NCBI RefSeq assembly: GCF_024138165.1
Contig: NZ_CP100000.1
Span: 3,410,001 to 3,474,000 of the forward strand
Direction: 5' to 3'
Source: Halorussus vallis
GTDB taxonomy: Archaea > Halobacteriota > Halobacteria > Halobacteriales > Haladaptataceae
DNA: 64,000 nt
A program made the position numbers and the translations under genes. Below the pieces are notes generated by a model that was not told where the DNA came from, did no database searches, and worked only from the letters and a program-made list of their open reading frames with translations. Below are positions 1-64,000 of this stretch, one piece after another (positions within the stretch are counted from its first letter, which is position 1; each line of letters starts with the position of its first letter).

Positions 1-924
1 GAGACGCTCCACCTACTCACCGAGTTCCACGAGAACGGCGTCCCCATCGTCATCTGTACCGGCCAGACCCTGGAGAACGTCAAGGGGTTCATGATTCAGG
101 GCCTCGGGAGTGAAATCGTCCACTCGGGCGACCTCGCCATCGTCTACGAGGCCGGCACCGGCGTGTTCACGCCCGGCCACGGCGCCGACACCAAACAACT
201 GCTCTACGAGGACCTGGACGCCGACGTCCGAGCCATCTTCGACGACGTGCGCGCCCGCGTCCTCTCGGAGGCCCCCGAGGAACTCCGCCGAGGCTGTCAC
301 CTCCAGGGCAACGAGTTCAACGTCACGATGAAGCCCAACTTCGAGACGGGGAGCAAGCGCGCCCGCGAAGTCATCGACGAGGCACTGATATACGAACTCG
401 ACCTGCTGGGCGACGCCGTGGTCGCGCGGGTCGAGGAGGGGGACGCGGACGCCGACGACGAAACGAGTCGCGCCAGCGAGTGGGCGCGGGCCTACTACGC
501 CGCCCAGGACCCCGAAATCCGCGCGGTGCTCGAACAGGCGGGCGAGACGCCCGCCTGTTCGCCCGAGGACGTCCCCGAGACCGTCGCGGCGCTCTTCGAG
601 CGCATCGACGTCGCCTACTACGAGGCCGACGCCGCCGAAATCGGGAGTCTCGAACTCAACAAGGTGGTCGGCGTGGAGGCCGCCTTCGACGTGCTGGGCG
701 TCGACGACCCCTTCTCGGTCGTGATGGGCGACTCCAAGAGCGACCTCCGGGTGATGGAGTGGGTCGCCGAACACGACCGCGGAATCGGAGCCGCGCCCGA
801 ACACGCCTCCCGGGACGTGCTCGACCACGTGGTCCGGACCGACGAACTCGTCTTCGACCGCGGGAAGGCCGGCGACGTGCTCCGGACGGTGTACGCGCTG
901 AACCGACTGGCGAACCTGGGGTGA
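1..924 (+). CDS. HAD-superfamily phosphatase (5' end outside window)
   Basis: The frame is open from base 1, so the N-terminus with the catalytic DxD motif lies upstream of the window. The visible part begins ETLHLLTEF. HAD motif II is in VICTGQTLENV near residues 17-27, and motif IV is VVMGDSKSDLRVMEW near the C-terminus, with the acidic residues that bind Mg2+. The long segment between them fits a type C2 (HAD-IIB, phosphoglycolate or sugar phosphatase-like) cap domain. The substrate cannot be told. The stop TGA is at 922-924. The family call is secure; the specific phosphatase is not. Confidence 0.8.
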   Translation, partial: ETLHLLTEFHENGVPIVICTGQTLENVKGFMIQGLGSEIVHSGDLAIVYEAGTGVFTPGHGADTKQLLYEDLDADVRAIFDDVRARVLSEAPEELRRGCHLQGNEFNVTMKPNFETGSKRAREVIDEALIYELDLLGDAVVARVEEGDADADDETSRASEWARAYYAAQDPEIRAVLEQAGETPACSPEDVPETVAALFERIDVAYYEADAAEIGSLELNKVVGVEAAFDVLGVDDPFSVVMGDSKSDLRVMEWVAEHDRGIGAAPEHASRDVLDHVVRTDELVFDRGKAGDVLRTVYALNRLANLG

Positions 925-969
925 GTCGCCCGCGAACGGGGGACGGCTCCGACCGGAAACCCGCTCGGG

Positions 970-2538
970 CTATCCGGCCGTCTCGTTCTCGGCCGCCGCG
1001 GTGGTTTCGTCTCCGGCCACCGTCGCCGTCTCGTTTCCTTCCGCGACGGTCGCCCCGTTCTCCGCCGTCGGTTCGGGGGACGTCGGCTCCGGCGGTTCCG
1101 TCCGGTCAGCGCCCCGTTCGTCGGTTCGGCCGCCCGGACGCCAGTCGATGCGCATCTCTCGCAGCGAGGCGTCGTCGCTCGTGTTCGCCACGACGAAGCC
1201 CGCGCCCGCCGTCGTTCGATTCGTCGCCGCGACTCCGGTTCGGTTCGCCGCCGCGTCGTCTCCGAGACGCTCGTCGGTTCGGGCCAGCGCGACGTCGGTG
1301 CCCACGAACGAGACGCTCGCACCGCCGGTCGTGAGGTTCCGGACCGTGTTGTCTCTCGACCCGGCCCACGAGTAGTACGTCCAGTTCGTGTTGTTCGCCG
1401 CGAGCGTGTCGGCGACGAGGTTTTGGCTAGAGTTGTTGACGACGATTCCAGCGGAGTAGCCGGCCATCGCGGTGAACTCGTCCGTCCCGGTCGTGTTCGC
1501 CACGACGTTGCCGACCAGCGAGTTGTTCGTGCTGCCGAGGATGAGCGAGATTCCCGCGTGTCCGTTTCCGGTGACCTCGTTGTCGGTAATCCGGTTTCGC
1601 TCGCCGGCGATGAGGAAGATTCCGTCGAACTCGTTCGCCCGCGAAGCGGTGTCGACGACTCGACTGTCGTTCACCCCGTCCAGGACGATGCCGCTCGCTC
1701 CGCTCCGCTCGACCGTGCTGGAAGAGACGCGAACCGACGTGCTGTTGAACACGTAGATGCCGGACTCGCCGCTCTCTCGGGCGGTCGTCCGGTCGACACG
1801 CAGGGCCGAACTGTTCTCTGCGTACAACCCCCACTGGTTTCCGTCGAGCGCGCTCTCGGTGACCGCCACTCGGCTCGACCGGTGGATTTCGAGGCCGTCG
1901 CCGTTCCCCGTCACCCGCACGTTCCGCATCGCGCCGTTAGAGACGTCGTCGTAGTAGATGCCGAAGACGAACTCCCGAACCGTCACGTCGGTCACGGTCA
2001 CGTTCGTCAGCGGAGTCGACGCGTTGGCCGCGATGCCGGTGTTGGCCCACTCGGGGTTCGAGGGCGTCGGATAGCTGACGTTGACGGTCCGATTCTTGGC
2101 CGTGTCGTTCGCGCTCGCGTTCGCAGCGTCGTCGGTCGGGCCCGGGGTCAGTTCCGTCGTCTCCGGGGCTGCTTCTGCCGTCTCGTCCGGTCCGGCGGTG
2201 GTACCCGCTTGGGTCGTCTCGCCCGTCTCGTTAGGGACGATACCGTAACTCGCGTTGGCGAACGCCTCCAACCGGGACCGGTTCTGTACCCCGTCGATCG
2301 TGTGACCCCGGCCGTCGAGGACCACGTCGCTGGTTTCGATTCGGATGCAGGCGTCCTCGGAACTGTCGGTGATGTTCGCGGTGAGAACGTAGCGACCCGG
2401 TTCGGTGATGGTGGTACACGATTCGATGCTATTGGTCTGGAGTCTGTCCGCACTTCTGTCGATGCCGACGCCGGCGTACCCGAACGGGACGACGGTCAGG
2501 AGAACGACGACTCCGAGAACGGTGAGGGTTCGCCACAT
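970..2538 (-). CDS. Secreted right-handed beta-helix (NosD-type) protein
   Basis: A predicted 522-residue exported protein. I chose the ATG at 2538 because it puts a clean signal peptide (MWRTLTVLGVVVLLTVVPFGYAG) at the N-terminus; the reading frame stays open upstream without another good signal. A pattern of GRYVLTANIT, then DVVLDGRGHTIDG, then many short repeats of the kind NRITDNEVTGNGHAGISL is typical of parallel beta-helix NosD/periplasmic copper-binding folds. The C-terminal 90 residues are Glu/Thr-rich and low complexity (TAEN, ETATVA), possibly a glycosylated or cell-surface linker. No membrane anchor is visible. Its ligand or substrate is unknown. A weak TATA-like CCAAATAA on the minus strand lies near 2565-2573. 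Confidence 0.8.
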   Translation of the reverse strand: MWRTLTVLGVVVLLTVVPFGYAGVGIDRSADRLQTNSIESCTTITEPGRYVLTANITDSSEDACIRIETSDVVLDGRGHTIDGVQNRSRLEAFANASYGIVPNETGETTQAGTTAGPDETAEAAPETTELTPGPTDDAANASANDTAKNRTVNVSYPTPSNPEWANTGIAANASTPLTNVTVTDVTVREFVFGIYYDDVSNGAMRNVRVTGNGDGLEIHRSSRVAVTESALDGNQWGLYAENSSALRVDRTTARESGESGIYVFNSTSVRVSSSTVERSGASGIVLDGVNDSRVVDTASRANEFDGIFLIAGERNRITDNEVTGNGHAGISLILGSTNNSLVGNVVANTTGTDEFTAMAGYSAGIVVNNSSQNLVADTLAANNTNWTYYSWAGSRDNTVRNLTTGGASVSFVGTDVALARTDERLGDDAAANRTGVAATNRTTAGAGFVVANTSDDASLREMRIDWRPGGRTDERGADRTEPPEPTSPEPTAENGATVAEGNETATVAGDETTAAAENETAG

Positions 2539-2937
2539 AGGTCGACCAACCGGCGACCGAATCTTTGTTATTTGGTAGCACCCAACGCTGTAACGCGGCG
2601 TACGGTGTGAGTCTGCTGCGAATCTATCGGCTGTCCCCCACGCTTTACCCCGAATTTTGCGCGCCCCTCGTCGCCGCGCCTCCACGCTCACACCGGTTCG
2701 CCCCGCGGCGACCGCCGAAACGGATGGCCGACCCGTTACAGAGGGTGGTTACGCGGGTGCAAAATCCGATTGCCTGTCAGGTCAGATGGCACGGTCGAGA
2801 GCGTCAAAACGCCGAGGGACCTGTACGTCTCGCGCAGCTCGCAGCGGAAAATCGGAAAGGCGGCGAAATCGGGGAAGAACGGAGACGAGATGCCGGAAAG
2901 ACCGGAGAACCGAGGGACAGGAGGACCGAAACGGGGC
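2539..2937. other. Intergenic region without a recognisable gene
   Basis: About 400 bases separate the divergently placed start of the beta-helix gene from the stop of the MoaD-like gene. Short open frames exist on the plus strand but have Arg-rich, non-acidic translations unlike neighbouring proteins. Bases 2555-2580 are AT-rich and probably hold the minus-strand promoter. I see no tRNA cloverleaf or clear hairpin. Confidence 0.5.
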
Positions 2938-3210
2938 TCAGACGTTCAGGCTGAACCGCACGGTGTCGCCCGACTCCAGCGGACTCGCGGTCGAGAGCGT
3001 CTCGGTCGAGTCGACCGATTCGCGCACGACGATGGTGTCCGAGCGCAGGCGCTCGCCGTTCAGGACGCCCGCCCGAACCTGCGGGCCGTACGTGTCGGCC
3101 AGTTTTTCGACGACTTCGCCGAGCGTCGCACCCTCCCGAACTCCCACGCGGGCCTCGTGGGTCCCCGTCCGCGCTACCAGCGTCCCCGTGAGTTTGACGG
3201 TCACGTTCAT
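2938..3210 (-). CDS. MoaD/ThiS-type ubiquitin-fold protein lacking the C-terminal GG
   Basis: A 90-residue protein starting MNVTVKLTGTLVARTG. The order beta-strand, GATLGEVVEKLADTYG helix, VLNGERLRSDTIVVRE, then ESGDTVRFSLNV is the MoaD/ThiS/SAMP beta-grasp layout. Sulfur carriers and archaeal SAMPs end in Gly-Gly; this one ends in Asn-Val, so it should not be adenylated or conjugated by the usual E1-like route. The ATG at 3210 is preceded directly by GGGAGGT, too close for a normal Shine-Dalgarno; the in-frame GTG at 3219 is the alternative start. It might be a structural or degenerate paralogue. Its divergent neighbour is the aldolase at 3311. Confidence 0.7.
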   Translation of the reverse strand: MNVTVKLTGTLVARTGTHEARVGVREGATLGEVVEKLADTYGPQVRAGVLNGERLRSDTIVVRESVDSTETLSTASPLESGDTVRFSLNV

Positions 3211-3280
3211 ACCTCCCACTCTAGCGTCCTCCGACTAAAAGTTTACTCACTCTCGAAAAAGTCCTGCCGGGACGAAACCG

Positions 3281-3290
3281 CTTAAGGACG
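3281..3290 (+). promoter_or_regulatory. TATA-like box for the aldolase gene
   Basis: CTTAAGG lies about 28 bases before the ATG at 3311, the spacing expected for a leaderless haloarchaeal transcript. Confidence 0.5.
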
Positions 3291-3310
3291 CGGCCCGCCA
3301 CGGTTCGAAC

Positions 3311-4231
3311 ATGGCAGACAACGCTCCGAAACCCGGTAGCAAGGACCCGCTGGACCTGCACGGCGTCGTCCCGCCGACCATCACCGCGTTCGACGAGGAC
3401 GAGTCGGTCGACTACGACGCGACCGCGGCCCACGCCCGGTTCGTCGTCGACCGCGGCGCCCACGGTGTCTTTCCGCTGGGGACCAACGGCGAGTTCCCGC
3501 TACTCGCGCCCGACGAGCGCGACGAAGTGGTGGAAGCCGTGGTCGAGACGGTCGGGGACGACGCCCCCGTCATTGCGGGCGTCGGCGCACCGAGCACCCG
3601 CCAGACGGTCGGTCACGCCGAGCGCGCCGAGATGGTGGGCGCCGACGGCGTGGTCGTCGTGACGCCGTACTACTACCCGGTCGACCACGACGCCGCGGTC
3701 GAACACTACCGCCGCGTGGCCGAATCGGTCGACCTGCCGGTGTACGTCTACCACATCCCGAGCAAGACGGGCAACTCGCTGTCCCGGAAAACGGTCGACG
3801 CGCTCGCCGAGATAGACAACCTCGTCGGACTGAAGGACTCGAGCAAGGACGTGCCGTGGCTCGGCCAGGCCATCGACGACCACCCCGAACTGACGTTCCT
3901 CGCCGGGTCGGACTCGCTACTGTTCCCCGGCCTGGAAATCGGCTGTTCGGGCATGGTGAGCGCCGTCGCCAACGTCTTCCCCGAACTCGTCGTCGACCTC
4001 TACGAGGCCTACGACGAGGGCGACGAGGAGCGCGCCCGGGAACTCCAGAGCGACGTGTACGACGTTCGCGACGCCCTCAAGCGCGGGCCGTACATGGCGG
4101 GGGTCAAGACCGCGCTGTCGGTCCGGGACGTCGGCTTCGACCCCGGCCCGCTCCGGAGTCCGCTCCGCCAGATGGACGACGACGACCGCGCGGCGCTCGA
4201 AGACGACCTCTCGAACCTCGGCCTGCTCTGA
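3311..4231 (+). CDS. DapA-family aldolase, probably 2-keto-3-deoxygluconate (KDG/KDPG) aldolase
   Basis: A 306-residue class I aldolase of the dihydrodipicolinate synthase/N-acetylneuraminate lyase superfamily. LGTNGEFPLL near residues 57-66 is the carboxylate-binding GT(N/S)GE motif. The Tyr in VYVYHIPSKTGN and the Schiff-base Lys in VGLKDSSKD (about residue 177) are present. The lysine pathway enzyme is possible, but the next gene on the same strand is a sugar-acid dehydratase, so cleavage of 2-keto-3-deoxy sugar acids to pyruvate and an aldehyde, as in the haloarchaeal semi-phosphorylative Entner-Doudoroff route, is the better reading. The KYIPSKTGN-like region is shared with haloarchaeal KDG aldolases as I remember them. 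Exact substrate is inferred. Confidence 0.8.
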   Translation: MADNAPKPGSKDPLDLHGVVPPTITAFDEDESVDYDATAAHARFVVDRGAHGVFPLGTNGEFPLLAPDERDEVVEAVVETVGDDAPVIAGVGAPSTRQTVGHAERAEMVGADGVVVVTPYYYPVDHDAAVEHYRRVAESVDLPVYVYHIPSKTGNSLSRKTVDALAEIDNLVGLKDSSKDVPWLGQAIDDHPELTFLAGSDSLLFPGLEIGCSGMVSAVANVFPELVVDLYEAYDEGDEERARELQSDVYDVRDALKRGPYMAGVKTALSVRDVGFDPGPLRSPLRQMDDDDRAALEDDLSNLGLL

Positions 4232-4290
4232 CCGCCGGCCGCCGCAAATCTTCCACTCGGTCGCGCTCGCGAACCTCTCTATGCCTATCG

Positions 4291-4324
4291 CGCTCCCGTC
4301 CCGGCCGCGGCCGGGACGGGAGCG
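4291..4324. repeat. 34-bp perfect palindrome (GC-rich), terminator-like
   Basis: Two 17-base arms starting CGCTCCCGTCC are exact reverse complements with no spacer, centred on CCGCGG. It lies 60 bases after the aldolase stop and is followed at 4349-4353 by a T5 run (AGCTTTTTATT). It may stop transcription before the dehydratase promoter or form a DNA cruciform. Confidence 0.75.
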
Positions 4325-4363
4325 CACCCCGCGAGAACGGCCCGGAGCTTTTTATTCGGGGAG

Positions 4364-4417
4364 GTGGTCGTCTCGACCACGTAGCGAGCGGGTGGTCGAC
4401 CGCGGAACCGGTCGACC
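4364..4417. promoter_or_regulatory. Candidate operator sites upstream of the dehydratase
   Basis: GTGGTCG-TCT-CGACCAC at 4364-4380 is an inverted repeat. It is followed by two copies of the palindrome GGTCGACC at 4394-4401 and 4410-4417, 16 bases apart. All share a GGTCGAC-like half-site and lie just upstream of the TATA-like box, where an activator of IclR or similar type could bind. The binding protein is not in the window. Confidence 0.5.
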
Positions 4418-4432
4418 GGCGCCTCCGTATCC

Positions 4433-4443
4433 TCTAAATTTTT
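4433..4443 (+). promoter_or_regulatory. TATA-like box for the sugar-acid dehydratase
   Basis: TCTAAATTTTT lies about 30 bases before the ATG at 4469 in an otherwise GC-rich region. Confidence 0.5.
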
Positions 4444-4468
4444 ACTACTGGCCGAGTAATCCGGTAGC

Positions 4469-5707
4469 ATGGGACGTAACTACGAGTCGCTTCACGACCC
4501 GAACGCCGAGTACACGATGCGGGACCTCTCGGCCGAGACGATGGGCGCGACGGGCCAGCGCGCCGGTCTGCGCGACATCGAGATCACCGACGTCCAGACC
4601 ACGATGATCGACGGGAACTTCCCGTGGACGCTGGTCCGGATCTACACCGACGCGGGCATCGTCGGCACCGGCGAGGCCTACTGGGGCGCGGGCGTACCCG
4701 AACTCATCGAGCGGATGAAGCCGTTCGTGGTCGGCGAGAACCCGATGGACATCGACCGCCTGTTCGAACACCTCGTCCAGAAGATGAGCGGCGAGGGCTC
4801 CATCCAGGGCGTCACCGTCACGGCCATCTCGGGCATCGAAATCGCGCTCCACGACCTCGCGGGCAAGGTGCTCGACGTGCCCGCCTACCAGTTGCTCGGC
4901 GGGAAGTACCGCGATAAGGTTCGGGTGTACTGCGACTGCCACGCCGGCGAGGAGGCCGACCCCGAGAGCAACGCCGACGAGGCGGAGCGCGTGGTCGAGG
5001 AACTCGGCTACGACGCGCTCAAGTTCGACCTCGACGTGCCCTCGGGCCACGAGAAGGACCGCGCCAACCGCCACCTCCGCAACCCCGAAATCCAGCACAA
5101 GGTCGACATCGTGGAGGCGGTCACCGAACGCGTCGGCGACCGCGCCGACGTCGCGTTCGACTGCCACTGGACGTTCTCGGCCGGCAGCGCCAAGCGCTTG
5201 GCGAGCGCGCTCGAAGAGTACGACATCTGGTGGCTGGAAGACCCGGTCCCGCCGGAGAACCACGACGTCCAGGCCAACGTCACCCACTCGACCACCACGC
5301 CCATCGCGGCGGGCGAGAACGTCTACCGTAAACACGGCCACCGCCGCCTGCTCGAAGAGCAGGCCGTCGACATCGTCGCGCCCGACATGCCGAAGGTCGG
5401 CGGGATGCGCGAAACCCGGAAAATCGCCGACATGGCCGACACCTACTACGTGCCGGTGGCGATGCACAACGTCTCCTCGCCGGTCGCGACGATGGCCAGC
5501 GCCCACGTCGGCACCGCCATCCCGAACTCGCTGGCGGTCGAGTACCACAGCTACCAGCTGGGCTGGTGGGGCGACCTCGTCGAGGAGGACGTCATCGAGG
5601 ACGGTTACGTCGAGATTCCCGAGAAACCGGGCCTGGGCGTGACGCTCGACATGGACGTCGTCGAAGAGCACATGGTCGAAGGCGAGACGCTGTTCGACGA
5701 GGCGTAG
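4469..5707 (+). CDS. Enolase-superfamily aldonate dehydratase (gluconate/xylonate dehydratase type)
   Basis: A 412-residue protein of the mandelate racemase/muconate lactonizing family. It would dehydrate a sugar acid to a 2-keto-3-deoxy acid. An N-terminal capping domain (DVQTTMIDGNFPWTLVRIYTD, AYWGAGVPELIERMKP) is followed by the barrel. Metal ligands are in VAFDCHWTFS (Asp), WWLEDPVPPEN (Glu) and PIAAGENVYR (Glu), and the general-base His is in VPVAMHNVSSP. It closely resembles the Haloferax xylonate (XacD) and gluconate (Gad) dehydratases as I recall them. The aldolase upstream favours gluconate, but xylonate or arabinonate cannot be excluded. The candidate operators upstream suggest sugar-responsive control. 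Confidence 0.85.
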   Translation: MGRNYESLHDPNAEYTMRDLSAETMGATGQRAGLRDIEITDVQTTMIDGNFPWTLVRIYTDAGIVGTGEAYWGAGVPELIERMKPFVVGENPMDIDRLFEHLVQKMSGEGSIQGVTVTAISGIEIALHDLAGKVLDVPAYQLLGGKYRDKVRVYCDCHAGEEADPESNADEAERVVEELGYDALKFDLDVPSGHEKDRANRHLRNPEIQHKVDIVEAVTERVGDRADVAFDCHWTFSAGSAKRLASALEEYDIWWLEDPVPPENHDVQANVTHSTTTPIAAGENVYRKHGHRRLLEEQAVDIVAPDMPKVGGMRETRKIADMADTYYVPVAMHNVSSPVATMASAHVGTAIPNSLAVEYHSYQLGWWGDLVEEDVIEDGYVEIPEKPGLGVTLDMDVVEEHMVEGETLFDEA

Positions 5708-5766
5708 CCGAAGTCGAGTTCGAAAATCAAAGATTTTCGGTGTTCGACCGAACAGCGGGACGCTCG

Positions 5767-6045
5767 CTACTCGTCCCGAAGTGCATCTGCGATAGATTCG
5801 AGTTCGGCCTTCCGGAACGGACGTTCGGCACTGCTCGGGTCGGCCTCGTCTAAGCGACCTATCCTCCAGAGAACGCCCGCCCGCATCTGCGGTTTAGAGG
5901 GCAGACGGTCCACATCGATATCGTAATCCACGGCGTCGCAGAGCGCCGCGAGCGCTTCTTTGGTGAAGGCGGTCGATTCGACGCGCTCGTGTCTGTCCAC
6001 CGCTCGTCGGATTTCGTTCCTGAGGTCGTCGACGGTCCGTGTCAC
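5767..6045 (-). CDS. Small conserved-looking protein of unknown function
   Basis: A predicted 92-residue protein ending RPFRKAELESIADALRDE. I place the start at GTG 6045 (VTRTVDDLRNEIRRAVDR); the frame stays open to 6222, but that extension is Arg/Ser-rich and unlike a haloarchaeal protein. The sequence is helical and acidic, with TKEALAALCDAVDYDIDV and KPQMRAGVLWRIGRLDEADPSS. I do not recognise a domain or catalytic motif. It is convergent with the dehydratase and divergent from the MFS gene. Confidence 0.55.
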   Translation of the reverse strand: MTRTVDDLRNEIRRAVDRHERVESTAFTKEALAALCDAVDYDIDVDRLPSKPQMRAGVLWRIGRLDEADPSSAERPFRKAELESIADALRDE

Positions 6046-6338
6046 GCGTACAGTGGTGACCGGCCTCGTTCTGTAAGTTCCGGTCGAGCGTCGAACGGGC
6101 GTCTGACTCGCCCCCGAAATCGCGCACGGTCGCCCCTGTTGGGCGAGGGCCCTTTCGACGACGGCGTCCGGCGAGACGACGAATCCCGCGAATCGACAGC
6201 CCCAGCACCCTGAAACCAGCACCCCGAAAGCACCAAACGTTTACCCACGTGGCCGTCGCAGGTCCGTCCTCCACCGGCGAGCGCGTCGGGTCGCAGTCGC
6301 GAACTGCGTGCTCGCTCGGAGCTAAACCGGGGGAATCC

Positions 6339-7553
6339 GTGACGACGGCTAGTCGCACGCCGGCCGCCGTGCCGTGGCGCTCGCCCACCGTCAGAGTCGT
6401 CTTCGCCGCCACCGCGCTCGCGCCGCTGGGCGTGCCGCTGGTCGCCCCGGCGCTCCCCGTGGTGAGGGCCGCCTTCGGCCTGAGCGACGCGGCGGCGAGC
6501 CTCCTCGTCTCCGTGTACTTCGTGACGGGCATCGTCCTCTCGCCGTTCATCGGCCTACTCGCCGACCGGTGGGGTCGACGACTGGTGCTGGTCCCGTCGC
6601 TGTTCGTCTTCGCGCTCGCAGGGGGCGCGATAGCCGCCGCGCCGAACTTCGAGGCGATTCTGGCGATTCGACTGCTCCAGGGGACCGCCGCCGCGGGCAT
6701 CTTCGTCACGACAGTGACACTCATCGGCGACGCGTTCGACGGCGTCCAGCGAAACGCGGTGCTGGGGGTCAACACCGCGGTGCTGTCGGCGGGCGCGGGC
6801 GTCTACCCGCTCGTCGGCGGCTACCTCGCCACGCTGTCGTGGCGCGCGCCCTTCCTCGCGTACCTCGCCGGACTCCCCGTCGCCGTCTTCGCGTGGTTCG
6901 CGCTGGACGAACCCCGAGCGGAGCGCCACCGGGGCGGCGTCGCCTACCTCCGACGGGTGGCGCGAACGCTGTCGACGCGGGCCGCGGCCATCCCCTACGG
7001 CACCGCGCTGGCGACCGAACTGCTGTTTTTCGGCACCGTCCTCACGACCGTCCCGTTCCTGTTCGCGCGCCGGTACGACCTCTCGCCGGTCCACATCGGA
7101 CTGGTCATCACGGCCGTCGAGGCGACTTCGACCGCAGTCGCGGCCGCGAACGGCCGACTCGCCCGGCGGTTCTCCGACGACCGAATCGTCGCGCTCGGCT
7201 ACGCCTGCTACGGCGTCGGCCTGCTGACGGCGTGGGTCGCGACGTCACTCGCGCTCGTGGTCGCCGGCGTGGTCGTCGTCGGCGCGGGCGTCGGTCTGAC
7301 CCTGCCCTCCGTCGACGCGCTGTTGAGCGACCTCGTCTCCCGGGAGTACCGTGCCGGCGCGTTGAGTCTGCGCAACTCCGCGACGTTCCTCGGGCGGGCC
7401 GCGGGGCCGATCCTGTTCGCCGGGGTCGCGACCGAGACGGGCTACCGGCCGTTGCTCCTGGCCGCAGGTCTGTTCGCGTTCGCCGGCGGTTCCGGAGTAC
7501 TCTTCCTGAGCCGAGGGGGAAGAACCGGGAGCCGCGACGCCCCCGGAACATAA
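6339..7553 (+). CDS. MFS transporter (12 TM, probable drug/proton antiporter)
   Basis: About 404 residues if it starts at GTG 6339; an earlier in-frame GTG at 6249 would add 30 polar residues that look non-coding. The MFS motif A loop GLLADRWGRRLVLV lies between the second and third helices. Twelve hydrophobic segments are visible, for example ATALAPLGVPLVAPALP, AGGAIAAAPNFEAILA and VVAGVVVVGAGVGLTLP. RLLQGTAAAGIFV fits motif B/C of the DHA1-like exporters. It probably exports a hydrophobic compound with proton exchange, but the substrate is unknown. It ends TAA at 7551 and is followed by a T5 run at 7581-7585 that may terminate it. Confidence 0.85.
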   Translation: MTTASRTPAAVPWRSPTVRVVFAATALAPLGVPLVAPALPVVRAAFGLSDAAASLLVSVYFVTGIVLSPFIGLLADRWGRRLVLVPSLFVFALAGGAIAAAPNFEAILAIRLLQGTAAAGIFVTTVTLIGDAFDGVQRNAVLGVNTAVLSAGAGVYPLVGGYLATLSWRAPFLAYLAGLPVAVFAWFALDEPRAERHRGGVAYLRRVARTLSTRAAAIPYGTALATELLFFGTVLTTVPFLFARRYDLSPVHIGLVITAVEATSTAVAAANGRLARRFSDDRIVALGYACYGVGLLTAWVATSLALVVAGVVVVGAGVGLTLPSVDALLSDLVSREYRAGALSLRNSATFLGRAAGPILFAGVATETGYRPLLLAAGLFAFAGGSGVLFLSRGGRTGSRDAPGT

Positions 7554-7630
7554 TTATCTTCCGTTAGAATCTAGGCAACGTTTTTGTCACCCCTTCGCAC
7601 AGGGGCCACCGTGAATGGTGAACGAAATCT

Positions 7631-7927
7631 ATGCCAGATGCGCTAACAGTACTAGACCCGAAGGAAATCGTGCTAGCTTGTGTTGCAATTATCGGATTAT
7701 TTCCGGTAGTAATCCACTATCGTAACGAGTCGAAGTGGTTCACGGCGGGCTACGCGATGCTGGTCGTCGCGGCGGTGGCCACGAACGCCGAGGCGTTCGC
7801 GTTCGGCGATTTCTTCAACCTCGTCGAGCACGGCGCGGGACTCATGGGGTCGGGCGTCGCGTTCGCGTTCGCCGCCCGCGAGCGCCGCCGGACGCTCCTG
7901 ACCGAGCGGGCCGAAGGGGAGGTCTAA
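7631..7927 (+). CDS. Small three-helix membrane protein paired with the transducer gene
   Basis: A 98-residue protein with hydrophobic helices at about residues 12-29, 37-57 and 63-81 and a basic tail (AARERRRTLLTERAE). It ends three bases before the GTG start of the transducer at 7931, so the two are surely co-transcribed and translationally linked. It may be a partner or sensor subunit. Its first about 35 codons are rich in A/T (GCT TGT GTT GCA ATT ATC) and switch abruptly to GC-rich codons near 7731. No known family is recognised. Confidence 0.75.
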   Translation: MPDALTVLDPKEIVLACVAIIGLFPVVIHYRNESKWFTAGYAMLVVAAVATNAEAFAFGDFFNLVEHGAGLMGSGVAFAFAARERRRTLLTERAEGEV

Positions 7928-7930
7928 CCC

Positions 7931-9595
7931 GTGGTCGACGCGACGGCGGTCTTCGACGTGGTCGCGGTCGTCGCGTACGTCGTGGCCATCGCGTACGGGC
8001 TCCGCAACTATCGGTTGGGCGGGGTCGAGGCGAGTTTCTGGACGAACTTCGCGTTCGCGTCGTTCCTCGGCCTGCTGTGGGTTTCCACGGTGTCGCTGGA
8101 GTGGCTCGGTATCGAGGGCGAACTGCTCGACGTCATCGGCGTCTCGCTGCTGGCGGTGACGACCGGCGTGTTCGCCGTCGCCGCCACCGGGTCACTCGCC
8201 GTCGTCGAGGACCTCAAGACCGAGAAGCGCGAAACCGAGGCCTCCCGCCGGGGGGCCGAGGAGTCCCGCGACGAGGCCGAGCGCTCGCGCCAGGACGCCG
8301 AGTCGTCACGGCAGGACGCGGAGGCGGCCTGGAAGGACGCAGAAGAGTCCCGGAAGGAGGCCGAGACGTTCAACGAGGCGCTCCGCCGGAAGGCCAGGGA
8401 GTACGAGTCGGTGATGGAGCAAGCGGCCGCCGGCGACCTCCGCGTGCGGATGGACCCCGAGAGCCGCGCGGCCGTGATGCAGGACATCGGCGAGACGTTC
8501 AACGAGATGATGGACGAGTTGGAGCGGACCGTCCGCGACATCCGGTCGTTCGCCGACGAGGTCACCCACGTCAGCACCGAGGTCGACGCCAGCGCCGAGG
8601 AGATTCGCACCGCGAGCGCGGAGGTCGGCGAGTCGGTCCAGGAGATCTCCCACGGCACCGACCGCCAGCGCGAGAACCTCCGGGAGGTCGTGGGTGAGAT
8701 GCACGGCCTCTCGGGGACCGTCGAGGAGATCGCGGCGTCGGCCGACCAGGTCGCCGCGACGGCCGACCAGGTTTCGACGATGGGCGCTCAGGGCACCGAG
8801 TCGGCCGGCGCGGCGGTCGACGGGATGACCGACATCGAAACCACGACCGACCGGACGGTCGCGGAGGTGGAGTCGCTGGCCGAGGAAATCGGGGAGATCG
8901 GCGAGGTGGTCGAGGTCATCCGGGCCATCGCGGCCGAGACCAACCTGCTCGCGCTCAACGCCTCCATCGAGGCGACCCGCGCGGGCGACGCCGGCGACGG
9001 CTTCGGCGTGGTCGCCGCCGAGATCAAGGCGCTGGCCGAGGAGGCCAACGAGGCAACCGACCGTATCGAGGGACTCATCCACGACATCCAGCGTTCGACG
9101 GCCGAAACCGTCTCGGAGATGGAGACGATGGGCGAGGGCGTCGACCGCGGCACCGACACCGTGACCGAAGCCCTCGACGCCCTGGAGGAGATCGCCGACA
9201 GCGTCGGCCAGGTCGACGTCGGCGTCCGGGAGATCAGCGAGGCGACAGACGACCAGGCGACCTCGACCGAGGAGGTCGTCAGCATGGTCGACGACGTGAC
9301 CGCGGTCGCCGAGCGGACGGGCGACGAGGCCGAGAGCGCTTCGGCGGCCGCCGAGGAGCAGGCCGCCTCGCTGTCGGAGGTTTCGGACCGCATCGCGTCG
9401 CTGGCCTCGCAGACGTCCGACCTCTCGGAACTGCTCGCCGGCTTTGAGGTGGGCGGCCGTGGCGAGGAGCGTGCTCCCGCCACGTCGCCCACCGCGGGCG
9501 GCGGTGATCGGACCGTCACGACCGACGGCGGGCGACCCGAACGCCGTCCCGATTTCGAGTTCGTCTCGAACCCCGACCCGACCGCCAACGAGTGA
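7931..9595 (+). CDS. Methyl-accepting chemotaxis/phototaxis-type transducer with 3-TM N-terminus
   Basis: A 554-residue membrane receptor starting at GTG. Helices at about residues 8-24, 36-56 and 66-90 are followed by an unusually long heptad coiled coil ([20 protein letters not shown]-like units, residues 95-145). Then comes a HAMP-like segment ([26 protein letters not shown]) and a methyl-accepting signalling domain. The conserved hairpin tip [18 protein letters not shown] that contacts CheA/CheW is near residues 336-354. There is no extracellular sensory domain, so the stimulus is probably sensed in the membrane or through the 98-residue partner. The C-terminal 60 residues are a polar tail. 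CheA and CheW are not in this window. Confidence 0.9.
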
Positions 9596-9778
9596 CGTTC
9601 GGGGCTTCTCGGCCTCGGTCGGTTCGAGGGACCGATTGCTGCCGGGGTTGACGTGACGCGTCGGACGGCGGTCCGGCGTCTCGACGGCGAATCGGCTTCG
9701 ATTCCGCCGGGCGCTCGCGACTCTCGACCGAACCGGTTCCCCCGAATAACGACTACCACAGGCTCCGGCGTTCTATCG

Positions 9779-9913
9779 TCAGAGGAAGTATCGCCACCGA
9801 TGTTCACAGCGCGAACATTCGAACACGTGCGCGCTGAATCCGCCCTCCGTCTCCTCGGTACTCACGTACTCTCCGAATCCACGTTGGCACTCTTTACAGA
9901 GGCCCCCTCTCAT
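9779..9913 (-). CDS. 44-residue zinc-ribbon protein coupled to HalOD1 gene
   Basis: The short protein starts MRGGLCKECQRGFGEY and ends FECSRCEHRWRYFL. Two CxxC knuckles (C6/C9 and C33/C36) should bind one zinc. The start ATG at 9913 overlaps the stop of the upstream HalOD1 gene in an ATGA arrangement, which argues strongly for a real, coupled gene. A longer open frame upstream exists but is Arg-rich. Function unknown; such mini zinc fingers are common in haloarchaea and often bind nucleic acid or a protein partner. Confidence 0.75.
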   Translation of the reverse strand: MRGGLCKECQRGFGEYVSTEETEGGFSAHVFECSRCEHRWRYFL

Positions 9914-10260
9914 TTGCGAGGTTCGCGGTCCGGCGAAAGCTCGCGTACCGACACGGTGTTCGTGCCGGTAACGGACACCTCGTATCCGGCATAGGGAAAC
10001 GAAACTTCCACGTCTCGGTCGGACGACCCGGAGCAGAGACCGTCGAGCGCGTCCGGATTCACTGCGTCGAAAAGCGGCGGAAGACATCTGCTCTCACCGT
10101 CGGTCGCGACATCCTCGCTCCGGGGAGCCGAAGGGCGACCGCTAATCTCCCTGACCGCACTGAGAACTGCGTCAGCCACCGTCTCCCCTTCGCCGAGGTG
10201 GTAGTCCAGCGCGACGCTCTCGGCCTTCGCCGACTCGCCAGTAAGAGAACCCTCGCTCAT
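9910..10260 (-). CDS. HalOD1 output-domain protein
   Basis: A 116-residue protein starting MSEGSLTGESAKAESVALDYHLGEGETVADAVLSAV and then ISGRPS...LPPLFDAVNPDALDGL, FPYAGYEVSVTGTNTVSV. This is the haloarchaeal HalOD1 output domain, a small domain of unknown mechanism often fused to response regulators or found alone near regulatory genes. It precedes and overlaps the zinc-ribbon gene (ATGA) and lies 70 bases downstream of a Bat-type regulator on the same strand. The two genes probably form one signalling output operon. Confidence 0.8.
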   Translation of the reverse strand: MSEGSLTGESAKAESVALDYHLGEGETVADAVLSAVREISGRPSAPRSEDVATDGESRCLPPLFDAVNPDALDGLCSGSSDRDVEVSFPYAGYEVSVTGTNTVSVRELSPDREPRK

Positions 10261-10330
10261 AGATAACGATTGTTTGGCGTGGAGTGAGGTTGCCAGTTAC
10301 CGTTAACTATGGAAGCCTTTCAAGTAGCGG

Positions 10331-10999
10331 TCAATCCGGGGCGTCGTCTCCCGGCGTGTAATGCGCGATGGTGCTCTTGAGGAGATTCCGCGTTCCTCGT
10401 CGAAGGCGGTCGGCGAACGCGGGCCGCGAGATGTCGAGTCGGTCGGCGAGCGTTTCGAGGGTCGTCTTCCGCGATTCGTCGTAGTATCCCTCGTTGACCG
10501 CCAGGAGCAACGCCTCGTACTGGTTCGAGGTGAGGTTGTACTCGTCGCCCGCTTCCATCTCGGCGAGCGATTTGAGTCGGACGAGTTGCGCGTCGATGTC
10601 GCGGTCGGCGCAGTACTGCTGGAACGCCAGAATCGCGTCCGAGTCCTCGGCGCGAAATTCGAAGGTCCAGATTTCGCCGGTCCCGACCGCCGACAGTAGC
10701 GTGAGACCGGCTTCCGTGATCGCGGTGAGGACGCCTTCGACCCTCTGATTCCACGTCGCTCGAAACAGACCGCGGTCGTCGAGGTCGTCGATGAGCGCGA
10801 CCGACTCGAAGGCGGTTTCGTCGTCGAGGGCGTCTTCGATGTGCGAAGCGTCGTTGTTGCGAATCCAGAAGTACGGCAGGACGTACTCGTTCGTCGGGAC
10901 GACGCGTTCGAGTTCGACCGTCGCGTTCGGGAGGTGTTCGAATATCCGACCGAGCGGGAAGTCGTCGGTTGGGACGGTGAACTCCGCGATGGTCGCCAT
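10331..10999 (-). CDS. Bacterio-opsin-activator (Bat) type HTH regulator
   Basis: A 222-residue predicted transcription regulator. The N-terminal two thirds (MATIAEFTVPTDDFPLGRIFEH, VEGVLTAITEAGLTLLSAVGTGEIWTFEF) form the sensory domain seen in haloarchaeal Bat-like proteins. The C-terminal domain YNLTSNQYEALLLAVNEGYYDESRKTTLETLADRLDISRPA FADRLRRGTRNLL is the HTH_10 winged helix. It lies upstream of the HalOD1/zinc-ribbon pair on the same strand, so it may control or work with them. It has no GAF or PAS domain visible. The inducer is unknown. Confidence 0.85.
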   Translation of the reverse strand: MATIAEFTVPTDDFPLGRIFEHLPNATVELERVVPTNEYVLPYFWIRNNDASHIEDALDDETAFESVALIDDLDDRGLFRATWNQRVEGVLTAITEAGLTLLSAVGTGEIWTFEFRAEDSDAILAFQQYCADRDIDAQLVRLKSLAEMEAGDEYNLTSNQYEALLLAVNEGYYDESRKTTLETLADRLDISRPAFADRLRRGTRNLLKSTIAHYTPGDDAPD

Positions 11000-11161
11000 G
11001 TCGGGACGTTCAGGGTCGCGAGACGGAAAAGGAGCGCGACTACCCCGTGAATCTTGAAAAGTTACGTCGCGTGGCGCTTCCGACGGGAGACGGTGGCGGA
11101 GTCGTTCGGTACGACCGTGGCAGTGTGACGCCGGGCGGTTTTCCCGGACGCGGCGCGTCGA

Positions 11162-11704
<543 letters not shown>

Positions 11705-11783
11705 TGACCGGAGGTAGGGGCCGGGGACAGTTAGGCTTGCGGGAAGCGGTCGATTCGGGTCGGACGTGAGTCCAGACACCTGG

Positions 11784-11821
11784 AGCCCGGGCGCCGACGC
11801 AGTCGCGTCGGCGCCCGGGCT
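11784..11821. terminator. Perfect 17-bp hairpin with AGTC loop, 3' of the DUF488 gene
   Basis: AGCCCGGGCGCCGACGC pairs exactly with the segment at 11805-11821 around a four-base loop. It starts 20 bases after the DUF488 stop (minus strand). There is no clear T run, so it may be a processing or mRNA-stability element rather than a strict terminator. Confidence 0.7.
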
Positions 11822-11840
11822 TCAAGCGTCCGCCGTCCGT

Positions 11841-12242
11841 CTACGTCCCCTTCCGGAGTTCCTCGACCAGCGCGACCCGGTGGCACCGCTTGTCGTCCAG
11901 GTTCTCGAAGCAGACGAGGTAGACCGGCCGCGACTCGGCGACCTCGCGAATCCGGTCCATCGTTTGCTGGGCGTCGGGCGACGACCGGAGGTGTTCGCGG
12001 TACACTTCGTCGAAGTTCAGCGCGTCCCACGCTTCGTTGTGGCCGCGCTCCTCGGTCAGAATCTTCGCCGCCGAGAGCAGGTGGTCGGGCGGCGCGACGG
12101 CGGGCAGGTTCTCGTCTATCGCGGCGTTGAGCCACCGGGTCGGCCGGCGGCAGACGCCGAAGACCGCCGCCTCGTCCGGAATCTCGACCTTGTCGTGCTG
12201 GATGGCCGCGAGGTAGGTGTGCCGGAGGTTCTCCTCGGTCAT
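11841..12242 (-). CDS. DUF488 family protein
   Basis: A 133-residue protein matching the DUF488 pattern. RRPTRWLNAAIDENLPAVAPP, the EERGHNEAWDALNFDEVYREHL region, and the strongly conserved PVYLVCFENLDDKRCHRVAL with paired Cys and His are all present. The Cys-His block could bind a metal or act in catalysis, but no activity has been firmly established for the family that I know of. It lies between msrA and the serpin gene, all on the minus strand, with a hairpin after its stop. Confidence 0.8.
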   Translation of the reverse strand: MTEENLRHTYLAAIQHDKVEIPDEAAVFGVCRRPTRWLNAAIDENLPAVAPPDHLLSAAKILTEERGHNEAWDALNFDEVYREHLRSSPDAQQTMDRIREVAESRPVYLVCFENLDDKRCHRVALVEELRKGT

Positions 12243-12288
12243 GACTCGGTGTGGCCTCGCCGAGGAGTAATGCGTTGCGCCGATTCGT

Positions 12289-13701
12289 CTACTCGCTCGA
12301 CTGGGCCGCGCCGGCGTCCGCGACCTGCCCGGCGAACAGCAGGGTTCCAGTTTCGCGGTCCCTGATGAAGAACAGAAACGGCCGGTCGACCACCATCTCG
12401 AACGGCTCGCCCGTGGAGGTTTGCGCGGCCGTGTCGGCGACGACGGCCGTCGCGGCGGCCGCTTCGGTCCCCTGCTCGTCCACGCTGACGAAGCTCTGGT
12501 GGATCACGTCGTCGATGCCGAGCGAGTTGTCACCCTCCCCGTCCGTCATCCCCGAGAAGTTCGCGCCGGCACCGAACGCCGCGGCCATCCCGAGGTCCGA
12601 GAGCACTTCCCAGAGCGCGAACTTCGAGCGGTACTCGAACCGCGGAAGCGTAATTGACCCCTCGCGGGGCTCCAGCGACCCGACGAGTTCCGAGAGTCGG
12701 TCGCCCGACAGCGACCGGCGGAACCGCTCGAACTCCCCCTCCGCCGGGAGGACGACGACCATCCCCACCTGCTCGCCGGCGTAGGGCAACTCGATTAGCT
12801 GGTGGCCGTCCGCGGACGCGTAAGGGAAGATTTCGCGCTGGGACATCAGCGGCACCGTCGCCTCGGTCCCGTCGAGCGCCGCGAAGGTACCGTCCTCGGT
12901 GTTCTCCGCGGCGAACTGCGTCTTCCAGTTCGCTCGGAAGTAGACCGCGTTGGTCAGAATCAGCCGAGTCGCGGTCGAGACGACTCCGCGGGCGAGCAGG
13001 TCGCGTATCTTCCCCTGGGTCCGCTCGGCGACCCAGTCGTTGACCGTACGGCGCGCCGCTTCGGGGTTCGACGCGAAGTCGACGCACCGGAGGCCCGCGC
13101 CGTAGTTCCGGTCGAGGAGTTCGAGGAACGACTCCCGAAACGGGAAGCCCTCCTGGCCCCAGAGCGCGTTCGCGGTCGACAGTTCGAACGGTGTCGCCTC
13201 GCGGTACGCCGGTGTCGTCTCGGTTTCTGCGGTCGCGTCGTCCCCGCCGTTTTCGGTCCCGCCGGTCGTCGTCTCTGGCGCGTCGTAGGCCGCGAACTGC
13301 TCGCGGAGTCGTCGAAACGCCGCGTGCACGCTGTTCCGGGGAAAGTGCAGCGTCTCTCGCATCTGGATCTTCGTCGACCCGCGCGCCCCGGCGTAGGTCA
13401 TCGCCAGCGCGGTCGAGACGCTGTACGGCGAGACGAACACGTTCGGGTCGTCGGCTTCGCCGGCGAGGCGGTCGAGCAGGTCGAGCGCGAACGCCGTGTT
13501 GCCGGCGATGACGGCTTCGGTCGGGCTCTGGGGCGCGTCGTCCGTCTCGTCGGTCGCTACGGGGATCGTCGTTCGCCGAACGGTCTTCTCGGGGTTCGCG
13601 GTCGTCCCGGGGGCCGATTCGGTGCCGGTACAGCCGGCGAGCAGGCCGCTCACCGCGAGGGCCTTCGAGAGGGCGAGCACGTCGCGGCGGTCGAGGCTCA
13701 T
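12289..13701 (-). CDS. Lipoprotein serpin (serine/cysteine protease inhibitor)
   Basis: A 470-residue serpin with a Tat-like N-terminus (MSLDRRDVLALSK) and a lipobox LLAGC, so it is likely lipid-anchored outside the cell. Serpin hallmarks are NVFVSPYSVSTALAMTYAGARGST near residues 87-110, LTNAVYFRANWKTQF, and VDRPFLFFIRDRETGTLLFAGQV near the C-terminus. The reactive-centre loop (about residues 408-436) has a mobile hinge GTEAAAATA, as needed for inhibitory serpins. By hinge counting the P1 residue would be alanine, suggesting subtilisin- or elastase-like targets. Its role may be to hold the cell's own extracellular halolysins in check; this is inference. Target protease not in window. Confidence 0.92.
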   Translation of the reverse strand: MSLDRRDVLALSKALAVSGLLAGCTGTESAPGTTANPEKTVRRTTIPVATDETDDAPQSPTEAVIAGNTAFALDLLDRLAGEADDPNVFVSPYSVSTALAMTYAGARGSTKIQMRETLHFPRNSVHAAFRRLREQFAAYDAPETTTGGTENGGDDATAETETTPAYREATPFELSTANALWGQEGFPFRESFLELLDRNYGAGLRCVDFASNPEAARRTVNDWVAERTQGKIRDLLARGVVSTATRLILTNAVYFRANWKTQFAAENTEDGTFAALDGTEATVPLMSQREIFPYASADGHQLIELPYAGEQVGMVVVLPAEGEFERFRRSLSGDRLSELVGSLEPREGSITLPRFEYRSKFALWEVLSDLGMAAAFGAGANFSGMTDGEGDNSLGIDDVIHQSFVSVDEQGTEAAAATAVVADTAAQTSTGEPFEMVVDRPFLFFIRDRETGTLLFAGQVADAGAAQSSE

Positions 13702-13788
13702 ACCCGGGGTGCGACAGCGGTCGCTAAACCCCTTGGGGAGACTGAAAGAACCGTTGCACCAATCGACCGTCGGGCGACGGATGCCCGT

Positions 13789-13806
13789 CGTTCGGCACGC
13801 CGAACG
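13789..13806. repeat. Short inverted repeat
   Basis: CGTTCGGC and GCCGAACG are separated by two bases. They lie just after the ferritin-like gene's stop (minus strand) and before the serpin gene start. Confidence 0.4.
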
Positions 13807-13845
13807 GCTGACGTCCGCAGTTCGCTCACTCGGCCGCGACGCCAG

Positions 13846-14490
13846 TCAACACAGCGGCTTCGGGTCCAGTCCCATCCCCTCCAGGGTTTCGGCGTAGTCG
13901 TCGTAGGCTACCCGAACCGTCTGCTCGGCGACGTCGCGGGCGCGCTCCCAGTCGTCCTCGCCGTCGCAGCGCGTCGCCAGTAGCTTCGCGCCCTCCTCGG
14001 CGGCCTGGCGCGTCTCGGCCCGCAACTCCCGGACGACGTCGGCCCGGCGCTCGTCGGCCTCGTTGACGAAGAAGTTGACCACCTGGACCTGGGCGCGGTC
14101 GCCGACCAGCGACCGGCCGACGAGTCCTGCGGCGCGTTCGACCGTCGTACTCAGCCCGCGCAAGTGTTCGTGCATCGGGTCGACCTCGCCCGGTGATTCG
14201 TCGAGGTCCCGGTCCTCGCCGTCCAACTCCGCTACCACGCGGTCGTAGTGGTCGCCCTCGGTGCGCGCCAGCGAGGCGAACGCCTCGCGGGCCTCCTCGT
14301 CGGCCTCGGTTTCGGCCCACCCCGAGAACGTCTCGCGGGCGGCGGCCTCGCTTCGCGCGAGCGCGCCCAGCACCGCCTCGGTCGTCAGGTCGGCGTCGGT
14401 GAGCGCGACGACCGACTGCTGGGAGCCGAGCCGGTCGAGTTCGGTGGCCTTGGCCTCTCTCACGGCGTCGACGAAGCTCGCGGGTTCCAT
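13846..14490 (-). CDS. Ferritin-like (rubrerythrin-type) helical protein
   Basis: A 214-residue all-helical protein. Helices such as EAVLGALARSEAAARETFSGWAETEADEEAREAF contain Glu residues spaced as in the ferritin/rubrerythrin di-iron fold, and ARTEGDHYDRVVAEL supplies an ExxH-like pair. Haloarchaea carry several such rubrerythrin-family proteins without the C-terminal rubredoxin domain. A role in peroxide or iron handling is likely, but I cannot confirm all ligands. It lies on the minus strand upstream of the serpin gene and divergent from the rhodanese-MBL gene (80 bases). Confidence 0.65.
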   Translation of the reverse strand: MEPASFVDAVREAKATELDRLGSQQSVVALTDADLTTEAVLGALARSEAAARETFSGWAETEADEEAREAFASLARTEGDHYDRVVAELDGEDRDLDESPGEVDPMHEHLRGLSTTVERAAGLVGRSLVGDRAQVQVVNFFVNEADERRADVVRELRAETRQAAEEGAKLLATRCDGEDDWERARDVAEQTVRVAYDDYAETLEGMGLDPKPLC

Positions 14491-14570
14491 GGCCGTCGCT
14501 ACGCCGTCGCGACGCTTGAAAGTTCGCGAGCGTGGCGCACTTTTTACTCGCCGAGCGCGTAGTATCTCCG

Positions 14571-15776
14571 ATGACCGACGTAGCCGAGGAGTCGTCGATT
14601 ACGTCCGACGAACTCCACGAGCGGATCGCCGCCGGCGAGCGCGTCACGCTCCTCGACCTCCGAAACCGCAAGGAGTTCGAGTCGTGGCGCGTGGAGGGCG
14701 AGAGCGTCGAGCGCGTCCACGTCCCGTACGCGAAGTTCGCGGCCGCGAAGGCCCGCGGCGAAGTCGGCGACTTCGCCGCGGACCTCGACCTCGAGGAACC
14801 GGTGGTCGTCGTCTGCGCCCGCGGCGAAACCAGCGCCGCGGTCGCAGACGCGCTGCGCGAGACGGGCCTGGACGCCCGGAACCTCTCGGACGGCATGGCT
14901 GGCTGGGCGCGCGTCTACGTCTCCCGGGAACTTCCGACCACGGGCGTGACGGTCCGCCAGTACGATCGGCCGGCGACCGGTTGTCTCTCCTACCTCGTCG
15001 TTTCGGACGGACAAGCGGTCGTCGTCGACCCGTTACGCGCCTTCGTGCGGCGGTACGTCGAAGACGCCGCGGAACTCGACGCGGAACTCGTCTTCGCCGT
15101 CGACACCCACGTCCACGCCGACCACCTCTCTGGCGTCCGGGCGCTCGCCGCCGAGGGCGACGGCGTCGAAGCGGTCCTCCCGGCGGGTGCGCGCGACCGG
15201 GGCCTCGCGTTCGACGCGCACCTGCTCGACGACGGCGAGGAACTCGAAGTCGGCGACGCCGTCCTCCGGGCGGTCCACGCACCCGGCCACACGACCGAAC
15301 TGACGGCGCTCCGCCTCCTCGCCGACGACGCCGCGCCGACGACCGACCGCGAGGACCAGCCCGTCGACCTGCTGTTCTCCGGCGACGCGCTGTTCGCCGA
15401 GAGCTTCGGCCGCCCGGACTTAGAGAGCGGCGAAGAGGGCGCGGCCGACCTCGCGGCCGCCCAGTTCGAGACGCTCCGGACGCGACTCCTCTCGCTGCCC
15501 GGCGAGACGTTGCTCGCGCCCGGCCACCGGACGCCGACCGCCGAACCCGCCGCCGACGGGACCTTCACCGCCCGCCTGGAGGAGGTCCGGGCCGCGCTCG
15601 CGCTCCCAGACGACCGGGAGGCGTTCGTCGAGCGGGTGCTGGAGTCGCTGCCGCCCCGCCCCGCCAACTACGAGCGCATCGTTCCGGCGAACCTCGGCCG
15701 CGAAGACGCCGACGACGAGACCGCCTTCGAGTGGGAACTCGGGCCGAACAACTGCGCGGTCGACGCGGCCGACTGA
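14571..15776 (+). CDS. Rhodanese-metallo-beta-lactamase fusion (persulfide dioxygenase-like)
   Basis: A 401-residue protein in two parts. Residues 10-115 form a rhodanese domain with the catalytic Cys82 in VVVCARGETSAAV. The rest is an MBL-fold domain with FAVDTHVHADHLSGVRAL (about 180-195), APGHTTELTALRL, LFSGDALFAESFGRPDL and LAPGHR, the metal ligands of glyoxalase II/ETHE1-type enzymes. The usual order in such fusions is MBL then rhodanese; here the rhodanese comes first. Such fusions oxidise or move persulfide sulfur, a role consistent with sulfide detoxification. ATG 14571 was chosen over 14532, which adds a hydrophobic, non-conserved stretch. Confidence 0.85.
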   Translation: MTDVAEESSITSDELHERIAAGERVTLLDLRNRKEFESWRVEGESVERVHVPYAKFAAAKARGEVGDFAADLDLEEPVVVVCARGETSAAVADALRETGLDARNLSDGMAGWARVYVSRELPTTGVTVRQYDRPATGCLSYLVVSDGQAVVVDPLRAFVRRYVEDAAELDAELVFAVDTHVHADHLSGVRALAAEGDGVEAVLPAGARDRGLAFDAHLLDDGEELEVGDAVLRAVHAPGHTTELTALRLLADDAAPTTDREDQPVDLLFSGDALFAESFGRPDLESGEEGAADLAAAQFETLRTRLLSLPGETLLAPGHRTPTAEPAADGTFTARLEEVRAALALPDDREAFVERVLESLPPRPANYERIVPANLGREDADDETAFEWELGPNNCAVDAAD

Positions 15777-15846
15777 GCGTTCGGGGTGCGCGAGCGGGCG
15801 TCCGCGTCCGGACTATCGCCGAAAAAGAGGGAATCGTCGAGGAACG

Positions 15847-15882
15847 CCGAACCGAGCCGAACCGAGCCGAACCGAATCGAAC
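15847..15882. repeat. 10-bp tandem repeat (CCGAACCGAG)
   Basis: Two exact units and a third differing by one base, followed by TCGAAC. It lies just after the convergent stops of the MBL gene and the small acidic gene. Confidence 0.7.
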
Positions 15883-16103
15883 TACGCGCCGTCGTTCTCC
15901 TCGTCGGTTTCGACGTGTCGACCGTCCTTGCGGTCGTGTTCGGCGTCGTCGTCGGGGAGCGTGGCGGCGTCGGACTGCTCGGTTTCCTCGGGGTCCATCT
16001 CCTCGTCGACGCGCTCCAGTTCCTCCTCGACCTCCTCGTCGCGCTCCGCCTGCATCTCTTCGCGGCGGTTCGTCTCGCCTTGGGCGGTTTCCTCGTCTAC
16101 CAT
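15882..16103 (-). CDS. Small highly acidic protein
   Basis: A 73-residue protein starting MVDEETAQGETNRREEMQAERDEEVEEEL and ending HVETDEENDGA. It is almost all Glu, Asp, Arg and Gln, probably helical in its first half and disordered in the second. No domain is recognised. Its acidity and codon pattern match haloarchaeal genes, and longer in-frame extension upstream is Ser/Arg-rich and rejected. It is convergent with the rhodanese-MBL gene. Confidence 0.55.
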   Translation of the reverse strand: MVDEETAQGETNRREEMQAERDEEVEEELERVDEEMDPEETEQSDAATLPDDDAEHDRKDGRHVETDEENDGA

Positions 16104-16153
16104 GCGTGCTAATCGGTCCCGAACGTTCTTTGGTCTGGTGGCTCGCTCGTCAC

Positions 16154-16176
16154 GGTTCGCCGAGGGACGGCGAACC
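16154..16176. repeat. Inverted repeat in the 210-base gap
   Basis: GGTTCGCC-GAGGGAC-GGCGAACC. It lies between the small acidic gene and the broken secreted-protein gene; no T run is seen. Confidence 0.45.
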
Positions 16177-16317
16177 GACTCGGGACGCGGTGCTCGCGGG
16201 CGGTCACGTTCGCACTCGGCGGCGACCGAGAAGATAGTGAGTGGGAGGTCGGCCGCGAACTCGGTACGCGCCGTCGGCGATTCGGGCGCCGACGGCATCG
16301 TCGTACCGACCGCTGAC

Positions 16318-17385
16318 TCAGCAGTCTTCGGAACCGCCGGAGTCGTCGGAGTCCGTGGAGTCGTCCGACTCGCCGCGCGCGTTCGATTCGTCCAGGTCGG
16401 CGCTGAAGGCGATACCCGTCGTCTGGCCGAACACCTGCTCGCCGTCGACGGAGAGGTTCGCACTGCCCTCGGCCGCCGCCGGGTGCCGGACGACGAACGT
16501 TTTCTCGGAGTTCGACTCGACCGTGACAGTGCCCGAGACGCTCGTGTTGGGGGCGGCGTAGGTGGCGGTGATCGACTCGTCCGTCGGGTTGGCGATGCGG
16601 TACTCGGCGAGGTCGTCCTCGTGGTCCACGGCGAGCGCGGTCCACGTGACGTTCGTGCCGACGGCCTCGGCGGGGACGCTCTCGGCCTGGTCCACTGCCG
16701 CGTCGCTGGTGTGACCCCAGCCGGCGGGGATTCGCGACCCGTTGTGGTAGCCGACGATTTCGACGTTCTCTTCCTCGCCGGTTGGAATGTTCACGTACGT
16801 CCCGCTCCGCGCAGGGAGCGTGTAGGTCCAGTTCCGGTCCGTGTCGTTCGCCTCGAGCGTCACCTCGACGCTCCCGTCGTTCCAGTTCCGGAGCCGAAGC
16901 GTCAGGAGGTCGTCCTCATCGTCGAGACCGTTCGCCCACAGCGAGATGTCCTCGCGGTCCGGGTGGCCGAGTTCTCGCCGCTTCTCGCTCGTCTCGACGT
17001 TCGCTATCTGTTCGCCGTCGCGGTAGACGAGTAAGGAGTCGTTCCGGATGTCGTCCGAGCTGAAGTGCTCCGTGAAGCTATCGCCCGGCGCGAGTTCGTA
17101 CGTCCGATTGCTCGTCACGTTCTGGTTCTCGAGCCGGCGAGTCTGCCCTCAGCTTTCGAGACGGTAGGAGATGTCGACGCGCTGTTCTCCGCGGTTCGTG
17201 ATGCGGTACTTCGCGATACCGTCTTCGACGTCCGTGGACACGGCCGTCACCGCGACGGCGTCCGCGCTCTCGTTGGCGCTGCCGCCGCTCGATGCGACGG
17301 CGCCGACCGCGAACGAACCGACGACCACCGACGCGACCATCGCTACGGCGAGCATCGCGTTCGCCCTGCGTGTGTTGTGGAACAT
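16318..17385 (-). pseudogene. Secreted two-repeat protein interrupted by an in-frame TGA
   Basis: The frame starts MFHNTRRANAMLAVAMVASVVVGSF, a clear signal peptide, and reads through KYRITNRGEQRVDISYRLES to a TGA at 17149-17151. The same frame continues without a break for ten codons and then 266 more residues to 16318. The stop falls inside a repeated domain: the motif (A/E)-x-YRI-x-N near the stop matches LAEYRIANPTDESITATYAAP further on. So this was one 355-codon gene cut by a single nonsense change. GTG 17118 could restart the second half, but it would lack a signal peptide. The tail is Asp/Ser-rich and ends SGGSEDC. A sequencing error or read-through is possible. Confidence 0.8.
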
Positions 17386-17797
17386 GGCGTATCAGTTTCG
17401 TGTTACCCGTCGGCGACCGACAGAATTGGCCGACCGGCGTCGAGGACGGTCGTACCGGCAACGACGGTCGAGACGGGTTACGGAACCGACGAGTACGTCC
17501 AGGCCTTTTCCTATCGGGTCGCTAAGGAGATTCGGGGGAGTCGGTGTCCCGAATCCCGGCCACGGAACGCGATTACGCCGTGGATATTCCGCCTCGGTCC
17601 GTCGGGCGCGGAGTTCCGCGCCCGACGGACCGAGGCCAGCGGCCCTCGGCCGGTTTTGACGGTGCCTATCGGAAGCTCCGTCGCGCAGTCGCAGTCGTGG
17701 GCTGTTCGTCGCGTCCTCGCGGTTCGTCGCGCCGGAGAACGCCCCGCCGAATCGCCGAAACCACAACGCCCAGGGTTACCCGGACCTTTCCACGGAT
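17386..17797. other. Long divergent intergenic region with a hairpin
   Basis: The 412 bases lie between the start of the broken secreted gene (minus) and the flavin reductase (plus). Apart from a perfect 21-bp hairpin I see no convincing gene; the open frames are Arg/Pro-rich. Promoters for both flanking genes should be here. Confidence 0.5.
17591..17636. repeat. Perfect 21-bp hairpin with AGTT loop
   Basis: The 21-base arm starting GCCTCGGTCCGTCGG at 17591-17611 is exactly complementary to 17616-17636. It sits between divergent genes, where no terminator would be expected. Confidence 0.8.
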
Positions 17798-18391
17798 ATG
17801 GACGTAGACCCCGACGCAGTGCCGTCGCTGTACCGGACGCTCGCGGGTGCGGTCGTCCCCCGGCCCATCGCGTGGGTCAGCACGACCGACCCCGAGGGGG
17901 TGGACAACCTCGCGCCGTACAGCTTCTTCAACGTCGTCGCGGTCGACCCGCCGGTGGTCATGTTCGCGCCGGTGGACGACCCCGAATCGCCGGAGGGGCT
18001 GAAAGACACGCCCCGGAACGTCCGCGAAACCGAGGAGTTCGTGGTCAACGTCGTCACCGCCGACCTCGCCGAGGCGATGAACGAGACGAGCGCGACCCTC
18101 CCGGCGGGCGAGAGCGAGTTCGACCGCGCCGGATTGACCCGGGCCGAGTCGCGGAGGGTTTCCCCGCCGCGGGTCGCCGAGTCGCCCGTCGCCTTCGAGT
18201 GTTCGCTGTACGAGATGCTCTCTATCGGCGGGTCGACCATGGTGCTCGGCGAGGTCGAGTGGGTCCACGTGGCCGACGAGGTGACGACCGACGGGGCGGT
18301 CGACGTGGAGAAACTCGACGCGCTGGGCCGACTGTCGGGGAGTCTGTACGCGACGACCGACGAGCGGTTCTCGATGGAGCGTCCGCCGTGA
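17798..18391 (+). CDS. Flavin reductase family protein (DIM6/NTAB type)
   Basis: A 197-residue FMN-binding split-barrel protein. LYRTLAGAVVPRPIAWVSTTDPEGVDNLAPYSFFN is the conserved flavin reductase-like start, and NVRETEEFVVNVV and ECSLYEMLSIGGSTMVLGEVEWVHV complete the barrel. It could reduce FMN or act as an FMN-dependent oxidoreductase. The stop overlaps the GTG start of the AAC(3)-like gene (GTGA), so the two are translationally coupled, but the reason for the pairing is unclear. Confidence 0.88.
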   Translation: MDVDPDAVPSLYRTLAGAVVPRPIAWVSTTDPEGVDNLAPYSFFNVVAVDPPVVMFAPVDDPESPEGLKDTPRNVRETEEFVVNVVTADLAEAMNETSATLPAGESEFDRAGLTRAESRRVSPPRVAESPVAFECSLYEMLSIGGSTMVLGEVEWVHVADEVTTDGAVDVEKLDALGRLSGSLYATTDERFSMERPP

Positions 18392-19338
18392 GCGACGACT
18401 CGTCGAAATCGGGGGAAGCACGGGCGGTCGAGCGGGCCGACGAACCCCTGGCGGTCGAGCGACTCGCCGACGACCTCCGGGAACTCGGCGTGACCGGCGA
18501 GACAGTGCTCGTCCACTCGTCGCTGTCGGAACTCGGGTGGGTCGCGGGCGGCGCGCCGACCGTCGTCGACGCGCTGATGGAAGCGGTGACCGAACGCGGG
18601 ACGCTCATGATGCCGACCCACTCGACCCAGTACTCCGACCCCGCGGACTGGGAGAATCCGCCGATTCCGGACGACTGGGAGACGAGCGTCCGGGCTTCCA
18701 TGCCGCCGTACCGACCCACCGTCACGCCGACGCGAGGGATGGGCGCGATTCCGGAGTGCTTCCGGACGTACCCCGACGTCGTCCGGAGTCGCCACCCGAC
18801 CTACTCGTTCGCGGCGTGGGGCGCCGACGCCGACGAGGTGGTCGGCGACCACGGCGTCGACCACGGCCTCGGCGAGCGGTCGCCGCTCGCGCGGGTGTAC
18901 GACCGCGGGGGGTTCGTCCTGCTACTCGGGGCCGACCACGACAGCAACACCTCGCTCCACCTCGCCGAACACCGCGCCGACTACGAGCGGACGGTCGTGA
19001 CCAACGGCGCGCCCGTCCTGCGCCGCAGGACGGGCGCGCCGGACGACGAGGCGGAATCGAGCGCCGAGGGCGCGCCGGACGACGGGAGCGAACCGAGCAT
19101 CGCCGACGTGACCGAATCGGGCGACGAAACCGAATCGGCCGACGGCGAGCGCGAGTGGATCTCCTTCGAGGAGATCGACTACGACTCGGGCGACTTCCGG
19201 CGGGTCGGCGAGGCCTTCGAGCGCGACCGCCCGGAGGCGGTCGCGCGCGGGCGGGTCGGTCGTGCGAACGCGGCGCTCCTCGACCAGCGGGCGCTGGTCG
19301 ACTACGGCGCGGCGTGGTTCGAGAAGAATCGCGAGTAG
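18388..19338 (+). CDS. AAC(3)-family N-acetyltransferase
   Basis: A 316-residue member of the aminoglycoside 3-N-acetyltransferase fold. ETVLVHSSLSELGWVAGGAPTVVDALMEAVTERGTLMMPTH, FRTYPDVVRSRHPTYSFAAWG and GGFVLLLGADHDSNTSLHLAEH are the acetyl-CoA and substrate-binding blocks. A roughly 50-residue Asp/Glu/Ser insertion (about residues 215-265) is a haloarchaeal addition not seen in bacterial enzymes. The GTG start overlaps the flavin reductase stop. True aminoglycoside resistance is doubtful in an archaeon, whose ribosomes are largely insensitive; an amino-sugar or other amine substrate is more likely. Confidence 0.88.
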   Translation: MSDDSSKSGEARAVERADEPLAVERLADDLRELGVTGETVLVHSSLSELGWVAGGAPTVVDALMEAVTERGTLMMPTHSTQYSDPADWENPPIPDDWETSVRASMPPYRPTVTPTRGMGAIPECFRTYPDVVRSRHPTYSFAAWGADADEVVGDHGVDHGLGERSPLARVYDRGGFVLLLGADHDSNTSLHLAEHRADYERTVVTNGAPVLRRRTGAPDDEAESSAEGAPDDGSEPSIADVTESGDETESADGEREWISFEEIDYDSGDFRRVGEAFERDRPEAVARGRVGRANAALLDQRALVDYGAAWFEKNRE

Positions 19339-19344
19339 CGCGGC

Positions 19345-19686
19345 TCAGTCGTCGTCGGCGGCGGTCGCGGGTTCGCTCGTCGCCTCGGCGTCCTCCTCGA
19401 TGCTCGGCGGGTACTTCCCGCGGTCGAGTTTCAGGTCGCTCTCGGGCCGGGCCATGCAGGTCAGCGCGTAGTCCTCGGCCTCCTCGTCGGTCAGGCCGCG
19501 GGCCGCGGCCACGGGTTGGGCGACCTCGCCCTCGACGATCTCTGCCGAGCAGGCCAGACACATCCCGACGCGGCAGGAGTACTCCTGGGCGACGCCCTCT
19601 TCGATGCAGGCCTTGAGGATGGTTTCCTTGTCGGAAACCTCGATGGTCTCGCCCGTCCCGACGAACTCGACGGTGTACTCGGTCAT
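19345..19686 (-). CDS. Plant-type 2Fe-2S ferredoxin
   Basis: A 113-residue ferredoxin. Cys38, Cys43, Cys46 and Cys77 (in SCRVGMCLAC and LTCMARP) form the CX4CX2C...C cluster pattern. A short acidic tail (EEDAEATSEPATAADDD) is a halophilic feature. It can pass electrons between oxidoreductases; a partner is not obvious, though the geranylgeranyl-reductase-family gene starts divergently 120 bases away and some such reductases take electrons from ferredoxin. It is convergent with the AAC(3)-like gene, with only six bases between stops. Confidence 0.95.
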   Translation of the reverse strand: MTEYTVEFVGTGETIEVSDKETILKACIEEGVAQEYSCRVGMCLACSAEIVEGEVAQPVAAARGLTDEEAEDYALTCMARPESDLKLDRGKYPPSIEEDAEATSEPATAADDD

Positions 19687-19714
19687 ACCGCGAGGTACGA
19701 AACTCCGTCACTTC

Positions 19715-19726
19715 ACTCTTTATGCC
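19715..19726 (-). promoter_or_regulatory. TATA-like box for the ferredoxin gene
   Basis: On the minus strand GGCATAAAGAG lies about 33 bases before the ATG at 19686. Confidence 0.5.
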
Positions 19727-19767
19727 CGCCGTCGGTCGCTGTGGCCCCGCCGAGCCGACAGATTCCG

Positions 19768-19776
19768 GTATAAAGA
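19768..19776 (+). promoter_or_regulatory. TATA-like box for the geranylgeranyl-reductase-family gene
   Basis: GTATAAAGA lies about 38 bases before the ATG at 19808. Confidence 0.5.
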
Positions 19777-19807
19777 GTTTTGCCCCTTCCGTCGCGTAGC
19801 CGAAGAC

Positions 19808-21178
19808 ATGGCTACGCACGAGCACGACATCGTCGTCGTCGGCGCCGGGACCGGCGGTTGTTACGCCGCCGCCACCGCCGCCGAAGCGGGCTACGATGTC
19901 GTCGTCGTCGAACGCAAGAGCGAGGAGGAAGCGGGCCACATCGCGTGCGGGGACGCCCTCAAGGGCGCCGACGCGTTCCCCGAGTCGATTCCCAAGTCCC
20001 AGATTCAGTCGGCGTTCACCAACACCGACGTCGACCACGGGCGCTTCGAGATTCCCCAGGAGGACACGGTCCTGGAGATTCCGGTCCCCGGCGAACTCGC
20101 GGTCATCGACCGCTGGGAGTACGGCCGACTCATCATCGAGGGCGCGAAGAAGGCGGGCGCGCAGTTCCACTACGACACGGTCGTCAAGGACGTGACCCAG
20201 CGCCAGGACGGGCGCGTGACCGGCGTCCGGGGCAAGCGCGACGGGAGCGTCCAGCGGTACAACGCCGACGTCGTGGTCGACGCCGCGGGGTCGCTGTCCA
20301 TCCTGCAGGACAAGGCCGACCTCGAGGACGCCACCTTCGACACGAACGTCACCTACTCGCAGTTCTGCTCGGCCTACCGCGAGATCGTCCGGGTCGACGA
20401 ACCGGTCGAGTGGGACGACGCGCTGGTGTTCAAGCCCACCAAGCGCGCCGCGGGCTACCTCTGGTACTTCCCGCGGACCGACACCGAGATCAACGCCGGA
20501 TTGGGTTTCCAGATGAACGAGGAGCCGATGAAACTCGTCGAGGACCTCAAGCGCGACCTCCGCAATCGGCCGGAGTTCCGCGGCGCGAAGGTCGAGGACA
20601 AACTCGGCGCGGCGCTTCCCACCCGGCGGCCATACGACTCGGCGGTCGCCCCCGGATTCATCGCGGTCGGCGACGCCGCGGGCCACGTCAACCCCACCAC
20701 GGGTGGGGGCATCGCCGGCGCGGCCTACGCCGGCAAGTACGCCGCCGAGGCCGCCATCGAGGCCATCGAGGACGGCGACACCGGCGAGGCCAACCTCTGG
20801 GAGTACAACGAGCGCGTGATGGACCACTTCGGCGCGCGCTACGCCGGCCTCGACGTGTACAACGTCTTCTCGACCGCGGTGGACGTCGACGACCTGATGA
20901 GCCTCCTCGCCGCGCTCCCCGCCCAGAAGCTCGCGGAGGCGCTCTACTCGGGCAGCGCCAACATCGGCGCGCTACTCAAGATACAGACCGCCATCAAGTC
21001 GTGGGGTCACTGGGACCTCATCTACGACCTCTACCAGACCAAGCGCAGCGCCGACGACCTCATCGACCACTACGAAACCTACCCGCGTCACCCCGACGGA
21101 CTGGCCGCCTGGCAGAACCGCCGCGACGCCATCATGGACGAGGTCTACGCGACGACCGGGGCCGAGCCTAAGTACTAA
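19808..21178 (+). CDS. Geranylgeranyl reductase family FAD protein
   Basis: A 456-residue flavoprotein. HDIVVVGAGTGGCYAAATAAEAGYDVVVVERK is the FAD-binding Rossmann start, GHIACGDALKGAD is the conserved PxxCGxx-like motif of the family, and GFIAVGDAAGHVNPTTGGGI is the second FAD motif. In haloarchaea these enzymes reduce the isoprenoid double bonds of archaeol lipids or of quinone/retinoid side chains. The true substrate here is not clear because haloarchaea carry several paralogues. The gene has its own TATA-like box. Its stop is followed by a structured repeat element containing a T6 tract. Confidence 0.88.
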   Translation: MATHEHDIVVVGAGTGGCYAAATAAEAGYDVVVVERKSEEEAGHIACGDALKGADAFPESIPKSQIQSAFTNTDVDHGRFEIPQEDTVLEIPVPGELAVIDRWEYGRLIIEGAKKAGAQFHYDTVVKDVTQRQDGRVTGVRGKRDGSVQRYNADVVVDAAGSLSILQDKADLEDATFDTNVTYSQFCSAYREIVRVDEPVEWDDALVFKPTKRAAGYLWYFPRTDTEINAGLGFQMNEEPMKLVEDLKRDLRNRPEFRGAKVEDKLGAALPTRRPYDSAVAPGFIAVGDAAGHVNPTTGGGIAGAAYAGKYAAEAAIEAIEDGDTGEANLWEYNERVMDHFGARYAGLDVYNVFSTAVDVDDLMSLLAALPAQKLAEALYSGSANIGALLKIQTAIKSWGHWDLIYDLYQTKRSADDLIDHYETYPRHPDGLAAWQNRRDAIMDEVYATTGAEPKY

Positions 21179-21183
21179 CACCC

Positions 21184-21315
21184 ACCTTTTTTCGTCGTCG
21201 GGTCGCTGATTCGCCGAAGGCGAATCAGCCACCGCTCCTCGAAAAAATCTGGACCAAAAAAGCACACGCGAGTGAGACGGCCGCGTGATGCGCGGCCGTC
21301 TCACTCGCATCTTCG
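21184..21315. repeat. Structured intergenic element, copy A
   Basis: Reading from the gene stop: ACC-TTTTTT (21187-21192), an 11-bp hairpin GCTGATTCGCC/GGCGAATCAGC (21205-21229), A6 at 21242-21247, A6 at 21256-21261, and an 18-bp hairpin (21268-21285 with 21291-21308). Copies B and C have the same order. It sits three bases after the geranylgeranyl-reductase-type gene. Confidence 0.9.
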
Positions 21316-21414
21316 ACTGCTGGTGCGGGCGCTTCGCGCCCTGCAGGACGTTAGCGAAGATTGCGCGAGCGCGACTCCATCAGACCTTTCCCCCTCTCGT
21401 ACCTCTGTGGCGAT

Positions 21415-21564
21415 ATGAGTGACGACACCGAAGACGCGGTCGAAGAGTTCTTGCGGGAGACTGACACCGTGTTCGGCGAGTACGACAAGGGCTACATGAA
21501 CGCCGACGTGGCGCTGGAGCGCATCGAGAACCAAGTCGAGGAGTTGCGCAAGCGAGTCAAGTAA
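21415..21564 (+). CDS. Small helical acidic protein (49 aa)
   Basis: A predicted 49-residue protein starting MSDDTEDAVEEFLRETDTVFGEYDKGY and ending ENQVEELRKRVK. It looks like one or two amphipathic helices. No domain is recognised. Acidity and codon use match neighbouring genes. Its stop TAA at 21564 abuts the stop of the convergent SRPBCC gene at 21565 with no spacer. Confidence 0.6.
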   Translation: MSDDTEDAVEEFLRETDTVFGEYDKGYMNADVALERIENQVEELRKRVK

Positions 21565-22017
21565 TCAGGGCTCGGACGTGGTTTCGGCCGCATACCGACT
21601 TTCTGCTCGCTCTGCGAGCGCCAGGTTCATCGCCTCGTAGTCGCGCTCGGCGTCGTCGGCCACGACGAACCGGACGAGGACACCCCTGAGGCGCTCGCGA
21701 TTGACGAACCGCGTGCGGTCGTCGCCGAGCGGTTCCAGTTCGAACGTGTGCCGACCCTCGAACAGCCACGGCGAGAGGACGGTCCCGACCCACTCCAGCT
21801 TTCGCCGGGGTTCGAGGGCGGTCACGGTGACGTTCATCGACCGACTCCGCGACCCGCCGGGTTGGACCTTGATGTCCACCTCGGACCCCTCACGCAGGTC
21901 GCCGTTCGCGGCGGTGACGTGCGGGTTCCACTTCGGGTACGTCGAGAGGTCCGTGAGTACGTCCCAGACGACGTCCGACGGCGCGTCGATTTCGAGTTCA
22001 GTCCGTATCTCGCGCAT
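21565..22017 (-). CDS. SRPBCC (START/polyketide cyclase-like) protein
   Basis: A 150-residue helix-grip protein. It starts MREIRTELEIDAPSDVVWDVLTDLSTYPKWNPHV, the typical SRPBCC N-terminus (strand then W...W pattern), and continues RKLEWVGTVLSPWLFEGRHTFELEPLGDDRTRFVNRERLRG. It should form a hydrophobic ligand pocket; the ligand is unknown. It lies between copy B of the structured element and the 49-residue gene, and ends exactly where that gene's stop begins. Confidence 0.9.
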   Translation of the reverse strand: MREIRTELEIDAPSDVVWDVLTDLSTYPKWNPHVTAANGDLREGSEVDIKVQPGGSRSRSMNVTVTALEPRRKLEWVGTVLSPWLFEGRHTFELEPLGDDRTRFVNRERLRGVLVRFVVADDAERDYEAMNLALAERAESRYAAETTSEP

Positions 22018-22140
22018 CGGTCAACCGGGATACGGCGCGGCGTCGAATGAGTCTGGTGGCGACTACGGCCCACAGAATTGCATAGCTCGGCCGGACAATC
22101 CACCAGACAGCGCGCCGGAGGCGCGCGCACCAGAAACCCC

Positions 22141-22270
22141 GAAGATGCGCTCAGGCCGAGTCGCCGTGGCGACTCGGCCTGAGCGCGTGTGCTTTTTTGG
22201 TCCAGATTTTTTCGAGGAGCGGTGGCTGATTCGCCTTCGGCGAATCAGCGACCCGACGACGAAAAAAGGT
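22141..22270. repeat. Structured intergenic element, copy B
   Basis: On the plus strand: GAAGATGC, a 19-bp hairpin (22147-22165 with 22168-22186), T6 at 22193-22198, T6 at 22207-22212, an 11-bp hairpin GCTGATTCGCC/GGCGAATCAGC (22225-22249), then A6 and GGT. It is in opposite orientation to copy A. On the minus strand it follows the PAC2 gene stop within ten bases. Confidence 0.9.
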
Positions 22271-22276
22271 GGGGTC

Positions 22277-23023
22277 CTATTGGAACATCCGGAGCGGCTG
22301 GGCCTGCGAACTCTCGTCGGACTCGGCCTCCTGCATGCGCTGGGCGAGCTGTTCTTTCTGCTCGCTTATCTCCTCGGCCCGGTCGACGAGGTCGTCGGTG
22401 TCGACCTCGATGCCGGTCAGCGGTGCGATGCCCTGTTCGATGAGGATATGGGCCGCCTCCGGGTCGGGGAACTGCGGGTCGCTCTGGACGATGAGTCCGA
22501 GCGCGTCGAGGTCGCGGTCGGCCGCCTCCGAGAGGAGCGCCCCGGTCGGACCGCTGATCGCGCCGCGTTCGTCGGGCGTCCCGACGTCCACCTCGTCGAG
22601 CAACTCGCCCGCCGTCCCGCTGGCGACGCCGTACAGCGACGGAATATCGTCGGGCTGTTTCTGGTGGGGCATACCGCTCATGTAGATGGGCGTGGCCTCC
22701 CGGTCGGCCAGCCAGTCGGTGACGCAGGCGGCGAACTCCGTGGCGGCCGAGGCCGACACCGGCACGTCGCTCTGGAGCGCCAACAGGTCGTTCCGCTCGT
22801 CGGCGTACAGCCTGACCGGCGGTCGGACCTCGCGGTTGTCCTCCTCGTAGACCGAAATCTGGGGGAGCCCCTCGCAGTCGACGCTGGCGAGGTACGTCAT
22901 GTCGAACTGCTCGACCAGGTGGTCGGTGGCGAGTTTGCCGACCAGACCGACGCCCGGCAGCCCTTCGACCATCGTCGGCTCGTCAAGCTCAACGTCCTCG
23001 GCGCGCACGGTGACGGTTGCCAT
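22277..23023 (-). CDS. PAC2 family protein (proteasome assembly chaperone-like)
   Basis: A 248-residue protein starting MATVTVRAEDVELDEPTMVEGLPGVGLVGKLATDHLV, the PAC2 fold signature also seen in eukaryotic proteasome assembly chaperone 2 and in archaeal 3-isopropylmalate-dehydrogenase-like domains. EDDTREVR...VYEEDN and a C-terminal coiled segment EEISEQKEQLAQRMQEAE follow. In archaea it is thought to help proteasome assembly, but this is by analogy. ATG 23023 was chosen; an upstream extension with MRSLAHSVR is unlikely. Confidence 0.85.
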   Translation of the reverse strand: MATVTVRAEDVELDEPTMVEGLPGVGLVGKLATDHLVEQFDMTYLASVDCEGLPQISVYEEDNREVRPPVRLYADERNDLLALQSDVPVSASAATEFAACVTDWLADREATPIYMSGMPHQKQPDDIPSLYGVASGTAGELLDEVDVGTPDERGAISGPTGALLSEAADRDLDALGLIVQSDPQFPDPEAAHILIEQGIAPLTGIEVDTDDLVDRAEEISEQKEQLAQRMQEAESDESSQAQPLRMFQ

Positions 23024-23118
23024 GCGTACAGAATGGGCCAGCGACCGCATAAAACCGGGGGACCGTCGAGGTACGGAACACAGTTCGCGCAGCGTTTCGC
23101 CCCCCGGTCGGGGGACGC

Positions 23119-23484
23119 TCACCGCTCCGCGACCGGTTCGCGGGTTTCGCAGTGGGGGCACTTCGCGCGGTAGCGCCCGAGGTCGCGGCCGCACCCCCGG
23201 CAGGGAAACGCGTCGGTCGGCAGACCGGTTTCGACGTCGGCGGAACCGCCGAGCGGGTGCCACCCCGACCGGACGACGAGCACGCCCCCGGCGACCAGGA
23301 GGCCGCCCGCGAGCAGCGGTAGAGGGTCGAACGCTGCGACGTTGCTAGGGTCCAACCCGGTCGAGACGCTCCGGAGCACGCCGGTCCCGAAGGGAGCGAC
23401 GCCCGGAATCGCGACCACGAGCGCCAGCAGCGCCAGTCGGAGGACGAGGCTTCGGGTCGGACCGTCCTGTCCGCCACGGTTCAT
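23119..23484 (-). CDS. Membrane protein with C-terminal zinc ribbon
   Basis: A 121-residue protein with two membrane helices (about residues 12-34 and 52-74: LVLRLALLALVVAIPGVAPFG and LPLLAGGLLVAGGVLVV), then a cytoplasmic zinc ribbon CRGCGRDLGRYRAKCPHCE with two CxxC pairs. Such small membrane zinc ribbons are common in haloarchaea and of unknown role. It is 95 bases upstream of the PAC2 gene on the same strand, with the zinc-ribbon gene at 23559 further upstream. Confidence 0.7.
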   Translation of the reverse strand: MNRGGQDGPTRSLVLRLALLALVVAIPGVAPFGTGVLRSVSTGLDPSNVAAFDPLPLLAGGLLVAGGVLVVRSGWHPLGGSADVETGLPTDAFPCRGCGRDLGRYRAKCPHCETREPVAER

Positions 23485-23558
23485 GACCGCACGGATTCAT
23501 GAATAGAATAAAACGATTTCGAACGTCGCCGTCCGGACTCCCTCGGGTCCTCGGCCGG

Positions 23559-23837
23559 TCACTTCCCCTGGTCCGGCCACCCCTCGTCGTCCGGGTCGGA
23601 GGTGTACGCCAGTTCGAGTCGGAGCCTCGCCGTGCACTCGACGTTCTCCACATCGAAGTCGATTCCCTCGACCTGCTCGTTCAGGTAGCCGTTGCACCGC
23701 TCGTGTTCGATGATGTTCTGTATCGTCGCCGGCGACCCGCACTCCGGACAGTCGAAGTAGTAGCCGGTTCGGCTCTCGTGTATCGCGTCCGGGTCGAGTA
23801 TCGTGCGGGCGGCGCCGTCGTCGGAGTCGTTCGCCAT
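23559..23837 (-). CDS. Small zinc-finger protein
   Basis: A 92-residue protein starting MANDSDDGAARTILDPDAIHESRTGYYFDCPECGSPATIQNIIEHERCNG. One CxxC pair is clear (C30/C33); C48, with its preceding His46, and C68 may add further ligands. The C-terminus is acidic (SDPDDEGWPDQGK). No family is recognised. It is divergent from the methyltransferase gene at 23973. Confidence 0.65.
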   Translation of the reverse strand: MANDSDDGAARTILDPDAIHESRTGYYFDCPECGSPATIQNIIEHERCNGYLNEQVEGIDFDVENVECTARLRLELAYTSDPDDEGWPDQGK

Positions 23838-23882
23838 GGGTGGGGTGACGGGCGTCCTACTGGTAACGGCTACGGCCGGGTC

Positions 23883-23918
23883 GCGGCGGGCCGACCGCAG
23901 TTGCCGTCGGCCCGCCGC
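23883..23918. repeat. 13-bp inverted repeat between divergent genes
   Basis: GCGGCGGGCCGAC at 23883-23895 is complementary to 23906-23918 with a ten-base loop. It sits in the shared promoter region of the zinc-finger gene and the methyltransferase gene. Confidence 0.55.
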
Positions 23919-23972
23919 TGACGCTCGTCGGTTCCGAAACCCACAAACGCCGCTCACCCGAAGCCTCCGGTG

Positions 23973-24881
23973 ATGGACGAACTGGAGCGGTACGAACCGC
24001 TGATAGAGGACTTCGACGCCTTCCGCGAGGCCTGCCGGCGCCCGCTCCCGTCGGTCGTCCGGGTCAACACCCTCAAGACGACCGTCGAGCGCGCCAAGGC
24101 GGCCCTGGACGAGGAGGGCGTCGGCTGGGAGGACCGCGAGTGGTCCGAGACGGTGCTCGAACTCGACACCGACGGCCCGGGCAGCACGTGGGCTTCCTTC
24201 CACGGCTGGATTCACGGCCAGGAGGAGGTGTCGGCGATTCCGGCCGAGGTGCTCGCGCCCGAACCGGGCGAGCGCGTCTGGGACGCCTGCGCCGCGCCGG
24301 GCGGCAAGACGACCCAGCTCTCGGCGCTGATGGACGACGAAGGACTGGTCGTCGCCAACGACAACAACCTGGGTCGGCTCTCGGCGCTCCGGTTCAACAC
24401 CGAGCGACTCGGTGCGACCAACGTCGCGGTCACGAACCGCGACGCCCGGAACTTCTCGTTGGAACCCTTCGAACTCGACGCCTTCGACCGGGCGCTGGTC
24501 GACGCGCCCTGCTCGTGCGAGGGCACCGTCCGGAAGAACCCGACGGCGCTCGACGACTGGACCGTGAACCACGTCCGGAGCGTCGCGGGCGTCCAGAAGG
24601 GCATCCTCCGGCGGACCATCCAGGCGACGAAGGAGGGCGGGACAGTGGTCTACTCGACCTGCACCTTCGCGCCCGAGGAGAACGAGGCGGTGCTCGACCA
24701 CGCGCTCGCCGAGGAGGACTGCCGCCTCGTCGAGTTCGAGGTCGGCCTCGACTCCCGGCCGGGCGTGACCGAGTGGGACGGCGAGGAGTACGACGAGAGC
24801 GTCCGGAAGGCGAAGCGGTTCTACCCGCACCTCGAAGACACGGGCGGGTTCTTCTGCGCGAAACTGGAGGTGGAAGGATGA
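23973..24881 (+). CDS. RsmB/NSUN-type RNA 5-methylcytosine methyltransferase
   Basis: A 302-residue SAM-dependent methyltransferase. The SAM site is VWDACAAPGGKTTQLSAL, the motif IV cysteine is in LVDAPCSCEGTVRKNP and the catalytic motif VI cysteine is in VVYSTCTFAPEENEAVL. The N-terminal region RPLPSVVRVNTLK is the RsmB/NOP2 start. It should methylate C5 of cytosine in tRNA or rRNA. GTG 23970 immediately precedes the ATG, which I prefer. The stop overlaps the next gene's start (ATGA); that gene encodes a likely RNA-binding partner. Confidence 0.93.
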   Translation: MDELERYEPLIEDFDAFREACRRPLPSVVRVNTLKTTVERAKAALDEEGVGWEDREWSETVLELDTDGPGSTWASFHGWIHGQEEVSAIPAEVLAPEPGERVWDACAAPGGKTTQLSALMDDEGLVVANDNNLGRLSALRFNTERLGATNVAVTNRDARNFSLEPFELDAFDRALVDAPCSCEGTVRKNPTALDDWTVNHVRSVAGVQKGILRRTIQATKEGGTVVYSTCTFAPEENEAVLDHALAEEDCRLVEFEVGLDSRPGVTEWDGEEYDESVRKAKRFYPHLEDTGGFFCAKLEVEG

Positions 24882-25378
24882 AGCACGACGGCCAGCAGTT
24901 CGACCGCCTGCCCGCGACCCCCGACGACCGCGAGGTCGAAGGACGGGCCAGCAGACGAGAGGTCGTCGACTGGTGGCACGAGCGGTTCGGAATCGACCCC
25001 GAGACGTTCGACGGCTACACGTTCTGGGAGAAGGGGAAAGGCAAGATTTGGATTCTGCGCGGCGACACGGCCTCCCCGATCCGCATCGAGGCGCTCGGCA
25101 TGGCGTTCCTGCGGACTCGCCAGGAACACTGGAAGCCGACGACGAACGCGGTCCAGCGGTTCGGCCGCGAAGCGACTCGGAACGTCGTCGAACTCACCCG
25201 CGAACAGGCCCGCACGTTCGCCCGGGGCGACGACCAGGAAATCGACTGGGACGGCGACTGGGGCTATCTGGTCGCGGCCCACGAACTCGCGGGCGACCGC
25301 GAACCGCTCGGCGTGGGACTGTTCCTCCACGGCGAACTCCAGAGTCTGGTGCCGAAGGGCCGGCGGCGGGACCTCTGA
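24878..25378 (+). CDS. PUA-like/NOL1 C-terminal domain protein coupled to the m5C methyltransferase
   Basis: A 166-residue protein starting MKHDGQQFDRLPATPDDREVEGRASRREVVDWWHERFGIDPETFDGY and containing KGKGKIWILRGDTASPIRIEALGMAFLRTRQEHWKPTTNAVQRFG. This is the C-terminal RNA-binding extension normally fused to NOP2/RsmF-type methyltransferases, here a separate gene overlapping by ATGA. It probably guides the methyltransferase to its RNA. RsmF-like C-terminal domains end in a similar LxHG...LVPK block. Confidence 0.75.
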   Translation: MKHDGQQFDRLPATPDDREVEGRASRREVVDWWHERFGIDPETFDGYTFWEKGKGKIWILRGDTASPIRIEALGMAFLRTRQEHWKPTTNAVQRFGREATRNVVELTREQARTFARGDDQEIDWDGDWGYLVAAHELAGDREPLGVGLFLHGELQSLVPKGRRRDL

Positions 25379-25396
25379 GCGCGCGCCTTCCGGACC

Positions 25397-26995
25397 TCAC
25401 TTCTCTCGTATCGTCCCGCCGGTCAGCCCCTCCCACTCGACGGCGTAGCCGAGTTCCGACAGCACCGCGCTCGCGTCCTCGATGCCGCGGGCAGAGAGCA
25501 GGTCCTCGACCGCCGCGTAGTCCGTGCCCGCCTCGATCTCCTCGTCGAGTTCCGCCAGCACCGCCGGCCGGACGAGCGTCCGACCCACGCGCTCGTGGTC
25601 GGGGAACGCCTTGTCCTCGATTACGTCTTCGCTCACGCCGTGGGCGGCCGCGAGCGCCTCGAAGGTCGCGACGTCGGCCTCGGGGGCCAGTTCGTCGGGC
25701 AGGGCGGCGGCGCTCTCGGCGACCAGTTCCTCCTCGTAGCGCCGGAGCGCGTCGCGGACGTCCTTGACCCGAATCGTCCCCGAGTACGGAATCGCGCGGT
25801 GGTCGCGGGCCGCGATCTCCTCGCCGACGCCCAGGCTCTCGTCGACGGCGACCAGCAGTTCGACGTCCTCGACCGTCTCCAGTTGGCTCAACTTCTTCTC
25901 GACGTACTCGGGGGTCCAGAAGCCCATCACCTCGAAGAACACCCGGAAGTCGGCGTGTCCACCGTCGGACTCGTCCGACGAACCCCCGCTCGCGACGCTC
26001 GCGGGGAGATAGTCGAAGGCGAAGTCCGGAATCATCACGCGCGCGCCGGTTTCCAGCGGTTCGGGTTCCCGTGCGAGTTCCCAGTCGAGGCCCAGCGACT
26101 CGAAGCGGGCGGCGAAGTCGGCCTCTACGCCGCTGTCGAAGGTGACCTCCGCGACGGGTTCGACCCCCGGCACGCGCACGGGGTCGTCGTCCGAGAGGTG
26201 GAGTTCGCGGTCGGTGCCGTAGTCGTCGATGGTCGCCGTGAGCGTCCACGAGTCGGCCTTCGCCGCGGTCCGGAGCAGGCGCGCGAACCGGGTGCCGTAG
26301 CGGCGAGTCGAGCGAAAGAGGGCGTCCGGGCCGGTGACGACGACCTCGCGGTCGGACACCCCTCGCTCTCGACTTTCTCCGTCGTCGGTCTTGCGGATTT
26401 CGTACATCAGCCGAAGGCGCTTGACCGCCGACACCAGCGCCTTCGGGTCGGCGGTCCGGACCCGGAGTTCGGTCGCGTCGAACAGCGCGGTTTGGGCCAG
26501 CGAGAGGTTGTACTGCGCCAGCAGTTCGTCGGGGTCCCACCGGGCGTCGAACTCGGCGAGCACCTGGCGCTCTTCGAGGTCGGCGTACAGCGATTCGGCC
26601 ACCGCGTCGGCGCCGATTTCGCCGGCGGAGAACCCGGAGTCGAGGCGCTCGCCCGCGCGGGCGAGCACCTCGGCGCGTTCGTCGGCCGTGACCGCGCCGA
26701 CCGCCTCGGCCTCCTCGAAGGCGACCCGGCGGGCGCGCGTCGGGTCGACCGGCGCGCGCGTCTCGAAGACCGCCTCGCGCTCCAGCAGTTTGGCGAATCC
26801 GCGGACCAGTTTGAAGTCCTCCGCGTCGGTTTCGAGGTCCTTCAGCGCCGCGTCTAGCGTCTCGCGGGACTCGCCGACGTGGCCCTGGTAGGTGCCGAGG
26901 ACCCGCGCGGCCAGCGGGCGGTCCTCCCGGTCGGCGAACTGGGGGTGGAAGCCGCCGCCGGCCCGGGAGACCCGCAGCAGGTCCTTGGTGAGCAT
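25397..26995 (-). CDS. Bax1-like DUF790 nuclease partner of XPB
   Basis: A 532-residue DUF790 protein. The N-terminal MLTKDLLRVSRAGGGFHPQFADREDRPLA and the nuclease region VMIPDFAFDYLPAS, with FRVFFEVMGFWTPEYVEKKLSQL, match archaeal Bax1, a structure-specific nuclease that binds XPB helicase. IPDF and (F/V)E(V/I)xGFW are the PD-(D/E)XK-like catalytic motifs. Function is repair of branched or bubble DNA together with XPB, whose gene lies 0.7 kb upstream on the same strand (27670-29115). Normally the two form an operon; here an opposite-strand lipoprotein gene separates them. Confidence 0.85.
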   Translation of the reverse strand: MLTKDLLRVSRAGGGFHPQFADREDRPLAARVLGTYQGHVGESRETLDAALKDLETDAEDFKLVRGFAKLLEREAVFETRAPVDPTRARRVAFEEAEAVGAVTADERAEVLARAGERLDSGFSAGEIGADAVAESLYADLEERQVLAEFDARWDPDELLAQYNLSLAQTALFDATELRVRTADPKALVSAVKRLRLMYEIRKTDDGESRERGVSDREVVVTGPDALFRSTRRYGTRFARLLRTAAKADSWTLTATIDDYGTDRELHLSDDDPVRVPGVEPVAEVTFDSGVEADFAARFESLGLDWELAREPEPLETGARVMIPDFAFDYLPASVASGGSSDESDGGHADFRVFFEVMGFWTPEYVEKKLSQLETVEDVELLVAVDESLGVGEEIAARDHRAIPYSGTIRVKDVRDALRRYEEELVAESAAALPDELAPEADVATFEALAAAHGVSEDVIEDKAFPDHERVGRTLVRPAVLAELDEEIEAGTDYAAVEDLLSARGIEDASAVLSELGYAVEWEGLTGGTIREK

Positions 26996-27256
26996 GCCGA
27001 TTCCTTGGCGTCCGGCGCACAAAAGCGGTCGGATACCGCCCACCGGGAGCGTTGTCGGGTCGCCGACGCCCCGCGCTGGAGGCGTCGGGCCATCGCGCGC
27101 CGGGGGCGAAGCGCGGTTCGCTTCGCCGGGCGAGCGCCCGAAATCGACCCGACCAGTCGGACGACTGATTCCATCGAAATCTACTTTCCCAGGGCCTGTC
27201 ACCCGCGTTGGTCCGAATGCAGAAAGCTCATCCCGCTGGACTCTGAGGGGTGGAAC

Positions 27257-27613
27257 ATGCGCCGACGCGACACGCTACGAACCGCCGCCGGAGCCGCCGC
27301 CGCGACCCTGGTCCCCCTCGCCGGTTGCTCGGGCGGAGCGTCCGAAGGGAACGCCTCGCTTTCGGTATCGAACTTCAAGTACGAGAAGGGCGACGGCGGA
27401 AAGCTAGACGTCCTCGTCACCGTGAAGAACGGCGGCGCGAAGGAGGCGACCGGAACCGCCTACGCCACCGTCGAGACCGGTGGCCACGCCGCCCGGCGGT
27501 CGAAGAAGGTGACCGTTCCGGCCGGCGAGACGAAGACGACCCGGCTGTCGTTCGACTTCGCGTTCGAGCAGTTCGAGAAGAAGGGGACGCTCAAAGTCGA
27601 CGTCCGGTCGTAG
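27257..27613 (+). CDS. Small lipoprotein with FxLYD-like beta domain
   Basis: A 118-residue protein with twin Arg (MRRRDTLRTAAG) and lipobox LVPLAGCSGG, so a Tat-exported lipoprotein. The mature part ASLSVSNFKYEKGDGGKLDVLVTVKNGGAKEATGTAYATVETGG...VPAGETKTTRLSFDF looks like an FxLYD-type immunoglobulin-like domain found in many secreted halophile proteins. It lies in the gap between xpb and bax1 on the other strand. Confidence 0.75.
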   Translation: MRRRDTLRTAAGAAAATLVPLAGCSGGASEGNASLSVSNFKYEKGDGGKLDVLVTVKNGGAKEATGTAYATVETGGHAARRSKKVTVPAGETKTTRLSFDFAFEQFEKKGTLKVDVRS

Positions 27614-27669
27614 GCCGGACCGCCGTCCCGACGCTGCTGCCGTCTCGTTTCTCTCCGCGAACGTCCCGA

Positions 27670-29115
27670 CTACCGCCTGCGGTCCGCGACGCGCTCCTCG
27701 GCCGTCTCGGCGCTCACGACCTCGTACAGCAGCGCGCTGTCGCCGAGCGACGACCGGGTCGCCGCACGACTCTCGGTGTTCTCGGTGTTCTCGGTGTTCT
27801 CGGCATCCTCGGCGTCCTCGCCGTCGGATTCTGTCTGGGCGGGGTCCTTCGGTCGGAGGATGCGACCGAGTCGCTGGGTGAACTCGCGCTCGCTCCCGCT
27901 GCCCGACAGCACCACCGCGACGTTCGCGTCGGGGACGTCGACGCCCTCGTCCAGCACGTTCGAGGTCACGACCCGCGAGTAGTCGCCCTCGCGGAACCGC
28001 TCCAGAATCTCCCGACGCTCGGCCGCGCCGGTCTGGTGGGTGATGGCCGGCAACAGGAATCGCTCCGAGAGCTGGTAGACGAGGTCGTTGTGGGCCGTGA
28101 AGACGATGACCCTGTCGTCGCGGTGGCGGTCTAGAATCTCTTCGAGGACCTCGACCTTCGCGTCGCTATTCATCATGATCGCACGAGCGCGCTGTTTGGC
28201 GAGCAGGGCCTCTCGGGCCCGCGGGTCAGACCCCGACCGCTTGACCAATTCCTGATAGTCGCTCCCGCTCCGCATCTGGATGTTCGACTGGACCAGGTAG
28301 TCGGTGAACACCTCGTTCTCGGCCTCGTAGCGCTCGCGCTCCTCGTCGGTGAGTTCGACTTCGAGGCGCTTGATATCGTAGGGCGCGAGGTGCTCGCCCG
28401 CGAGTTCGTCGGGCGAGATGGCGTGGACCTTCGGGCCGACGAGTTCGGCGACCACCTCGTGGGCGTCGTCGGGGCGCTCGAACGTCGCGGTCAGGCCCAG
28501 GCGGGCGGGCGCGGCCAGCAGGCGGGCGATGTCGCGGTAGCCCTCGCCGCCGAGGTGGTGGACCTCGTCGAAGACGGCGAGGCCGAAGCGGTCGCCGAGT
28601 TCGTCGGCCCGGAGGTACGCCGAGTCGTACGTCGAGACGGTCAGCGCCTCGACGCGCTGTTCGCCCCCGCCCAGTTGGCCGACCGGGACGTCGAACTCCG
28701 ATTCGAGTTCGCGGCGCCACTGCTCTAGCAGGTCGATGGTGGGCACGACGACGAGCGTGGCGGTCCGTAGCGTCTCGATGGCCTCGATGCCGATGACGGT
28801 CTTGCCGCTCCCGGTCGGGAGTTCCAAGACGCCTCGCCTGTCGGCGTCCTCCCACGCTTCGAGGGCCTCGCGCTGGTACGTCCGGAGTTCGTAGTCCGAC
28901 GATATCTCGGGGAGGTCCGGTGCGTCGAGCACGCGGTCGGCGAAGGGGACGCCGCGCTCCCGGAGGTAATCACGTAGGGCGGCGTAGCGGAATCCGGGTG
29001 CTCGCCGGGTCTTCGAGCGGGCGTCGGCCTCGGTGTGGGGGAGGGTCGACGCCTCGGACCGGTCGTCCTCGACTCGAACCGTCCCTTCCTCGTAGGTGAG
29101 CGTGACCTCGGACAC
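27670..29115 (-). CDS. xpb: XPB/Rad25-type DNA repair helicase
   Basis: A 481-residue SF2 helicase. Motif I LPTGSGKT at about residues 99-106, motif II DEVH at 183-186, and the C-terminal RecA domain with VIVFTAHND, VVTSNVLDEGVDVPD and QRLGRILRPK are in place. The N-terminal ca. 60 residues are shorter than eukaryotic XPB. The C-terminal linker contains an ENTENTENTES run encoded by a GTTCTCGGT-type 9-bp tandem repeat at about 27775-27805. It works with Bax1 (downstream, minus strand) in nucleotide-excision-like repair. I chose the start GTG 29115 (SEVTLTYEEG), because further upstream is atypical. Confidence 0.93.
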   Translation of the reverse strand: MSEVTLTYEEGTVRVEDDRSEASTLPHTEADARSKTRRAPGFRYAALRDYLRERGVPFADRVLDAPDLPEISSDYELRTYQREALEAWEDADRRGVLELPTGSGKTVIGIEAIETLRTATLVVVPTIDLLEQWRRELESEFDVPVGQLGGGEQRVEALTVSTYDSAYLRADELGDRFGLAVFDEVHHLGGEGYRDIARLLAAPARLGLTATFERPDDAHEVVAELVGPKVHAISPDELAGEHLAPYDIKRLEVELTDEERERYEAENEVFTDYLVQSNIQMRSGSDYQELVKRSGSDPRAREALLAKQRARAIMMNSDAKVEVLEEILDRHRDDRVIVFTAHNDLVYQLSERFLLPAITHQTGAAERREILERFREGDYSRVVTSNVLDEGVDVPDANVAVVLSGSGSEREFTQRLGRILRPKDPAQTESDGEDAEDAENTENTENTESRAATRSSLGDSALLYEVVSAETAEERVADRRR

Positions 29116-29285
29116 TGTTGGTCGTCCCTCGGGTTTCCGTCGGCTTAAGCGGTCCGTCGTCCCTTCGACGGGAGCGACCTGGCACGGGCGAGGTCGTTCC
29201 CGTCGGGCGGCCACGTCGCCGGACCCTCCCCGCTTTCGGGCACGTCGGTTAAGTTGCCCGAAAGCGTTGGTTCGACAGGGACACT

Positions 29286-29741
29286 ATGGGAGAACGAGAC
29301 CAGCGCCAGACGGCGAGGCTCGTAGACCGAATCATCGAGGAGGTGGCGGCGTGGCCCCACGTCAACACCAACGAACACCGCTTCGAGGGCCGGGAGTTCA
29401 CCCTCGGCCCGCGCGAGGTCGGTCACGTCCACCGCTGGGGCATCGTGGACGTTCCCTTCACCAGGCGACTCCGCGACCAGCTCATCTCGGAGGGCAAGAC
29501 CGGCGAGCACCACGTCGTACCCGAGTCGGGGTGGACGACCGGCTACATCACCGACGAGGACGACGTCGAATCGGCCATCTGGCTGCTCCGACTCTCGTAC
29601 CTCTACCACGTCAAGACGCTCAAGCGGACGCCCGCGGGCGCCGAGGAGTTCCAGGACGTCGACGTGGACGCCGAGTTGGACGAACTCGGCGTCAGCGACG
29701 AGGTCCGGGCGGCGTTCGAGCGCGAACGGCCGCAGGAGTGA
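29286..29741 (+). CDS. Luciferase-domain (DUF5519) family protein
   Basis: A 151-residue protein with HRFEGREFTLGPREVGHVHRWGIVDVPFTRRLRDQLISEGKTGEHHVVPESGWTTGYI, the pattern of the DUF5519 family. Its biochemical role is not firmly known to me. SAIWLLRLSYLYHVKT continues the conserved C-terminal helix. Divergent from xpb, 170 bases apart; an AT-light region lies between. Confidence 0.75.
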   Translation: MGERDQRQTARLVDRIIEEVAAWPHVNTNEHRFEGREFTLGPREVGHVHRWGIVDVPFTRRLRDQLISEGKTGEHHVVPESGWTTGYITDEDDVESAIWLLRLSYLYHVKTLKRTPAGAEEFQDVDVDAELDELGVSDEVRAAFERERPQE

Positions 29742-29823
29742 GTCGGATTCTCTCCGCCGCCGCGTTTCTCGTCTGGCGGTTCGTCCGCACCTGACGCCGC
29801 GCGAACGCGACACCGTTTCTGAA

Positions 29824-29833
29824 TCCTTAAACG
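29824..29833 (+). promoter_or_regulatory. TATA-like box for grpE
   Basis: TCCTTAAACG lies about 28 bases before the ATG at 29856. Confidence 0.5.
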
Positions 29834-29855
29834 CGCCCAACCGTTTGTGTCTCGT

Positions 29856-30512
29856 ATGACCGACGAGGAAGCCACCGGGCAGGTGCGAGAGGACGCCGAC
29901 GACACCGAAGCCGAGGCGGACACCCAGGCCGACGAAGAGGCCGTGGACGACTCCCTGGGACCGAAGAGCACTTCGCTCATCGCCAAGGTCGCCATCGAGA
30001 ACGACTCGCTGGCCGACGACCTCGAGTCTCACCTCGCCGACCTCGAAGCCGAGGCCGACGAGACGGCCGAGGTCCGCGAGCGCGCCGACGAACTTGAGTC
30101 GAAACTCAAGCGCAAGCAGGCCGACTTCCAGAACTACAAGAAGCGCGCGAAGAAGCGCCAGGAGCAGATGCAGGCGCGGGCGACCGAGGACCTCGTGGAG
30201 AACCTGCTCGACGTGCGCGACAACCTCGTGCGTGCGGTCGAGGACGACCACGAGAACGTCGAGAGCCTCCAGGAGGGCGTCGAGATGACCCTGAAGGAAC
30301 TCGACCGGGTGTTCGCCGACGAGGACGTCGACGAGATCGCCCCCGAACCCGGCGCTGACACCGACCCCCAGCGCCACGAGGTGATGATGAAAGTCGAGAG
30401 CGACCAGCCGGAAGGCACGGTCGCGGACGTCTATCAGCCTGGCTACGAGATGGGCGAGAAGGTGCTCCGGGCCGCGAAGGTCACCGTCAGCGACGGGTCG
30501 GGCGACGAGTAG
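29856..30512 (+). CDS. grpE: Nucleotide exchange factor GrpE
   Basis: A 218-residue co-chaperone that releases ADP from DnaK. A long acidic N-terminal region is followed by a coiled coil (RERADELESKLKRKQADFQNYKKRAKKRQEQMQ) and a C-terminal beta-wing VADVYQPGYEMGEKVLRAAKVTVS, the conserved GrpE end. The gene order grpE-dnaK-dnaJ is bacterial in origin and common in haloarchaea. ATG 29856 was preferred to the GTG nine bases before. Confidence 0.95.
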   Translation: MTDEEATGQVREDADDTEAEADTQADEEAVDDSLGPKSTSLIAKVAIENDSLADDLESHLADLEAEADETAEVRERADELESKLKRKQADFQNYKKRAKKRQEQMQARATEDLVENLLDVRDNLVRAVEDDHENVESLQEGVEMTLKELDRVFADEDVDEIAPEPGADTDPQRHEVMMKVESDQPEGTVADVYQPGYEMGEKVLRAAKVTVSDGSGDE

Positions 30513-30584
30513 ACGCGGCTCGTTTCTCTCGCGGGAACTATTTCTTCAGTGATACGTCTGCGGAGGAGTAGAATTGCGGTCAGA

Positions 30585-30592
30585 TATATAAG
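30585..30592 (+). promoter_or_regulatory. Distal TATA-like box upstream of dnaK
   Basis: TATATAAG, an excellent archaeal TATA box, lies 128 bases before the dnaK ATG. It would give a long leader. Confidence 0.55.
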
Positions 30593-30679
30593 TACCACAT
30601 CGGCAGACGGCGGAGGATTCAAAAACCGCAAGCGGGCGACGGGTTCCGTCTGGAGCGCCGAACGCCGAAACTAGCAAGG

Positions 30680-30686
30680 CTTAAAC
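30680..30686 (+). promoter_or_regulatory. Proximal TATA-like box upstream of dnaK
   Basis: CTTAAAC lies 27 bases before the ATG at 30713 and would give a short leader. With the distal box it suggests two start sites, perhaps heat-regulated. Confidence 0.5.
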
Positions 30687-30712
30687 GGTCGAACGCGCAA
30701 GATACCGACAAG

Positions 30713-32632
30713 ATGGCGAGTAACAAGATTCTGGGAATCGACCTCGGAACCACGAACAGCGCGTTCGCGGTCATGGAGGGCGGCGACCCGGAGATCATCG
30801 TCAACGGCGAGGGCGACCGCACCACGCCCTCGGTCGTCGCGTTCTCCGACGACGGCGAGCGACTCGTCGGTAAACCGGCGAAGAACCAGGCCGTCCAGAA
30901 CCCCGAGCGCACGATTCAGTCTATCAAGCGCCACATGGGCGAGGACGGTTACACCGTCGAGATCGACGGGGAGGAGTACACCCCCGAGCAGATCTCGGCG
31001 ATGATCCTCCAGAAGATCAAGCGTGACGCCGAGGAGTACCTCGGCGACGACGTCGAGAAGGCCGTCATCACGGTCCCGGCGTACTTCAACGACAAACAGC
31101 GCCAGGCGACCAAGGACGCCGGCGAGATCGCCGGCTTCGAGGTCGAGCGCATCGTCAACGAACCGACCGCGGCGTCGATGGCCTACGGCCTCGACGACGA
31201 GTCCGACCAGACCGTTCTCGTCTACGACCTGGGCGGGGGCACCTTCGACGTCTCCATCCTCGACCTGGGCGGCGGCGTCTACGAGGTGGTCGCGACCAAC
31301 GGCGACAACGACCTCGGCGGCGACGACTGGGACGAGGCCATCATCGACTACCTCGCCGAGGAGTTCGAGAACGACCACGGCATCGACCTCCGCGAGGACC
31401 GCCAGGCGCTCCAGCGCCTCAAGGACGCCGCCGAGGAGGCCAAGATCGAACTCTCCTCCCGGAAGGAGACCGACGTCAACCTCCCCTTCATCACCGCGAC
31501 CGACTCGGGTCCGGTCCACCTCGAAGATAGCCTCACCCGCGCGAAGTTCGAGAGCCTTACCTCCGACCTCATCGACCGCACGGTAGAACCGACCGAGCAG
31601 GCGCTCTCGGACGCGGGCTACGACAAGGGCGACATCGACGAGGTCATCCTCGTCGGCGGTTCGACCCGGATGCCCCAGGTCGCCGAGAAGGTCGAGGACC
31701 TCACCGGCCAGGAGCCGAAGAAGAACGTCAACCCCGACGAGGCCGTCGCGCTCGGCGCGGCCATCCAGGGCGGCGTGCTCTCCGGCGACGTCGACGACAT
31801 CGTGCTGCTCGACGTCACCCCGCTCAGCCTCGGTATCGAGGTCAAGGGCGGCCTCTTCGAGCGCCTCATCGAGAAGAACACCACCATCCCGACCGAGGAG
31901 AGTAAAATCTTCACCACCGCGGCCGACAACCAGACCTCGGTGCAGGTCCGGGTGTTCCAGGGCGAGCGCGAGATCGCCGAGGAGAACGAACTGCTCGGCG
32001 AGTTCCAGTTGACGGGCATCCCGCCGGCGCCCGCCGGAACCCCGCAGATAGAGGTCGGGTTCAACATCGACGAGAACGGCATCGTCAACGTCACCGCAGA
32101 GGACCAGGGCTCGGGCAACGCCGAGGAGATCACCATCGAGGGCGGCGCGGGCCTCTCCGACGACCAGATCGAGGAGATGCAGGAGGAAGCCGAGAAGCAC
32201 CGCGAGGAGGACGAGGCCCGCCGCGAGCGCATCGAGGCTCGCAACGAGGCCGAGAGCGCGGTCCAGCGCGCCGAAACCCTGCTGGAGGAGAACGAGGAGA
32301 ACGTCGACGACGACCTCGAATCCGACATCCGCGACGAGATCGAGCACGTCCAGGAAGTGCTGGGCGACGAGGACGCAGACACCGATGAACTTCAGGACGC
32401 CACCGAGAGCCTGAGCCAGGCGCTCCAGGAGATCGGCAAGCAGATGTACCAGCAGCAGGCCCAGGCCGGCGCTGGCGGTGCCGGCGCCGGACCGGGCGGT
32501 GCCGGTCCCGGCGGCGCGGCCGGCGGCCCCGGCGGCATGGGCGGCCAGGCCGGCGCGGGCGCCGCTGGTGGCGACGACGAGTACGTTGACGCCGACTTTG
32601 AGGACGTCGACGACGACGAAGAAGACCAGTAG
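30713..32632 (+). CDS. dnaK: Hsp70 chaperone DnaK
   Basis: A 639-residue Hsp70. The ATPase has [10 protein letters not shown] at residues 9-18, [27 protein letters not shown] and the [13 protein letters not shown] signature; the substrate domain follows ([14 protein letters not shown]). The C-terminus is a Gly/Ala-rich tail ([16 protein letters not shown]) ending in acidic residues, typical of halophiles. It folds and refolds proteins with DnaJ and GrpE, whose genes flank it. Its stop is followed by a strong hairpin at 32699-32734. Confidence 0.98.
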
Positions 32633-32670
32633 GGACGACGAAGACGAGCAGTAAGAACTGACGGCGAATC

Positions 32671-32697
32671 GACGCGCGACGACGAACGACGCGCGTC
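32671..32697. repeat. Short inverted repeat before the main dnaK hairpin
   Basis: GACGCGCG and CGCGCGTC flank ACGACGAACGA. Confidence 0.5.
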
Positions 32698-32698
32698 G

Positions 32699-32734
32699 TC
32701 CGTTGGCGCGCCGGCGAACCGGCGCGCCAACGGA
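32699..32734 (+). terminator. 16-bp hairpin after dnaK
   Basis: TCCGTTGGCGCGCCGG pairs exactly with 32719-32734 around a CGAA loop. It lies 65 bases after the dnaK stop and just before the dnaJ promoter region. It may limit read-through to dnaJ or protect the mRNA 3' end. Confidence 0.65.
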
Positions 32735-32772
32735 CCCTTCAAGTAACTCCGTCGTTAAGCGAGGAACAACGA

Positions 32773-33948
32773 ATGAGCGAGGACTTCTACGAGGTACTCG
32801 GCGTGAGCAGGGACGCCGACGAGGACGATATCAAGCAGGCCTACCGACAGAAGGCGACCGAGTACCACCCCGACGTGAGCGACGACCCGAACGCCGAGGA
32901 GAAGTTCAAGAAGGTCAAGAAGGCCAAGGAAGTGCTGACCGACGACCAGAAGCGCCAGGCGTACGACCAGATGGGCCACGACCGCTTCGAGCAGGCCGAG
33001 AAGCGCGGCGGCTTCGACGGTGGCGCGGGCGGGACCGGCGCCGGCGGCATGGGCGGTCAGGGACCCTTCGGCGGCATGGGCGGCCAGGGTGGAATGGGCG
33101 GCGGCATGGGCGACATCTTCGAGCAGTTCTTCGGCGGCGGCGGTCGCGGCCGCCAGGCCAACCGACCCCAGCGCGGTAGCGACCTCCGCACGCGACTGAA
33201 CATCTCGCTCGAAGACGCCTTCGAGGGCGTCGAGCAACAGGTCACCGTCCGCCGGCCGGAACGCTGCGACGTCTGCGAGGGCGAGGGCCACCCGCCCGAC
33301 ACCGACTCCCACACCTGCCGGGAGTGCAACGGGAGCGGCCAGGTCACCCAGGTCCAGCAGACGCCGCTCGGACGGGTCCAACAGACCCAGACCTGTCGGC
33401 GGTGCGGCGGCGAGGGCGAGATATACGCCGAGACGTGCTCGGAGTGCGGCGGCGACGGCACGGTCCGCCGCCAGGCGACCCTCTCGGTCGAGGTGCCGGC
33501 GGGCATCGCCGACGGCCAGACCCTCCAGATGGAGGGCGAGGGCGCGCCCGGCCCCAACGGCGGGCCGAACGGCGACCTCCTCATCGAGATCTCCGTCGAG
33601 GACCACCCGGACTTCGAGCGCGAGGGCGACGACCTCCGCCACAAGCACGCCATCTCGTTCCCGCAGGCGACATTCGGCGACACCGTGGAGGTGCCGACCG
33701 TCGACGGGAGCGTCGAGATGGACGTCCCCGCGGGGACCCAGAGCGGCGAGACGTTCCGCCTCCAGGGCAAGGGGATGCCCCGCCTGCGACGGCGCGGCCA
33801 GGGCGACCTCTACGTCCAGGTTCAGGTCGTCACCCCGACCGAGATGAACGAGGAGCAGCGCGAGGCGCTGAAGGAGTTCGCCGAGGCCGGCGGTGAGGAG
33901 GTTGAGGTCGAACAGGGCTTCTTCGAGAAGATCAAGAACTCGTTTTGA
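32773..33948 (+). CDS. dnaJ: Hsp40 chaperone DnaJ
   Basis: A 391-residue type I DnaJ. The J domain has the HPD motif at residues 32-34 (YHPDVSDD). A Gly-rich stretch (GAGGTGAGGMGGQGPFGGMGG) follows, then the zinc-finger region with four CxxCxGxG-type repeats (CDVCEGEGH, CRECNGSGQ, CRRCGGEGE, CSECGGDGT) and the C-terminal substrate-binding domain. A GAGG purine run lies upstream of the ATG. Works with DnaK. Confidence 0.97.
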   Translation: MSEDFYEVLGVSRDADEDDIKQAYRQKATEYHPDVSDDPNAEEKFKKVKKAKEVLTDDQKRQAYDQMGHDRFEQAEKRGGFDGGAGGTGAGGMGGQGPFGGMGGQGGMGGGMGDIFEQFFGGGGRGRQANRPQRGSDLRTRLNISLEDAFEGVEQQVTVRRPERCDVCEGEGHPPDTDSHTCRECNGSGQVTQVQQTPLGRVQQTQTCRRCGGEGEIYAETCSECGGDGTVRRQATLSVEVPAGIADGQTLQMEGEGAPGPNGGPNGDLLIEISVEDHPDFEREGDDLRHKHAISFPQATFGDTVEVPTVDGSVEMDVPAGTQSGETFRLQGKGMPRLRRRGQGDLYVQVQVVTPTEMNEEQREALKEFAEAGGEEVEVEQGFFEKIKNSF

Positions 33949-34342
33949 ACGCGGTTTCAGCGTTAGATTCTATCCGTCTCGGTCGTTCTCCGTGCGTTCT
34001 CGGCCACATTACTGATTCTGTGCTTTCGACCGTGACTGTGCGACCGCACTGCCACCGCCACCGAACCGCTACTGCACCGTAAACCGCCACCGCGACCACA
34101 CTGCAGACCGCCACTTACACGACCCAGATGAGTACCGCACCGCAACCGCCACACGCCTCCCCAGCCGATTCCCTCACTCGCTTCGCTCGTTCGCTCATCC
34201 CTCGCGCGTATTGGCGCGGCCCCAAACCGCGGGACCGCGCCAGCGCGCGCCGTGACCTACGGACGACTCTTCGGAACCGCCGACTCGCCTTCGGGCGGTC
34301 GGCCCGTCGGCTTTTCCGCGTCCGTCCCTCAGTTCGATTCGA
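33949..34342. other. Intergenic region with an interspersed repeat, between dnaJ and the DJ-1/PfpI gene
   Basis: About 390 bases with no convincing gene. The first half is a low-complexity ACCGC-rich run (34035-34130); it leads into the interspersed repeat copy D1. Confidence 0.5.
34101..34252 (+). repeat. Interspersed repeat (CCACACGCC family), copy D1
   Basis: The core CCACACGCCTCCCCAGCCGA lies at 34149-34168, followed by TTCCCTCACTCGCTTCGCTC, CATCCCTCGCGC and the GC-rich end GGCGCGGCCCCAAACCGCGG...CCGCGCC. Copy D2 at 45441-45600 matches in the same order; D3 and D4 are inverted. Confidence 0.85.
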
Positions 34343-34909
34343 ATGAGCCAAACCAGCCAGCAGTCGCTCGACGGGGCGACGGTCGCCGTCTTCGTCGCGC
34401 CCGAGGGCACCGAAGACGTCGAGTTCGCCCGGTCGAAAGATGCCGTCTCGGACGCCGGAGCCACGGTCGACGTCCTGAGCTTCGAATCCGGCGAGGCCCG
34501 GACCGTCGACAACGACCTCGAATGGGCCGAGGAGTACGAGGTCGACGCGACGTTCGACGAAGTCTCCCCCGACGACTACGACGGACTCATCGTCCCGGGC
34601 GGTACTGTGGGGGCCGACAAACTCCGCGCGAACGAGGACGCCGTCGACTTCGTCCGCCAGCACGTCGCCGACGACAGGCCCGTGGGCGTCATCTGCCACG
34701 GTCCGTGGGTGCTGGTCGAGGCCGACGCGGTCGATGGCCGGACGCTCACGTCCTACCCCAGCCTGCAGACCGACGTCCGGAACGCCGGCGGCGAGTGGGT
34801 CGACGAGGAGGTCGTCACCGACGGGTCGCTGGTGACGAGTCGCAAACCCGACGACCTCGACGCGTTCTGCGAACACGTCGTCGAGGAACTCGCGGCCGTC
34901 GCCGAGTAA
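34343..34909 (+). CDS. DJ-1/PfpI family protein
   Basis: A 188-residue protein. The nucleophile Cys118 sits in VGVICHGPWVLVEADAV, the conserved elbow of the DJ-1/PfpI fold, with DGLIVPGGTVGADKLR before it. Family members are peptidases, glyoxalases or deglycases; the precise activity cannot be assigned. The 5' region just upstream contains the D1 repeat. Confidence 0.93.
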   Translation: MSQTSQQSLDGATVAVFVAPEGTEDVEFARSKDAVSDAGATVDVLSFESGEARTVDNDLEWAEEYEVDATFDEVSPDDYDGLIVPGGTVGADKLRANEDAVDFVRQHVADDRPVGVICHGPWVLVEADAVDGRTLTSYPSLQTDVRNAGGEWVDEEVVTDGSLVTSRKPDDLDAFCEHVVEELAAVAE

Positions 34910-34970
34910 CGGCGACCGACCGCACGCCGATACCCCCGATTTTTCACCACCCGCGCCCTACGTGGAGTCG

Positions 34971-36056
34971 ATGGCTTCCGCGCCGTTCTACGGGTCGTTC
35001 GCCGTCGTCACGTTGCTGGTCCTCGCGTCCCTCATCGTGCTCGCACGGGCCTCGCAGACGATGTTAGAGGGCGGCGACGCCGAAGATGCAGGCGAAGAGG
35101 CCGGCCCGGACGACGAAAGTCCGGACGACGAGACCCCGGACGCGAGCGACGCCCGCGACGGACCACCCGACCCCGACCCGGAGCGCGACGACTCCCAGCG
35201 CGGCAACTCGACGCTCCCCGCGACCGGCGCGGCCCGCATCGAACGCCACGCCCGCAACCGAAACGAGTGGAACGACCCGCCGGGCGTCGAAATCGAAGAG
35301 AATCACTCCGAGGAGTCCGCCGACGGGCCGTGGTCCCAGGACGTAGAGAGTCCGTGGGGTGACGACCCTGCCGAGCGGGACGCCCGACGGGCGGCCGACG
35401 CCGAGGCCCGGCGCGCTCGCGAGCGACCGCGGGTCCGCGAGCGCGAGGACATATCGACCGGCGCGCTCCTGGCGAACGTGGCGCTGAGTCAGGGCCTATT
35501 CGGCGCGGTGATTTTGGCGGCGGCGTGGCTGGCCCGGATTCCGCCGAGCGCGCTCGGGGTGACCGTCGGCGACCCCACGAGCACCGGTTTGCCCGCGCTG
35601 GCGGTCGGCGTCGGCCTCGGCGTCGCGCTGTACGTCGCCAACGAACTCTCGTCGGTGGTCGCCGACTCGGCCGGCATCGAGTACTCCGAGGGCCTGCGCG
35701 AGGCGCTCGCGCCCGACACCGCCCGGGGGTGGGCGCTTCTGTTCGGCGCGGTCCTACCCATCATCGCGGGTTTCGAGGAACTGCTGTTCCGGGCCGCGCT
35801 GGTCGGCGCGTTCGCCGCGGGATTCGGCGTCTCGCCCTGGCTACTGGCAGTGTTCTCGACGGTCGCGTTCGCGGTCGGTCACGGCGCGCAGGGGCCGGGC
35901 GGCGTCGCCGTGACGGGACTGCTCGGGTTCGCGCTGGCCGCGGCGTTCGTCCTCACCGAGAGCCTGCTGGTCGTGGTCGTCGCCCACTACCTGGTCAACG
36001 CGCTGGAGTTCGGCGTGCACGAGGGACTCGGCGTCGAGTGGACCGACCGGGGGTGA
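34971..36056 (+). CDS. CPBP (CAAX-like) intramembrane metalloprotease
   Basis: A 361-residue protein with an N-terminal helix, then a long Asp/Glu/Pro-rich cytoplasmic linker, then about seven helices of the ABI/CPBP fold. The catalytic EE pair is in IIAGFEELLFRAALVGAF (Glu269-Glu270 by my count), FAVGHGAQGPGGVAV supplies the first His and VVVVAHYLVNALEFG the second. It may process prenylated or other membrane proteins, or bacteriocin-like peptides; substrate unknown. ATG 34971 preferred; GTG 34962 in frame. Confidence 0.9.
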   Translation: MASAPFYGSFAVVTLLVLASLIVLARASQTMLEGGDAEDAGEEAGPDDESPDDETPDASDARDGPPDPDPERDDSQRGNSTLPATGAARIERHARNRNEWNDPPGVEIEENHSEESADGPWSQDVESPWGDDPAERDARRAADAEARRARERPRVREREDISTGALLANVALSQGLFGAVILAAAWLARIPPSALGVTVGDPTSTGLPALAVGVGLGVALYVANELSSVVADSAGIEYSEGLREALAPDTARGWALLFGAVLPIIAGFEELLFRAALVGAFAAGFGVSPWLLAVFSTVAFAVGHGAQGPGGVAVTGLLGFALAAAFVLTESLLVVVVAHYLVNALEFGVHEGLGVEWTDRG

Positions 36057-36100
36057 GCCGACCGAAACGCTTTCTCGGTCACAGGTCAGATAGCCTGACA

Positions 36101-36988
36101 ATGAGCGACCTCCACGAGGCGGACGCCGGCGAGGCGGCCTCCGCGACGCCGGACCCCGCCGAGACGGACGCCGACGCGACGGACCCCGTGTTCGGCTTCA
36201 TCGCCGGCGTCTACGCCGGCGCCCTGCTCGCGCCCGCGGTGACGATACTCGCGTCGCTGGGACTGACCGACGACCCCGCGACGCTGTTCTTCAGCTTCTT
36301 CGGGTCGGTGCTCTCGTTCGCAGTGCTCGTCAGCTGGGTCGCCCGCCGGGAGTCGGTCGGGCCGCGAATCGGCCGGTCGCAGTGGGTCTGGCTCGCGGTC
36401 GTGGCCCCGTTCGGTTACGGCGCGGTGATGCTCGGCGGAATCGCCGCGGGGTTCCGGGGAGCGTTCGTCGGCGCTTCGATGGCCGGGATGATAGCGGGGA
36501 TGTTCACCGGCATGGGGTTCGCCGTCGCGGCTCGGAACCGCTACGCGAGGGCCGCCCTCGACGGGAGCGAGGAGTACGTCCGGTTCGACGCCCGCGCGCC
36601 CGAGCGCGACCGGCGACTCCACTACGCGGGCCTCGCGGTCCTCGGGACGGTCGCACTGGCCGGGCCGGTGCTCGCGGCGCTGACCGACGTGGACGCCGGC
36701 CAGGACCTCTTCGTCTACCTCCTGCCGTTCATCGGCGGACTGCTCGGGTTGACCAGTCGGCGAACCTACGCGGTCACGGACGCCGGACTGCTCGCCGACC
36801 AGGGCGTCTCCAAGAACCTCCGAGCGTGGGACCAGTTCGAGGGCTTCTCGGTCACGGACGACGCCGTGGTGGTCCGGCGCACCGGTTGGTCGGCGTTCGG
36901 TCTTCGGGACGTTCGGCGAGACGCCACGGACCTCGAAGACGTCGAGGCGGTCGCCGACGCGCTGGCGAAGTTCCTGCCGCGGAAGTAG
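36101..36988 (+). CDS. Membrane protein with C-terminal PH-like region
   Basis: A 295-residue protein with helices at about residues 30-54, 58-80, 96-145 and 170-220, then RRTYAVTDAGLLADQGVSKNLRAWDQFEGFSVTDDAVVVRRTGW, which resembles a bPH2-type domain. MAGMIAGMFTGMGFAVA is a Gly/Met-rich helix. No enzymatic motif. It is immediately upstream of the repeat-rich gap. Confidence 0.6.
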   Translation: MSDLHEADAGEAASATPDPAETDADATDPVFGFIAGVYAGALLAPAVTILASLGLTDDPATLFFSFFGSVLSFAVLVSWVARRESVGPRIGRSQWVWLAVVAPFGYGAVMLGGIAAGFRGAFVGASMAGMIAGMFTGMGFAVAARNRYARAALDGSEEYVRFDARAPERDRRLHYAGLAVLGTVALAGPVLAALTDVDAGQDLFVYLLPFIGGLLGLTSRRTYAVTDAGLLADQGVSKNLRAWDQFEGFSVTDDAVVVRRTGWSAFGLRDVRRDATDLEDVEAVADALAKFLPRK

Positions 36989-37073
36989 CGGACGCGACGA
37001 TAGAACGCAAAACGGGCTTCCGAGAACGCTCGGGGAGACGGACTGTCTTTTACTCGTCCGAACTTCCACCGGT

Positions 37074-37236
37074 GGCGCGCGTTGGCGCGGCCCCGCGGTC
37101 TGTCTTCCGGCGGTTTGGGGCCGCGCCCATTCGCGCGAGGGACGACCGAGTGAGCGCCGGAGGCGCGAGCGAAGGAGTCGGCTGGGGGGGGCGTGTGGCT
37201 ATCGCGGTCGCGGTGCGGTGGCTGTGCAGTAGTCGT
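37074..37236 (-). repeat. Interspersed repeat (CCACACGCC family), copy D3
   Basis: On the plus strand it reads GGCGCGGCCCC (37084-37094) pairing with GGGGCCGCGCC (37117-37127), then CGCGAGGGACGACCGAGTG and TCGGCTGGGGGGGGCGTGTGG (37178-37198). It is the reverse of D1 and D2, with a longer G run (eight G) than the others. Confidence 0.8.
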
Positions 37237-37246
37237 ACCGGTAGTA

Positions 37247-37376
37247 GAAGATGCGCTGAGGCCGAGTCGCCACAGCGACTCGGCCTCAGCGCGTGCCCTT
37301 TTTTGGTCCAGCTTTTTTCGAGGAGTGGTGGCTGACGCGCCTGCGGCGCGTCAGCGACCCGACGACGAAAAAAGGT
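37247..37376. repeat. Structured intergenic element, copy C
   Basis: Same orientation as copy B: GAAGATGC, an 18-bp hairpin (37253-37270 with 37275-37292), T6 at 37299-37304, T6 at 37313-37318, an 11-bp hairpin GCTGACGCGCC/GGCGCGTCAGC (37331-37355), then A6 at 37368-37373 and GGT. The inner stem differs from A/B at two paired positions. Confidence 0.9.
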
Positions 37377-37419
37377 GGAGGGGAAGCTACTTGACGTGTG
37401 CCCGCAATTTTTGCGATAT

Positions 37420-39453
37420 ATGGACACCCTCGAAGACGTAGACGAGATCGTCCACGAACCCAGCCGAGAGTTCGTGGAATCGACCAACGTCTGGCAGTTC
37501 ATGCAGGAACACGGCATCGAGGATTACGAGGAGCTAATCGAGCGGACCACCACGGAGATGCCGGGCGTCGAGGCGTCGGGCGTCGAGTGGTTCTGGGACG
37601 AACTGGTCGACTACCTCGGCATCGAGTTCTACGAGGAGTACGATTCGATCCGGGACGACAGCGAGGGGCCGCAGTTCTCGAAGTGGTACGACGGCGGGAA
37701 GATAAACGCCGCCCACAACGTGGTCGACCGCCACGCCGCGCCCGACAACGAGACTCGCAACAAGGTCGCCTGTATCTGGGAGGGCGAGGACGGCGAGGTC
37801 CGGGAGGTGACGTTCCACGAACTCCACCGTCAGTCGAACAAGGTGGCCAACGCCCTCGAAGCGCGGGGCGTCGGAACCGGCGACACCGTGGGCCTGTACA
37901 TGCCGATGGTGCCGGAGGTCATCGCCATCCTCTACGGCGCGTTCAAGGTCGGCGCCGTCGCCGTCCCCATCTTCTCGGGGTTCGGCGTCGACGCGACCGC
38001 GACCCGCATCGAGGACCCCGAGTGCTCGGTGCTGTTCACCGCCGACGGCTTCTACCGTCGCGGGAGCGAGGTGTTCCTCAAGAACGCCGCCGACAAGGCC
38101 ATCGCGAAGGCGGGCTACGTCGAGCACACCATCGTCTACGACCGGTTCGGGAGTCGTACTCCCGACGGCGACGGTGACGCCGACGCCGACGCCGACATCC
38201 CGTGGGACGACGACCGCGACGAGTGGTGGACCGAGGCGGTCGAGAGCCAGTCCGACGAGTACGAGACGAAGTCGCTCGACGCCGACGCCGAGTCGATGCT
38301 GCTGTACTCCTCGGGGACCACCGGCAAGCCCAAGGGCATCGTCCACACCCACTCGGGCGCGCTGATGCAGGCCGCCAAGGAGATCTACTTCGGCTTCGAC
38401 CACAAGCCCGGCGACCGGTTCTTCTGGGTCAGCGACATCGGGTGGATGATGGGGCCGTGGACGCTCATCGGCAACCACGCCTTCGGCGGCACCGTCTTCA
38501 TGTACGAAGGCGCGCCCGATTATCCCGACCCCGACCGCTTCTGGGAGATGATCGACCGCCACGCCATCTCGACGTTCGGCATCTCGCCGACCGCCATCCG
38601 CGCCCTGCGCAAGTACGGCGACGAGTGGCTGGAGGGTCACGACCTCTCCAGCCTTCGCCTGCTGGGGTCGACCGGTGAGCCGTGGGACCCCGAAAGCTGG
38701 CTGTGGTTCTACGAGAACGTCGGCGGCGGCGAGGCGCCCATCATCAACATCTCCGGCGGCACCGAGATAATGGGCTGTTTCCTGATGCCGTTGCCCATCC
38801 AGTCGCTCAAACCCTGCACGCTGGGCGGGCCGGGCCTGGGCATGGATATCGACATCGTGAACTCGCAGGGCGAGTCCATCGCCGACACCCACGAGCGGGG
38901 CTTCCTGGTCGCCCGCGACTCCTGTCCCTCGATGACCAAGAGCCTCTGGGAGGGCGACGAGCGCTACCTCGAGGAGTACTGGTCGACGTTCGAGGACCCG
39001 CCGCTGTGGGACCACGGCGACTGGGCGCAGAAGGACGAGGACGGTTTCTGGTTCCTCCACGGCCGCGCCGACGACGCCATCAACGTGGCGGGCCGGAAGG
39101 TCGGCCCCGCAGAGGTCGAAGGCGCGCTCATCGACCACGAGGCCGTCAACCAGGCCGCCGCGGTCGGCGTGCCCGACGACACCACCGGCCAGGCCGTCGT
39201 GGCGTACGTCATCCTCGAAGACGGCCGCGCGGTGAGCGACGCGCTTCGGGAGGAACTCCGCGAGCAGGTCGGCGACGAACTCGGCAAGCCGTTCAAGCCC
39301 CGCGAGGTGCTGTTCGTCTCCGAGTTCCCCAAGACCCAGTCGGGCAAGATTATCCGCCGGGCCATCGAGGCGACCTACACCGGCGAGGACCTGGGCGACA
39401 TGAGCAGCATCGAGAACCCCGACGCGCTGGACGAACTCGAAGCGGCGCAGTAG
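37420..39453 (+). CDS. Acyl/acetyl-CoA synthetase (AMP-forming)
   Basis: A 677-residue ANL ligase. MLLYSSGTTGKPKGIVHTHSG is the P-loop, WLWFYENVGGGEAPIINISGGTEIMG the A5-like region, LWDHGDWAQKDEDGFWFLHGRADDAINVAGRKVGPAEVE the hinge, and FPKTQSGKIIRRAI the C-terminal Lys. It activates a carboxylic acid to acyl-CoA; acetate, propionate or a medium-chain acid is possible. Start ATG 37420; an in-frame GTG at 37375 would lie in the repeat element. A DADADAD linker is inserted near residue 250. Confidence 0.92.
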   Translation: MDTLEDVDEIVHEPSREFVESTNVWQFMQEHGIEDYEELIERTTTEMPGVEASGVEWFWDELVDYLGIEFYEEYDSIRDDSEGPQFSKWYDGGKINAAHNVVDRHAAPDNETRNKVACIWEGEDGEVREVTFHELHRQSNKVANALEARGVGTGDTVGLYMPMVPEVIAILYGAFKVGAVAVPIFSGFGVDATATRIEDPECSVLFTADGFYRRGSEVFLKNAADKAIAKAGYVEHTIVYDRFGSRTPDGDGDADADADIPWDDDRDEWWTEAVESQSDEYETKSLDADAESMLLYSSGTTGKPKGIVHTHSGALMQAAKEIYFGFDHKPGDRFFWVSDIGWMMGPWTLIGNHAFGGTVFMYEGAPDYPDPDRFWEMIDRHAISTFGISPTAIRALRKYGDEWLEGHDLSSLRLLGSTGEPWDPESWLWFYENVGGGEAPIINISGGTEIMGCFLMPLPIQSLKPCTLGGPGLGMDIDIVNSQGESIADTHERGFLVARDSCPSMTKSLWEGDERYLEEYWSTFEDPPLWDHGDWAQKDEDGFWFLHGRADDAINVAGRKVGPAEVEGALIDHEAVNQAAAVGVPDDTTGQAVVAYVILEDGRAVSDALREELREQVGDELGKPFKPREVLFVSEFPKTQSGKIIRRAIEATYTGEDLGDMSSIENPDALDELEAAQ

Positions 39454-39480
39454 GGCCTGAAGGCGGGACGAGACGCCGAC

Positions 39481-39897
39481 TCAGGCGCAGATTTGACCGA
39501 CTTCGACCGTCGCGTTGGCCTCTATTCTAATCTCGGTCGTACACCGGTCGTCCGGCCCCTCGATTTCGAACGACTCGGGGTTGCGGTCGTCGACCGCAAC
39601 CCCGAGTCGGTACCGCTCGCCGACCGCCGTCGCGTTCTCGAAGGAAACCCGCGCTCCGGCGTCGAGGCGAACCGTCTTCGAGAAGACGGTTCGGCCAGTT
39701 TCGTTCGCCGGCGAAACTTCGATTCGGACGGTGTGGTTCGCGTCGTCGCCGTTCGTGAGGTGGAGGTCGTCCATCGCGGGCGGGGCGTGCCCGATTCCGA
39801 GGAAGCCGAACGCGACCACGCCGCCAGCGACGGCCCCGACGACCGCGAAGGCCGTCAGCCAGAGCGTGAGCCCGCGGAAGAACGTCGAGTCGGCCAT
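39481..39897 (-). CDS. Membrane-anchored secreted protein
   Basis: A 138-residue protein with one helix (about residues 10-34, LWLTAFAVVGAVAGGVVAFGFL) and then an Asn/Thr-rich extracellular beta domain with several NxT/NxS sites (NATV, NETG). Start ATG at 39897. Function unknown; similar anchored beta domains are frequent in haloarchaea. It is just before the GNAT cluster on the same strand. Confidence 0.65.
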   Translation of the reverse strand: MADSTFFRGLTLWLTAFAVVGAVAGGVVAFGFLGIGHAPPAMDDLHLTNGDDANHTVRIEVSPANETGRTVFSKTVRLDAGARVSFENATAVGERYRLGVAVDDRNPESFEIEGPDDRCTTEIRIEANATVEVGQICA

Positions 39898-39944
39898 TCG
39901 TCGGGAGTGCCGACCGGAAAGTAGTAAGTCTTCTGTCGCGTCCG

Positions 39945-40469
39945 TCACTCGTCGCCGACCCACTCCTCGCGGAGGATGCCGAAGTGAACCGTATCGACGT
40001 GTTCGCCGCTGACGAACGCGTTCTTCCGGAATCGGCCTTCCTGCTCGAAGCCGAGTTTCCGGAGGAGGTTTTTCGAGGCGTCGTTGAACTCGTACGTGAA
40101 CGCCTGTAACGCCGGCTTGTCGAAGTTGTCGAAGACGTATCCGACGAAGAGGCCGACCGCTTCCGTCGCGTAGCCGTTTCCGTGGGATTCGGGGACGAGC
40201 CAGTAGGAGAGGAACGGCCGCGCTCCGGAGAGCGACTCGACTTGAACCAGTCCGATCGGATCGCCGTCTACGGAGACGAGTAGACGAACGCTCTCGTCGT
40301 CTTCACTGTCGATGTCGTCCGCGACACGGGATTCGTTACGAGGGATGGTGTGTCCGAGTGGTGTTCGCAACTCCGGGTCGTTGGACGCTCGCTGGAGAAA
40401 CGCAGCATCGTTGGACTCGACGGGGCGGAGACGCACACGTTCGCCGCGGAGGAACGTCGTGTTCGGCAT
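39945..40469 (-). CDS. GNAT acetyltransferase, paralogue 1
   Basis: A 174-residue RimJ/RimL-type GNAT starting MPNTTFLRGERVRLRPVESNDAAFLQRASNDPELRTPLG, with acetyl-CoA site in SHGNGYATEAVGLFVGYVF and the C-terminal LLRKLGFEQEGRFRKNAF...HFGILREEW. Clearly a paralogue of the two genes upstream. Its codon use is less GC-rich than theirs. Probably acetylates an N-terminus or a ribosomal protein-like substrate. Confidence 0.9.
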   Translation of the reverse strand: MPNTTFLRGERVRLRPVESNDAAFLQRASNDPELRTPLGHTIPRNESRVADDIDSEDDESVRLLVSVDGDPIGLVQVESLSGARPFLSYWLVPESHGNGYATEAVGLFVGYVFDNFDKPALQAFTYEFNDASKNLLRKLGFEQEGRFRKNAFVSGEHVDTVHFGILREEWVGDE

Positions 40470-40533
40470 GCAGTCCCCTCGTACGGATACGGGATAGCCG
40501 TTGCGAAAATCGAACCGGGCCGAACCGTACCGT

Positions 40534-41121
40534 CTACTCGCCCTCGACCCACTCCTCGCGGAGCAGGCCGAAGACGTACTCGTCGCGGTAGTCGCCCTCG
40601 ACGAACCGGTTCTCGCGGAGGACCGCCTCGCGTTCGAAGCCGAGGCGTCCGAGCAGCGCCTGCGAGGGTTCGTTGTGCGAGAAGACCCGCGCCTGAACGC
40701 CGTGCTTGTCGTGGCTGGCGAAGAAGTAATCGAGCAACAGCGTCATCGCCTCGGTGGCGTAGCCCTCGCCCTGGTACTCCGGCAGGACCCAGTACGACAG
40801 CAGCGGCCGGTCCCAGTGGACCTTCATCACGTTGACCACCCCGACGGGGGTCGGCTCGCCGTCTCCGTCGGCGTCCTCGCCCGCCCCGCGCCCGCCGTCG
40901 CCCTCGGTCGGTTCGCGGCAGACGAGCAGGTTAATACCGTCGTCTTCCTCGACCCGCTCGTCGAGGGTTTCGGCTATCTGGCCGTCGTTCTCGGGAAAGG
41001 ACATGCCGAGGGGCGGTCGAACCTCGGGGTGGTTGCGGCCGCGCTGGAGGAACTCGGCGTCGTCGCGTTCGACGGTTCGGAGCGCGACCCGGTCGCCGCG
41101 CTCGAAGACGACGCCCGGCAT
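40534..41121 (-). CDS. GNAT acetyltransferase, paralogue 2
   Basis: A 195-residue paralogue starting MPGVVFERGDRVALRTVERDDAEFLQRGRNHPEV. It has the Q/R-x-x-G-x-G/A site GEGYATEAMTLLLDYFF and the same C-terminal GFEREAVLRENRFVEG...LREEW. An acidic insertion (EPTEGDGGRGAGEDADGDGEP) near residue 75-95 is unique to this copy. The ATG overlaps the stop of the upstream GNAT gene (ATGA). Confidence 0.9.
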   Translation of the reverse strand: MPGVVFERGDRVALRTVERDDAEFLQRGRNHPEVRPPLGMSFPENDGQIAETLDERVEEDDGINLLVCREPTEGDGGRGAGEDADGDGEPTPVGVVNVMKVHWDRPLLSYWVLPEYQGEGYATEAMTLLLDYFFASHDKHGVQARVFSHNEPSQALLGRLGFEREAVLRENRFVEGDYRDEYVFGLLREEWVEGE

Positions 41122-41645
41122 CAGACACCCCACTCCTCGCGGAGCAGTCCGTAGTGCACGGTGTCGCGGTACGCGCCCCGGACGTACCGGTCCTCGCGGA
41201 GTCGGCCCTCCCGCTGGAAGCCGAGGCGTTCGAGCAGTTTCCACGAGGCCTCGTTGTAGGCGTACGCCTGGGCGTAGAGGCCGCGGGCCTCGAACGTGTC
41301 GAAGACGTAGTCTATCAGCAGCGAAACCGCCTCGGTGGCGTAGCCCTCGCCCTGGTACTCCGGCAGGACCCAGTACGACAGTTCGGGCCGGGTCCACCGC
41401 GCGTGCATCGCGACCACCTGGCCGACGGGGTCGCCGTCGACGCAGACCAGCAGGTTGACGCTGCCGTCGTCTTCGACGCTCTCTTCGACGTACTCCTCGG
41501 CCTGACTTCCGTTCTCGGGGTCGTCGAGTCCCAGCGGGACGCGCACGTCGGGGTCGTTGTGCGCCCGCTGGACGAACTCCGCGTCGTCGCGTTCGACGGT
41601 CCGGAGCGAGACGCGTTCGCCTCGCTCGAAGAGGACACCTGGCAT
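41121..41645 (-). CDS. GNAT acetyltransferase, paralogue 3
   Basis: A 174-residue paralogue starting MPGVLFERGERVSLRTVERDDAEFVQRAHNDPDVRVPLG with GEGYATEAVSLLIDYVF and RLGFQREGRLREDRYVRGAYRDTVHYGLLREEW. It overlaps paralogue 2 by four bases. Together the three form a recent tandem duplication; the third gene (paralogue 1) lies 64 bases away. Confidence 0.92.
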   Translation of the reverse strand: MPGVLFERGERVSLRTVERDDAEFVQRAHNDPDVRVPLGLDDPENGSQAEEYVEESVEDDGSVNLLVCVDGDPVGQVVAMHARWTRPELSYWVLPEYQGEGYATEAVSLLIDYVFDTFEARGLYAQAYAYNEASWKLLERLGFQREGRLREDRYVRGAYRDTVHYGLLREEWGV

Positions 41646-41706
41646 GGGTAGTCCCACGAAGGGTCGCGATAAAGCGATTTCCCGAACTGCCGTTAAGTAA
41701 GTATTT

Positions 41707-42513
41707 CTACAGTTCGAGGGCCGCCGCTGGGAGCGTCCGGTCCTCTGGCGCGTCGGCACCACTTCCGTCCACGACCGCACAATCGCCGACCGACTCGTCG
41801 GTCGGCAACAACACCGCCGCGCCCGCGAGCAGGGGCGCGAGGACGCCCGCGACCACCGCGCCCGGTTCGGTCAGCGGGGCGCGGACCGCGACCTCGTCGC
41901 CGGGTTCGAGGTCCCACGTCTCGGCGACCCCGCGGGCCGCTCCGAGCAGGTCGGCGTGGGAGAACGCCCGACCGCCCGCGACGAGCGCGCTCGTCGCGGG
42001 CGGCACGGGCGTCTCGGGGAAGGCGGGGTTCTCGCTCCAGACGTCGCGCTCGAAGTGGTGGGTCGCGGGGTCGTCCGGCGGGTCGCCGTAGCCGACCCGC
42101 TGGCCGCCCGCCGCGAGATTGTAGTCGGAAACCGACTCGCTTGGCGCGACGACGACCCGGGCCTCGACCGACGCCTCACTGCCGGTTCGTCCCGCACCGC
42201 CGCGGCGCGGGACGAACCGCGTCGGCGCGCCGAGGAGCGCGGCGCCGAACAGCGCCAACAGCGCTTCGGGTTCGGGGTCGGCGGCGACGGCGACCGCGGC
42301 GTCGTGACTGGAGGCCTCGCTCCGCTCGCCCGCCGAGTCCGCACTCGCCACTTCGTCGTTCGCGTGGACGCCCAACCGCCGGAAGAAGTTGCCCGTCTTC
42401 CACGCGGTCGTGCAGAAGCGGCGGTAGTCGTAGCTTCGGCCGGTTCGCGGGGCGACGACCGCGGGGTCGCCGCCCCGACGTTCGCGGGCCACCAGGTCGC
42501 CGAGCGTCTTCAT
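41707..42513 (-). CDS. AMP-ligase-like protein (acyl-CoA synthetase fragment)
   Basis: A 268-residue protein starting MKTLGDLVARERRGGDPAVVAPRTGRSYDYRRFCTTAWKTGNFFRRLGV, which resembles the N-terminal part of AMP-forming acyl-CoA synthetases, and WDLEPGDEVAVRAPLTEPGAVVAGVLAPLLAGAAVLLP. The ATP-binding P-loop and the C-terminal domain are missing, so it is unlikely to be a normal synthetase. Haloarchaea commonly have such short acetyl-CoA synthetase-like genes next to lon; the role is unknown. It is 128 bases downstream of lonB, on the same strand. Confidence 0.65.
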   Translation of the reverse strand: MKTLGDLVARERRGGDPAVVAPRTGRSYDYRRFCTTAWKTGNFFRRLGVHANDEVASADSAGERSEASSHDAAVAVAADPEPEALLALFGAALLGAPTRFVPRRGGAGRTGSEASVEARVVVAPSESVSDYNLAAGGQRVGYGDPPDDPATHHFERDVWSENPAFPETPVPPATSALVAGGRAFSHADLLGAARGVAETWDLEPGDEVAVRAPLTEPGAVVAGVLAPLLAGAAVLLPTDESVGDCAVVDGSGADAPEDRTLPAAALEL

Positions 42514-42641
42514 GAGCGGTGGTTGGGAGGCGACCGGGAAAGCGACGGCGGTTCGCTCGCCGGATTCGGTCGTCGGAACGCGCGGCCGACGGCCGTCGCT
42601 GGCGGGTCGAAAAACGAAAGAAGGTGTCGCGTTACGTCGGC

Positions 42642-44651
42642 TTACTGCGGGCTCGGACTGCCGCTGCCGCGACCGACCTGCCGTTCGAGGGCGGAGCCGG
42701 TGATGTTCTTCAGCCGGTCGACCAGGCTGTCCTTCTCGGCCTCGCCCGCGAGGGCGACGTCGAGCACTTCGCTGATGTGGGAGACGGGGATGATCTCGAT
42801 CTGCTCCTCGTACTCCTCTTCGATCATCACGTCGTCCTCGTTGGCCTTCGGGATGATGACCCGGTCGAGGCCGGCCTTCGCGGCGGCCTCTATCTTGTGG
42901 GTGACACCGCCGACGGGCAGGACGTCGCCCCGGACCGACAGCGAGCCGGTCATGGCGAGGTCCTGGTGGATCGGGATGTCCTCCAGTGCGGAGATGACCG
43001 CGGTGGCGACCGTGATCGAGGCGGAGTCGCCGTCGACGCCCTGCTGGCCGGCCTGGACGAACTGGATGTGGACGTCCTTCTCGGAGATGTCCTCGTCGCT
43101 GAACTTCTTGATGATGGCAGAGACGTTCTGGACCGCCTCCTCGGCCATCTCCTTCAGCTGACCCGTGGCGATGACCTGGCCGGGCCCCTGCGAGGGGGTG
43201 ACCTCGGCCATCACGGGCAGGACGATGCCGGAGTCCTCGCCCATGACCGCCAGGCCGTTGACGCGGCCGGTGACCTCGCCCTGGTTGACGGTGAGTTCGT
43301 AGTCCTTCCGGCGCTCGATGTAGTCGTCGGCGACCTGCTGTTCGATGGAGCGGCTCCGGCGCTTGGCCTGGAGCACGTCCTCGCGGGTCGTCTGGTCCTT
43401 GTTCGCGGCGCGGGCGATGTCGCCCGACACCCGGACGAGTCCGCCGAGGTCGCGCAGGCGGAGCGTGAGGTGGTCCTTGCGGCCCGAGCGGCGCTGGGCT
43501 TCGAGGATGATCTCCTCGACGGCGTCCTCCGTGAAGTGCGGGAGACGGCCGTCCTTCTCGACCTCCTGGGCGATGAACCGGGTGTACTTCCGGCGCATCT
43601 CGGGCGTGTCGTCGATGGTGTCGTCCATGTACACCTCGTACCCGTAGCCCTTGATACGGCTCCGGAGCGCGGGGTGCATGTTCTCCATCGCGTCCATGTT
43701 GCCCGCCGCGATCATGATGAAGTCGCAGGGGACAGGTTCGGTCTGGACCATCGCGCCCGAGGAGCGCTCGGACTGGCCCGTAATGGAGAACTCGCCCTCC
43801 TGGATCGCGGTCATCAGCTTCTGCTGGGACCGGATGTCGAGCGTGTTGATCTCGTCGACGAACAGCACGCCCTTGTTGGCCTTGTGGATTGCCCCCGGCT
43901 CCACGCGGTCGTGGCTGGGCGTCTCCATTCCGCCGGACTGGAACGGGTCGTGACGGACGTCGCCCAGCAGCGCGCCGGCGTGGGCGCCGGTGGCGTCCTC
44001 GAAGGGCGCGGTGGTCTGGTCGGCGGTGTTGACCAGCAGGTTCGGAATCATCGCGTCGTTGCCCCGCGAGCCGTAGCGGAACGCGAGATAGATGACGCCG
44101 GCCGCGAGAATGCCCAGCAGCGGGCGCTGGGCGATGAGGAGCGAGTACCCCACCACGATGGCGATGATGACCCACATCAGGAACGAGCGCATCTGGTTGC
44201 GCTTGCGGGCCTCTTCCTTGTGCGCGTCGATGATCTGTTCGCCCTTGCCGGCCGGGACCGTCCGGACCTTCGGCTCGTTGCCGTCGTCGGGGTTGTGGTA
44301 GACGAGAACGTCCTGGAGGTCCTCCTTCGGGAGGAGTTCGCTCATCGCCTTCGCCAGCATCGACTTGCCCGTCCCGGGCGTGCCGATCATCATCACGTGA
44401 CGGCGCTGCTTGGCCGCCTTCTGGACGACGTCGCGGGCGTGGTCCTGCCCGATGACCTGGTCGACCAGTCGGTCGGGAATCTCTATCTCGTCGGTCGTAT
44501 CGATATCCAACCCACCGAGGAGGTCGTCGTCCGGCACTTCCTCGTCGGCGATGTCGGTTCCGATATCGCTACCGAGGTCCTCGAACTCCGAGCCCCCCTG
44601 CTCGTAGGTCTGCTCCGGCGGCGGAGCGTCGTTATCGGTATCGTTACTCAT
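42642..44651 (-). CDS. lonB: Archaeal membrane-bound Lon protease LonB
   Basis: A 669-residue ATP-dependent protease. Walker A GTPGTGKS is at residues 90-97. Two membrane helices interrupt the AAA domain (about 155-174 and 177-192), Walker B is in GVLFVDEIN, and the protease domain has the Ser-Lys dyad: Ser543 in GDSAS and Lys586 in PVGGVTHKIE. In Haloferax LonB is essential and controls lipids and carotenoids (established for that organism). Start ATG 44651, with a TATA-like AAAGTATATC near 44693-44702 on the minus strand. Confidence 0.96.
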   Translation of the reverse strand: MSNDTDNDAPPPEQTYEQGGSEFEDLGSDIGTDIADEEVPDDDLLGGLDIDTTDEIEIPDRLVDQVIGQDHARDVVQKAAKQRRHVMMIGTPGTGKSMLAKAMSELLPKEDLQDVLVYHNPDDGNEPKVRTVPAGKGEQIIDAHKEEARKRNQMRSFLMWVIIAIVVGYSLLIAQRPLLGILAAGVIYLAFRYGSRGNDAMIPNLLVNTADQTTAPFEDATGAHAGALLGDVRHDPFQSGGMETPSHDRVEPGAIHKANKGVLFVDEINTLDIRSQQKLMTAIQEGEFSITGQSERSSGAMVQTEPVPCDFIMIAAGNMDAMENMHPALRSRIKGYGYEVYMDDTIDDTPEMRRKYTRFIAQEVEKDGRLPHFTEDAVEEIILEAQRRSGRKDHLTLRLRDLGGLVRVSGDIARAANKDQTTREDVLQAKRRSRSIEQQVADDYIERRKDYELTVNQGEVTGRVNGLAVMGEDSGIVLPVMAEVTPSQGPGQVIATGQLKEMAEEAVQNVSAIIKKFSDEDISEKDVHIQFVQAGQQGVDGDSASITVATAVISALEDIPIHQDLAMTGSLSVRGDVLPVGGVTHKIEAAAKAGLDRVIIPKANEDDVMIEEEYEEQIEIIPVSHISEVLDVALAGEAEKDSLVDRLKNITGSALERQVGRGSGSPSPQ

Positions 44652-44691
44652 AGAACTGTCCTTTGCGTACCCGAATTGAGGGCTGGCGAAC

Positions 44692-44702
44692 TGATATACT
44701 TT
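44692..44702 (-). promoter_or_regulatory. TATA-like box for lonB
   Basis: Reading minus: GAAAGTATATC, about 42-50 bases before the ATG at 44651. Confidence 0.45.
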
Positions 44703-44790
44703 CTCCCTGCGGCCGATTCTCGGGCTTCGGCCCGATTCTGTCTGAGAGCACCTCACGCTCGCGTTCGCGGCGTTTGCCGCGACTCGCCAT

Positions 44791-44800
44791 CCTTATAAAA
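44791..44800 (+). promoter_or_regulatory. TATA-like box for nadM
   Basis: CCTTATAAAA lies about 26 bases before the ATG at 44822, typical of a leaderless transcript. Confidence 0.6.
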
Positions 44801-44821
44801 CGTGGCCACGGAACGTCAACC

Positions 44822-45340
44822 ATGAATCGCGGGTTCTACATCGGTCGCTTCCAGCCCTTCCACAACGGCCACCTCAGCGTGGTCGAAACCATCTCCGAGG
44901 AGGTGGACGAACTGGTGCTGGGCATCGGGAGCGCCGGCGACTCGCACACCCGCCACGACCCCTTCACGGCGGGCGAGCGCATCATGATGATCACGAAGTC
45001 GCTGGTCGACCTGGACCTGGTGACCTACGCGGTGCCCATCGAGGACCTCGACCGCAACTCCGTGTGGGTGAGCCACGTCCAGAGCATGAGCCCCGACTTC
45101 GACATCGCCTACTCGAACAACCCCCTCGTCATCCAACTGTTCACCGAAGCGGGCGTCGAGGTCCGTCAGTCGCCGATGTTCAACCGCGGCGTGCTGGAGG
45201 GCACCGAAGTCCGGGACCGCATGGTGAAAGGTGAGAACTGGGAGAAACTGGTGCCCGACGCCGTCGTCGAAATCGTCGAGGAAACCGGCGGCATCGAGCG
45301 CATCCAGAAGGTCAGCGACTCGGACTCGAACGGGGAGTAA
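44822..45340 (+). CDS. nadM: Nicotinamide-nucleotide adenylyltransferase
   Basis: A 172-residue archaeal NMN adenylyltransferase, making NAD+ from NMN and ATP. The HxGH-type motif is GRFQPFHNGH at residues 8-17, IGIGSAGDSHTRHDPFTAGERIMMI and SDSPMFNRG-like MFNRGVLEGTEVRDRMVKG (the ISxTxxR-like block) complete the site. The C-terminal tail is acidic. Well-known gene neighbour of lonB in haloarchaea. Confidence 0.96.
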   Translation: MNRGFYIGRFQPFHNGHLSVVETISEEVDELVLGIGSAGDSHTRHDPFTAGERIMMITKSLVDLDLVTYAVPIEDLDRNSVWVSHVQSMSPDFDIAYSNNPLVIQLFTEAGVEVRQSPMFNRGVLEGTEVRDRMVKGENWEKLVPDAVVEIVEETGGIERIQKVSDSDSNGE

Positions 45341-45440
45341 TCCGACGCTAATCGTTCCGCCGTAACTGTTCCTGCAACTCCGACTGTATCGGCAACTGCT
45401 ACCGTGTCTGTATCCGCGACTGCTTCTGCCACCGCGACTG

Positions 45441-45600
45441 CAAGCAGACCGCTACTCGCACGATGACGATGAGTACCCGCACCGCAACCGCGCCGCCACG
45501 GCCACACGCCTCCCCAGCCGATTCGCTCACTGCGTTCGCTCATCCCTCGCGCAACGAATGCGCGGCCCTGCGGTTTAGGGCCGCGCCAGTGCGCGCCGTA
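45441..45600 (+). repeat. Interspersed repeat (CCACACGCC family), copy D2
   Basis: The exact 20-base core CCACACGCCTCCCCAGCCGA at 45502-45521 is followed by TTCGCTCACTGCGTTCGCTC, CATCCCTCGCGC and the hairpin GCGCGGCCCT/AGGGCCGCGC (45561-45587). Confidence 0.88.
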
Positions 45601-45676
45601 CCTCCAGACCAACAGCGAGCATCTTCACCGCCGACGTGGCGCGTGTAGTTTGTCGGCTCCTTGTGAGCCGACGAAC

Positions 45677-45782
45677 CGCGCGAGGGACGACCGAGTGAGC
45701 GGAGCGAACGAGGGAGTCGGCTGGGGAGGCGTGTGGCCGCGGTCACTCATGTGGGTCGTGTGAGTAGCGGTCTGCGGTGCGG
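45677..45782 (-). repeat. Interspersed repeat (CCACACGCC family), copy D4
   Basis: On the plus strand it reads CGCGAGGGACGACCGAGTG...GGGAGTCGGCTGGGGAGGCGTGTGG, the reverse complement of the core, at 45717-45736. With D2 it makes a facing inverted pair 77 bases apart. Confidence 0.85.
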
Positions 45783-45932
45783 ATACAACTCAGTCTCGTC
45801 GTCCTCGCGTAGGCCGTCGCCGTCTTTCGAAGACGAAGACTCGCTCCTTCCGACAACGCAGACACAGTTCCATCTCGGAAGTCGTGAGGAGTTTCGACGC
45901 CTTTGTATCCCGCGTAGCGAAATCACGTCCCA

Positions 45933-46739
45933 ATGGCCGCGTTCTTCGACCGCCTCGCCGACCGCATCGCCGAGATCGACAGCGTCGTCTCGGTCGGCCT
46001 CGACCCGGACACCGACCGCCTCCCCGAGGAAGTCCGGGACGCCGACCTGCCGCGTTGGGAGTTCAACCGCCGAATAATCGACGCGACCCACGAGCACGCC
46101 GCCGTCTTCAAGCCCAACGCCGCGTTCTACGAGGACTCCGACGGCTGGCGCGCCCTCGAAAAGACCGTCGAACACGCCCGGACGAAGGGCGTGCCGGTCC
46201 TGCTCGACGCCAAGCGCGCCGACATCGGCAACACCTCCCGGCAGTACGCGAAGGTGCTCGACTCCGTCGACGCCATCACGCTCAACCCGTTCCTGGGCCG
46301 GGATTCGCTCGCGCCGTTCCTCGACCGCGCCGACGCTGGCTGTTTCCTGCTCTGTCGGACCTCCAACCCCGGCGGCGCCGACGTCCAGGAACTCGAACTC
46401 GACTCCGGAAAGTTGGTCTACGAGGCGGTCGCCGACCTCGCGAGTTCGTGGAACCGGAACCGGAACGTCGGCCTCGTGGTGGGCGCGACCACACCCGAGG
46501 AACTCCGGGCGGTCCGCGAGCGCGTCCCCGAACTCCCGTTCCTCGTCCCCGGCGTCGGCGCCCAGGGCGGCGACGAGGAGGCCGCCGCCGTCCACGCCAC
46601 CGCCGAGAACGGCGCGGGCCTCGTGAATTCGACCCGGGGCATCATCTTCGCGGGCGAGGACTCCGAGGCGGCCTTCGACGTGGCCGCCGGCGAAGCTGCG
46701 GCCGACCTGAAAGCCCGACTGAACCGGTATCGAGACTGA
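45933..46739 (+). CDS. pyrF: Orotidine 5'-phosphate decarboxylase
   Basis: A 268-residue enzyme of the type 2 family, converting OMP to UMP. SVGLDPDTDRLPEEV, KPNAAFYEDSDGW, the catalytic Lys-Asp array in VLLDAKRADIGNTSRQYAKV, and LVPGVGAQGGDEEAA are all present. Ends 45 bases before the next gene. It has its own AT-rich upstream region next to the D repeats. Confidence 0.95.
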   Translation: MAAFFDRLADRIAEIDSVVSVGLDPDTDRLPEEVRDADLPRWEFNRRIIDATHEHAAVFKPNAAFYEDSDGWRALEKTVEHARTKGVPVLLDAKRADIGNTSRQYAKVLDSVDAITLNPFLGRDSLAPFLDRADAGCFLLCRTSNPGGADVQELELDSGKLVYEAVADLASSWNRNRNVGLVVGATTPEELRAVRERVPELPFLVPGVGAQGGDEEAAAVHATAENGAGLVNSTRGIIFAGEDSEAAFDVAAGEAAADLKARLNRYRD

Positions 46740-46784
46740 GTTCGCATCGACACGCCTAATCGGTCGGAGTCCGAACCGCCGACC

Positions 46785-47051
46785 GTGACCACAGAAACCG
46801 AGACGCGGTCCGGACGCCCGCTGTTCGCCGCGGCCGGGGCCGTCGTCGTCCTGATGGCCGCCGTCATCGGCGCGGTCGTCGGCGCGACCGGCGAGGCCCG
46901 CGGGGCGACGATGGAGTTCTTCGGCGTCACCCTGTTCGGGATGACGCCCGTCTCGATGGCCGTCTTCGGCGTGCTCGTGACCTCCGCGGTGCTCGCGCTG
47001 GTGTTCGGCCTCGTGAGTCTCGCGTCGCGGTACGACGCCGAGACTCGCTGA
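46785..47051 (+). CDS. Small two-helix membrane protein
   Basis: An 88-residue protein starting at GTG: TTETETRSGRPLFAAAGAVVVLMAAVIGAVVGATGEARG then FFGVTLFGMTPVSMAVFGVLVTSAVLALVFGLVSLASRYDAETR. Helices at about residues 12-34 and 54-78. No family is recognised with confidence. Same strand as pyrF. Confidence 0.65.
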   Translation: MTTETETRSGRPLFAAAGAVVVLMAAVIGAVVGATGEARGATMEFFGVTLFGMTPVSMAVFGVLVTSAVLALVFGLVSLASRYDAETR

Positions 47052-47138
47052 CCGACCCCGAAATTCGCCGGTTCGCCGAACGGCCACGAACGCTGAACGA
47101 CCCAGAAACCCGTCGATTTTCGTCGCGAACGCTCCCGC

Positions 47139-47747
47139 TCAGACGGTCGGTAGCTCCCAGTCGTGGCGAATCGCCAACAGGCGCAGGCCGAAGACGAACG
47201 CGGCGCAGACGACGGCGCTCGCGCGCCGCCCCGCACCCGCCGAAATAGCGACCCAGAAGACCACGCCGCCGAGCACCGCGCACGTCGCGTAGAAGTCCTC
47301 GACCAGGACGAAGGGGACGTTCCGCAGAAGGACGTCGCTAACGAGGCCGCCGCCGACGCCGGTGACGGTGGCGAGGACGACCACGCCGAACGGCGAGAGG
47401 CCGGCGGTCGTCGCGACCAGCGCGCCGGTGGTGGCGAACGCCGAGAGGCCGACCGCGTCGGCGAGCAGGACGAGCGAGTGGTCTGTCGCACCCATTTCGA
47501 GGCGCGCGAGCGCAACCGCCAGGCCGACGCCCACGAGCGCGACGCTCACGTCTGTCGTCGACCGGAGCGCCACCGGCACGGTGTCGACCAGCAGGTCGCG
47601 GGTGACGCCGCCGCCGAGGGCGGTCATCACGCCCAGGACCGCCACGCCCAGCAGGTCGAGGTCGGCGTCTGCCCCGCGCAGCGACCCGACGACCGCGAAC
47701 GCGAGTAGCCCGATGACGTTCATCACGCCGAAGGGGTCGAGTTCCAC
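47139..47747 (-). CDS. TRIC-type/UPF0126 membrane protein
   Basis: A 202-residue protein with seven helices in two repeats. MNVIGLLAFAVVGSLRGADADLDLLGVAVLGVMTALGGGVTRDLL and FATTGALVATTAGLSPFGVVVLATVTGVGGGLVSDVLL match the duplicated UPF0126 (TRIC cation channel) unit with the Gly-rich kinks. May conduct monovalent cations; function inferred. GTG start 47747, two bases after the stop of the DUF62 gene. Confidence 0.9.
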   Translation of the reverse strand: MELDPFGVMNVIGLLAFAVVGSLRGADADLDLLGVAVLGVMTALGGGVTRDLLVDTVPVALRSTTDVSVALVGVGLAVALARLEMGATDHSLVLLADAVGLSAFATTGALVATTAGLSPFGVVVLATVTGVGGGLVSDVLLRNVPFVLVEDFYATCAVLGGVVFWVAISAGAGRRASAVVCAAFVFGLRLLAIRHDWELPTV

Positions 47748-47749
47748 GG

Positions 47750-48511
47750 TCAGCGTTCCAGTCGGACCTCGTCGCCGACGCTCAGTCCGAACGCTTCGTC
47801 GCCGCGACCCCGGTTCGCAGCGAGTTCGACGTTGCCGTGACTCCCGACCGTGACGAGGCGCTCGCCGGGGGCGACTGCGGCGTAGGCGGCCGCGACCGGC
47901 GCCGACTCGCCGCCGATTTCGACGCGCTCGCGGTCGGCGAGCGCGTCGCCGGGGATGTTGGTCACGACGTTGCCGAAGCCGTCGACCACGAGCACTTCGC
48001 CGACGGTGGTTTCACCTTCAAGCGTCGGTTCGGGGAACCGGAGGTCCTCGAAGTCGTCGGCGGGCGCGATGTCCTCGCGCTCGTCGAACGCGTCGACGCC
48101 CGCCTCGTGAATCTCGGCGGCGGCGGGCGCGAACACGTCCCGGCCGTGGAACGTCGAACTCTCGGGGTCCAGATACTCGACTTCGAAGACCTCGACTTCG
48201 GCGCCCGCCTCGTCGGCGAGTTCGCGGGCCGCCGGGAGCAGGACGCCGTTGTCCGGCCCCACGAGGGCGTGGTCGCCCGCCCGAATCGCCAGGGCGGCCC
48301 GCTCGGTGCCCACGCCGGGGTCCACGACGACGAGGTGGACCGCCGGCGGGAAGTACGGTAGTACCTCCCGGAGCCAGAACGCCGCGGTCCGGACGTCCTG
48401 GCGGGGGAAGTCGTGGGCCACGTCGACGAGCCTGGCGTCGGTCCGCTGTAGCATCACGCCCTTCATCGCGGCCGGGTAGGGCGTGCCGAAGTCCGAGGCG
48501 AGCGTTATCAT
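47750..48511 (-). CDS. SAM hydroxide adenosyltransferase (DUF62)
   Basis: A 253-residue member of the SAM-dependent chlorinase/fluorinase family. LASDFGTPYPAAMKGVML, VVVDPGVGTERAALAI, LVGPDNGVLLPAA and STFHGRDVFAPAAAEI are the family motifs. Archaeal versions split S-adenosylmethionine to adenosine and methionine, removing wrong-stereo SAM or excess SAM. Upstream of and coupled to the UPF0126 gene. Confidence 0.9.
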   Translation of the reverse strand: MITLASDFGTPYPAAMKGVMLQRTDARLVDVAHDFPRQDVRTAAFWLREVLPYFPPAVHLVVVDPGVGTERAALAIRAGDHALVGPDNGVLLPAARELADEAGAEVEVFEVEYLDPESSTFHGRDVFAPAAAEIHEAGVDAFDEREDIAPADDFEDLRFPEPTLEGETTVGEVLVVDGFGNVVTNIPGDALADRERVEIGGESAPVAAAYAAVAPGERLVTVGSHGNVELAANRGRGDEAFGLSVGDEVRLER

Positions 48512-48573
48512 GGTCGGGAGTTGGCGGCCGGACCTCTAAAGGGTACCACTTCGCCGCGGAGGGCTTCAGCCGG

Positions 48574-48603
48574 CCGCGCGGTCGGCGACTGCCGACCGCG
48601 CGG
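48574..48603. terminator. 13-bp perfect hairpin after the SnoaL gene
   Basis: CCGCGCGGTCGGC pairs with 48591-48603 around GACT. It lies 74 bases past the stop of the minus-strand SnoaL-like gene. Confidence 0.6.
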
Positions 48604-48676
48604 GTGACCTAACGGAGTGCGTCGCCGACCGGTGCGGGCGACCCGACGAAGCGGGCGGCCCACCGGAGCGCGCCGC

Positions 48677-49033
48677 TCACACCTCGTCGCGGTCGGTGTA
48701 GGTCCACCGCTCGGCGATCCGGCCGTCGTCGTCGAAGCGGTGGAAGTCGGCGAAGCCGAACGACACCGACTCGCCGCCCTGCGTGCCGGTGAACCGGCCG
48801 CGAACGGCGACGGTGTCGCCGTTCGCCACGAGGTCGTGGAGTTCGTGCGTGCCGTCGGAGAGCGGCCGATCCTCCAGGTAGAACTCGCGGAACTCGTCCA
48901 TCCCGTCGAGGCTGGCCTGGCCCGGCCGGTCGTAGGTCACGTCGGCGGCGAACAGCGAGAACACCGCCTCGTACTCCTCGGCGTCGATGTGCTCGTAGTA
49001 CGCCCTGACCGCCTCGGGGTCTGCGTTCGCCAT
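48677..49033 (-). CDS. SnoaL/NTF2-like protein
   Basis: A 118-residue protein starting MANADPEAVRAYYEHIDAEEYEAVFSLFAADVTYDRPGQ, the classical SnoaL-like cone-shaped alpha+beta fold, and ending GGESVSFGFADFHRFDDDGRIAERWTYTD. Such proteins are small-molecule isomerases, hydrolases or orphan binders; substrate unknown. Divergent from the aminotransferase, 84 bases apart. Confidence 0.85.
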   Translation of the reverse strand: MANADPEAVRAYYEHIDAEEYEAVFSLFAADVTYDRPGQASLDGMDEFREFYLEDRPLSDGTHELHDLVANGDTVAVRGRFTGTQGGESVSFGFADFHRFDDDGRIAERWTYTDRDEV

Positions 49034-49117
49034 ATCGGAACGTCGACGCGCCGGGGGTTGTCGCTTTCGGACCCGGAAGGAGAAAGAAACACCTACGCCG
49101 GCCACGAGGGTGCCGAC

Positions 49118-50218
49118 ATGGACTACGAGACGCCGCTGTTCTTCCACGTGATGCAGTACGCCCAGTCCGCCGACCGGGACGTCGTCGACATGGTGAGCGG
49201 CAACCCCGACTGGGGGTCGCCGCCCGCGCTCGCGGAGGGACTCCACGAGTACGCCGACCTCGGCGGCGACGACTTCCAGTACCCGCCGAGCGAGGGCCTG
49301 CTCGAACTCCGCGAGGAGATCGCCGACCGCCGGAACGTCGACGTCTCGCAGGTCGTCGTCACCAACGGTGCCGGCGAAGCCAACTACCTCGCGATGGCCC
49401 GGGCGCTCGAACGCGAGCGCGGGTCGGAGTTCGTGCTCACCGACCCCGTGTATCCGTACTACCCCGGCAAGACGAAGATGCTCGGCGCGACGGCGCGGTA
49501 CGTCTCGACCGACGACGACGGGACGCTCGACCCGGCGGCCGTCCGGGAGGTCGCGAGCGAGGAAACCGCCGCCGTCGTCGTCAACACGCCCAACAACCCC
49601 ACCGGCGCGGTGTACGACGAGACGACGATGCGCGAACTGGTCGCGGTCGCCGAGGACAACGACGCGCTGCTGGTGAGCGACGAGGTGTACGACCACTTCG
49701 ACTTCTCCGGGAAGTTCACCTCCGCGCTCGAGTTCGACTCCGACCACCGGGTCGTCACCAACTCCTACTCGAAGTCGCTGGCAATCACCGGCTTCCGGGT
49801 CGGCTACGCCGTCTTCCCCGAGTCGCTGGTCGACGTCGCCAAGACCCGCCACATGCTGACCAACGTCGCCACCACCCGGCCGGGCCAGTACGCGGTGCTC
49901 GAAGCGCTCCGGAACACCGACCTCGACTACTACGCCGCCAACCGGCGACTGCTCGAAGAGCGCGTCGCGACGTTCACCGACGCGCTCGACGCGGCGGGCG
50001 CCGACTACACCAGCCCCGACGGCGCGTTCTACGTGATGGCGCGGTTCCCGGAGTTCCCCGGCACGCTCGCGAACGTCGAGCGACTCGTCGACGAGGCGGG
50101 CGTCGCGGGGATGCCCGGCGAGGCGTTCGGCACGTCGCGCGAGGAGTGGCTCCGGTTCGCGCTCGTCTCGCCGAGGGTCGAGGAGGCCGCAGAACGGTTG
50201 GCCGACTTCTTCGCGTAG
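49118..50218 (+). CDS. PLP-dependent aminotransferase (class I/II)
   Basis: A 366-residue fold-type I enzyme. NGAGEANYLAMARAL, NTPNNPTGAVYD, LLVSDEVYDHFDF, and the PLP Lys219 in NSYSKSLAITGFRVGYAVF are characteristic. Aspartate or aromatic aminotransferases are close relatives; substrate cannot be fixed. Start ATG 49118 gives MDYETPLFFHVMQYAQS. Confidence 0.9.
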   Translation: MDYETPLFFHVMQYAQSADRDVVDMVSGNPDWGSPPALAEGLHEYADLGGDDFQYPPSEGLLELREEIADRRNVDVSQVVVTNGAGEANYLAMARALERERGSEFVLTDPVYPYYPGKTKMLGATARYVSTDDDGTLDPAAVREVASEETAAVVVNTPNNPTGAVYDETTMRELVAVAEDNDALLVSDEVYDHFDFSGKFTSALEFDSDHRVVTNSYSKSLAITGFRVGYAVFPESLVDVAKTRHMLTNVATTRPGQYAVLEALRNTDLDYYAANRRLLEERVATFTDALDAAGADYTSPDGAFYVMARFPEFPGTLANVERLVDEAGVAGMPGEAFGTSREEWLRFALVSPRVEEAAERLADFFA

Positions 50219-50263
50219 CGAGGCGACGAGGCGACCCGAATCGTCGCGCGGCGATGACCTCGC

Positions 50264-51175
50264 TCAGTCTTCCTCGCGCCAGTCGTATCGCTCGACCGCC
50301 CGGTCGGCCCGCGAAGAGAGCCCGTGGGGGTTGCGGGTTTCGCTCCGGTCGGCGAACCAGGCGCGGACGCCGTGGGCGGCGCCGACGGCGATGTTCGAGA
50401 CGACCCGCTTGCCGCTTCCCATCCACTCGGAGGGTTCGCCGTCGCCCCTAATGACCTCGCAGGCGGTGCCGGCGGCGTCGCGGACCGCGTCCCGGAAGGT
50501 CCGGCGGAAGACGCCGGGCCGCGGGCCGTAGTTCTTCACGAGGCGGTAGGCGAGCGCGCGGTACTTCCAACCCCAGTCGCGTTCCTCGCTGTCGTCCTCG
50601 TCGTTGCAGGTTACGCAGACCTGCGGCGACCACTCGACGTCCCGGCCGGCGCTCGCTAGGCGGTGGGCGACGTCGCGTGAACCGCCTGTGACCAGGTACT
50701 CGTCGAAGCCGTCGACCGCCTCGATGGTTTCGCGGGTGAACGCGACGTTGCCGCCGTCGAAGTAGGTGACCTCCCGGCCGCCGATGGTCCTGGACTCCTC
50801 GGATTCGGTGGTCATCCCGGCCCGCACCGTCCGGTGGACCGGGCCGGTGACCGCGTCCGTGTCGGCGTCGGCGAGCGCCTCCCGGACGCCGTCGGCCCAC
50901 GAGGGTTCTATCGCGTGGTCCTGGCCGACGAGCGCGACGATGTCACCGGTCGCCTCCGTGATGCCGGCGTTACGCGCGACGTTCAGTTTCCGGTCCGAAA
51001 CCTCGACCAGCACGTCCACGTCGTCGCGCTCCTGCACCATCCCGGTGGTTCCGTCGGCCGACGGGCCGTTGACGATGACGACCTCGGCGTCCGGCACGTG
51101 GGCGGCCAGCGCGTCCAGCGACGCGGCTAGCCGTTCGCGGCCGTTGAGGGTCGGAACCACCACGGACAGCCTCAT
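50264..51175 (-). CDS. Family 2 glycosyltransferase
   Basis: A 303-residue GT-A glycosyltransferase. MRLSVVVPTLNGRERLAASLDAL and VVIVNGPSADGTTGMV form the nucleotide-sugar binding start; RNAGITEATGDIVALVGQDHAI holds the DxH/DxD-like acidic motif and YFDGGNVAFTRETIEAVDGFDEYLVTGG the acceptor loop. No membrane helices. It may act in surface glycan or S-layer glycosylation. Confidence 0.88.
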   Translation of the reverse strand: MRLSVVVPTLNGRERLAASLDALAAHVPDAEVVIVNGPSADGTTGMVQERDDVDVLVEVSDRKLNVARNAGITEATGDIVALVGQDHAIEPSWADGVREALADADTDAVTGPVHRTVRAGMTTESEESRTIGGREVTYFDGGNVAFTRETIEAVDGFDEYLVTGGSRDVAHRLASAGRDVEWSPQVCVTCNDEDDSEERDWGWKYRALAYRLVKNYGPRPGVFRRTFRDAVRDAAGTACEVIRGDGEPSEWMGSGKRVVSNIAVGAAHGVRAWFADRSETRNPHGLSSRADRAVERYDWREED

Positions 51176-51219
51176 ACCCCGGAACCTCCCGCCGGAGGCT
51201 TAAAAGCAGTTCGGCTTTT

Positions 51220-51936
51220 TCACTTGACTCGGGCGCTCCAGTACGACACCGACGCCAGGTGGTCGCCGACGGCCGATTCGCCGAGAGAGGTGTCGACGTT
51301 TCGGATGGGGCCGGCTATCTGGCCCGGAATCTTCCGGTAGAAGCCGTAGGGCAGTATCCAGTCGTGCTCCTCGTCGGCGAGTTCGAGGTCGGCGTCCGAC
51401 AGCAGTTTCTCGACCTCCCCGCGGGTGTAGAGGCGCGACCCCATCGGGAGCAACCAGTTGTAGATGCTCCGGGTGCTGGCGGCGTTGAACGTGTCGAAGA
51501 CGACCCGCTCGCGGGCGACCCGGCGCATCTCCGAGAGGAACGTCGCGGGCGTGTCGGCCAGGTGGAAAAAGCGCATGGCGAACACGGTGTCGAAGTAGTC
51601 GTCCGGGAACGGCAGGCGTGCGGCGTCGCCGCGCATGAACTCCAGGTGGTCGGCGACGCCGGCCTGCCGGGCTTTCGTTCGGCCCTGCTGGAGCATCGGT
51701 CCGGAGATGTCGAGGCCGATGATGTCGGCCCCGCGCTCAGCGAGCATCACCGTGAACCGGCCCGTACCGCAGGCTATCTCCAGAATTCGCTCGTCCTCCA
51801 GCGGGCCGATGGCGTCGAGCACGGCCTGCTTCTCCCGGCGGTCGATGAGTCGTCCGCCGCGGGAGAATCGCTTCTCGTCGTACTCTTCGGCGACCTCGTC
51901 GGCCTGGTACCACTCCTCTCCTTTCACGGCTCTCAT
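51220..51936 (-). CDS. Class I SAM-dependent methyltransferase
   Basis: A 238-residue methyltransferase with RILEIACGTGRFTVMLAERGADIIGLDIS (motif I), the post-I acidic residue and FPDDYFDTVFAMRFFHLADTP. Acceptor is unknown; a cyclopropane- or UbiE-like small molecule acceptor is possible. 45 bases downstream of the glycosyltransferase start on the same strand, so they may be co-transcribed. Confidence 0.9.
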   Translation of the reverse strand: MRAVKGEEWYQADEVAEEYDEKRFSRGGRLIDRREKQAVLDAIGPLEDERILEIACGTGRFTVMLAERGADIIGLDISGPMLQQGRTKARQAGVADHLEFMRGDAARLPFPDDYFDTVFAMRFFHLADTPATFLSEMRRVARERVVFDTFNAASTRSIYNWLLPMGSRLYTRGEVEKLLSDADLELADEEHDWILPYGFYRKIPGQIAGPIRNVDTSLGESAVGDHLASVSYWSARVK

Positions 51937-52081
51937 GGAACTGTAGTCCGTCGGGGGACTAAAACGGTACTGGATGCGACTCGTCGCGGACCGGTCGAGC
52001 GCCGGGCGATTCGGGACAGTCTCCGCGGGTCGGACGCCGGCGTCCGACCCGGAACTCGAAATCGAAAGCGACCCTCCGCGT

Positions 52082-52486
52082 TCACTCCCCGCCGGTCACG
52101 ACGCGGTCCGGGCGAATTCGGATGATGACCCGCGGGCCGGACTCCTCGCCGTGGTTGGGGTACTCCTCGACGTCCATGTACCGCCGCGCGAGTTCGTCGA
52201 TGTGTTCGACCGCGCCCTCCTCGGTCACTTCGACGACCTCGCCGCGGACCGAGACGTACCGGTACGGGTCGTCGGGGTCCATCACGCAGATGCCGACCTT
52301 GGGGTCGCGCTCGACGTTCTTGGCCTTGCGTCGGCCGCGAGCGGTGTTGACCAGCAGGTGGTCCTCCCCGTCGCGGTCGATCCACACCGGCGTCACCTGC
52401 GGCGCGCCGTCGGGCATCAGCGTGGCGAAGTTGGCGAACGTCTCGCGCTCGAACAGGTCTTGGAACTCCTCGGGTATCGATTCCAT
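52082..52486 (-). CDS. PPOX-class (F420-dependent) oxidoreductase
   Basis: A 134-residue split-barrel protein of the pyridoxamine-5'-phosphate oxidase family. FANFATLMPDGAPQVTPVWIDRDGEDHLLVNTARGRRKAKNVERDPKVGICVMDPDDPYRYVSVRGEVVEV is the typical pattern of F420- or FMN-binding PPOX enzymes in archaea. Cofactor not certain. Haloarchaea make F420. Confidence 0.88.
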   Translation of the reverse strand: MESIPEEFQDLFERETFANFATLMPDGAPQVTPVWIDRDGEDHLLVNTARGRRKAKNVERDPKVGICVMDPDDPYRYVSVRGEVVEVTEEGAVEHIDELARRYMDVEEYPNHGEESGPRVIIRIRPDRVVTGGE

Positions 52487-52542
52487 ACGCCATCAGTTGC
52501 GTCTCGGGCGACGTAATTTTTGCCGCCCGAACGTTCCGCGAA

Positions 52543-52565
52543 ACTAATATAAGGCATGATTATAC
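52543..52565 (+). promoter_or_regulatory. AT-rich promoter region of the winged-helix gene
   Basis: ACTAATATAAGG at 52543-52554 and GATTATAC at 52558-52565 are TATA-like. The leader would be about 60-90 bases. Confidence 0.4.
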
Positions 52566-52639
52566 TTCCTTTAGGTCCTAAGACTGTACTGACGCCCATA
52601 TAGCCAACATTCATGAAGGGGCTACGGAGTGAGTTAAAC

Positions 52640-52909
52640 ATGAGCACGACCACGGACGAGCCCACCGTCGCTGAGCAATCAGTAGAAGACTACCGCGAAC
52701 GCCTGCGCGAACTGCCACCCAGCGCCAAGCTGGTCGCGAAGGTGCTGGAAACCGACGCGCCGCTCTCGCAGGGCCAGCTCGCCGAGGAGTCGCTGCTGCC
52801 CGACCGCACGGTGCGCTACGCGCTCAACCGGCTCGAAGAGAAGGACCTCGTCGACTCGCGCTACAGTTTCCAGGACGCCCGCAAGCAGGTCTACTTCCTC
52901 GACCGGTAG
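52640..52909 (+). CDS. Winged-helix (MarR/TrmB-like) regulator
   Basis: An 89-residue protein. SPSAKLVAKVLETDAPLSQGQLAEESLLPDRTVRYALNRLEEKDLVDSRYS is a compact winged helix, with the recognition helix PDRTVRYALNRLEEK. The C-terminal QDARKQVYFLDR is the wing. This small HTH is common in haloarchaea. ATG 52640 preferred over 52613. AT-rich promoter upstream. Confidence 0.85.
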   Translation: MSTTTDEPTVAEQSVEDYRERLRELPPSAKLVAKVLETDAPLSQGQLAEESLLPDRTVRYALNRLEEKDLVDSRYSFQDARKQVYFLDR

Positions 52910-53008
52910 GACTTCTCCGCAGTTCGTTCGATTCTCCGTCTTCGCCCGTCGAGCCGCCGCAACGCCGAACCGCCCACGCTTTTCGTCCCGGATTCCGACT
53001 CCAGAGCC

Positions 53009-53824
53009 ATGCACGTTCGTCGATTCCCGGTCCCCGTCGACACGTTCGCGCCCGGCGGGACCACCAACGCCTACCTGCTCGGCGACGCCGACGACGCGGA
53101 GACGATTCTCGTCGACCCCGCCGGACGCACGGACGACCTCGACCGCGCGGTGGAAGCGAGCGACGTCGCGCACGTCCTGGTCACGCACGCCCACCCGGAC
53201 CACGTCGGGGGAGTCGCACACTACGCCGACGAAACCGGCGCGACGGTCTGGGCGCGCACCGGCCGCGAGGACCGCTTCGAAGCCGCAACGGGAGTCGCGC
53301 CCGACCGGACCTTCCGCGAGGGGACGACCGTCGGCCCCGCGACGGTGATGGAGACGCCCGGCCACGCACCCGACCACGTGGCTCTAACCACCGACGCGGG
53401 CGTGCTGACGGGCGACCTCGTCGTCGCGGAGGGGAGCGTCGTCGTCGGCGCCGACGAGGGCGACGTGCGGGCGTACCTCACCTCGCTTCGGCGGCTCTAC
53501 GCCCGCGACCCCGACCGACTGTACCCCGGACACGGCCCGGAAATCGACGACCCGCGGGCGATCCTCGAACGGCTGATTCGCCACCGACTCGACCGCGAGG
53601 CGAAGGTGCTGGCGGCGGTGAGCGGCGGCGCGACCGGAATCGACGAGATTCTGGACGCCGCCTACGACAAGGACCTCTCGGGGGTGCGCGACCTCGCTCG
53701 GAGCACCGTCGCGGCCCACCTCGAAAAGCTCGCCGTCGAGGAGAAGGTGTCGTGGGACGGCGACGCCGCTCGCGGCGCGAGCGGCGTCGCCACGTCCGAG
53801 CGAGACGGGCCGGACCGCGCATAG
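53009..53824 (+). CDS. MBL-fold metallo-hydrolase
   Basis: A 271-residue protein with the metal motif VTHAHPDHVGG (His60, His62, Asp64, His65), then TPGHAPDHVAL, LTGDLVVAEG and LYPGHGPEIDDP, and a C-terminal winged-helix-like part (EILDAAYDKDLSGVRDLARSTVAAHLEKL) as in LACTB2-like nucleases/hydrolases. It may be a nuclease or a thioester/phosphodiester hydrolase. Confidence 0.9.
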   Translation: MHVRRFPVPVDTFAPGGTTNAYLLGDADDAETILVDPAGRTDDLDRAVEASDVAHVLVTHAHPDHVGGVAHYADETGATVWARTGREDRFEAATGVAPDRTFREGTTVGPATVMETPGHAPDHVALTTDAGVLTGDLVVAEGSVVVGADEGDVRAYLTSLRRLYARDPDRLYPGHGPEIDDPRAILERLIRHRLDREAKVLAAVSGGATGIDEILDAAYDKDLSGVRDLARSTVAAHLEKLAVEEKVSWDGDAARGASGVATSERDGPDRA

Positions 53825-53882
53825 CCGCCGCGTCCGCGTCCGCGATAGCGGCCCTTTTGGTCGTTGGGACGAACCCTCTCAC

Positions 53883-54635
53883 GTGGAGAGCCTGGAGACC
53901 GAACTGGAGCGCGCCCGCGACCTCGACCCCGACGAACTGGCCGACGCCATCGAGTCCATCGGCTTCGAGTGCACGCGCTGTGGCGCCTGCTGCAAGGGCG
54001 CGGAACCGCGTTCCGCGGACGGTCGAGTAGCGAGGGACTCTCCGAGTCCCTCGAACCGTGCGAACGGTGGTAGCCGCGAGCGGACGGCCGCGTCGCGGGA
54101 CGCCGAGGCCGGCGACCCGCACACCGCGACCGTCTTCCCGGACGAGGTGCGCGACCTCCAGTCGGCCACGGACTACGATTGGCGGGACGTCGCCCGCCCG
54201 ATGCCCTACGGACTCGACGACGACGGCGTGGGCGAGACGTTCGAGTGGGCGCTCCAAAACGACGCCTGCGGCGACTGCACCTTCTACGTGGAGGCCGACG
54301 ACGGGACCGGCGCCTGTGCGGTCCACGAGGACCGGCCGCTAATCTGTCGGACCTACCCCTTCAGCGTGGCGCTCGGCGGTACCAGCCAGCCGATGGGCGA
54401 GGCTGTCGATAATGCTGGCGTGGTCCGCGCCCACGAGTGCGAGGGCCTCGGGCGCGACATCGACCGCGAGCACGCCGAGGAACTCGCCGCGGCGCTCAAG
54501 GAGCGCGCGGTTCGGGAACTGGAGGAGGCCATCGGCGTCCGCGACGCCTACGAACCGACCGACCCCGGCGACGGCGCGGTCGTCCACGACTCCGAGGGCG
54601 CGAAGCGACCCGACGGTTCGGAGTACGAGGGCTGA
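53883..54635 (+). CDS. YkgJ-family cysteine cluster protein with insertion
   Basis: A 250-residue protein starting at GTG. FECTRCGACCKGAE and DACGDCTFYVEADDGTGACAVHEDRPLICRTYPFSV are the YkgJ Fe-S/zinc cysteine cluster motifs. Right after the first cluster motif there is a region of about 45 residues (EPRSADGRVARDSPSPSNRANGGS) that is not family-like; its DNA (54000-54060) contains two perfect hairpins. Function of the family is not settled (possible Fe-S or zinc protein). Confidence 0.85.
   Translation: MESLETELERARDLDPDELADAIESIGFECTRCGACCKGAEPRSADGRVARDSPSPSNRANGGSRERTAASRDAEAGDPHTATVFPDEVRDLQSATDYDWRDVARPMPYGLDDDGVGETFEWALQNDACGDCTFYVEADDGTGACAVHEDRPLICRTYPFSVALGGTSQPMGEAVDNAGVVRAHECEGLGRDIDREHAEELAAALKERAVRELEEAIGVRDAYEPTDPGDGAVVHDSEGAKRPDGSEYEG
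54000..54053. repeat. Two adjacent hairpins inside the YkgJ coding sequence
   Basis: GCGGAAC-CGC-GTTCCGC at 54000-54016 and CGAGGGACTC-TCC-GAGTCCCTCG at 54031-54053, the latter flanked by outer ACGGT/ACCGT at 54019-54023 and 54055-54059. Confidence 0.7.
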
Positions 54636-54916
54636 ACGCCGCCGCGACGACGGCCGCCGCGGCTACGACCGAGAGCGAGCCGATTTCGAATCTGAACCTC
54701 GGCACGCCGAGCGTTGGCCTCGGTTTCCGAAATAAACGTTCGGACGAGGTGCCCGAAGGTGTGTCAGCGCCCGCAGACGAACGGGCGCGGCGGCGGCGGT
54801 GTCGCAGGGCGCGAAGCGCCCGCACTGACCACTGCACTGCGAGCGAAGCGAGCAGGCCAAGGAACCGTCGACGGAGCGTCCGAACGAAGTGAGGACCGAC
54901 AGGAGACGGTGACGCC

Positions 54917-54985
54917 GTGCTTTTCGTCGACGTTTTGCCAGCGAGAAAGTTCGCCTGTGGCGAACTTTCGAGCGCAGCAAAAGGT
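54917..54985. repeat. Divergent structured element (relative of A, B and C)
   Basis: GTGC-TTTT (54921-54924), TTTT at 54933-54936, an 11-bp hairpin GAAAGTTCGCC-TGT-GGCGAACTTTC (54945-54969), then AAAA (54979-54982) and GGT. The layout matches copies B and C with T4 and A4 instead of T6 and A6. Confidence 0.65.
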
Positions 54986-55027
54986 CGGTCGCAAAACTCT
55001 TTACCTATTGACTGCTTGCATCCGCAT

Positions 55028-55032
55028 GGAGG
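55028..55032 (+). promoter_or_regulatory. Shine-Dalgarno deciding a TTG start
   Basis: GGAGG lies ten bases before the TTG at 55043. Confidence 0.6.
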
Positions 55033-55042
55033 CGTATTAGCC

Positions 55043-55459
55043 TTGGAGATCTCTGACAAACTCCTGTGTCTGTTCAGCGCTGATGTCACTATTGAAGACG
55101 ACAAGTACGTCGTCGAAGTACCGCGGCGGGAGGTCGACTCCGGGTCGATCCAACCCGGCGAGACGTATCGCGTCGCGCTCATATCGAACGACTCGGAATC
55201 TACCGAATCCGAGTCGAAGAGCGAGAGCACCAACAAGAGCGGCGGCCCGCCGTCGGAACCGCAACCCCCCGTCGAGGAGGGCGAAATTCGCTACGTCGAA
55301 GTCGAGGATATCGGCAAGCAGGGCGACGGTATCGCCCGCGTCGAGCGAGGTTACGTCATCATCGTTCCCGACGCCGAGATCGGCGAGCGTGTCAAAGTCG
55401 AAATCACCGAAGTCAAGTCGAACTTCGCGGTCGGCGAGATCATCGAGGAAGACTTCTAA
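55043..55459 (+). CDS. TRAM-domain RNA-binding protein
   Basis: A 138-residue protein. I place the start at TTG 55043 (EISDKLLCLFSADV), because homologues begin with MEISDKLLCLF and a GGAGG lies ten bases upstream. The C-terminal half EGEIRYVEVEDIGKQGDGIARVERGYVIIVPDAEIGERVKVEITEVKSNFAVGEII is a full TRAM domain, a beta-barrel that binds RNA and in haloarchaea acts as an RNA chaperone. A Ser/Glu-rich linker (STESESKSEST) joins the parts. Confidence 0.9.
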   Translation: MEISDKLLCLFSADVTIEDDKYVVEVPRREVDSGSIQPGETYRVALISNDSESTESESKSESTNKSGGPPSEPQPPVEEGEIRYVEVEDIGKQGDGIARVERGYVIIVPDAEIGERVKVEITEVKSNFAVGEIIEEDF

Positions 55460-55468
55460 TCCGCTTTT

Positions 55469-55509
55469 GCGGCGAAGGGGTCGGCGGGACGCCGCCGACC
55501 CCTCGCCGC
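55469..55509 (+). terminator. Hairpin terminator of the TRAM gene
   Basis: A stem of about 18 bp with one bulged A and loop GACG, starting ten bases after the TRAM stop and followed by a T4 run (55513-55516). Confidence 0.65.
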
Positions 55510-55576
55510 CGCTTTTAACCCTCAGTCGACGCCAGAGCGCGGGCGATGTCGGCGAACGAGCGCCGGAGAACCGCGC

Positions 55577-56317
55577 TCACGGCGCTCGTTCGCCGACGGA
55601 TTTCGTCGTCGCTCCCTCGACGAGCGCGTCCACGAGGTCGGGTTCGACCGTCCAGACGCCGTAGTAACTGTCGGGGTCGCGCTCGACCGCGACCAGCGCG
55701 GCTTTCGCGGCGTCGTTGCCGTCGCCGTCGAACGCGACCAGCCAGGTCCCCGCCAGGGCGTGGTGGCCCTCGTGGACGACGAACGACTCGGGGTCGCCCG
55801 ACACGAACGCCTCGTTCTCGAAGACGTGGACCTCCACGCCCCCGTCGGCGATGCTCTCGTACAGCCGCCACTGGTCGTCCATCGAGGCGAGTCGCTGCTG
55901 GCCGCCGACGTAGAGGCGGCCCGCGCCGGCGCGCCACGCCAGCGTCTCGACGCGCTGGGAGAGCGTCCGCAGGCCCTCGCGGTCGGGGTAGCCGGCGAGA
56001 AAGAGCGTGTCGGTCGGCGCGAACGCCGAACCCGCGTCCGAAACCGCCCGACGTGACCGCTCGATTCCGGAGTTCGAGTGGACCAGCGCGCCGCTGACGA
56101 GTTCGCTGTCGTGGAGGACCGCGAACTCGTCGTCCCGGTCGTCCGCGACGGTCGTTCCGACCGTCACGTTCCGGACGTCGAGGTAGTCGCCCAGCGTCGC
56201 CCCGAGCGTTTCGAGGTCGCGCTCGGAGCAGTCGGTGTTGAACGCGGCGAGCGTCAGCCCGTCCGGCACCATCTCGGCCGATACTCGCCGCTCGTCGCCG
56301 ATGTCGGGGTCGGTCAT
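55577..56317 (-). CDS. DICT-domain sensory protein
   Basis: A 246-residue protein starting MTDPDIGDERRVSAEMVPDGLTLAAFNTDCSERDLETLG. The DICT (diguanylate cyclase/two-component associated) domain is supported by the patterns TDTLFLAGYPDREGLRTLSQRVETLAW and VHVFENEAFVSGDPESFVVHEGHHALAGTWLVAF. It would be a signal-sensing protein without an output domain, perhaps working by protein contacts. Convergent with the TRAM gene. Confidence 0.7.
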   Translation of the reverse strand: MTDPDIGDERRVSAEMVPDGLTLAAFNTDCSERDLETLGATLGDYLDVRNVTVGTTVADDRDDEFAVLHDSELVSGALVHSNSGIERSRRAVSDAGSAFAPTDTLFLAGYPDREGLRTLSQRVETLAWRAGAGRLYVGGQQRLASMDDQWRLYESIADGGVEVHVFENEAFVSGDPESFVVHEGHHALAGTWLVAFDGDGNDAAKAALVAVERDPDSYYGVWTVEPDLVDALVEGATTKSVGERAP

Positions 56318-56424
56318 GGAGAACGTACCGTCGCTTCGGGCGAATTTTCCATAAGCGTAGCGGCCGGGGGCTCGCCCGCGTCCGCCGGGCAAGATTGATA
56401 ACGACTCGTTAGAAAGTTGACTAT

Positions 56425-57054
56425 GTGGCGACCGAATCGGCGCGCGGGTGGACCGCCTACGACAAACTCGCCGGACTCCTCGCGCTGGCGCTGATGGCGG
56501 GGTACTACGTCGGCCCGATACAGCGAGCGGTCGGAACGACGATGCAGGCGCTGCTCGGCCCGGCGGCCACGCTGGTCCCGTTTTCGGTGCTGATGGTGCT
56601 GTTGGCGGGGACGACCGGACTCTCGTCGGTGATTCTGCACGCGAAGCTCCGGAGCCAGGAGGGGATGGAGGAGGTTCGCGAGCGGATGACCGACTTGCAG
56701 GACCGCCTCGACGCCGCCCGCGAGCGCGACGACGACGAGGCCGTCGAGGAACTGCTCGACGAACAGCGGGCGGTCACGCTCCGGATGCTCGCGGGGATGA
56801 AGTCGCAGTTCCGCCCCGTCGTCTGGAGCATGCTGGTTTCGATTCCGGTGTTCCTCTGGCTTCGCTGGGTGTTCGTCGCGCCGAGCGTGGCCGTCGCACC
56901 CGCGGCGCTCGCGCTCCCCGTCGTCGGTCCGATAGCCTGGACCGCCAGCCTCGTCGGCCCGGTGAAGGTCTGGCTAGCGTGGTACGTCGGCTGCTCGCTG
57001 TCGACCGGCGTCCTCGCGCGGCGATTGGTCGCGCGCTTCGCGGGGTCGGCGTAG
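56425..57054 (+). CDS. DUF106 (EMC3/Oxa1-superfamily) membrane insertase-like protein
   Basis: A 209-residue membrane protein starting at GTG. LVPFSVLMVLLAGTTGLSSVILHAKLRSQEGMEEVRERMTDLQDRLDAARERDDDEAVEELLDEQRAVTLRMLAGMKSQFRPVVW is the archaeal DUF106 form: a helix, a charged coiled-coil cytoplasmic loop and another three helices. The family is related to YidC/Oxa1/EMC3 membrane insertases (established by structure comparisons). It likely helps insert membrane proteins. Confidence 0.88.
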   Translation: MATESARGWTAYDKLAGLLALALMAGYYVGPIQRAVGTTMQALLGPAATLVPFSVLMVLLAGTTGLSSVILHAKLRSQEGMEEVRERMTDLQDRLDAARERDDDEAVEELLDEQRAVTLRMLAGMKSQFRPVVWSMLVSIPVFLWLRWVFVAPSVAVAPAALALPVVGPIAWTASLVGPVKVWLAWYVGCSLSTGVLARRLVARFAGSA

Positions 57055-57079
57055 TCGATTCTCCTGCCTTTTCTCCGGT

Positions 57080-58807
57080 TCAGTCCGCGCTCTCCGGTTC
57101 CTGGGCGTCGGCGAACTTCGAGAGGTCGACGCCGACCTCGGCCTCGAGGTCGGCGGGCGACTCGTAGGGGCGGTTGACGACCACGTCGCCCGCCCGCCGC
57201 TTGCCGAGGCCGGGAATCGCGGTGAGTTCGTCCATCGACGCGCCGTTCAGGTCGAGCGGGTACGGCACGCCGGTCACCGACCGGTAGCCGTGGTCGACGA
57301 CCGCCACGTCGACGGTCCGGCCCAGTTCGCGTTCGCCCGGAATTCCCACCAGTAGCGGGTAGGTGCCGAGTTGCCGGCCGAACGTCCGGCCGTCCTGGTG
57401 GTACTCCAGGTGGACGTCCGGCAGGACGGTGCCGGCCGGCGCGAGTCGCTGCAGCATGGGGTTGTCGACGTTCTCCCGGACGCGGGTCTTGTACTGCTTG
57501 AACAGTTTCTTGTGGTCGTTGGCGATGTCGGCGCCGACGTCGCTCATCTCGGTGCCGTCGAACGCCATCACCTGCCGGATGTTGACCCGCCGGAGCATCA
57601 GCCCCGCGTCGTAGACCCGGTTCAGGAACGCCTCGTTGTGCTCGAACGTCTCGCGGCGCTCGCCTTTGAGTCCGTGAAGCAGGTTGATGCCCGGCAGGAG
57701 TTTCGGCAGGCGGTCGGCGGCCGACTCGCCGTGCGTGGGAGCGTCGGCGGGGTCTTCGCCGGGTCGCCACCCCGCTTCCTCGTTGACGATTTTCACCGCC
57801 TCGAAGCACTCGTCGGCGGTGACGTTCAGATTGTTCTCCTCCTGGACGACGGGGTCGGCTGATTCGAGGCCGAAGGCGGCGGTGTCGCCGGGCGTGTTGT
57901 GTTCGGCGATGACCCGGATGCCCTCGCGGGCGAGGTCGGGCCACTCCACGACCGTGATGGGGTTCATGTTGTCGAGGTGGAGCGTACCGAGGTCGGGAGC
58001 GACCTCCCGGATGCCGCCGTACAGTTCGCGCAGGGCGTCGGGGTTCGGCTTCTCGCCGTCGCCGCCGTAGGCGAGGATATCGGCCTGTCTGCCGAGTCGG
58101 AAGTGGCGCGCGCCCCGCTCGTAGAGGCCAGAAACCTCCTCGATTACCGAGCGCGGTTCCCTGAAGGAGGGGTTGCCGTACAGCGGTTCCGTGCAGAACG
58201 AACACCGGTAGGGACACCCCCGGGAGGTTTCCATCTCGCAGATGAGGTAGTCGGGGTGGTTGGGGTGCTGTTCGATGACGAACGCGCCCTCCTCGGCCCA
58301 GCGGTCGATCTCGGCGTTGTCGCGCATCCGGTTGCCGAACCCCTCCAGGCCGCTGTTCAGCAGGTCGTACACCGCCGCCTCGACGTCGCCCTTCGCCACG
58401 AAGTCGAAGTCCAGGTCGTCGCGCTCGGTTTCGGTGCCGCCGGCGTTCTCGTCGCCGACACCGAACTTCACGGGGCCGCCCATCAGACTCGTTCCCCGGG
58501 CGGTCCAGGCCATCTTGCGCACCTCGTCGGGTTCGGCGGGCGTGCCCCCGACGTACTTGCCGGGGACGGTCATCCCGCCGATGTAGACGAAGAGGTCGGC
58601 CTCCTCCACGTCGCGCCACTTGTGGGTGTCCTCGCGGAGTTCGTCGATGGTGTGATAGGTGACGTTCTCGGCGGGGACGCCCGCGTCCACGACCGCGCCG
58701 GCGGTGTACCGGGGGTACGTCGAGATGTACGGCGGCACGCCGAAGTGGGCCGGTTCGTCGACGTACCCGTCCACGAGGGTCACGTCGAGGGTCGCGAGGT
58801 CGGTCAT
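57080..58807 (-). CDS. Radical SAM protein with B12-binding-like N-terminus and HhH C-terminus
   Basis: A 575-residue protein. A Rossmann-like N-terminal region (VDGYVDEPAHFGVPPYISTYPRYTAGAVVDAGVPAENVTYHTIDELREDTHKW) is followed by the radical SAM CxxxCxxC site at Cys198, Cys202 and Cys205 (RGCPYRCSFC). The last 45 residues, LTAIPGLGKRRAGDVVVNRPYESPADLEAEVG, form a helix-hairpin-helix DNA/RNA-binding motif. RlmN/MiaB-like RNA modification or another methylthiolation is possible; the substrate is unknown. Confidence 0.88.
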   Translation of the reverse strand: MTDLATLDVTLVDGYVDEPAHFGVPPYISTYPRYTAGAVVDAGVPAENVTYHTIDELREDTHKWRDVEEADLFVYIGGMTVPGKYVGGTPAEPDEVRKMAWTARGTSLMGGPVKFGVGDENAGGTETERDDLDFDFVAKGDVEAAVYDLLNSGLEGFGNRMRDNAEIDRWAEEGAFVIEQHPNHPDYLICEMETSRGCPYRCSFCTEPLYGNPSFREPRSVIEEVSGLYERGARHFRLGRQADILAYGGDGEKPNPDALRELYGGIREVAPDLGTLHLDNMNPITVVEWPDLAREGIRVIAEHNTPGDTAAFGLESADPVVQEENNLNVTADECFEAVKIVNEEAGWRPGEDPADAPTHGESAADRLPKLLPGINLLHGLKGERRETFEHNEAFLNRVYDAGLMLRRVNIRQVMAFDGTEMSDVGADIANDHKKLFKQYKTRVRENVDNPMLQRLAPAGTVLPDVHLEYHQDGRTFGRQLGTYPLLVGIPGERELGRTVDVAVVDHGYRSVTGVPYPLDLNGASMDELTAIPGLGKRRAGDVVVNRPYESPADLEAEVGVDLSKFADAQEPESAD

Positions 58808-59119
58808 GGGGGTGAGTTACTGCTCGAACGGTAAAACCGTGCGGATAGGGGTCGGAGCCGACCGGCGGTGCGACTCGGGAGTTCGACCCGACCCTCCACC
58901 GCGTCGCCGGCAACCTGGAGGCGAGCGTGCTCTGCGTTATGCGTCGAGAGCATACGTGCGAAAACGATGCAATTTACTTCCTTACCGTTTCACCCGTTTA
59001 CGAACTATTTAATTCGACACCGACGGTAGAAATATATTCACATTTCAGGTCAGGCGAAATCTGGAAATCCCACAGGAGACGGATAACAAAGGCCAATACG
59101 GCATTTCCCTGCAAATGCG
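58808..59119. other. AT-enriched upstream region of the Tat-secreted protein
   Basis: Bases 58930-59110 are markedly AT-rich compared with surrounding sequence and contain TTTAATTCG (59009-59016) and AAATATATTC (59030-59039). No gene is supported. Confidence 0.5.
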
Positions 59120-60232
59120 ATGGCATTCGAACTGAGCCGACGTTCGTTCCTCGCCGCGACGGCGGGGAGCGTGGGCGTCACTCTCCCGACGGCACGTTCA
59201 GCAGAGAAGAACGAACAGACTAACTACGTCCTCAAACAGGGCGATAGCTGCGTTCCGGTCGTTCCGCTCTCGGGCGACGAGCCCGTGGAGGAGTTCTACG
59301 ACTACCGGACGCCGAACACCGACCCGAAGAGTTTCAAGTACGCCTCCTTCGGGACGACCGACCTCCAGCGCGAGAACACGAGCATCGTCTTCCTGTACGA
59401 CGGCCCCGAGGGCCTGAGCCTCGTGGTCGTCCACGGGAAACTCGGCGCCGACGACGACGGCGGGTCGGTCACCATGGGCTTCGCCGGACTCGCGGGCGGC
59501 GAGTGGGCCGTGGGCGACGACATCTACGACGCCGACACCAATTACGACGAGTTCGGCCAGACCGACGACGGTTGGCGGGTCGACTGGACGTACGCCGGCG
59601 GTCGGACCGACGGCGGCGCCTACCGCGGCCTCGGCGAGGACTTCGAGGTCACCGTCACGCCGAACTTCAACGAGGAGGCCAACCTCTACGGCGAGCACTA
59701 CGACGGCACCATCGAGGACTGGCAACTGCTCTCGGGCGATAGCAGCAGTCCCGAGCGGACCTCGCTCTCGATGAGCGAACCGGTCACCATCCGCGCCGGT
59801 ACGTGCGGGTCGAGCGGTTCGGGCGGGTCGGGCGGCGACGGGAAGAAGGACGAGTCCGGTCCCGTGAACGCGAACGCGACGCTCGTCCAGGACCGCGTGA
59901 ACCCCGAGAGCAACGGCCGCATCCAGGTCGCGCTCCGCTCGTCGGCCACGTTCGACGCGACGACGCTCAACGTCGGCACGGCGACCTTCGGGCCGAACGA
60001 CGCCCACCCGAAGCACGCCGAGACGACAGACGTCAACGGCGACGGCCGACCCGACCTCCTGTTGCACTTCCGGGTGGCCGACACCGGCGTTAGCTGGGAA
60101 ACCGGAACGATGACGCTCGAAGCCGAAACCGACGAGGGACGGACGGTCACCGGCGAGGTCGAGGTCAAGGTCGTCCCGCAGAAGGGCAAGCAGGGCGGCG
60201 ACGAGAAGACAGACGAGAAAGAGAACTGCTAG
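59120..60232 (+). CDS. Tat-exported secreted protein
   Basis: A 370-residue protein starting MAFELSRRSFLAATAGSVGVTLPTARSAEKN, a twin-arginine signal peptide. The mature protein is Asp/Gly/Thr-rich beta-type (YGEHYDGTIEDWQLL, VNGDGRPDLLLHFRV) with an internal SGSGGSGGDGKKDES linker. No enzymatic domain is recognised; the C-terminal repeat NPESNGRIQVALRSSATFDATTLNVGTATFGPNDA resembles calcium-binding or VCBS-like halophile surface repeats. Function unknown. Confidence 0.7.
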   Translation: MAFELSRRSFLAATAGSVGVTLPTARSAEKNEQTNYVLKQGDSCVPVVPLSGDEPVEEFYDYRTPNTDPKSFKYASFGTTDLQRENTSIVFLYDGPEGLSLVVVHGKLGADDDGGSVTMGFAGLAGGEWAVGDDIYDADTNYDEFGQTDDGWRVDWTYAGGRTDGGAYRGLGEDFEVTVTPNFNEEANLYGEHYDGTIEDWQLLSGDSSSPERTSLSMSEPVTIRAGTCGSSGSGGSGGDGKKDESGPVNANATLVQDRVNPESNGRIQVALRSSATFDATTLNVGTATFGPNDAHPKHAETTDVNGDGRPDLLLHFRVADTGVSWETGTMTLEAETDEGRTVTGEVEVKVVPQKGKQGGDEKTDEKENC

Positions 60233-60319
60233 GTTCACGGCGAACGCGTCGATTCGAGCGGTACGCCCTTTTCTTCCCCGTCCGAAAACTGTATCACCGA
60301 ACGGGAGCAACTCCTTACC

Positions 60320-60478
60320 ATGCCCGCGACGCTCGAAGTGAAGTGTACCAACGACGACTGCGAGTTGGACATGTTCGAGATGCACTACACCTACGACATG
60401 CCGGACGACGTGGGGCTGACCGACTTCGAATGTCCGTACTGCACGCGAACCGACACCCTCGAAGAGATCGAACTATGA
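60320..60478 (+). CDS. 52-residue zinc-ribbon protein
   Basis: A short protein MPATLEVKCTNDDCELDMFEMHYTYD...FECPYCTRTDTLEEIEL. Cys9/Cys14 and Cys38/Cys41 (CTNDDC and CPYC) form a zinc ribbon. The stop TGA at 60476-60478 overlaps the ATG of the Hsp20 gene at 60475 (ATGA), so they are translationally coupled. The gene is too short to be found by simple ORF lists of 60 residues or more. Family unknown to me, though similar short zinc ribbons exist in many haloarchaea. Confidence 0.75.
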   Translation: MPATLEVKCTNDDCELDMFEMHYTYDMPDDVGLTDFECPYCTRTDTLEEIEL

Positions 60479-60894
60479 CCCTGCGGGACATCGGCCGGTC
60501 GTTCGGCAGCGCCGTCCTCCAGCGCGTCGGCCGGGCCGCGAGCAAGGTCCAGGAGTCGAAGCCCCTTCCCGTGGACCTCCTGGAGAGCGACGACGCCTAC
60601 CTCGTCATCTTCGACGCGCCCGGCGCGACCGGCAGCGACGTGCAGGTCCGGTACGCCGACGGCGCGGTGCTGGTCCGCATCGACCGCTTCCGGGACTTCC
60701 ACGAGGGCTTCGAGATGCTGTTCCCCGGCCGCGGCCTGTCGCTCGACGGTCGGGCCGACCTCCCCGCCGACGCCGTCGTCGACGCCGAGGAGGCGACGGC
60801 GACCCTGACCGAGAACGGCACCCTCCACGTCGAGGTCCCCAAGCGGGAGAGCGCGACCGAGTCGGACACTGCCGCGGCCGAGTCCGACGCCTGA
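60475..60894 (+). CDS. Hsp20/alpha-crystallin-type small heat shock protein
   Basis: A 139-residue protein with an alpha-crystallin-like core (YLVIFDAPGATGSDVQVRYADGAVLVRIDRF, LPADAVVDAEEATATLTENGTLHVEVPK). It ends with an Asp/Glu/Thr-rich tail. The N-terminal MTLRDIGRSFGSAVLQRVGRAASKVQESKPLPVDLLESDDAY is like haloarchaeal Hsp20 proteins. It is a likely holdase chaperone, coupled to the zinc-ribbon gene. Confidence 0.85.
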   Translation: MTLRDIGRSFGSAVLQRVGRAASKVQESKPLPVDLLESDDAYLVIFDAPGATGSDVQVRYADGAVLVRIDRFRDFHEGFEMLFPGRGLSLDGRADLPADAVVDAEEATATLTENGTLHVEVPKRESATESDTAAAESDA

Positions 60895-60957
60895 ACGCCG
60901 GCTTTCGTGCGAACCGCCGGACCCCATCCTCGTTCTATCCTTCCCGTCGACCCCGAG

Positions 60958-62148
60958 TTACTCGACTCCCATCCCTTCGACGACGTCGAACTCCTCGTCG
61001 CCGGCGAACCGGGTCGGGTCGAACTCGGGCACCGGGTTCTCGCCGAGCACGCACTCGGCGACCGCCTCGCCGAGCGCCGGCGCGCGCATGAACCCGTGGC
61101 CCTGCCACCCCGCCGCGACGTAGAGGCCCTCCCGGAGTTCGCCCAGTAGCGGGTCGCGGTCCGGCGTCGCGGTGCAGAGGCCGGCCCACGACTTCCGGAC
61201 CGGTCCCTCGAAGCCGTCGAGTCGGTAGGCCAGTCGCTCGCGGGTCACCTCGCGGAAGTCCCGGTCGGCCGCGCGTTTCCAGTCGTCCGGGTCGCTCTCG
61301 ACCTCCTCGGTGCCGTCGCCCGCCAGCAGGCCGGCCGGGTGGGGCCGGAGGTAGTAGCCGCCGGTCGCGTCGTACACCATCGGCAGGTCCCCGCCGTAGG
61401 CCGCGGTGAGCGCCTGCACCCGGTAGGGCTTGAGCGGAATCGGGACGCCCGCGGCGGCGAGCAGTCGCTTGGTGTGGGCGCCCGCGGCGACGACCACCGC
61501 GTCGAACGCCTCGTACTCCGCGAACTCGGCGGCGGTTCCGCCGGCCGGCCCCGCCGCGTCGCTCGCCCGCTCCGGGTCGGCCGCCGACCGGCGGCCGATC
61601 CGGAGCGGATTGCGCTCGACGGCGGCCTCGACGCCGGTCAGGAGTCGCGCGCCCACCTCGCGGGCCTTCGCCGCCAGCAGTTCGGCGTAGGTCGAGGGAA
61701 TCGCACATCCGGCGTTCTCGGCCACCGCGGCCACCCCGACGTCGGCCCACTCGACCCGCGGGAACCGCTCGCGGAGCGTCTCGCGGTCGACCAGCGCCAC
61801 CTCGCGGTCCTGGGCCGTCATCCGAGGCACCTGCCGGCGGACGGCCTCGGCGCGTCGCTCGTCGCCCTCGCGGGCGAACCAGACGTACGGCGCTTCGCGG
61901 AACTCGAAGTCGCCCTCGCCGGAGAACTCGCGGAAGCGCTCGATGGCCCGGTCGCCGACCCGGGCGTCCTCGGGCGCGGCGAAGGCGTCGTAGAGGACGC
62001 CTGCCGCCCGGCCGGTCGACGCGTGAGTTCCGCCGATCTCGCCCCGCTCGAAGAGGGTGACCGCGGCGCCGCGCCGCGCGAGGTCGTAGGCGGCGGTGAC
62101 GCCGACCGCGCCGCCGCCGACGACGGCGACGGAGACGTTCGGACTCAC
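60958..62148 (-). CDS. FAD-dependent oxidoreductase (DAO/DadA-type)
   Basis: A 396-residue flavoprotein starting GTG: SPNVSVAVVGGGAVGVTAAYDLARRGAAVTLFERGEIGG is the dinucleotide-binding site of the D-amino acid oxidase/sarcosine oxidase fold. VAENAGCAIPSTYAELLAAKAREVGARLL and WAGLCTATPDRDPLLGELREGLYVAAGWQGHGFMRAPALGEAVAE are the conserved family blocks. It may oxidise an amine. The start overlaps the creatininase stop (GTGA), so the two are coupled: the amide hydrolase may supply its substrate. Confidence 0.9.
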   Translation of the reverse strand: MSPNVSVAVVGGGAVGVTAAYDLARRGAAVTLFERGEIGGTHASTGRAAGVLYDAFAAPEDARVGDRAIERFREFSGEGDFEFREAPYVWFAREGDERRAEAVRRQVPRMTAQDREVALVDRETLRERFPRVEWADVGVAAVAENAGCAIPSTYAELLAAKAREVGARLLTGVEAAVERNPLRIGRRSAADPERASDAAGPAGGTAAEFAEYEAFDAVVVAAGAHTKRLLAAAGVPIPLKPYRVQALTAAYGGDLPMVYDATGGYYLRPHPAGLLAGDGTEEVESDPDDWKRAADRDFREVTRERLAYRLDGFEGPVRKSWAGLCTATPDRDPLLGELREGLYVAAGWQGHGFMRAPALGEAVAECVLGENPVPEFDPTRFAGDEEFDVVEGMGVE

Positions 62149-62915
62149 TTGTGCTCCCGCGGCCAGAGGGCCGCCAGGTCGCGCTCGGCCAGCCAGTCGA
62201 CTAGCGCCGCGAGGTCGTCGCCCGCGGCGTCGAGCAGTTTCTCGCCGATTTCGGCGGTTCCCTCGGTGGGGTCGCCGACCGCGCCGCTCTCGGTGAAATC
62301 GACAGCGTCGAAGCCGACCGGCGCGCCGCGGACGGTCTTGCCCCACGAGTCGGCGCCGTTCTCCTCGGCGTCTTCGAGCGCGGCCTCACGCACGAGGTCC
62401 GGCGCGGCCGCGAGCATCGCGCTCGTCTCCACCGCGTCGGCGTGGCCGAGCGAGGTGTCGAGCAGGTCCTCGACGAGCGCGTCGAGGTTCGACCACCAGT
62501 TCCACGGCGTCGCGAACGCGACCTCGTCGTCGCGGAGTCGCCGGGCCGCCCGCCGGAGTGCGTCGGAATTGCCGCCGTGGCCGTTGACGATCACGGTCTT
62601 CCGGACGCCGTGGGAGGCGACGCTCGCGACGATGTCCGCGACGTAGTCGGCGAACGTGTCGGGGTCGGTCCACAGCGACCCGTGGAACTGCCGGTGGTGG
62701 GCGCTGACGCCGACCGGGACGGTGGGGAGCACCACCACGTCCTCGCGGTCGGCGACTCGCTCGGTGACGGCCTCGGCCGCGAGGAAGTCGGTTCCGAGCG
62801 GCAGGGCCGGGCCGTGCTGTTCGACGCTCCCCGTCGGGATGAGGGCGACCTCGGTTTCGGCGAACGCGTCGGCCGCGGTCGCCGTGGTGTGTTCGTGGAG
62901 AGAGTTCCGTCGCAT
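62145..62915 (-). CDS. Creatininase family amidohydrolase
   Basis: A 256-residue protein. EVALIPTGSVEQHGPALPLGTDFLAAEAVTERVA contains the Glu/His zinc ligands (SxEQHGPHLPLxTD), with GVSAHHRQFHGSLW and VIVNGHGGNSDALRRA. It may be creatininase or a related lactam/amide hydrolase (e.g. of a coenzyme or glycine betaine-like compound). Coupled to the FAD oxidase downstream. Confidence 0.92.
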   Translation of the reverse strand: MRRNSLHEHTTATAADAFAETEVALIPTGSVEQHGPALPLGTDFLAAEAVTERVADREDVVVLPTVPVGVSAHHRQFHGSLWTDPDTFADYVADIVASVASHGVRKTVIVNGHGGNSDALRRAARRLRDDEVAFATPWNWWSNLDALVEDLLDTSLGHADAVETSAMLAAAPDLVREAALEDAEENGADSWGKTVRGAPVGFDAVDFTESGAVGDPTEGTAEIGEKLLDAAGDDLAALVDWLAERDLAALWPREHK

Positions 62916-62990
62916 GCGCGACTGGAAGGCTGTCGAGCACTTAGGCGTACGCCCGCCGGAAAATCGGGCGTAACTCGGGACCGGAGAACG

Positions 62991-63503
62991 TCACCCGGAA
63001 ACGAGTTCGTAACACTCCTCGGCGACCCGGGGGAACGCGAGCGTCGCCGCCACCGCGACCGCGAGCGCGAAAGCGACTCCGACGAGCGCCGAGTCGGTCG
63101 CGACGAGCGTCCGGGTGCCCCCGTAGGCGGCCAGCCACAGCGTCGCGTTGAAGTAGACGACTCGCAGGGCCACCAGCGCGGGCGTCACCGAAACCCAGCC
63201 GAGAACGTCGGTGCCGGGCGGTTCGAACCACCCGCCGCGAATCGCGGTGGCGACGACCGTCGCTCCGGCCCAGGCGACGAACGCCATCGTCTTCACGCCG
63301 AAGAACCGGAGGTCCTCCGAGAGCAGGAAGTAGTACAGGACCGGCAGCGCCGACAGCGAGACGTCGGCGAACACCGCCACGAGGTCGTTCACCCAGCGTC
63401 CGAAGGCGTCGGTTTCGGCCGAGGTGACCCGGCCGTCCCCGTACCACGTCTGGCGGCGCTTCGAGTGGGCGGTTCGGGCGTCCCGCGCGGGGTGTTCGCG
63501 CAT
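62991..63503 (-). CDS. Four- to five-helix membrane protein
   Basis: A 170-residue protein: MREHPARDARTAHSKRRQTWYGDG then hydrophobic helices (about residues 45-62, 70-90, 103-125, 135-160: VSLSALPVLYYFLLSED, KTMAFVAWAGATVVATAIRGG, LGWVSVTPALVALRVVYF, ALVGVAFALAVAVAATLAF). No family is recognised. ATG 63503 preferred. Confidence 0.6.
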   Translation of the reverse strand: MREHPARDARTAHSKRRQTWYGDGRVTSAETDAFGRWVNDLVAVFADVSLSALPVLYYFLLSEDLRFFGVKTMAFVAWAGATVVATAIRGGWFEPPGTDVLGWVSVTPALVALRVVYFNATLWLAAYGGTRTLVATDSALVGVAFALAVAVAATLAFPRVAEECYELVSG

Positions 63504-63594
63504 GGCTACAGTTTTTGACGTACCCCGCGCTCGAACTTTGCAGTTTCCCCCGTAGGTCAGTACGGCCTCGAACACGGTGCGGCGCACAGACGCG

Positions 63595-63612
63595 ACGGCG
63601 CGGACGCGCCGT
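63595..63612. repeat. Short palindrome and GGTCGGCCG tandem run
   Basis: ACGGCGCG-GA-CGCGCCGT, followed at about 63639-63672 by GGTCGGCC(G/A) units. It is downstream of the truncated LLM gene on the minus strand. Confidence 0.4.
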
Positions 63613-63673
63613 CGGTCTGGCCCGCAAAACGGTCGGTGGTCGGCCGATGGTCGGCCGGTGGTCGGTCGGCGCC

Positions 63674-64000
63674 TCAGGCGACGAACTCCTCGATGCCGCG
63701 GGCGGGGTAGCCGACCACGATGTCGGCACCTGCTTCCTTCAGCGCCGCGACCCGCTCGCCGACCCGTTCGGGCGTGCCGACCAGCGCGTAGTCACGGGTG
63801 GCCGCCGACAGCACCTCGCGGGCGCGTCCCGTCGCGGCAGCGCCGGTCGCCGCGCCGTCAGGGAGCGCCGACCGGACGGGACCGCGGCGGGCGGCGTAGG
63901 CGCCCACGGCGTCCAGCACCGCGTCCTCGTCGTCGGTGAGGACCGTAGGCGCGTACACCGCGATTTTGCCGTCGAAGCCGGCGGCGCGGAGCGCCCGGAG
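63674..64000 (-). CDS. LLM-class (luciferase-like) oxidoreductase, C-terminal part (runs off window)
   Basis: The minus-strand frame is open to base 64000, giving 108 residues of a C-terminal half: LRALRAAGFDGKIAVYAPTVLTDDEDAVLDAVGAY... and ALVGTPERVGERVAALKEAGADIVVGYPARGIEEFVA, the conserved last helix-strand of F420/FMN-dependent LLM enzymes such as methylenetetrahydromethanopterin reductase or glucose-6-phosphate dehydrogenase types. The N-terminus is outside. Confidence 0.75.
   Translation of the reverse strand, partial: LRALRAAGFDGKIAVYAPTVLTDDEDAVLDAVGAYAARRGPVRSALPDGAATGAAATGRAREVLSAATRDYALVGTPERVGERVAALKEAGADIVVGYPARGIEEFVA

Follow-up and report, generated by a model that had tools for sequence, protein, structure and literature searches.

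Three copies (A, B and C) of an intergenic palindromic element lie in the window analysed here, a stretch of 64,000 nucleotides of the Halorussus vallis genome, and they raise the question of what such a structure does between genes and why its pairing is kept. A preliminary description had ascribed to them one order of parts: a long hairpin, two T6 tracts separated by eight nucleotides, a second hairpin and an A6 tract. This order was confirmed in all three copies, and each core motif is present in the window in three exact instances, where dinucleotide shuffles would lead one to expect 0.01 copies of the right-arm motif at ≤3 mismatches. Both strands of copy B fold far more stably than dinucleotide shuffles, with z scores of -9.3 and -9.8. 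The features are as follows, read from the sequence unless another source is given; genes were called by a home-made coding-potential gene finder trained on the window.

21182..21315, minus strand: copy A, whole element (sequence, covariance-model match)
21256-21261, minus strand: copy A, T tract 1
21248-21255, minus strand: copy A, 8-nt spacer
21242-21247, minus strand: copy A, T tract 2
21187-21192, minus strand: copy A, A tract
21182-21186, minus strand: copy A, closing end
21327..21341, minus strand: small hairpin module GGGCGC-GAA-GCGCCC left of copy A, recurring beside many copies
19808..21178, plus strand: FAD-binding oxidoreductase gene, ending 3 nt from the right end of copy A (gene finder, Pfam FAD_binding_3)
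22140..22272, plus strand: copy B, whole element (sequence, model match, alignment)
22147-22186, plus strand: copy B, hairpin 1
22193-22198, plus strand: copy B, T tract 1
22199-22206, plus strand: copy B, 8-nt spacer
22202..22204, plus strand: copy B, spacer triplet CCA, pairing with TGG at 22270-22272 as the closing helix of hairpin 2 (predicted, then tested)
22207-22212, plus strand: copy B, T tract 2
22262-22267, plus strand: copy B, A tract, part of hairpin 2
22268-22272, plus strand: copy B, closing end GGTGG
22110..22126, plus strand: small hairpin module GCGCGCC-GGA-GGCGCGC left of copy B
22277..23023, minus strand: PAC2 family gene, ending 4 nt from the right end of copy B (gene finder, Pfam)
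37246..37378, plus strand: copy C, whole element (sequence, covariance-model match)
37299-37304, plus strand: copy C, T tract 1
37305-37312, plus strand: copy C, 8-nt spacer
37313-37318, plus strand: copy C, T tract 2
37368-37373, plus strand: copy C, A tract
37374-37378, plus strand: copy C, closing end
37134..37199, plus strand: left module of copy C, GAGGGACGACCGAG...GGAGTCGGCTGGGG...GCGTGTGGC, recurring beside many copies
37420..39453, plus strand: acetyl-CoA synthetase-like (AMP-binding) gene, starting 41 nt past the right end of copy C (gene finder, Pfam)

The element is about 130 bp long and has a common anatomy: hairpin 1, T4-7, 8 nt, T4-6, a long imperfect hairpin 2, A4-7 and 5 nt. 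On the plus strand its 5' part reads GAAGATGC - hairpin 1 - GCGTGTCC - T6 - 8 nt - T6, and its 3' part CGAGGAGYGGT - inner stem - ACCCGACGAAG - A6 - GGTGG. Hairpin 1 has 17-20 bp in the window copies and is highly variable in sequence; that of copy A is, as had been claimed, a perfect stem of 18 bp of unrelated sequence, and the exchange of TT/AA for CG/CG in hairpin 2 between A/B and C is also present. The length of 11 bp originally given for the inner hairpin is too short: T tract 2 and the A tract are paired with each other, so that hairpin 2 forms an extended, imperfect rod that includes T6/A6 and ends in a closing triplet. Of the 62 copies parsed from this genome (G000) and a sister species (G017), 61 have a spacer of exactly 8 nt. 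At two loci of G000 (L018, L021) and two of G017 (L177, L181) the left arm of hairpin 2 holds an extra module of 30-55 bp (CACCGTG...GAGCAGAGAGCGGT). A further repeat, GAGGGATGACNGAG-hairpin-GAATCGGCTGGGGAGGCGTGTGGC, is found upstream of the element at 37134-37199 of the window and in the left flanks of many copies of both genomes.

The additional closing helix, in which nucleotides 4-6 of the spacer pair with nucleotides 3-5 past the A tract, was proposed by RNAalifold and then tested. Among 17 distinct combinations 45 of 51 pairs are formed, compared with 36.1 in shuffles, and 0 of 5000 shuffles reach 45. Variants found without the model at orthologous sites form all three pairs in 12 of 12 cases, and the triplet is formed in 19/19 parsed copies of distant families, which were found with a model that does not contain the closing helix but does favour GGTGG. 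Copies collected with a pattern omitting the right end form 70 of 87 closing pairs (47.0 when shuffled); nearly all the misses there belong to a type with a 7-nt spacer, in which, by our own reading of the sequences, the triplet may be displaced by one nucleotide. Eight compensating versions occur: CCA/TGG, CGA/TCG, GTA/TAC, GCA/TGC, GGA/TCC, GAA/TTC, CAA/TTG and CTA/TAG.

The preserved pairing had been taken as the mark of a selected structure. On 25 copies, covariation is far above shuffles: 97.4% of paired cells hold standard pairs, the covariation score is 0.375 (0.115 shuffled), and double changes number 146 compared with 43.6, the copies being related so that these are not independent events. 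Sliding the pairing partner by 1-3 columns destroys the signal. Together with the closing triplet, this strongly supports a maintained structure. Stem positions in two genomes are Watson-Crick in 1,577 of ~1,625 cases, with 19 G.T and 8 A.C, and so few G-U pairs suggest that pairing may matter on both strands or as DNA, or that one arm is sometimes copied from the other. Because the copies exchange sequence and the pairing of their arms is nearly all Watson-Crick, some of the paired change perhaps reflects copying at the DNA level and not selection on RNA, and to this extent the original claim has to be qualified. A and B, 0.9 kb apart and in opposite orientation, are identical over 90 bp (21182-21270 vs 22184-22272), and consequently are not independent witnesses; this identity, with the two copies of the orthologous pair in G017 differing from each other, suggests a recent gene conversion.

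The copies A, B and C belong to a previously undescribed, haloarchaea-wide family of palindromic DNA elements. This genome carries ~35 copies, every one on the 3.96-Mb contig, as found by searching the genome at the DNA level and with a covariance model of 25 copies, and the sister species has 39 model matches. Exact core matches were found in named relatives, namely Halorussus, Haladaptatus and Salinarchaeum species and a Halobacteriales MAG. The covariance model, whose E-values are rough, matches 111 of 293 genomes of the order in 40 of 80 genera; 11 candidates were scored per genome in this run, so that per-genome counts are rough lower bounds, and the raw per-genome match counts (R1) include antisense matches to the palindromes. 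The core pattern matches 190 of 392 haloarchaeal genomes, in 58 of 87 genera, with 0 matches of the reversed control in the genomes listed. Direct-tandem pairs of elements ~157-250 bp apart are seen several times per genome in G266, G210, G281, G251, G385 and G284. An Rfam search gave no family above the gathering score, its weak matches looking like hairpin look-alikes, and literature searches found no description of the element in open-access papers. A viral origin was rejected: the core pattern matches 85 IMG/VR stretches, and the right arm with the closing end is present in 0 of the 80 viral loci checked.

Individual sites are also shared. Orthologues of the genes at A and B are present in 18 of 18 genomes of the genus; in G017, where these proteins are 76-86% identical, both sites carry elements, and other members have, at the same place, related variants with T4 or T5 tracts, or no element. 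G000 and G017 both have an element at site C, where G002 has a different variant and most others have none. Overall, 8 of 27 sites are common to this genome and G017.

The element is placed at gene boundaries. A gene pointing towards the element has its stop codon 0-25 nt from the element's right end in 38 of 41 cases, and within 5 nt in 25; of the remaining 22 cases, 16 have the right end 39-48 nt ahead of the start codon of a gene pointing away. Haloarchaeal promoters are usually leaderless, and if those concerned are, these copies would sit immediately before the BRE/TATA region. Among copies from other families, some have their right ends beside the 3' ends of tRNA-Gly, tRNA-Pro and tRNA-Val genes read towards the element. 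The left end stands at variable distance from genes, with further repeated modules alongside. In 400 kb of this genome, T5+ occurs on the sense strand within 60 nt of 25 of 269 gene ends, compared with 2 with A5+, and in 0 of 65 operon-like gaps; a C follows in 19 of the 25. In Haloferax volcanii, such a T stretch with a following C is the motif of intergenic termination (PMC7237163). The element bears T6C facing outwards on both strands, and its CCACCT6C lies 3-10 nt past stop codons.

On balance we incline to the view that these are palindromic, bidirectional terminator or boundary cassettes that also spread. Their T4-6 tracts, usually one of them followed by C, face outwards on both strands, around and within the two hairpins, so that a polymerase arriving from either side would meet a T tract. 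At a stop codon the transcript would be ended within ~15 nt and entry from the opposite side blocked; just upstream of BRE/TATA, the promoter would be shielded from upstream transcription. Hairpin 2 is the long imperfect rod described above, its base closed by the covarying triplet beyond the T/A tracts. Copies are inherited in place over long times, swap sequence within a genome, and are occasionally acquired by further gene ends together with a duplication of 30-150 nt of the host gene. Placement, the sense-strand T5+ bias, T tracts on both strands, the 8-nt spacing, the covariation and the shared sites all support the terminator reading, and the other variants held by relatives at sites A, B and C count for a boundary cassette.

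The two-way termination already put forward in the preliminary description is plausible, since T5+ marks gene ends and T6C adjoins stop codons on both strands; termination and promoter shielding in vivo are deduced from placement and motif. Termination does not account for everything. Half of the copies in the sister species are upstream of promoters, and the nine that lie between divergent genes in G017, where no gene ends, count against it because no gene there needs terminating. Archaeal T-tract termination has no hairpin requirement. Since hairpins are not required, and hairpin 2 comes after a T tract in both directions, termination alone leaves the structural constraint unexplained. Elements are also gained and lost, some of them with duplicated gene ends, which the original reading did not include.

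Known systems resemble the element in part. Like the T-stretch terminators of Haloferax volcanii, some of which have hairpins upstream (PMC7237163), it has a run of T with a following C shortly after stop codons; it differs in being a conserved palindrome with T tracts on each strand, a spacer fixed at 8 nt between two T tracts and a closing triplet that covaries, and in occurring upstream of promoters as well. The PATEs of Haloquadratum are, like the element, short, palindromic, transposase-free, dispersed in haloarchaeal genomes and without terminal inverted repeats; they make no target duplication and have ends resembling the IS605 type (PMC3119063). The element differs from PATEs in two respects: no IS200/IS605-related ends were found near the Y1 genes tested, and repeats of 27-150 bp flank 17 of 118 copies. 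REP, BIME and REPIN sequences (PMC3733652, PMC3116915) are likewise intergenic, palindromic, multi-copy and often downstream of genes, whereas the element is much longer, has T tracts and an architecture fixed across an order, and seems to be without a consistent Y1 (RAYT-type) transposase.

Bacterial bidirectional intrinsic terminators are palindromes with A/T tracts able to serve two convergent genes, and the element shares the palindrome and the tracts. Its hairpin 2 has the order T-hairpin-A on both strands instead of the bacterial A-hairpin-T, so that the polymerase meets the T tract first, and a terminator of the bacterial type was rejected on this polarity; the bacterial order is found only in hairpin 1 with T tract 1.

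The strongest rival holds that the element is mainly a selfish, non-autonomous, mobile palindromic repeat, for which gene ends and the sequences upstream of promoters are safe or preferred places and termination is a side effect. Its case rests on gain and loss. Comparison of left and right flanks of 118 copies found the direct repeats around 17 of them. In all of these except one (G017, 2899306), what is repeated is chiefly the terminal part of the left-hand gene, or its flank, and the right-hand repeat starts ≤7 nt from the right end of the element. No flanking duplications were found around the G000 copies. At gatB in one genus, ~9 of 30 species have one or two elements and ~20 have none, and the elements differ among species in spacer type and duplication length. 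The sequence at L337 is that found downstream in element-free relatives, with an element and a duplicate of the gatB end added; L327 resembles a scar, and at L324 two elements with different spacer types share one site. Tandem copies also favour selfish spread. At one duplicated site in two species, copies are 121-122/126 identical within a genome and 108/126 between species, which indicates conversion or repeated duplication. Direct copies of ~30-150 bp of the left gene's end stand directly right of the element at L304-L316, L300, L301, L303, L050 and L296, and these are more alike within a genome than between species.

Presence and absence with duplicated gene ends fit selfish spread equally well, and so count against the boundary cassette. 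Sites and structure are kept over large divergence, however, and T-tract and spacer constraints persist with compensatory closing triplets in old copies, neither of which favours a mainly selfish repeat. Nor was a candidate enzyme found. The reverse transcriptase domain RVT_1 is present in 0 of 13 carrier genomes (its control was positive), which rules against a reverse-transcribed, SINE-like origin. Y1_Tnp occurs in nine of the 13, with 1-5 matches each (RAYT and other subfamilies counted together), and is absent from four; an IS200/IS605 origin was rejected, as the few loci tested near Y1 genes of G000, G017 and G030 showed no element-like ends. Tandem duplication of gene end plus element fits L300 and L325 but is probably not the sole source of the flanking duplications, as L324 and L337 favour insertion. 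We regard a mainly selfish repeat as unlikely, and selfish spread and function are not mutually exclusive. With somewhat more conviction, and still tentatively, we entertain a new class of archaeal mobile element, transposase-free and defined by structure, that would insert at gene 3' ends, supply a two-way terminator and sometimes a new C-terminus, and leave a gene-end duplication of 30-150 bp from its own hairpin base, by a machinery that would differ from a resident reverse transcriptase and, in several carriers, from a Y1 transposase too.

It seems improbable that the element is a structured non-coding or 3'-UTR RNA made from the plus strand, with tandem G.A mismatches and the closing triplet as a protein or ligand site. 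The mismatched arms of hairpin 2, GAGGAGYGGT/ACCCGACGA, are conserved and allow G.A pairs on the plus strand only, and the slight excess of G.T over A.C (19 vs 8) points the same way; against this, G-U pairs are very few overall, the internal T tracts would stop the element's own transcription, there is no Rfam match, no consistent promoter or gene function came to light, and fully complementary arms exist too. The latter are found at L006 (1500-1631) and L023 (1500-1632), where the left arm is the exact complement of the right, replacing the mismatched CGAGGAG arm, in what looks like arm-to-arm correction. A DNA palindrome kept mainly by template-switch correction or by gene conversion of arms and copies, under little functional selection, would account for these two copies, for the near absence of one-sided changes and for the identity of A and B beside a differing sister-species pair, but is very improbable, as it predicts neither the fixed 8-nt spacing, the conserved mismatched arms and T/A tracts, nor the placement at gene boundaries.

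If the boundary-cassette reading is true, much of the haloarchaea has in common a strongly covarying gene-boundary element that annotation has missed, whose core pattern and covariance model are ready for use in annotation. The family would allow comparative study of how the limits of archaeal transcription units are set, and its appearance at gene ends with long duplications would pose a new question of mobility and give a hint at how terminators originate in compact genomes.
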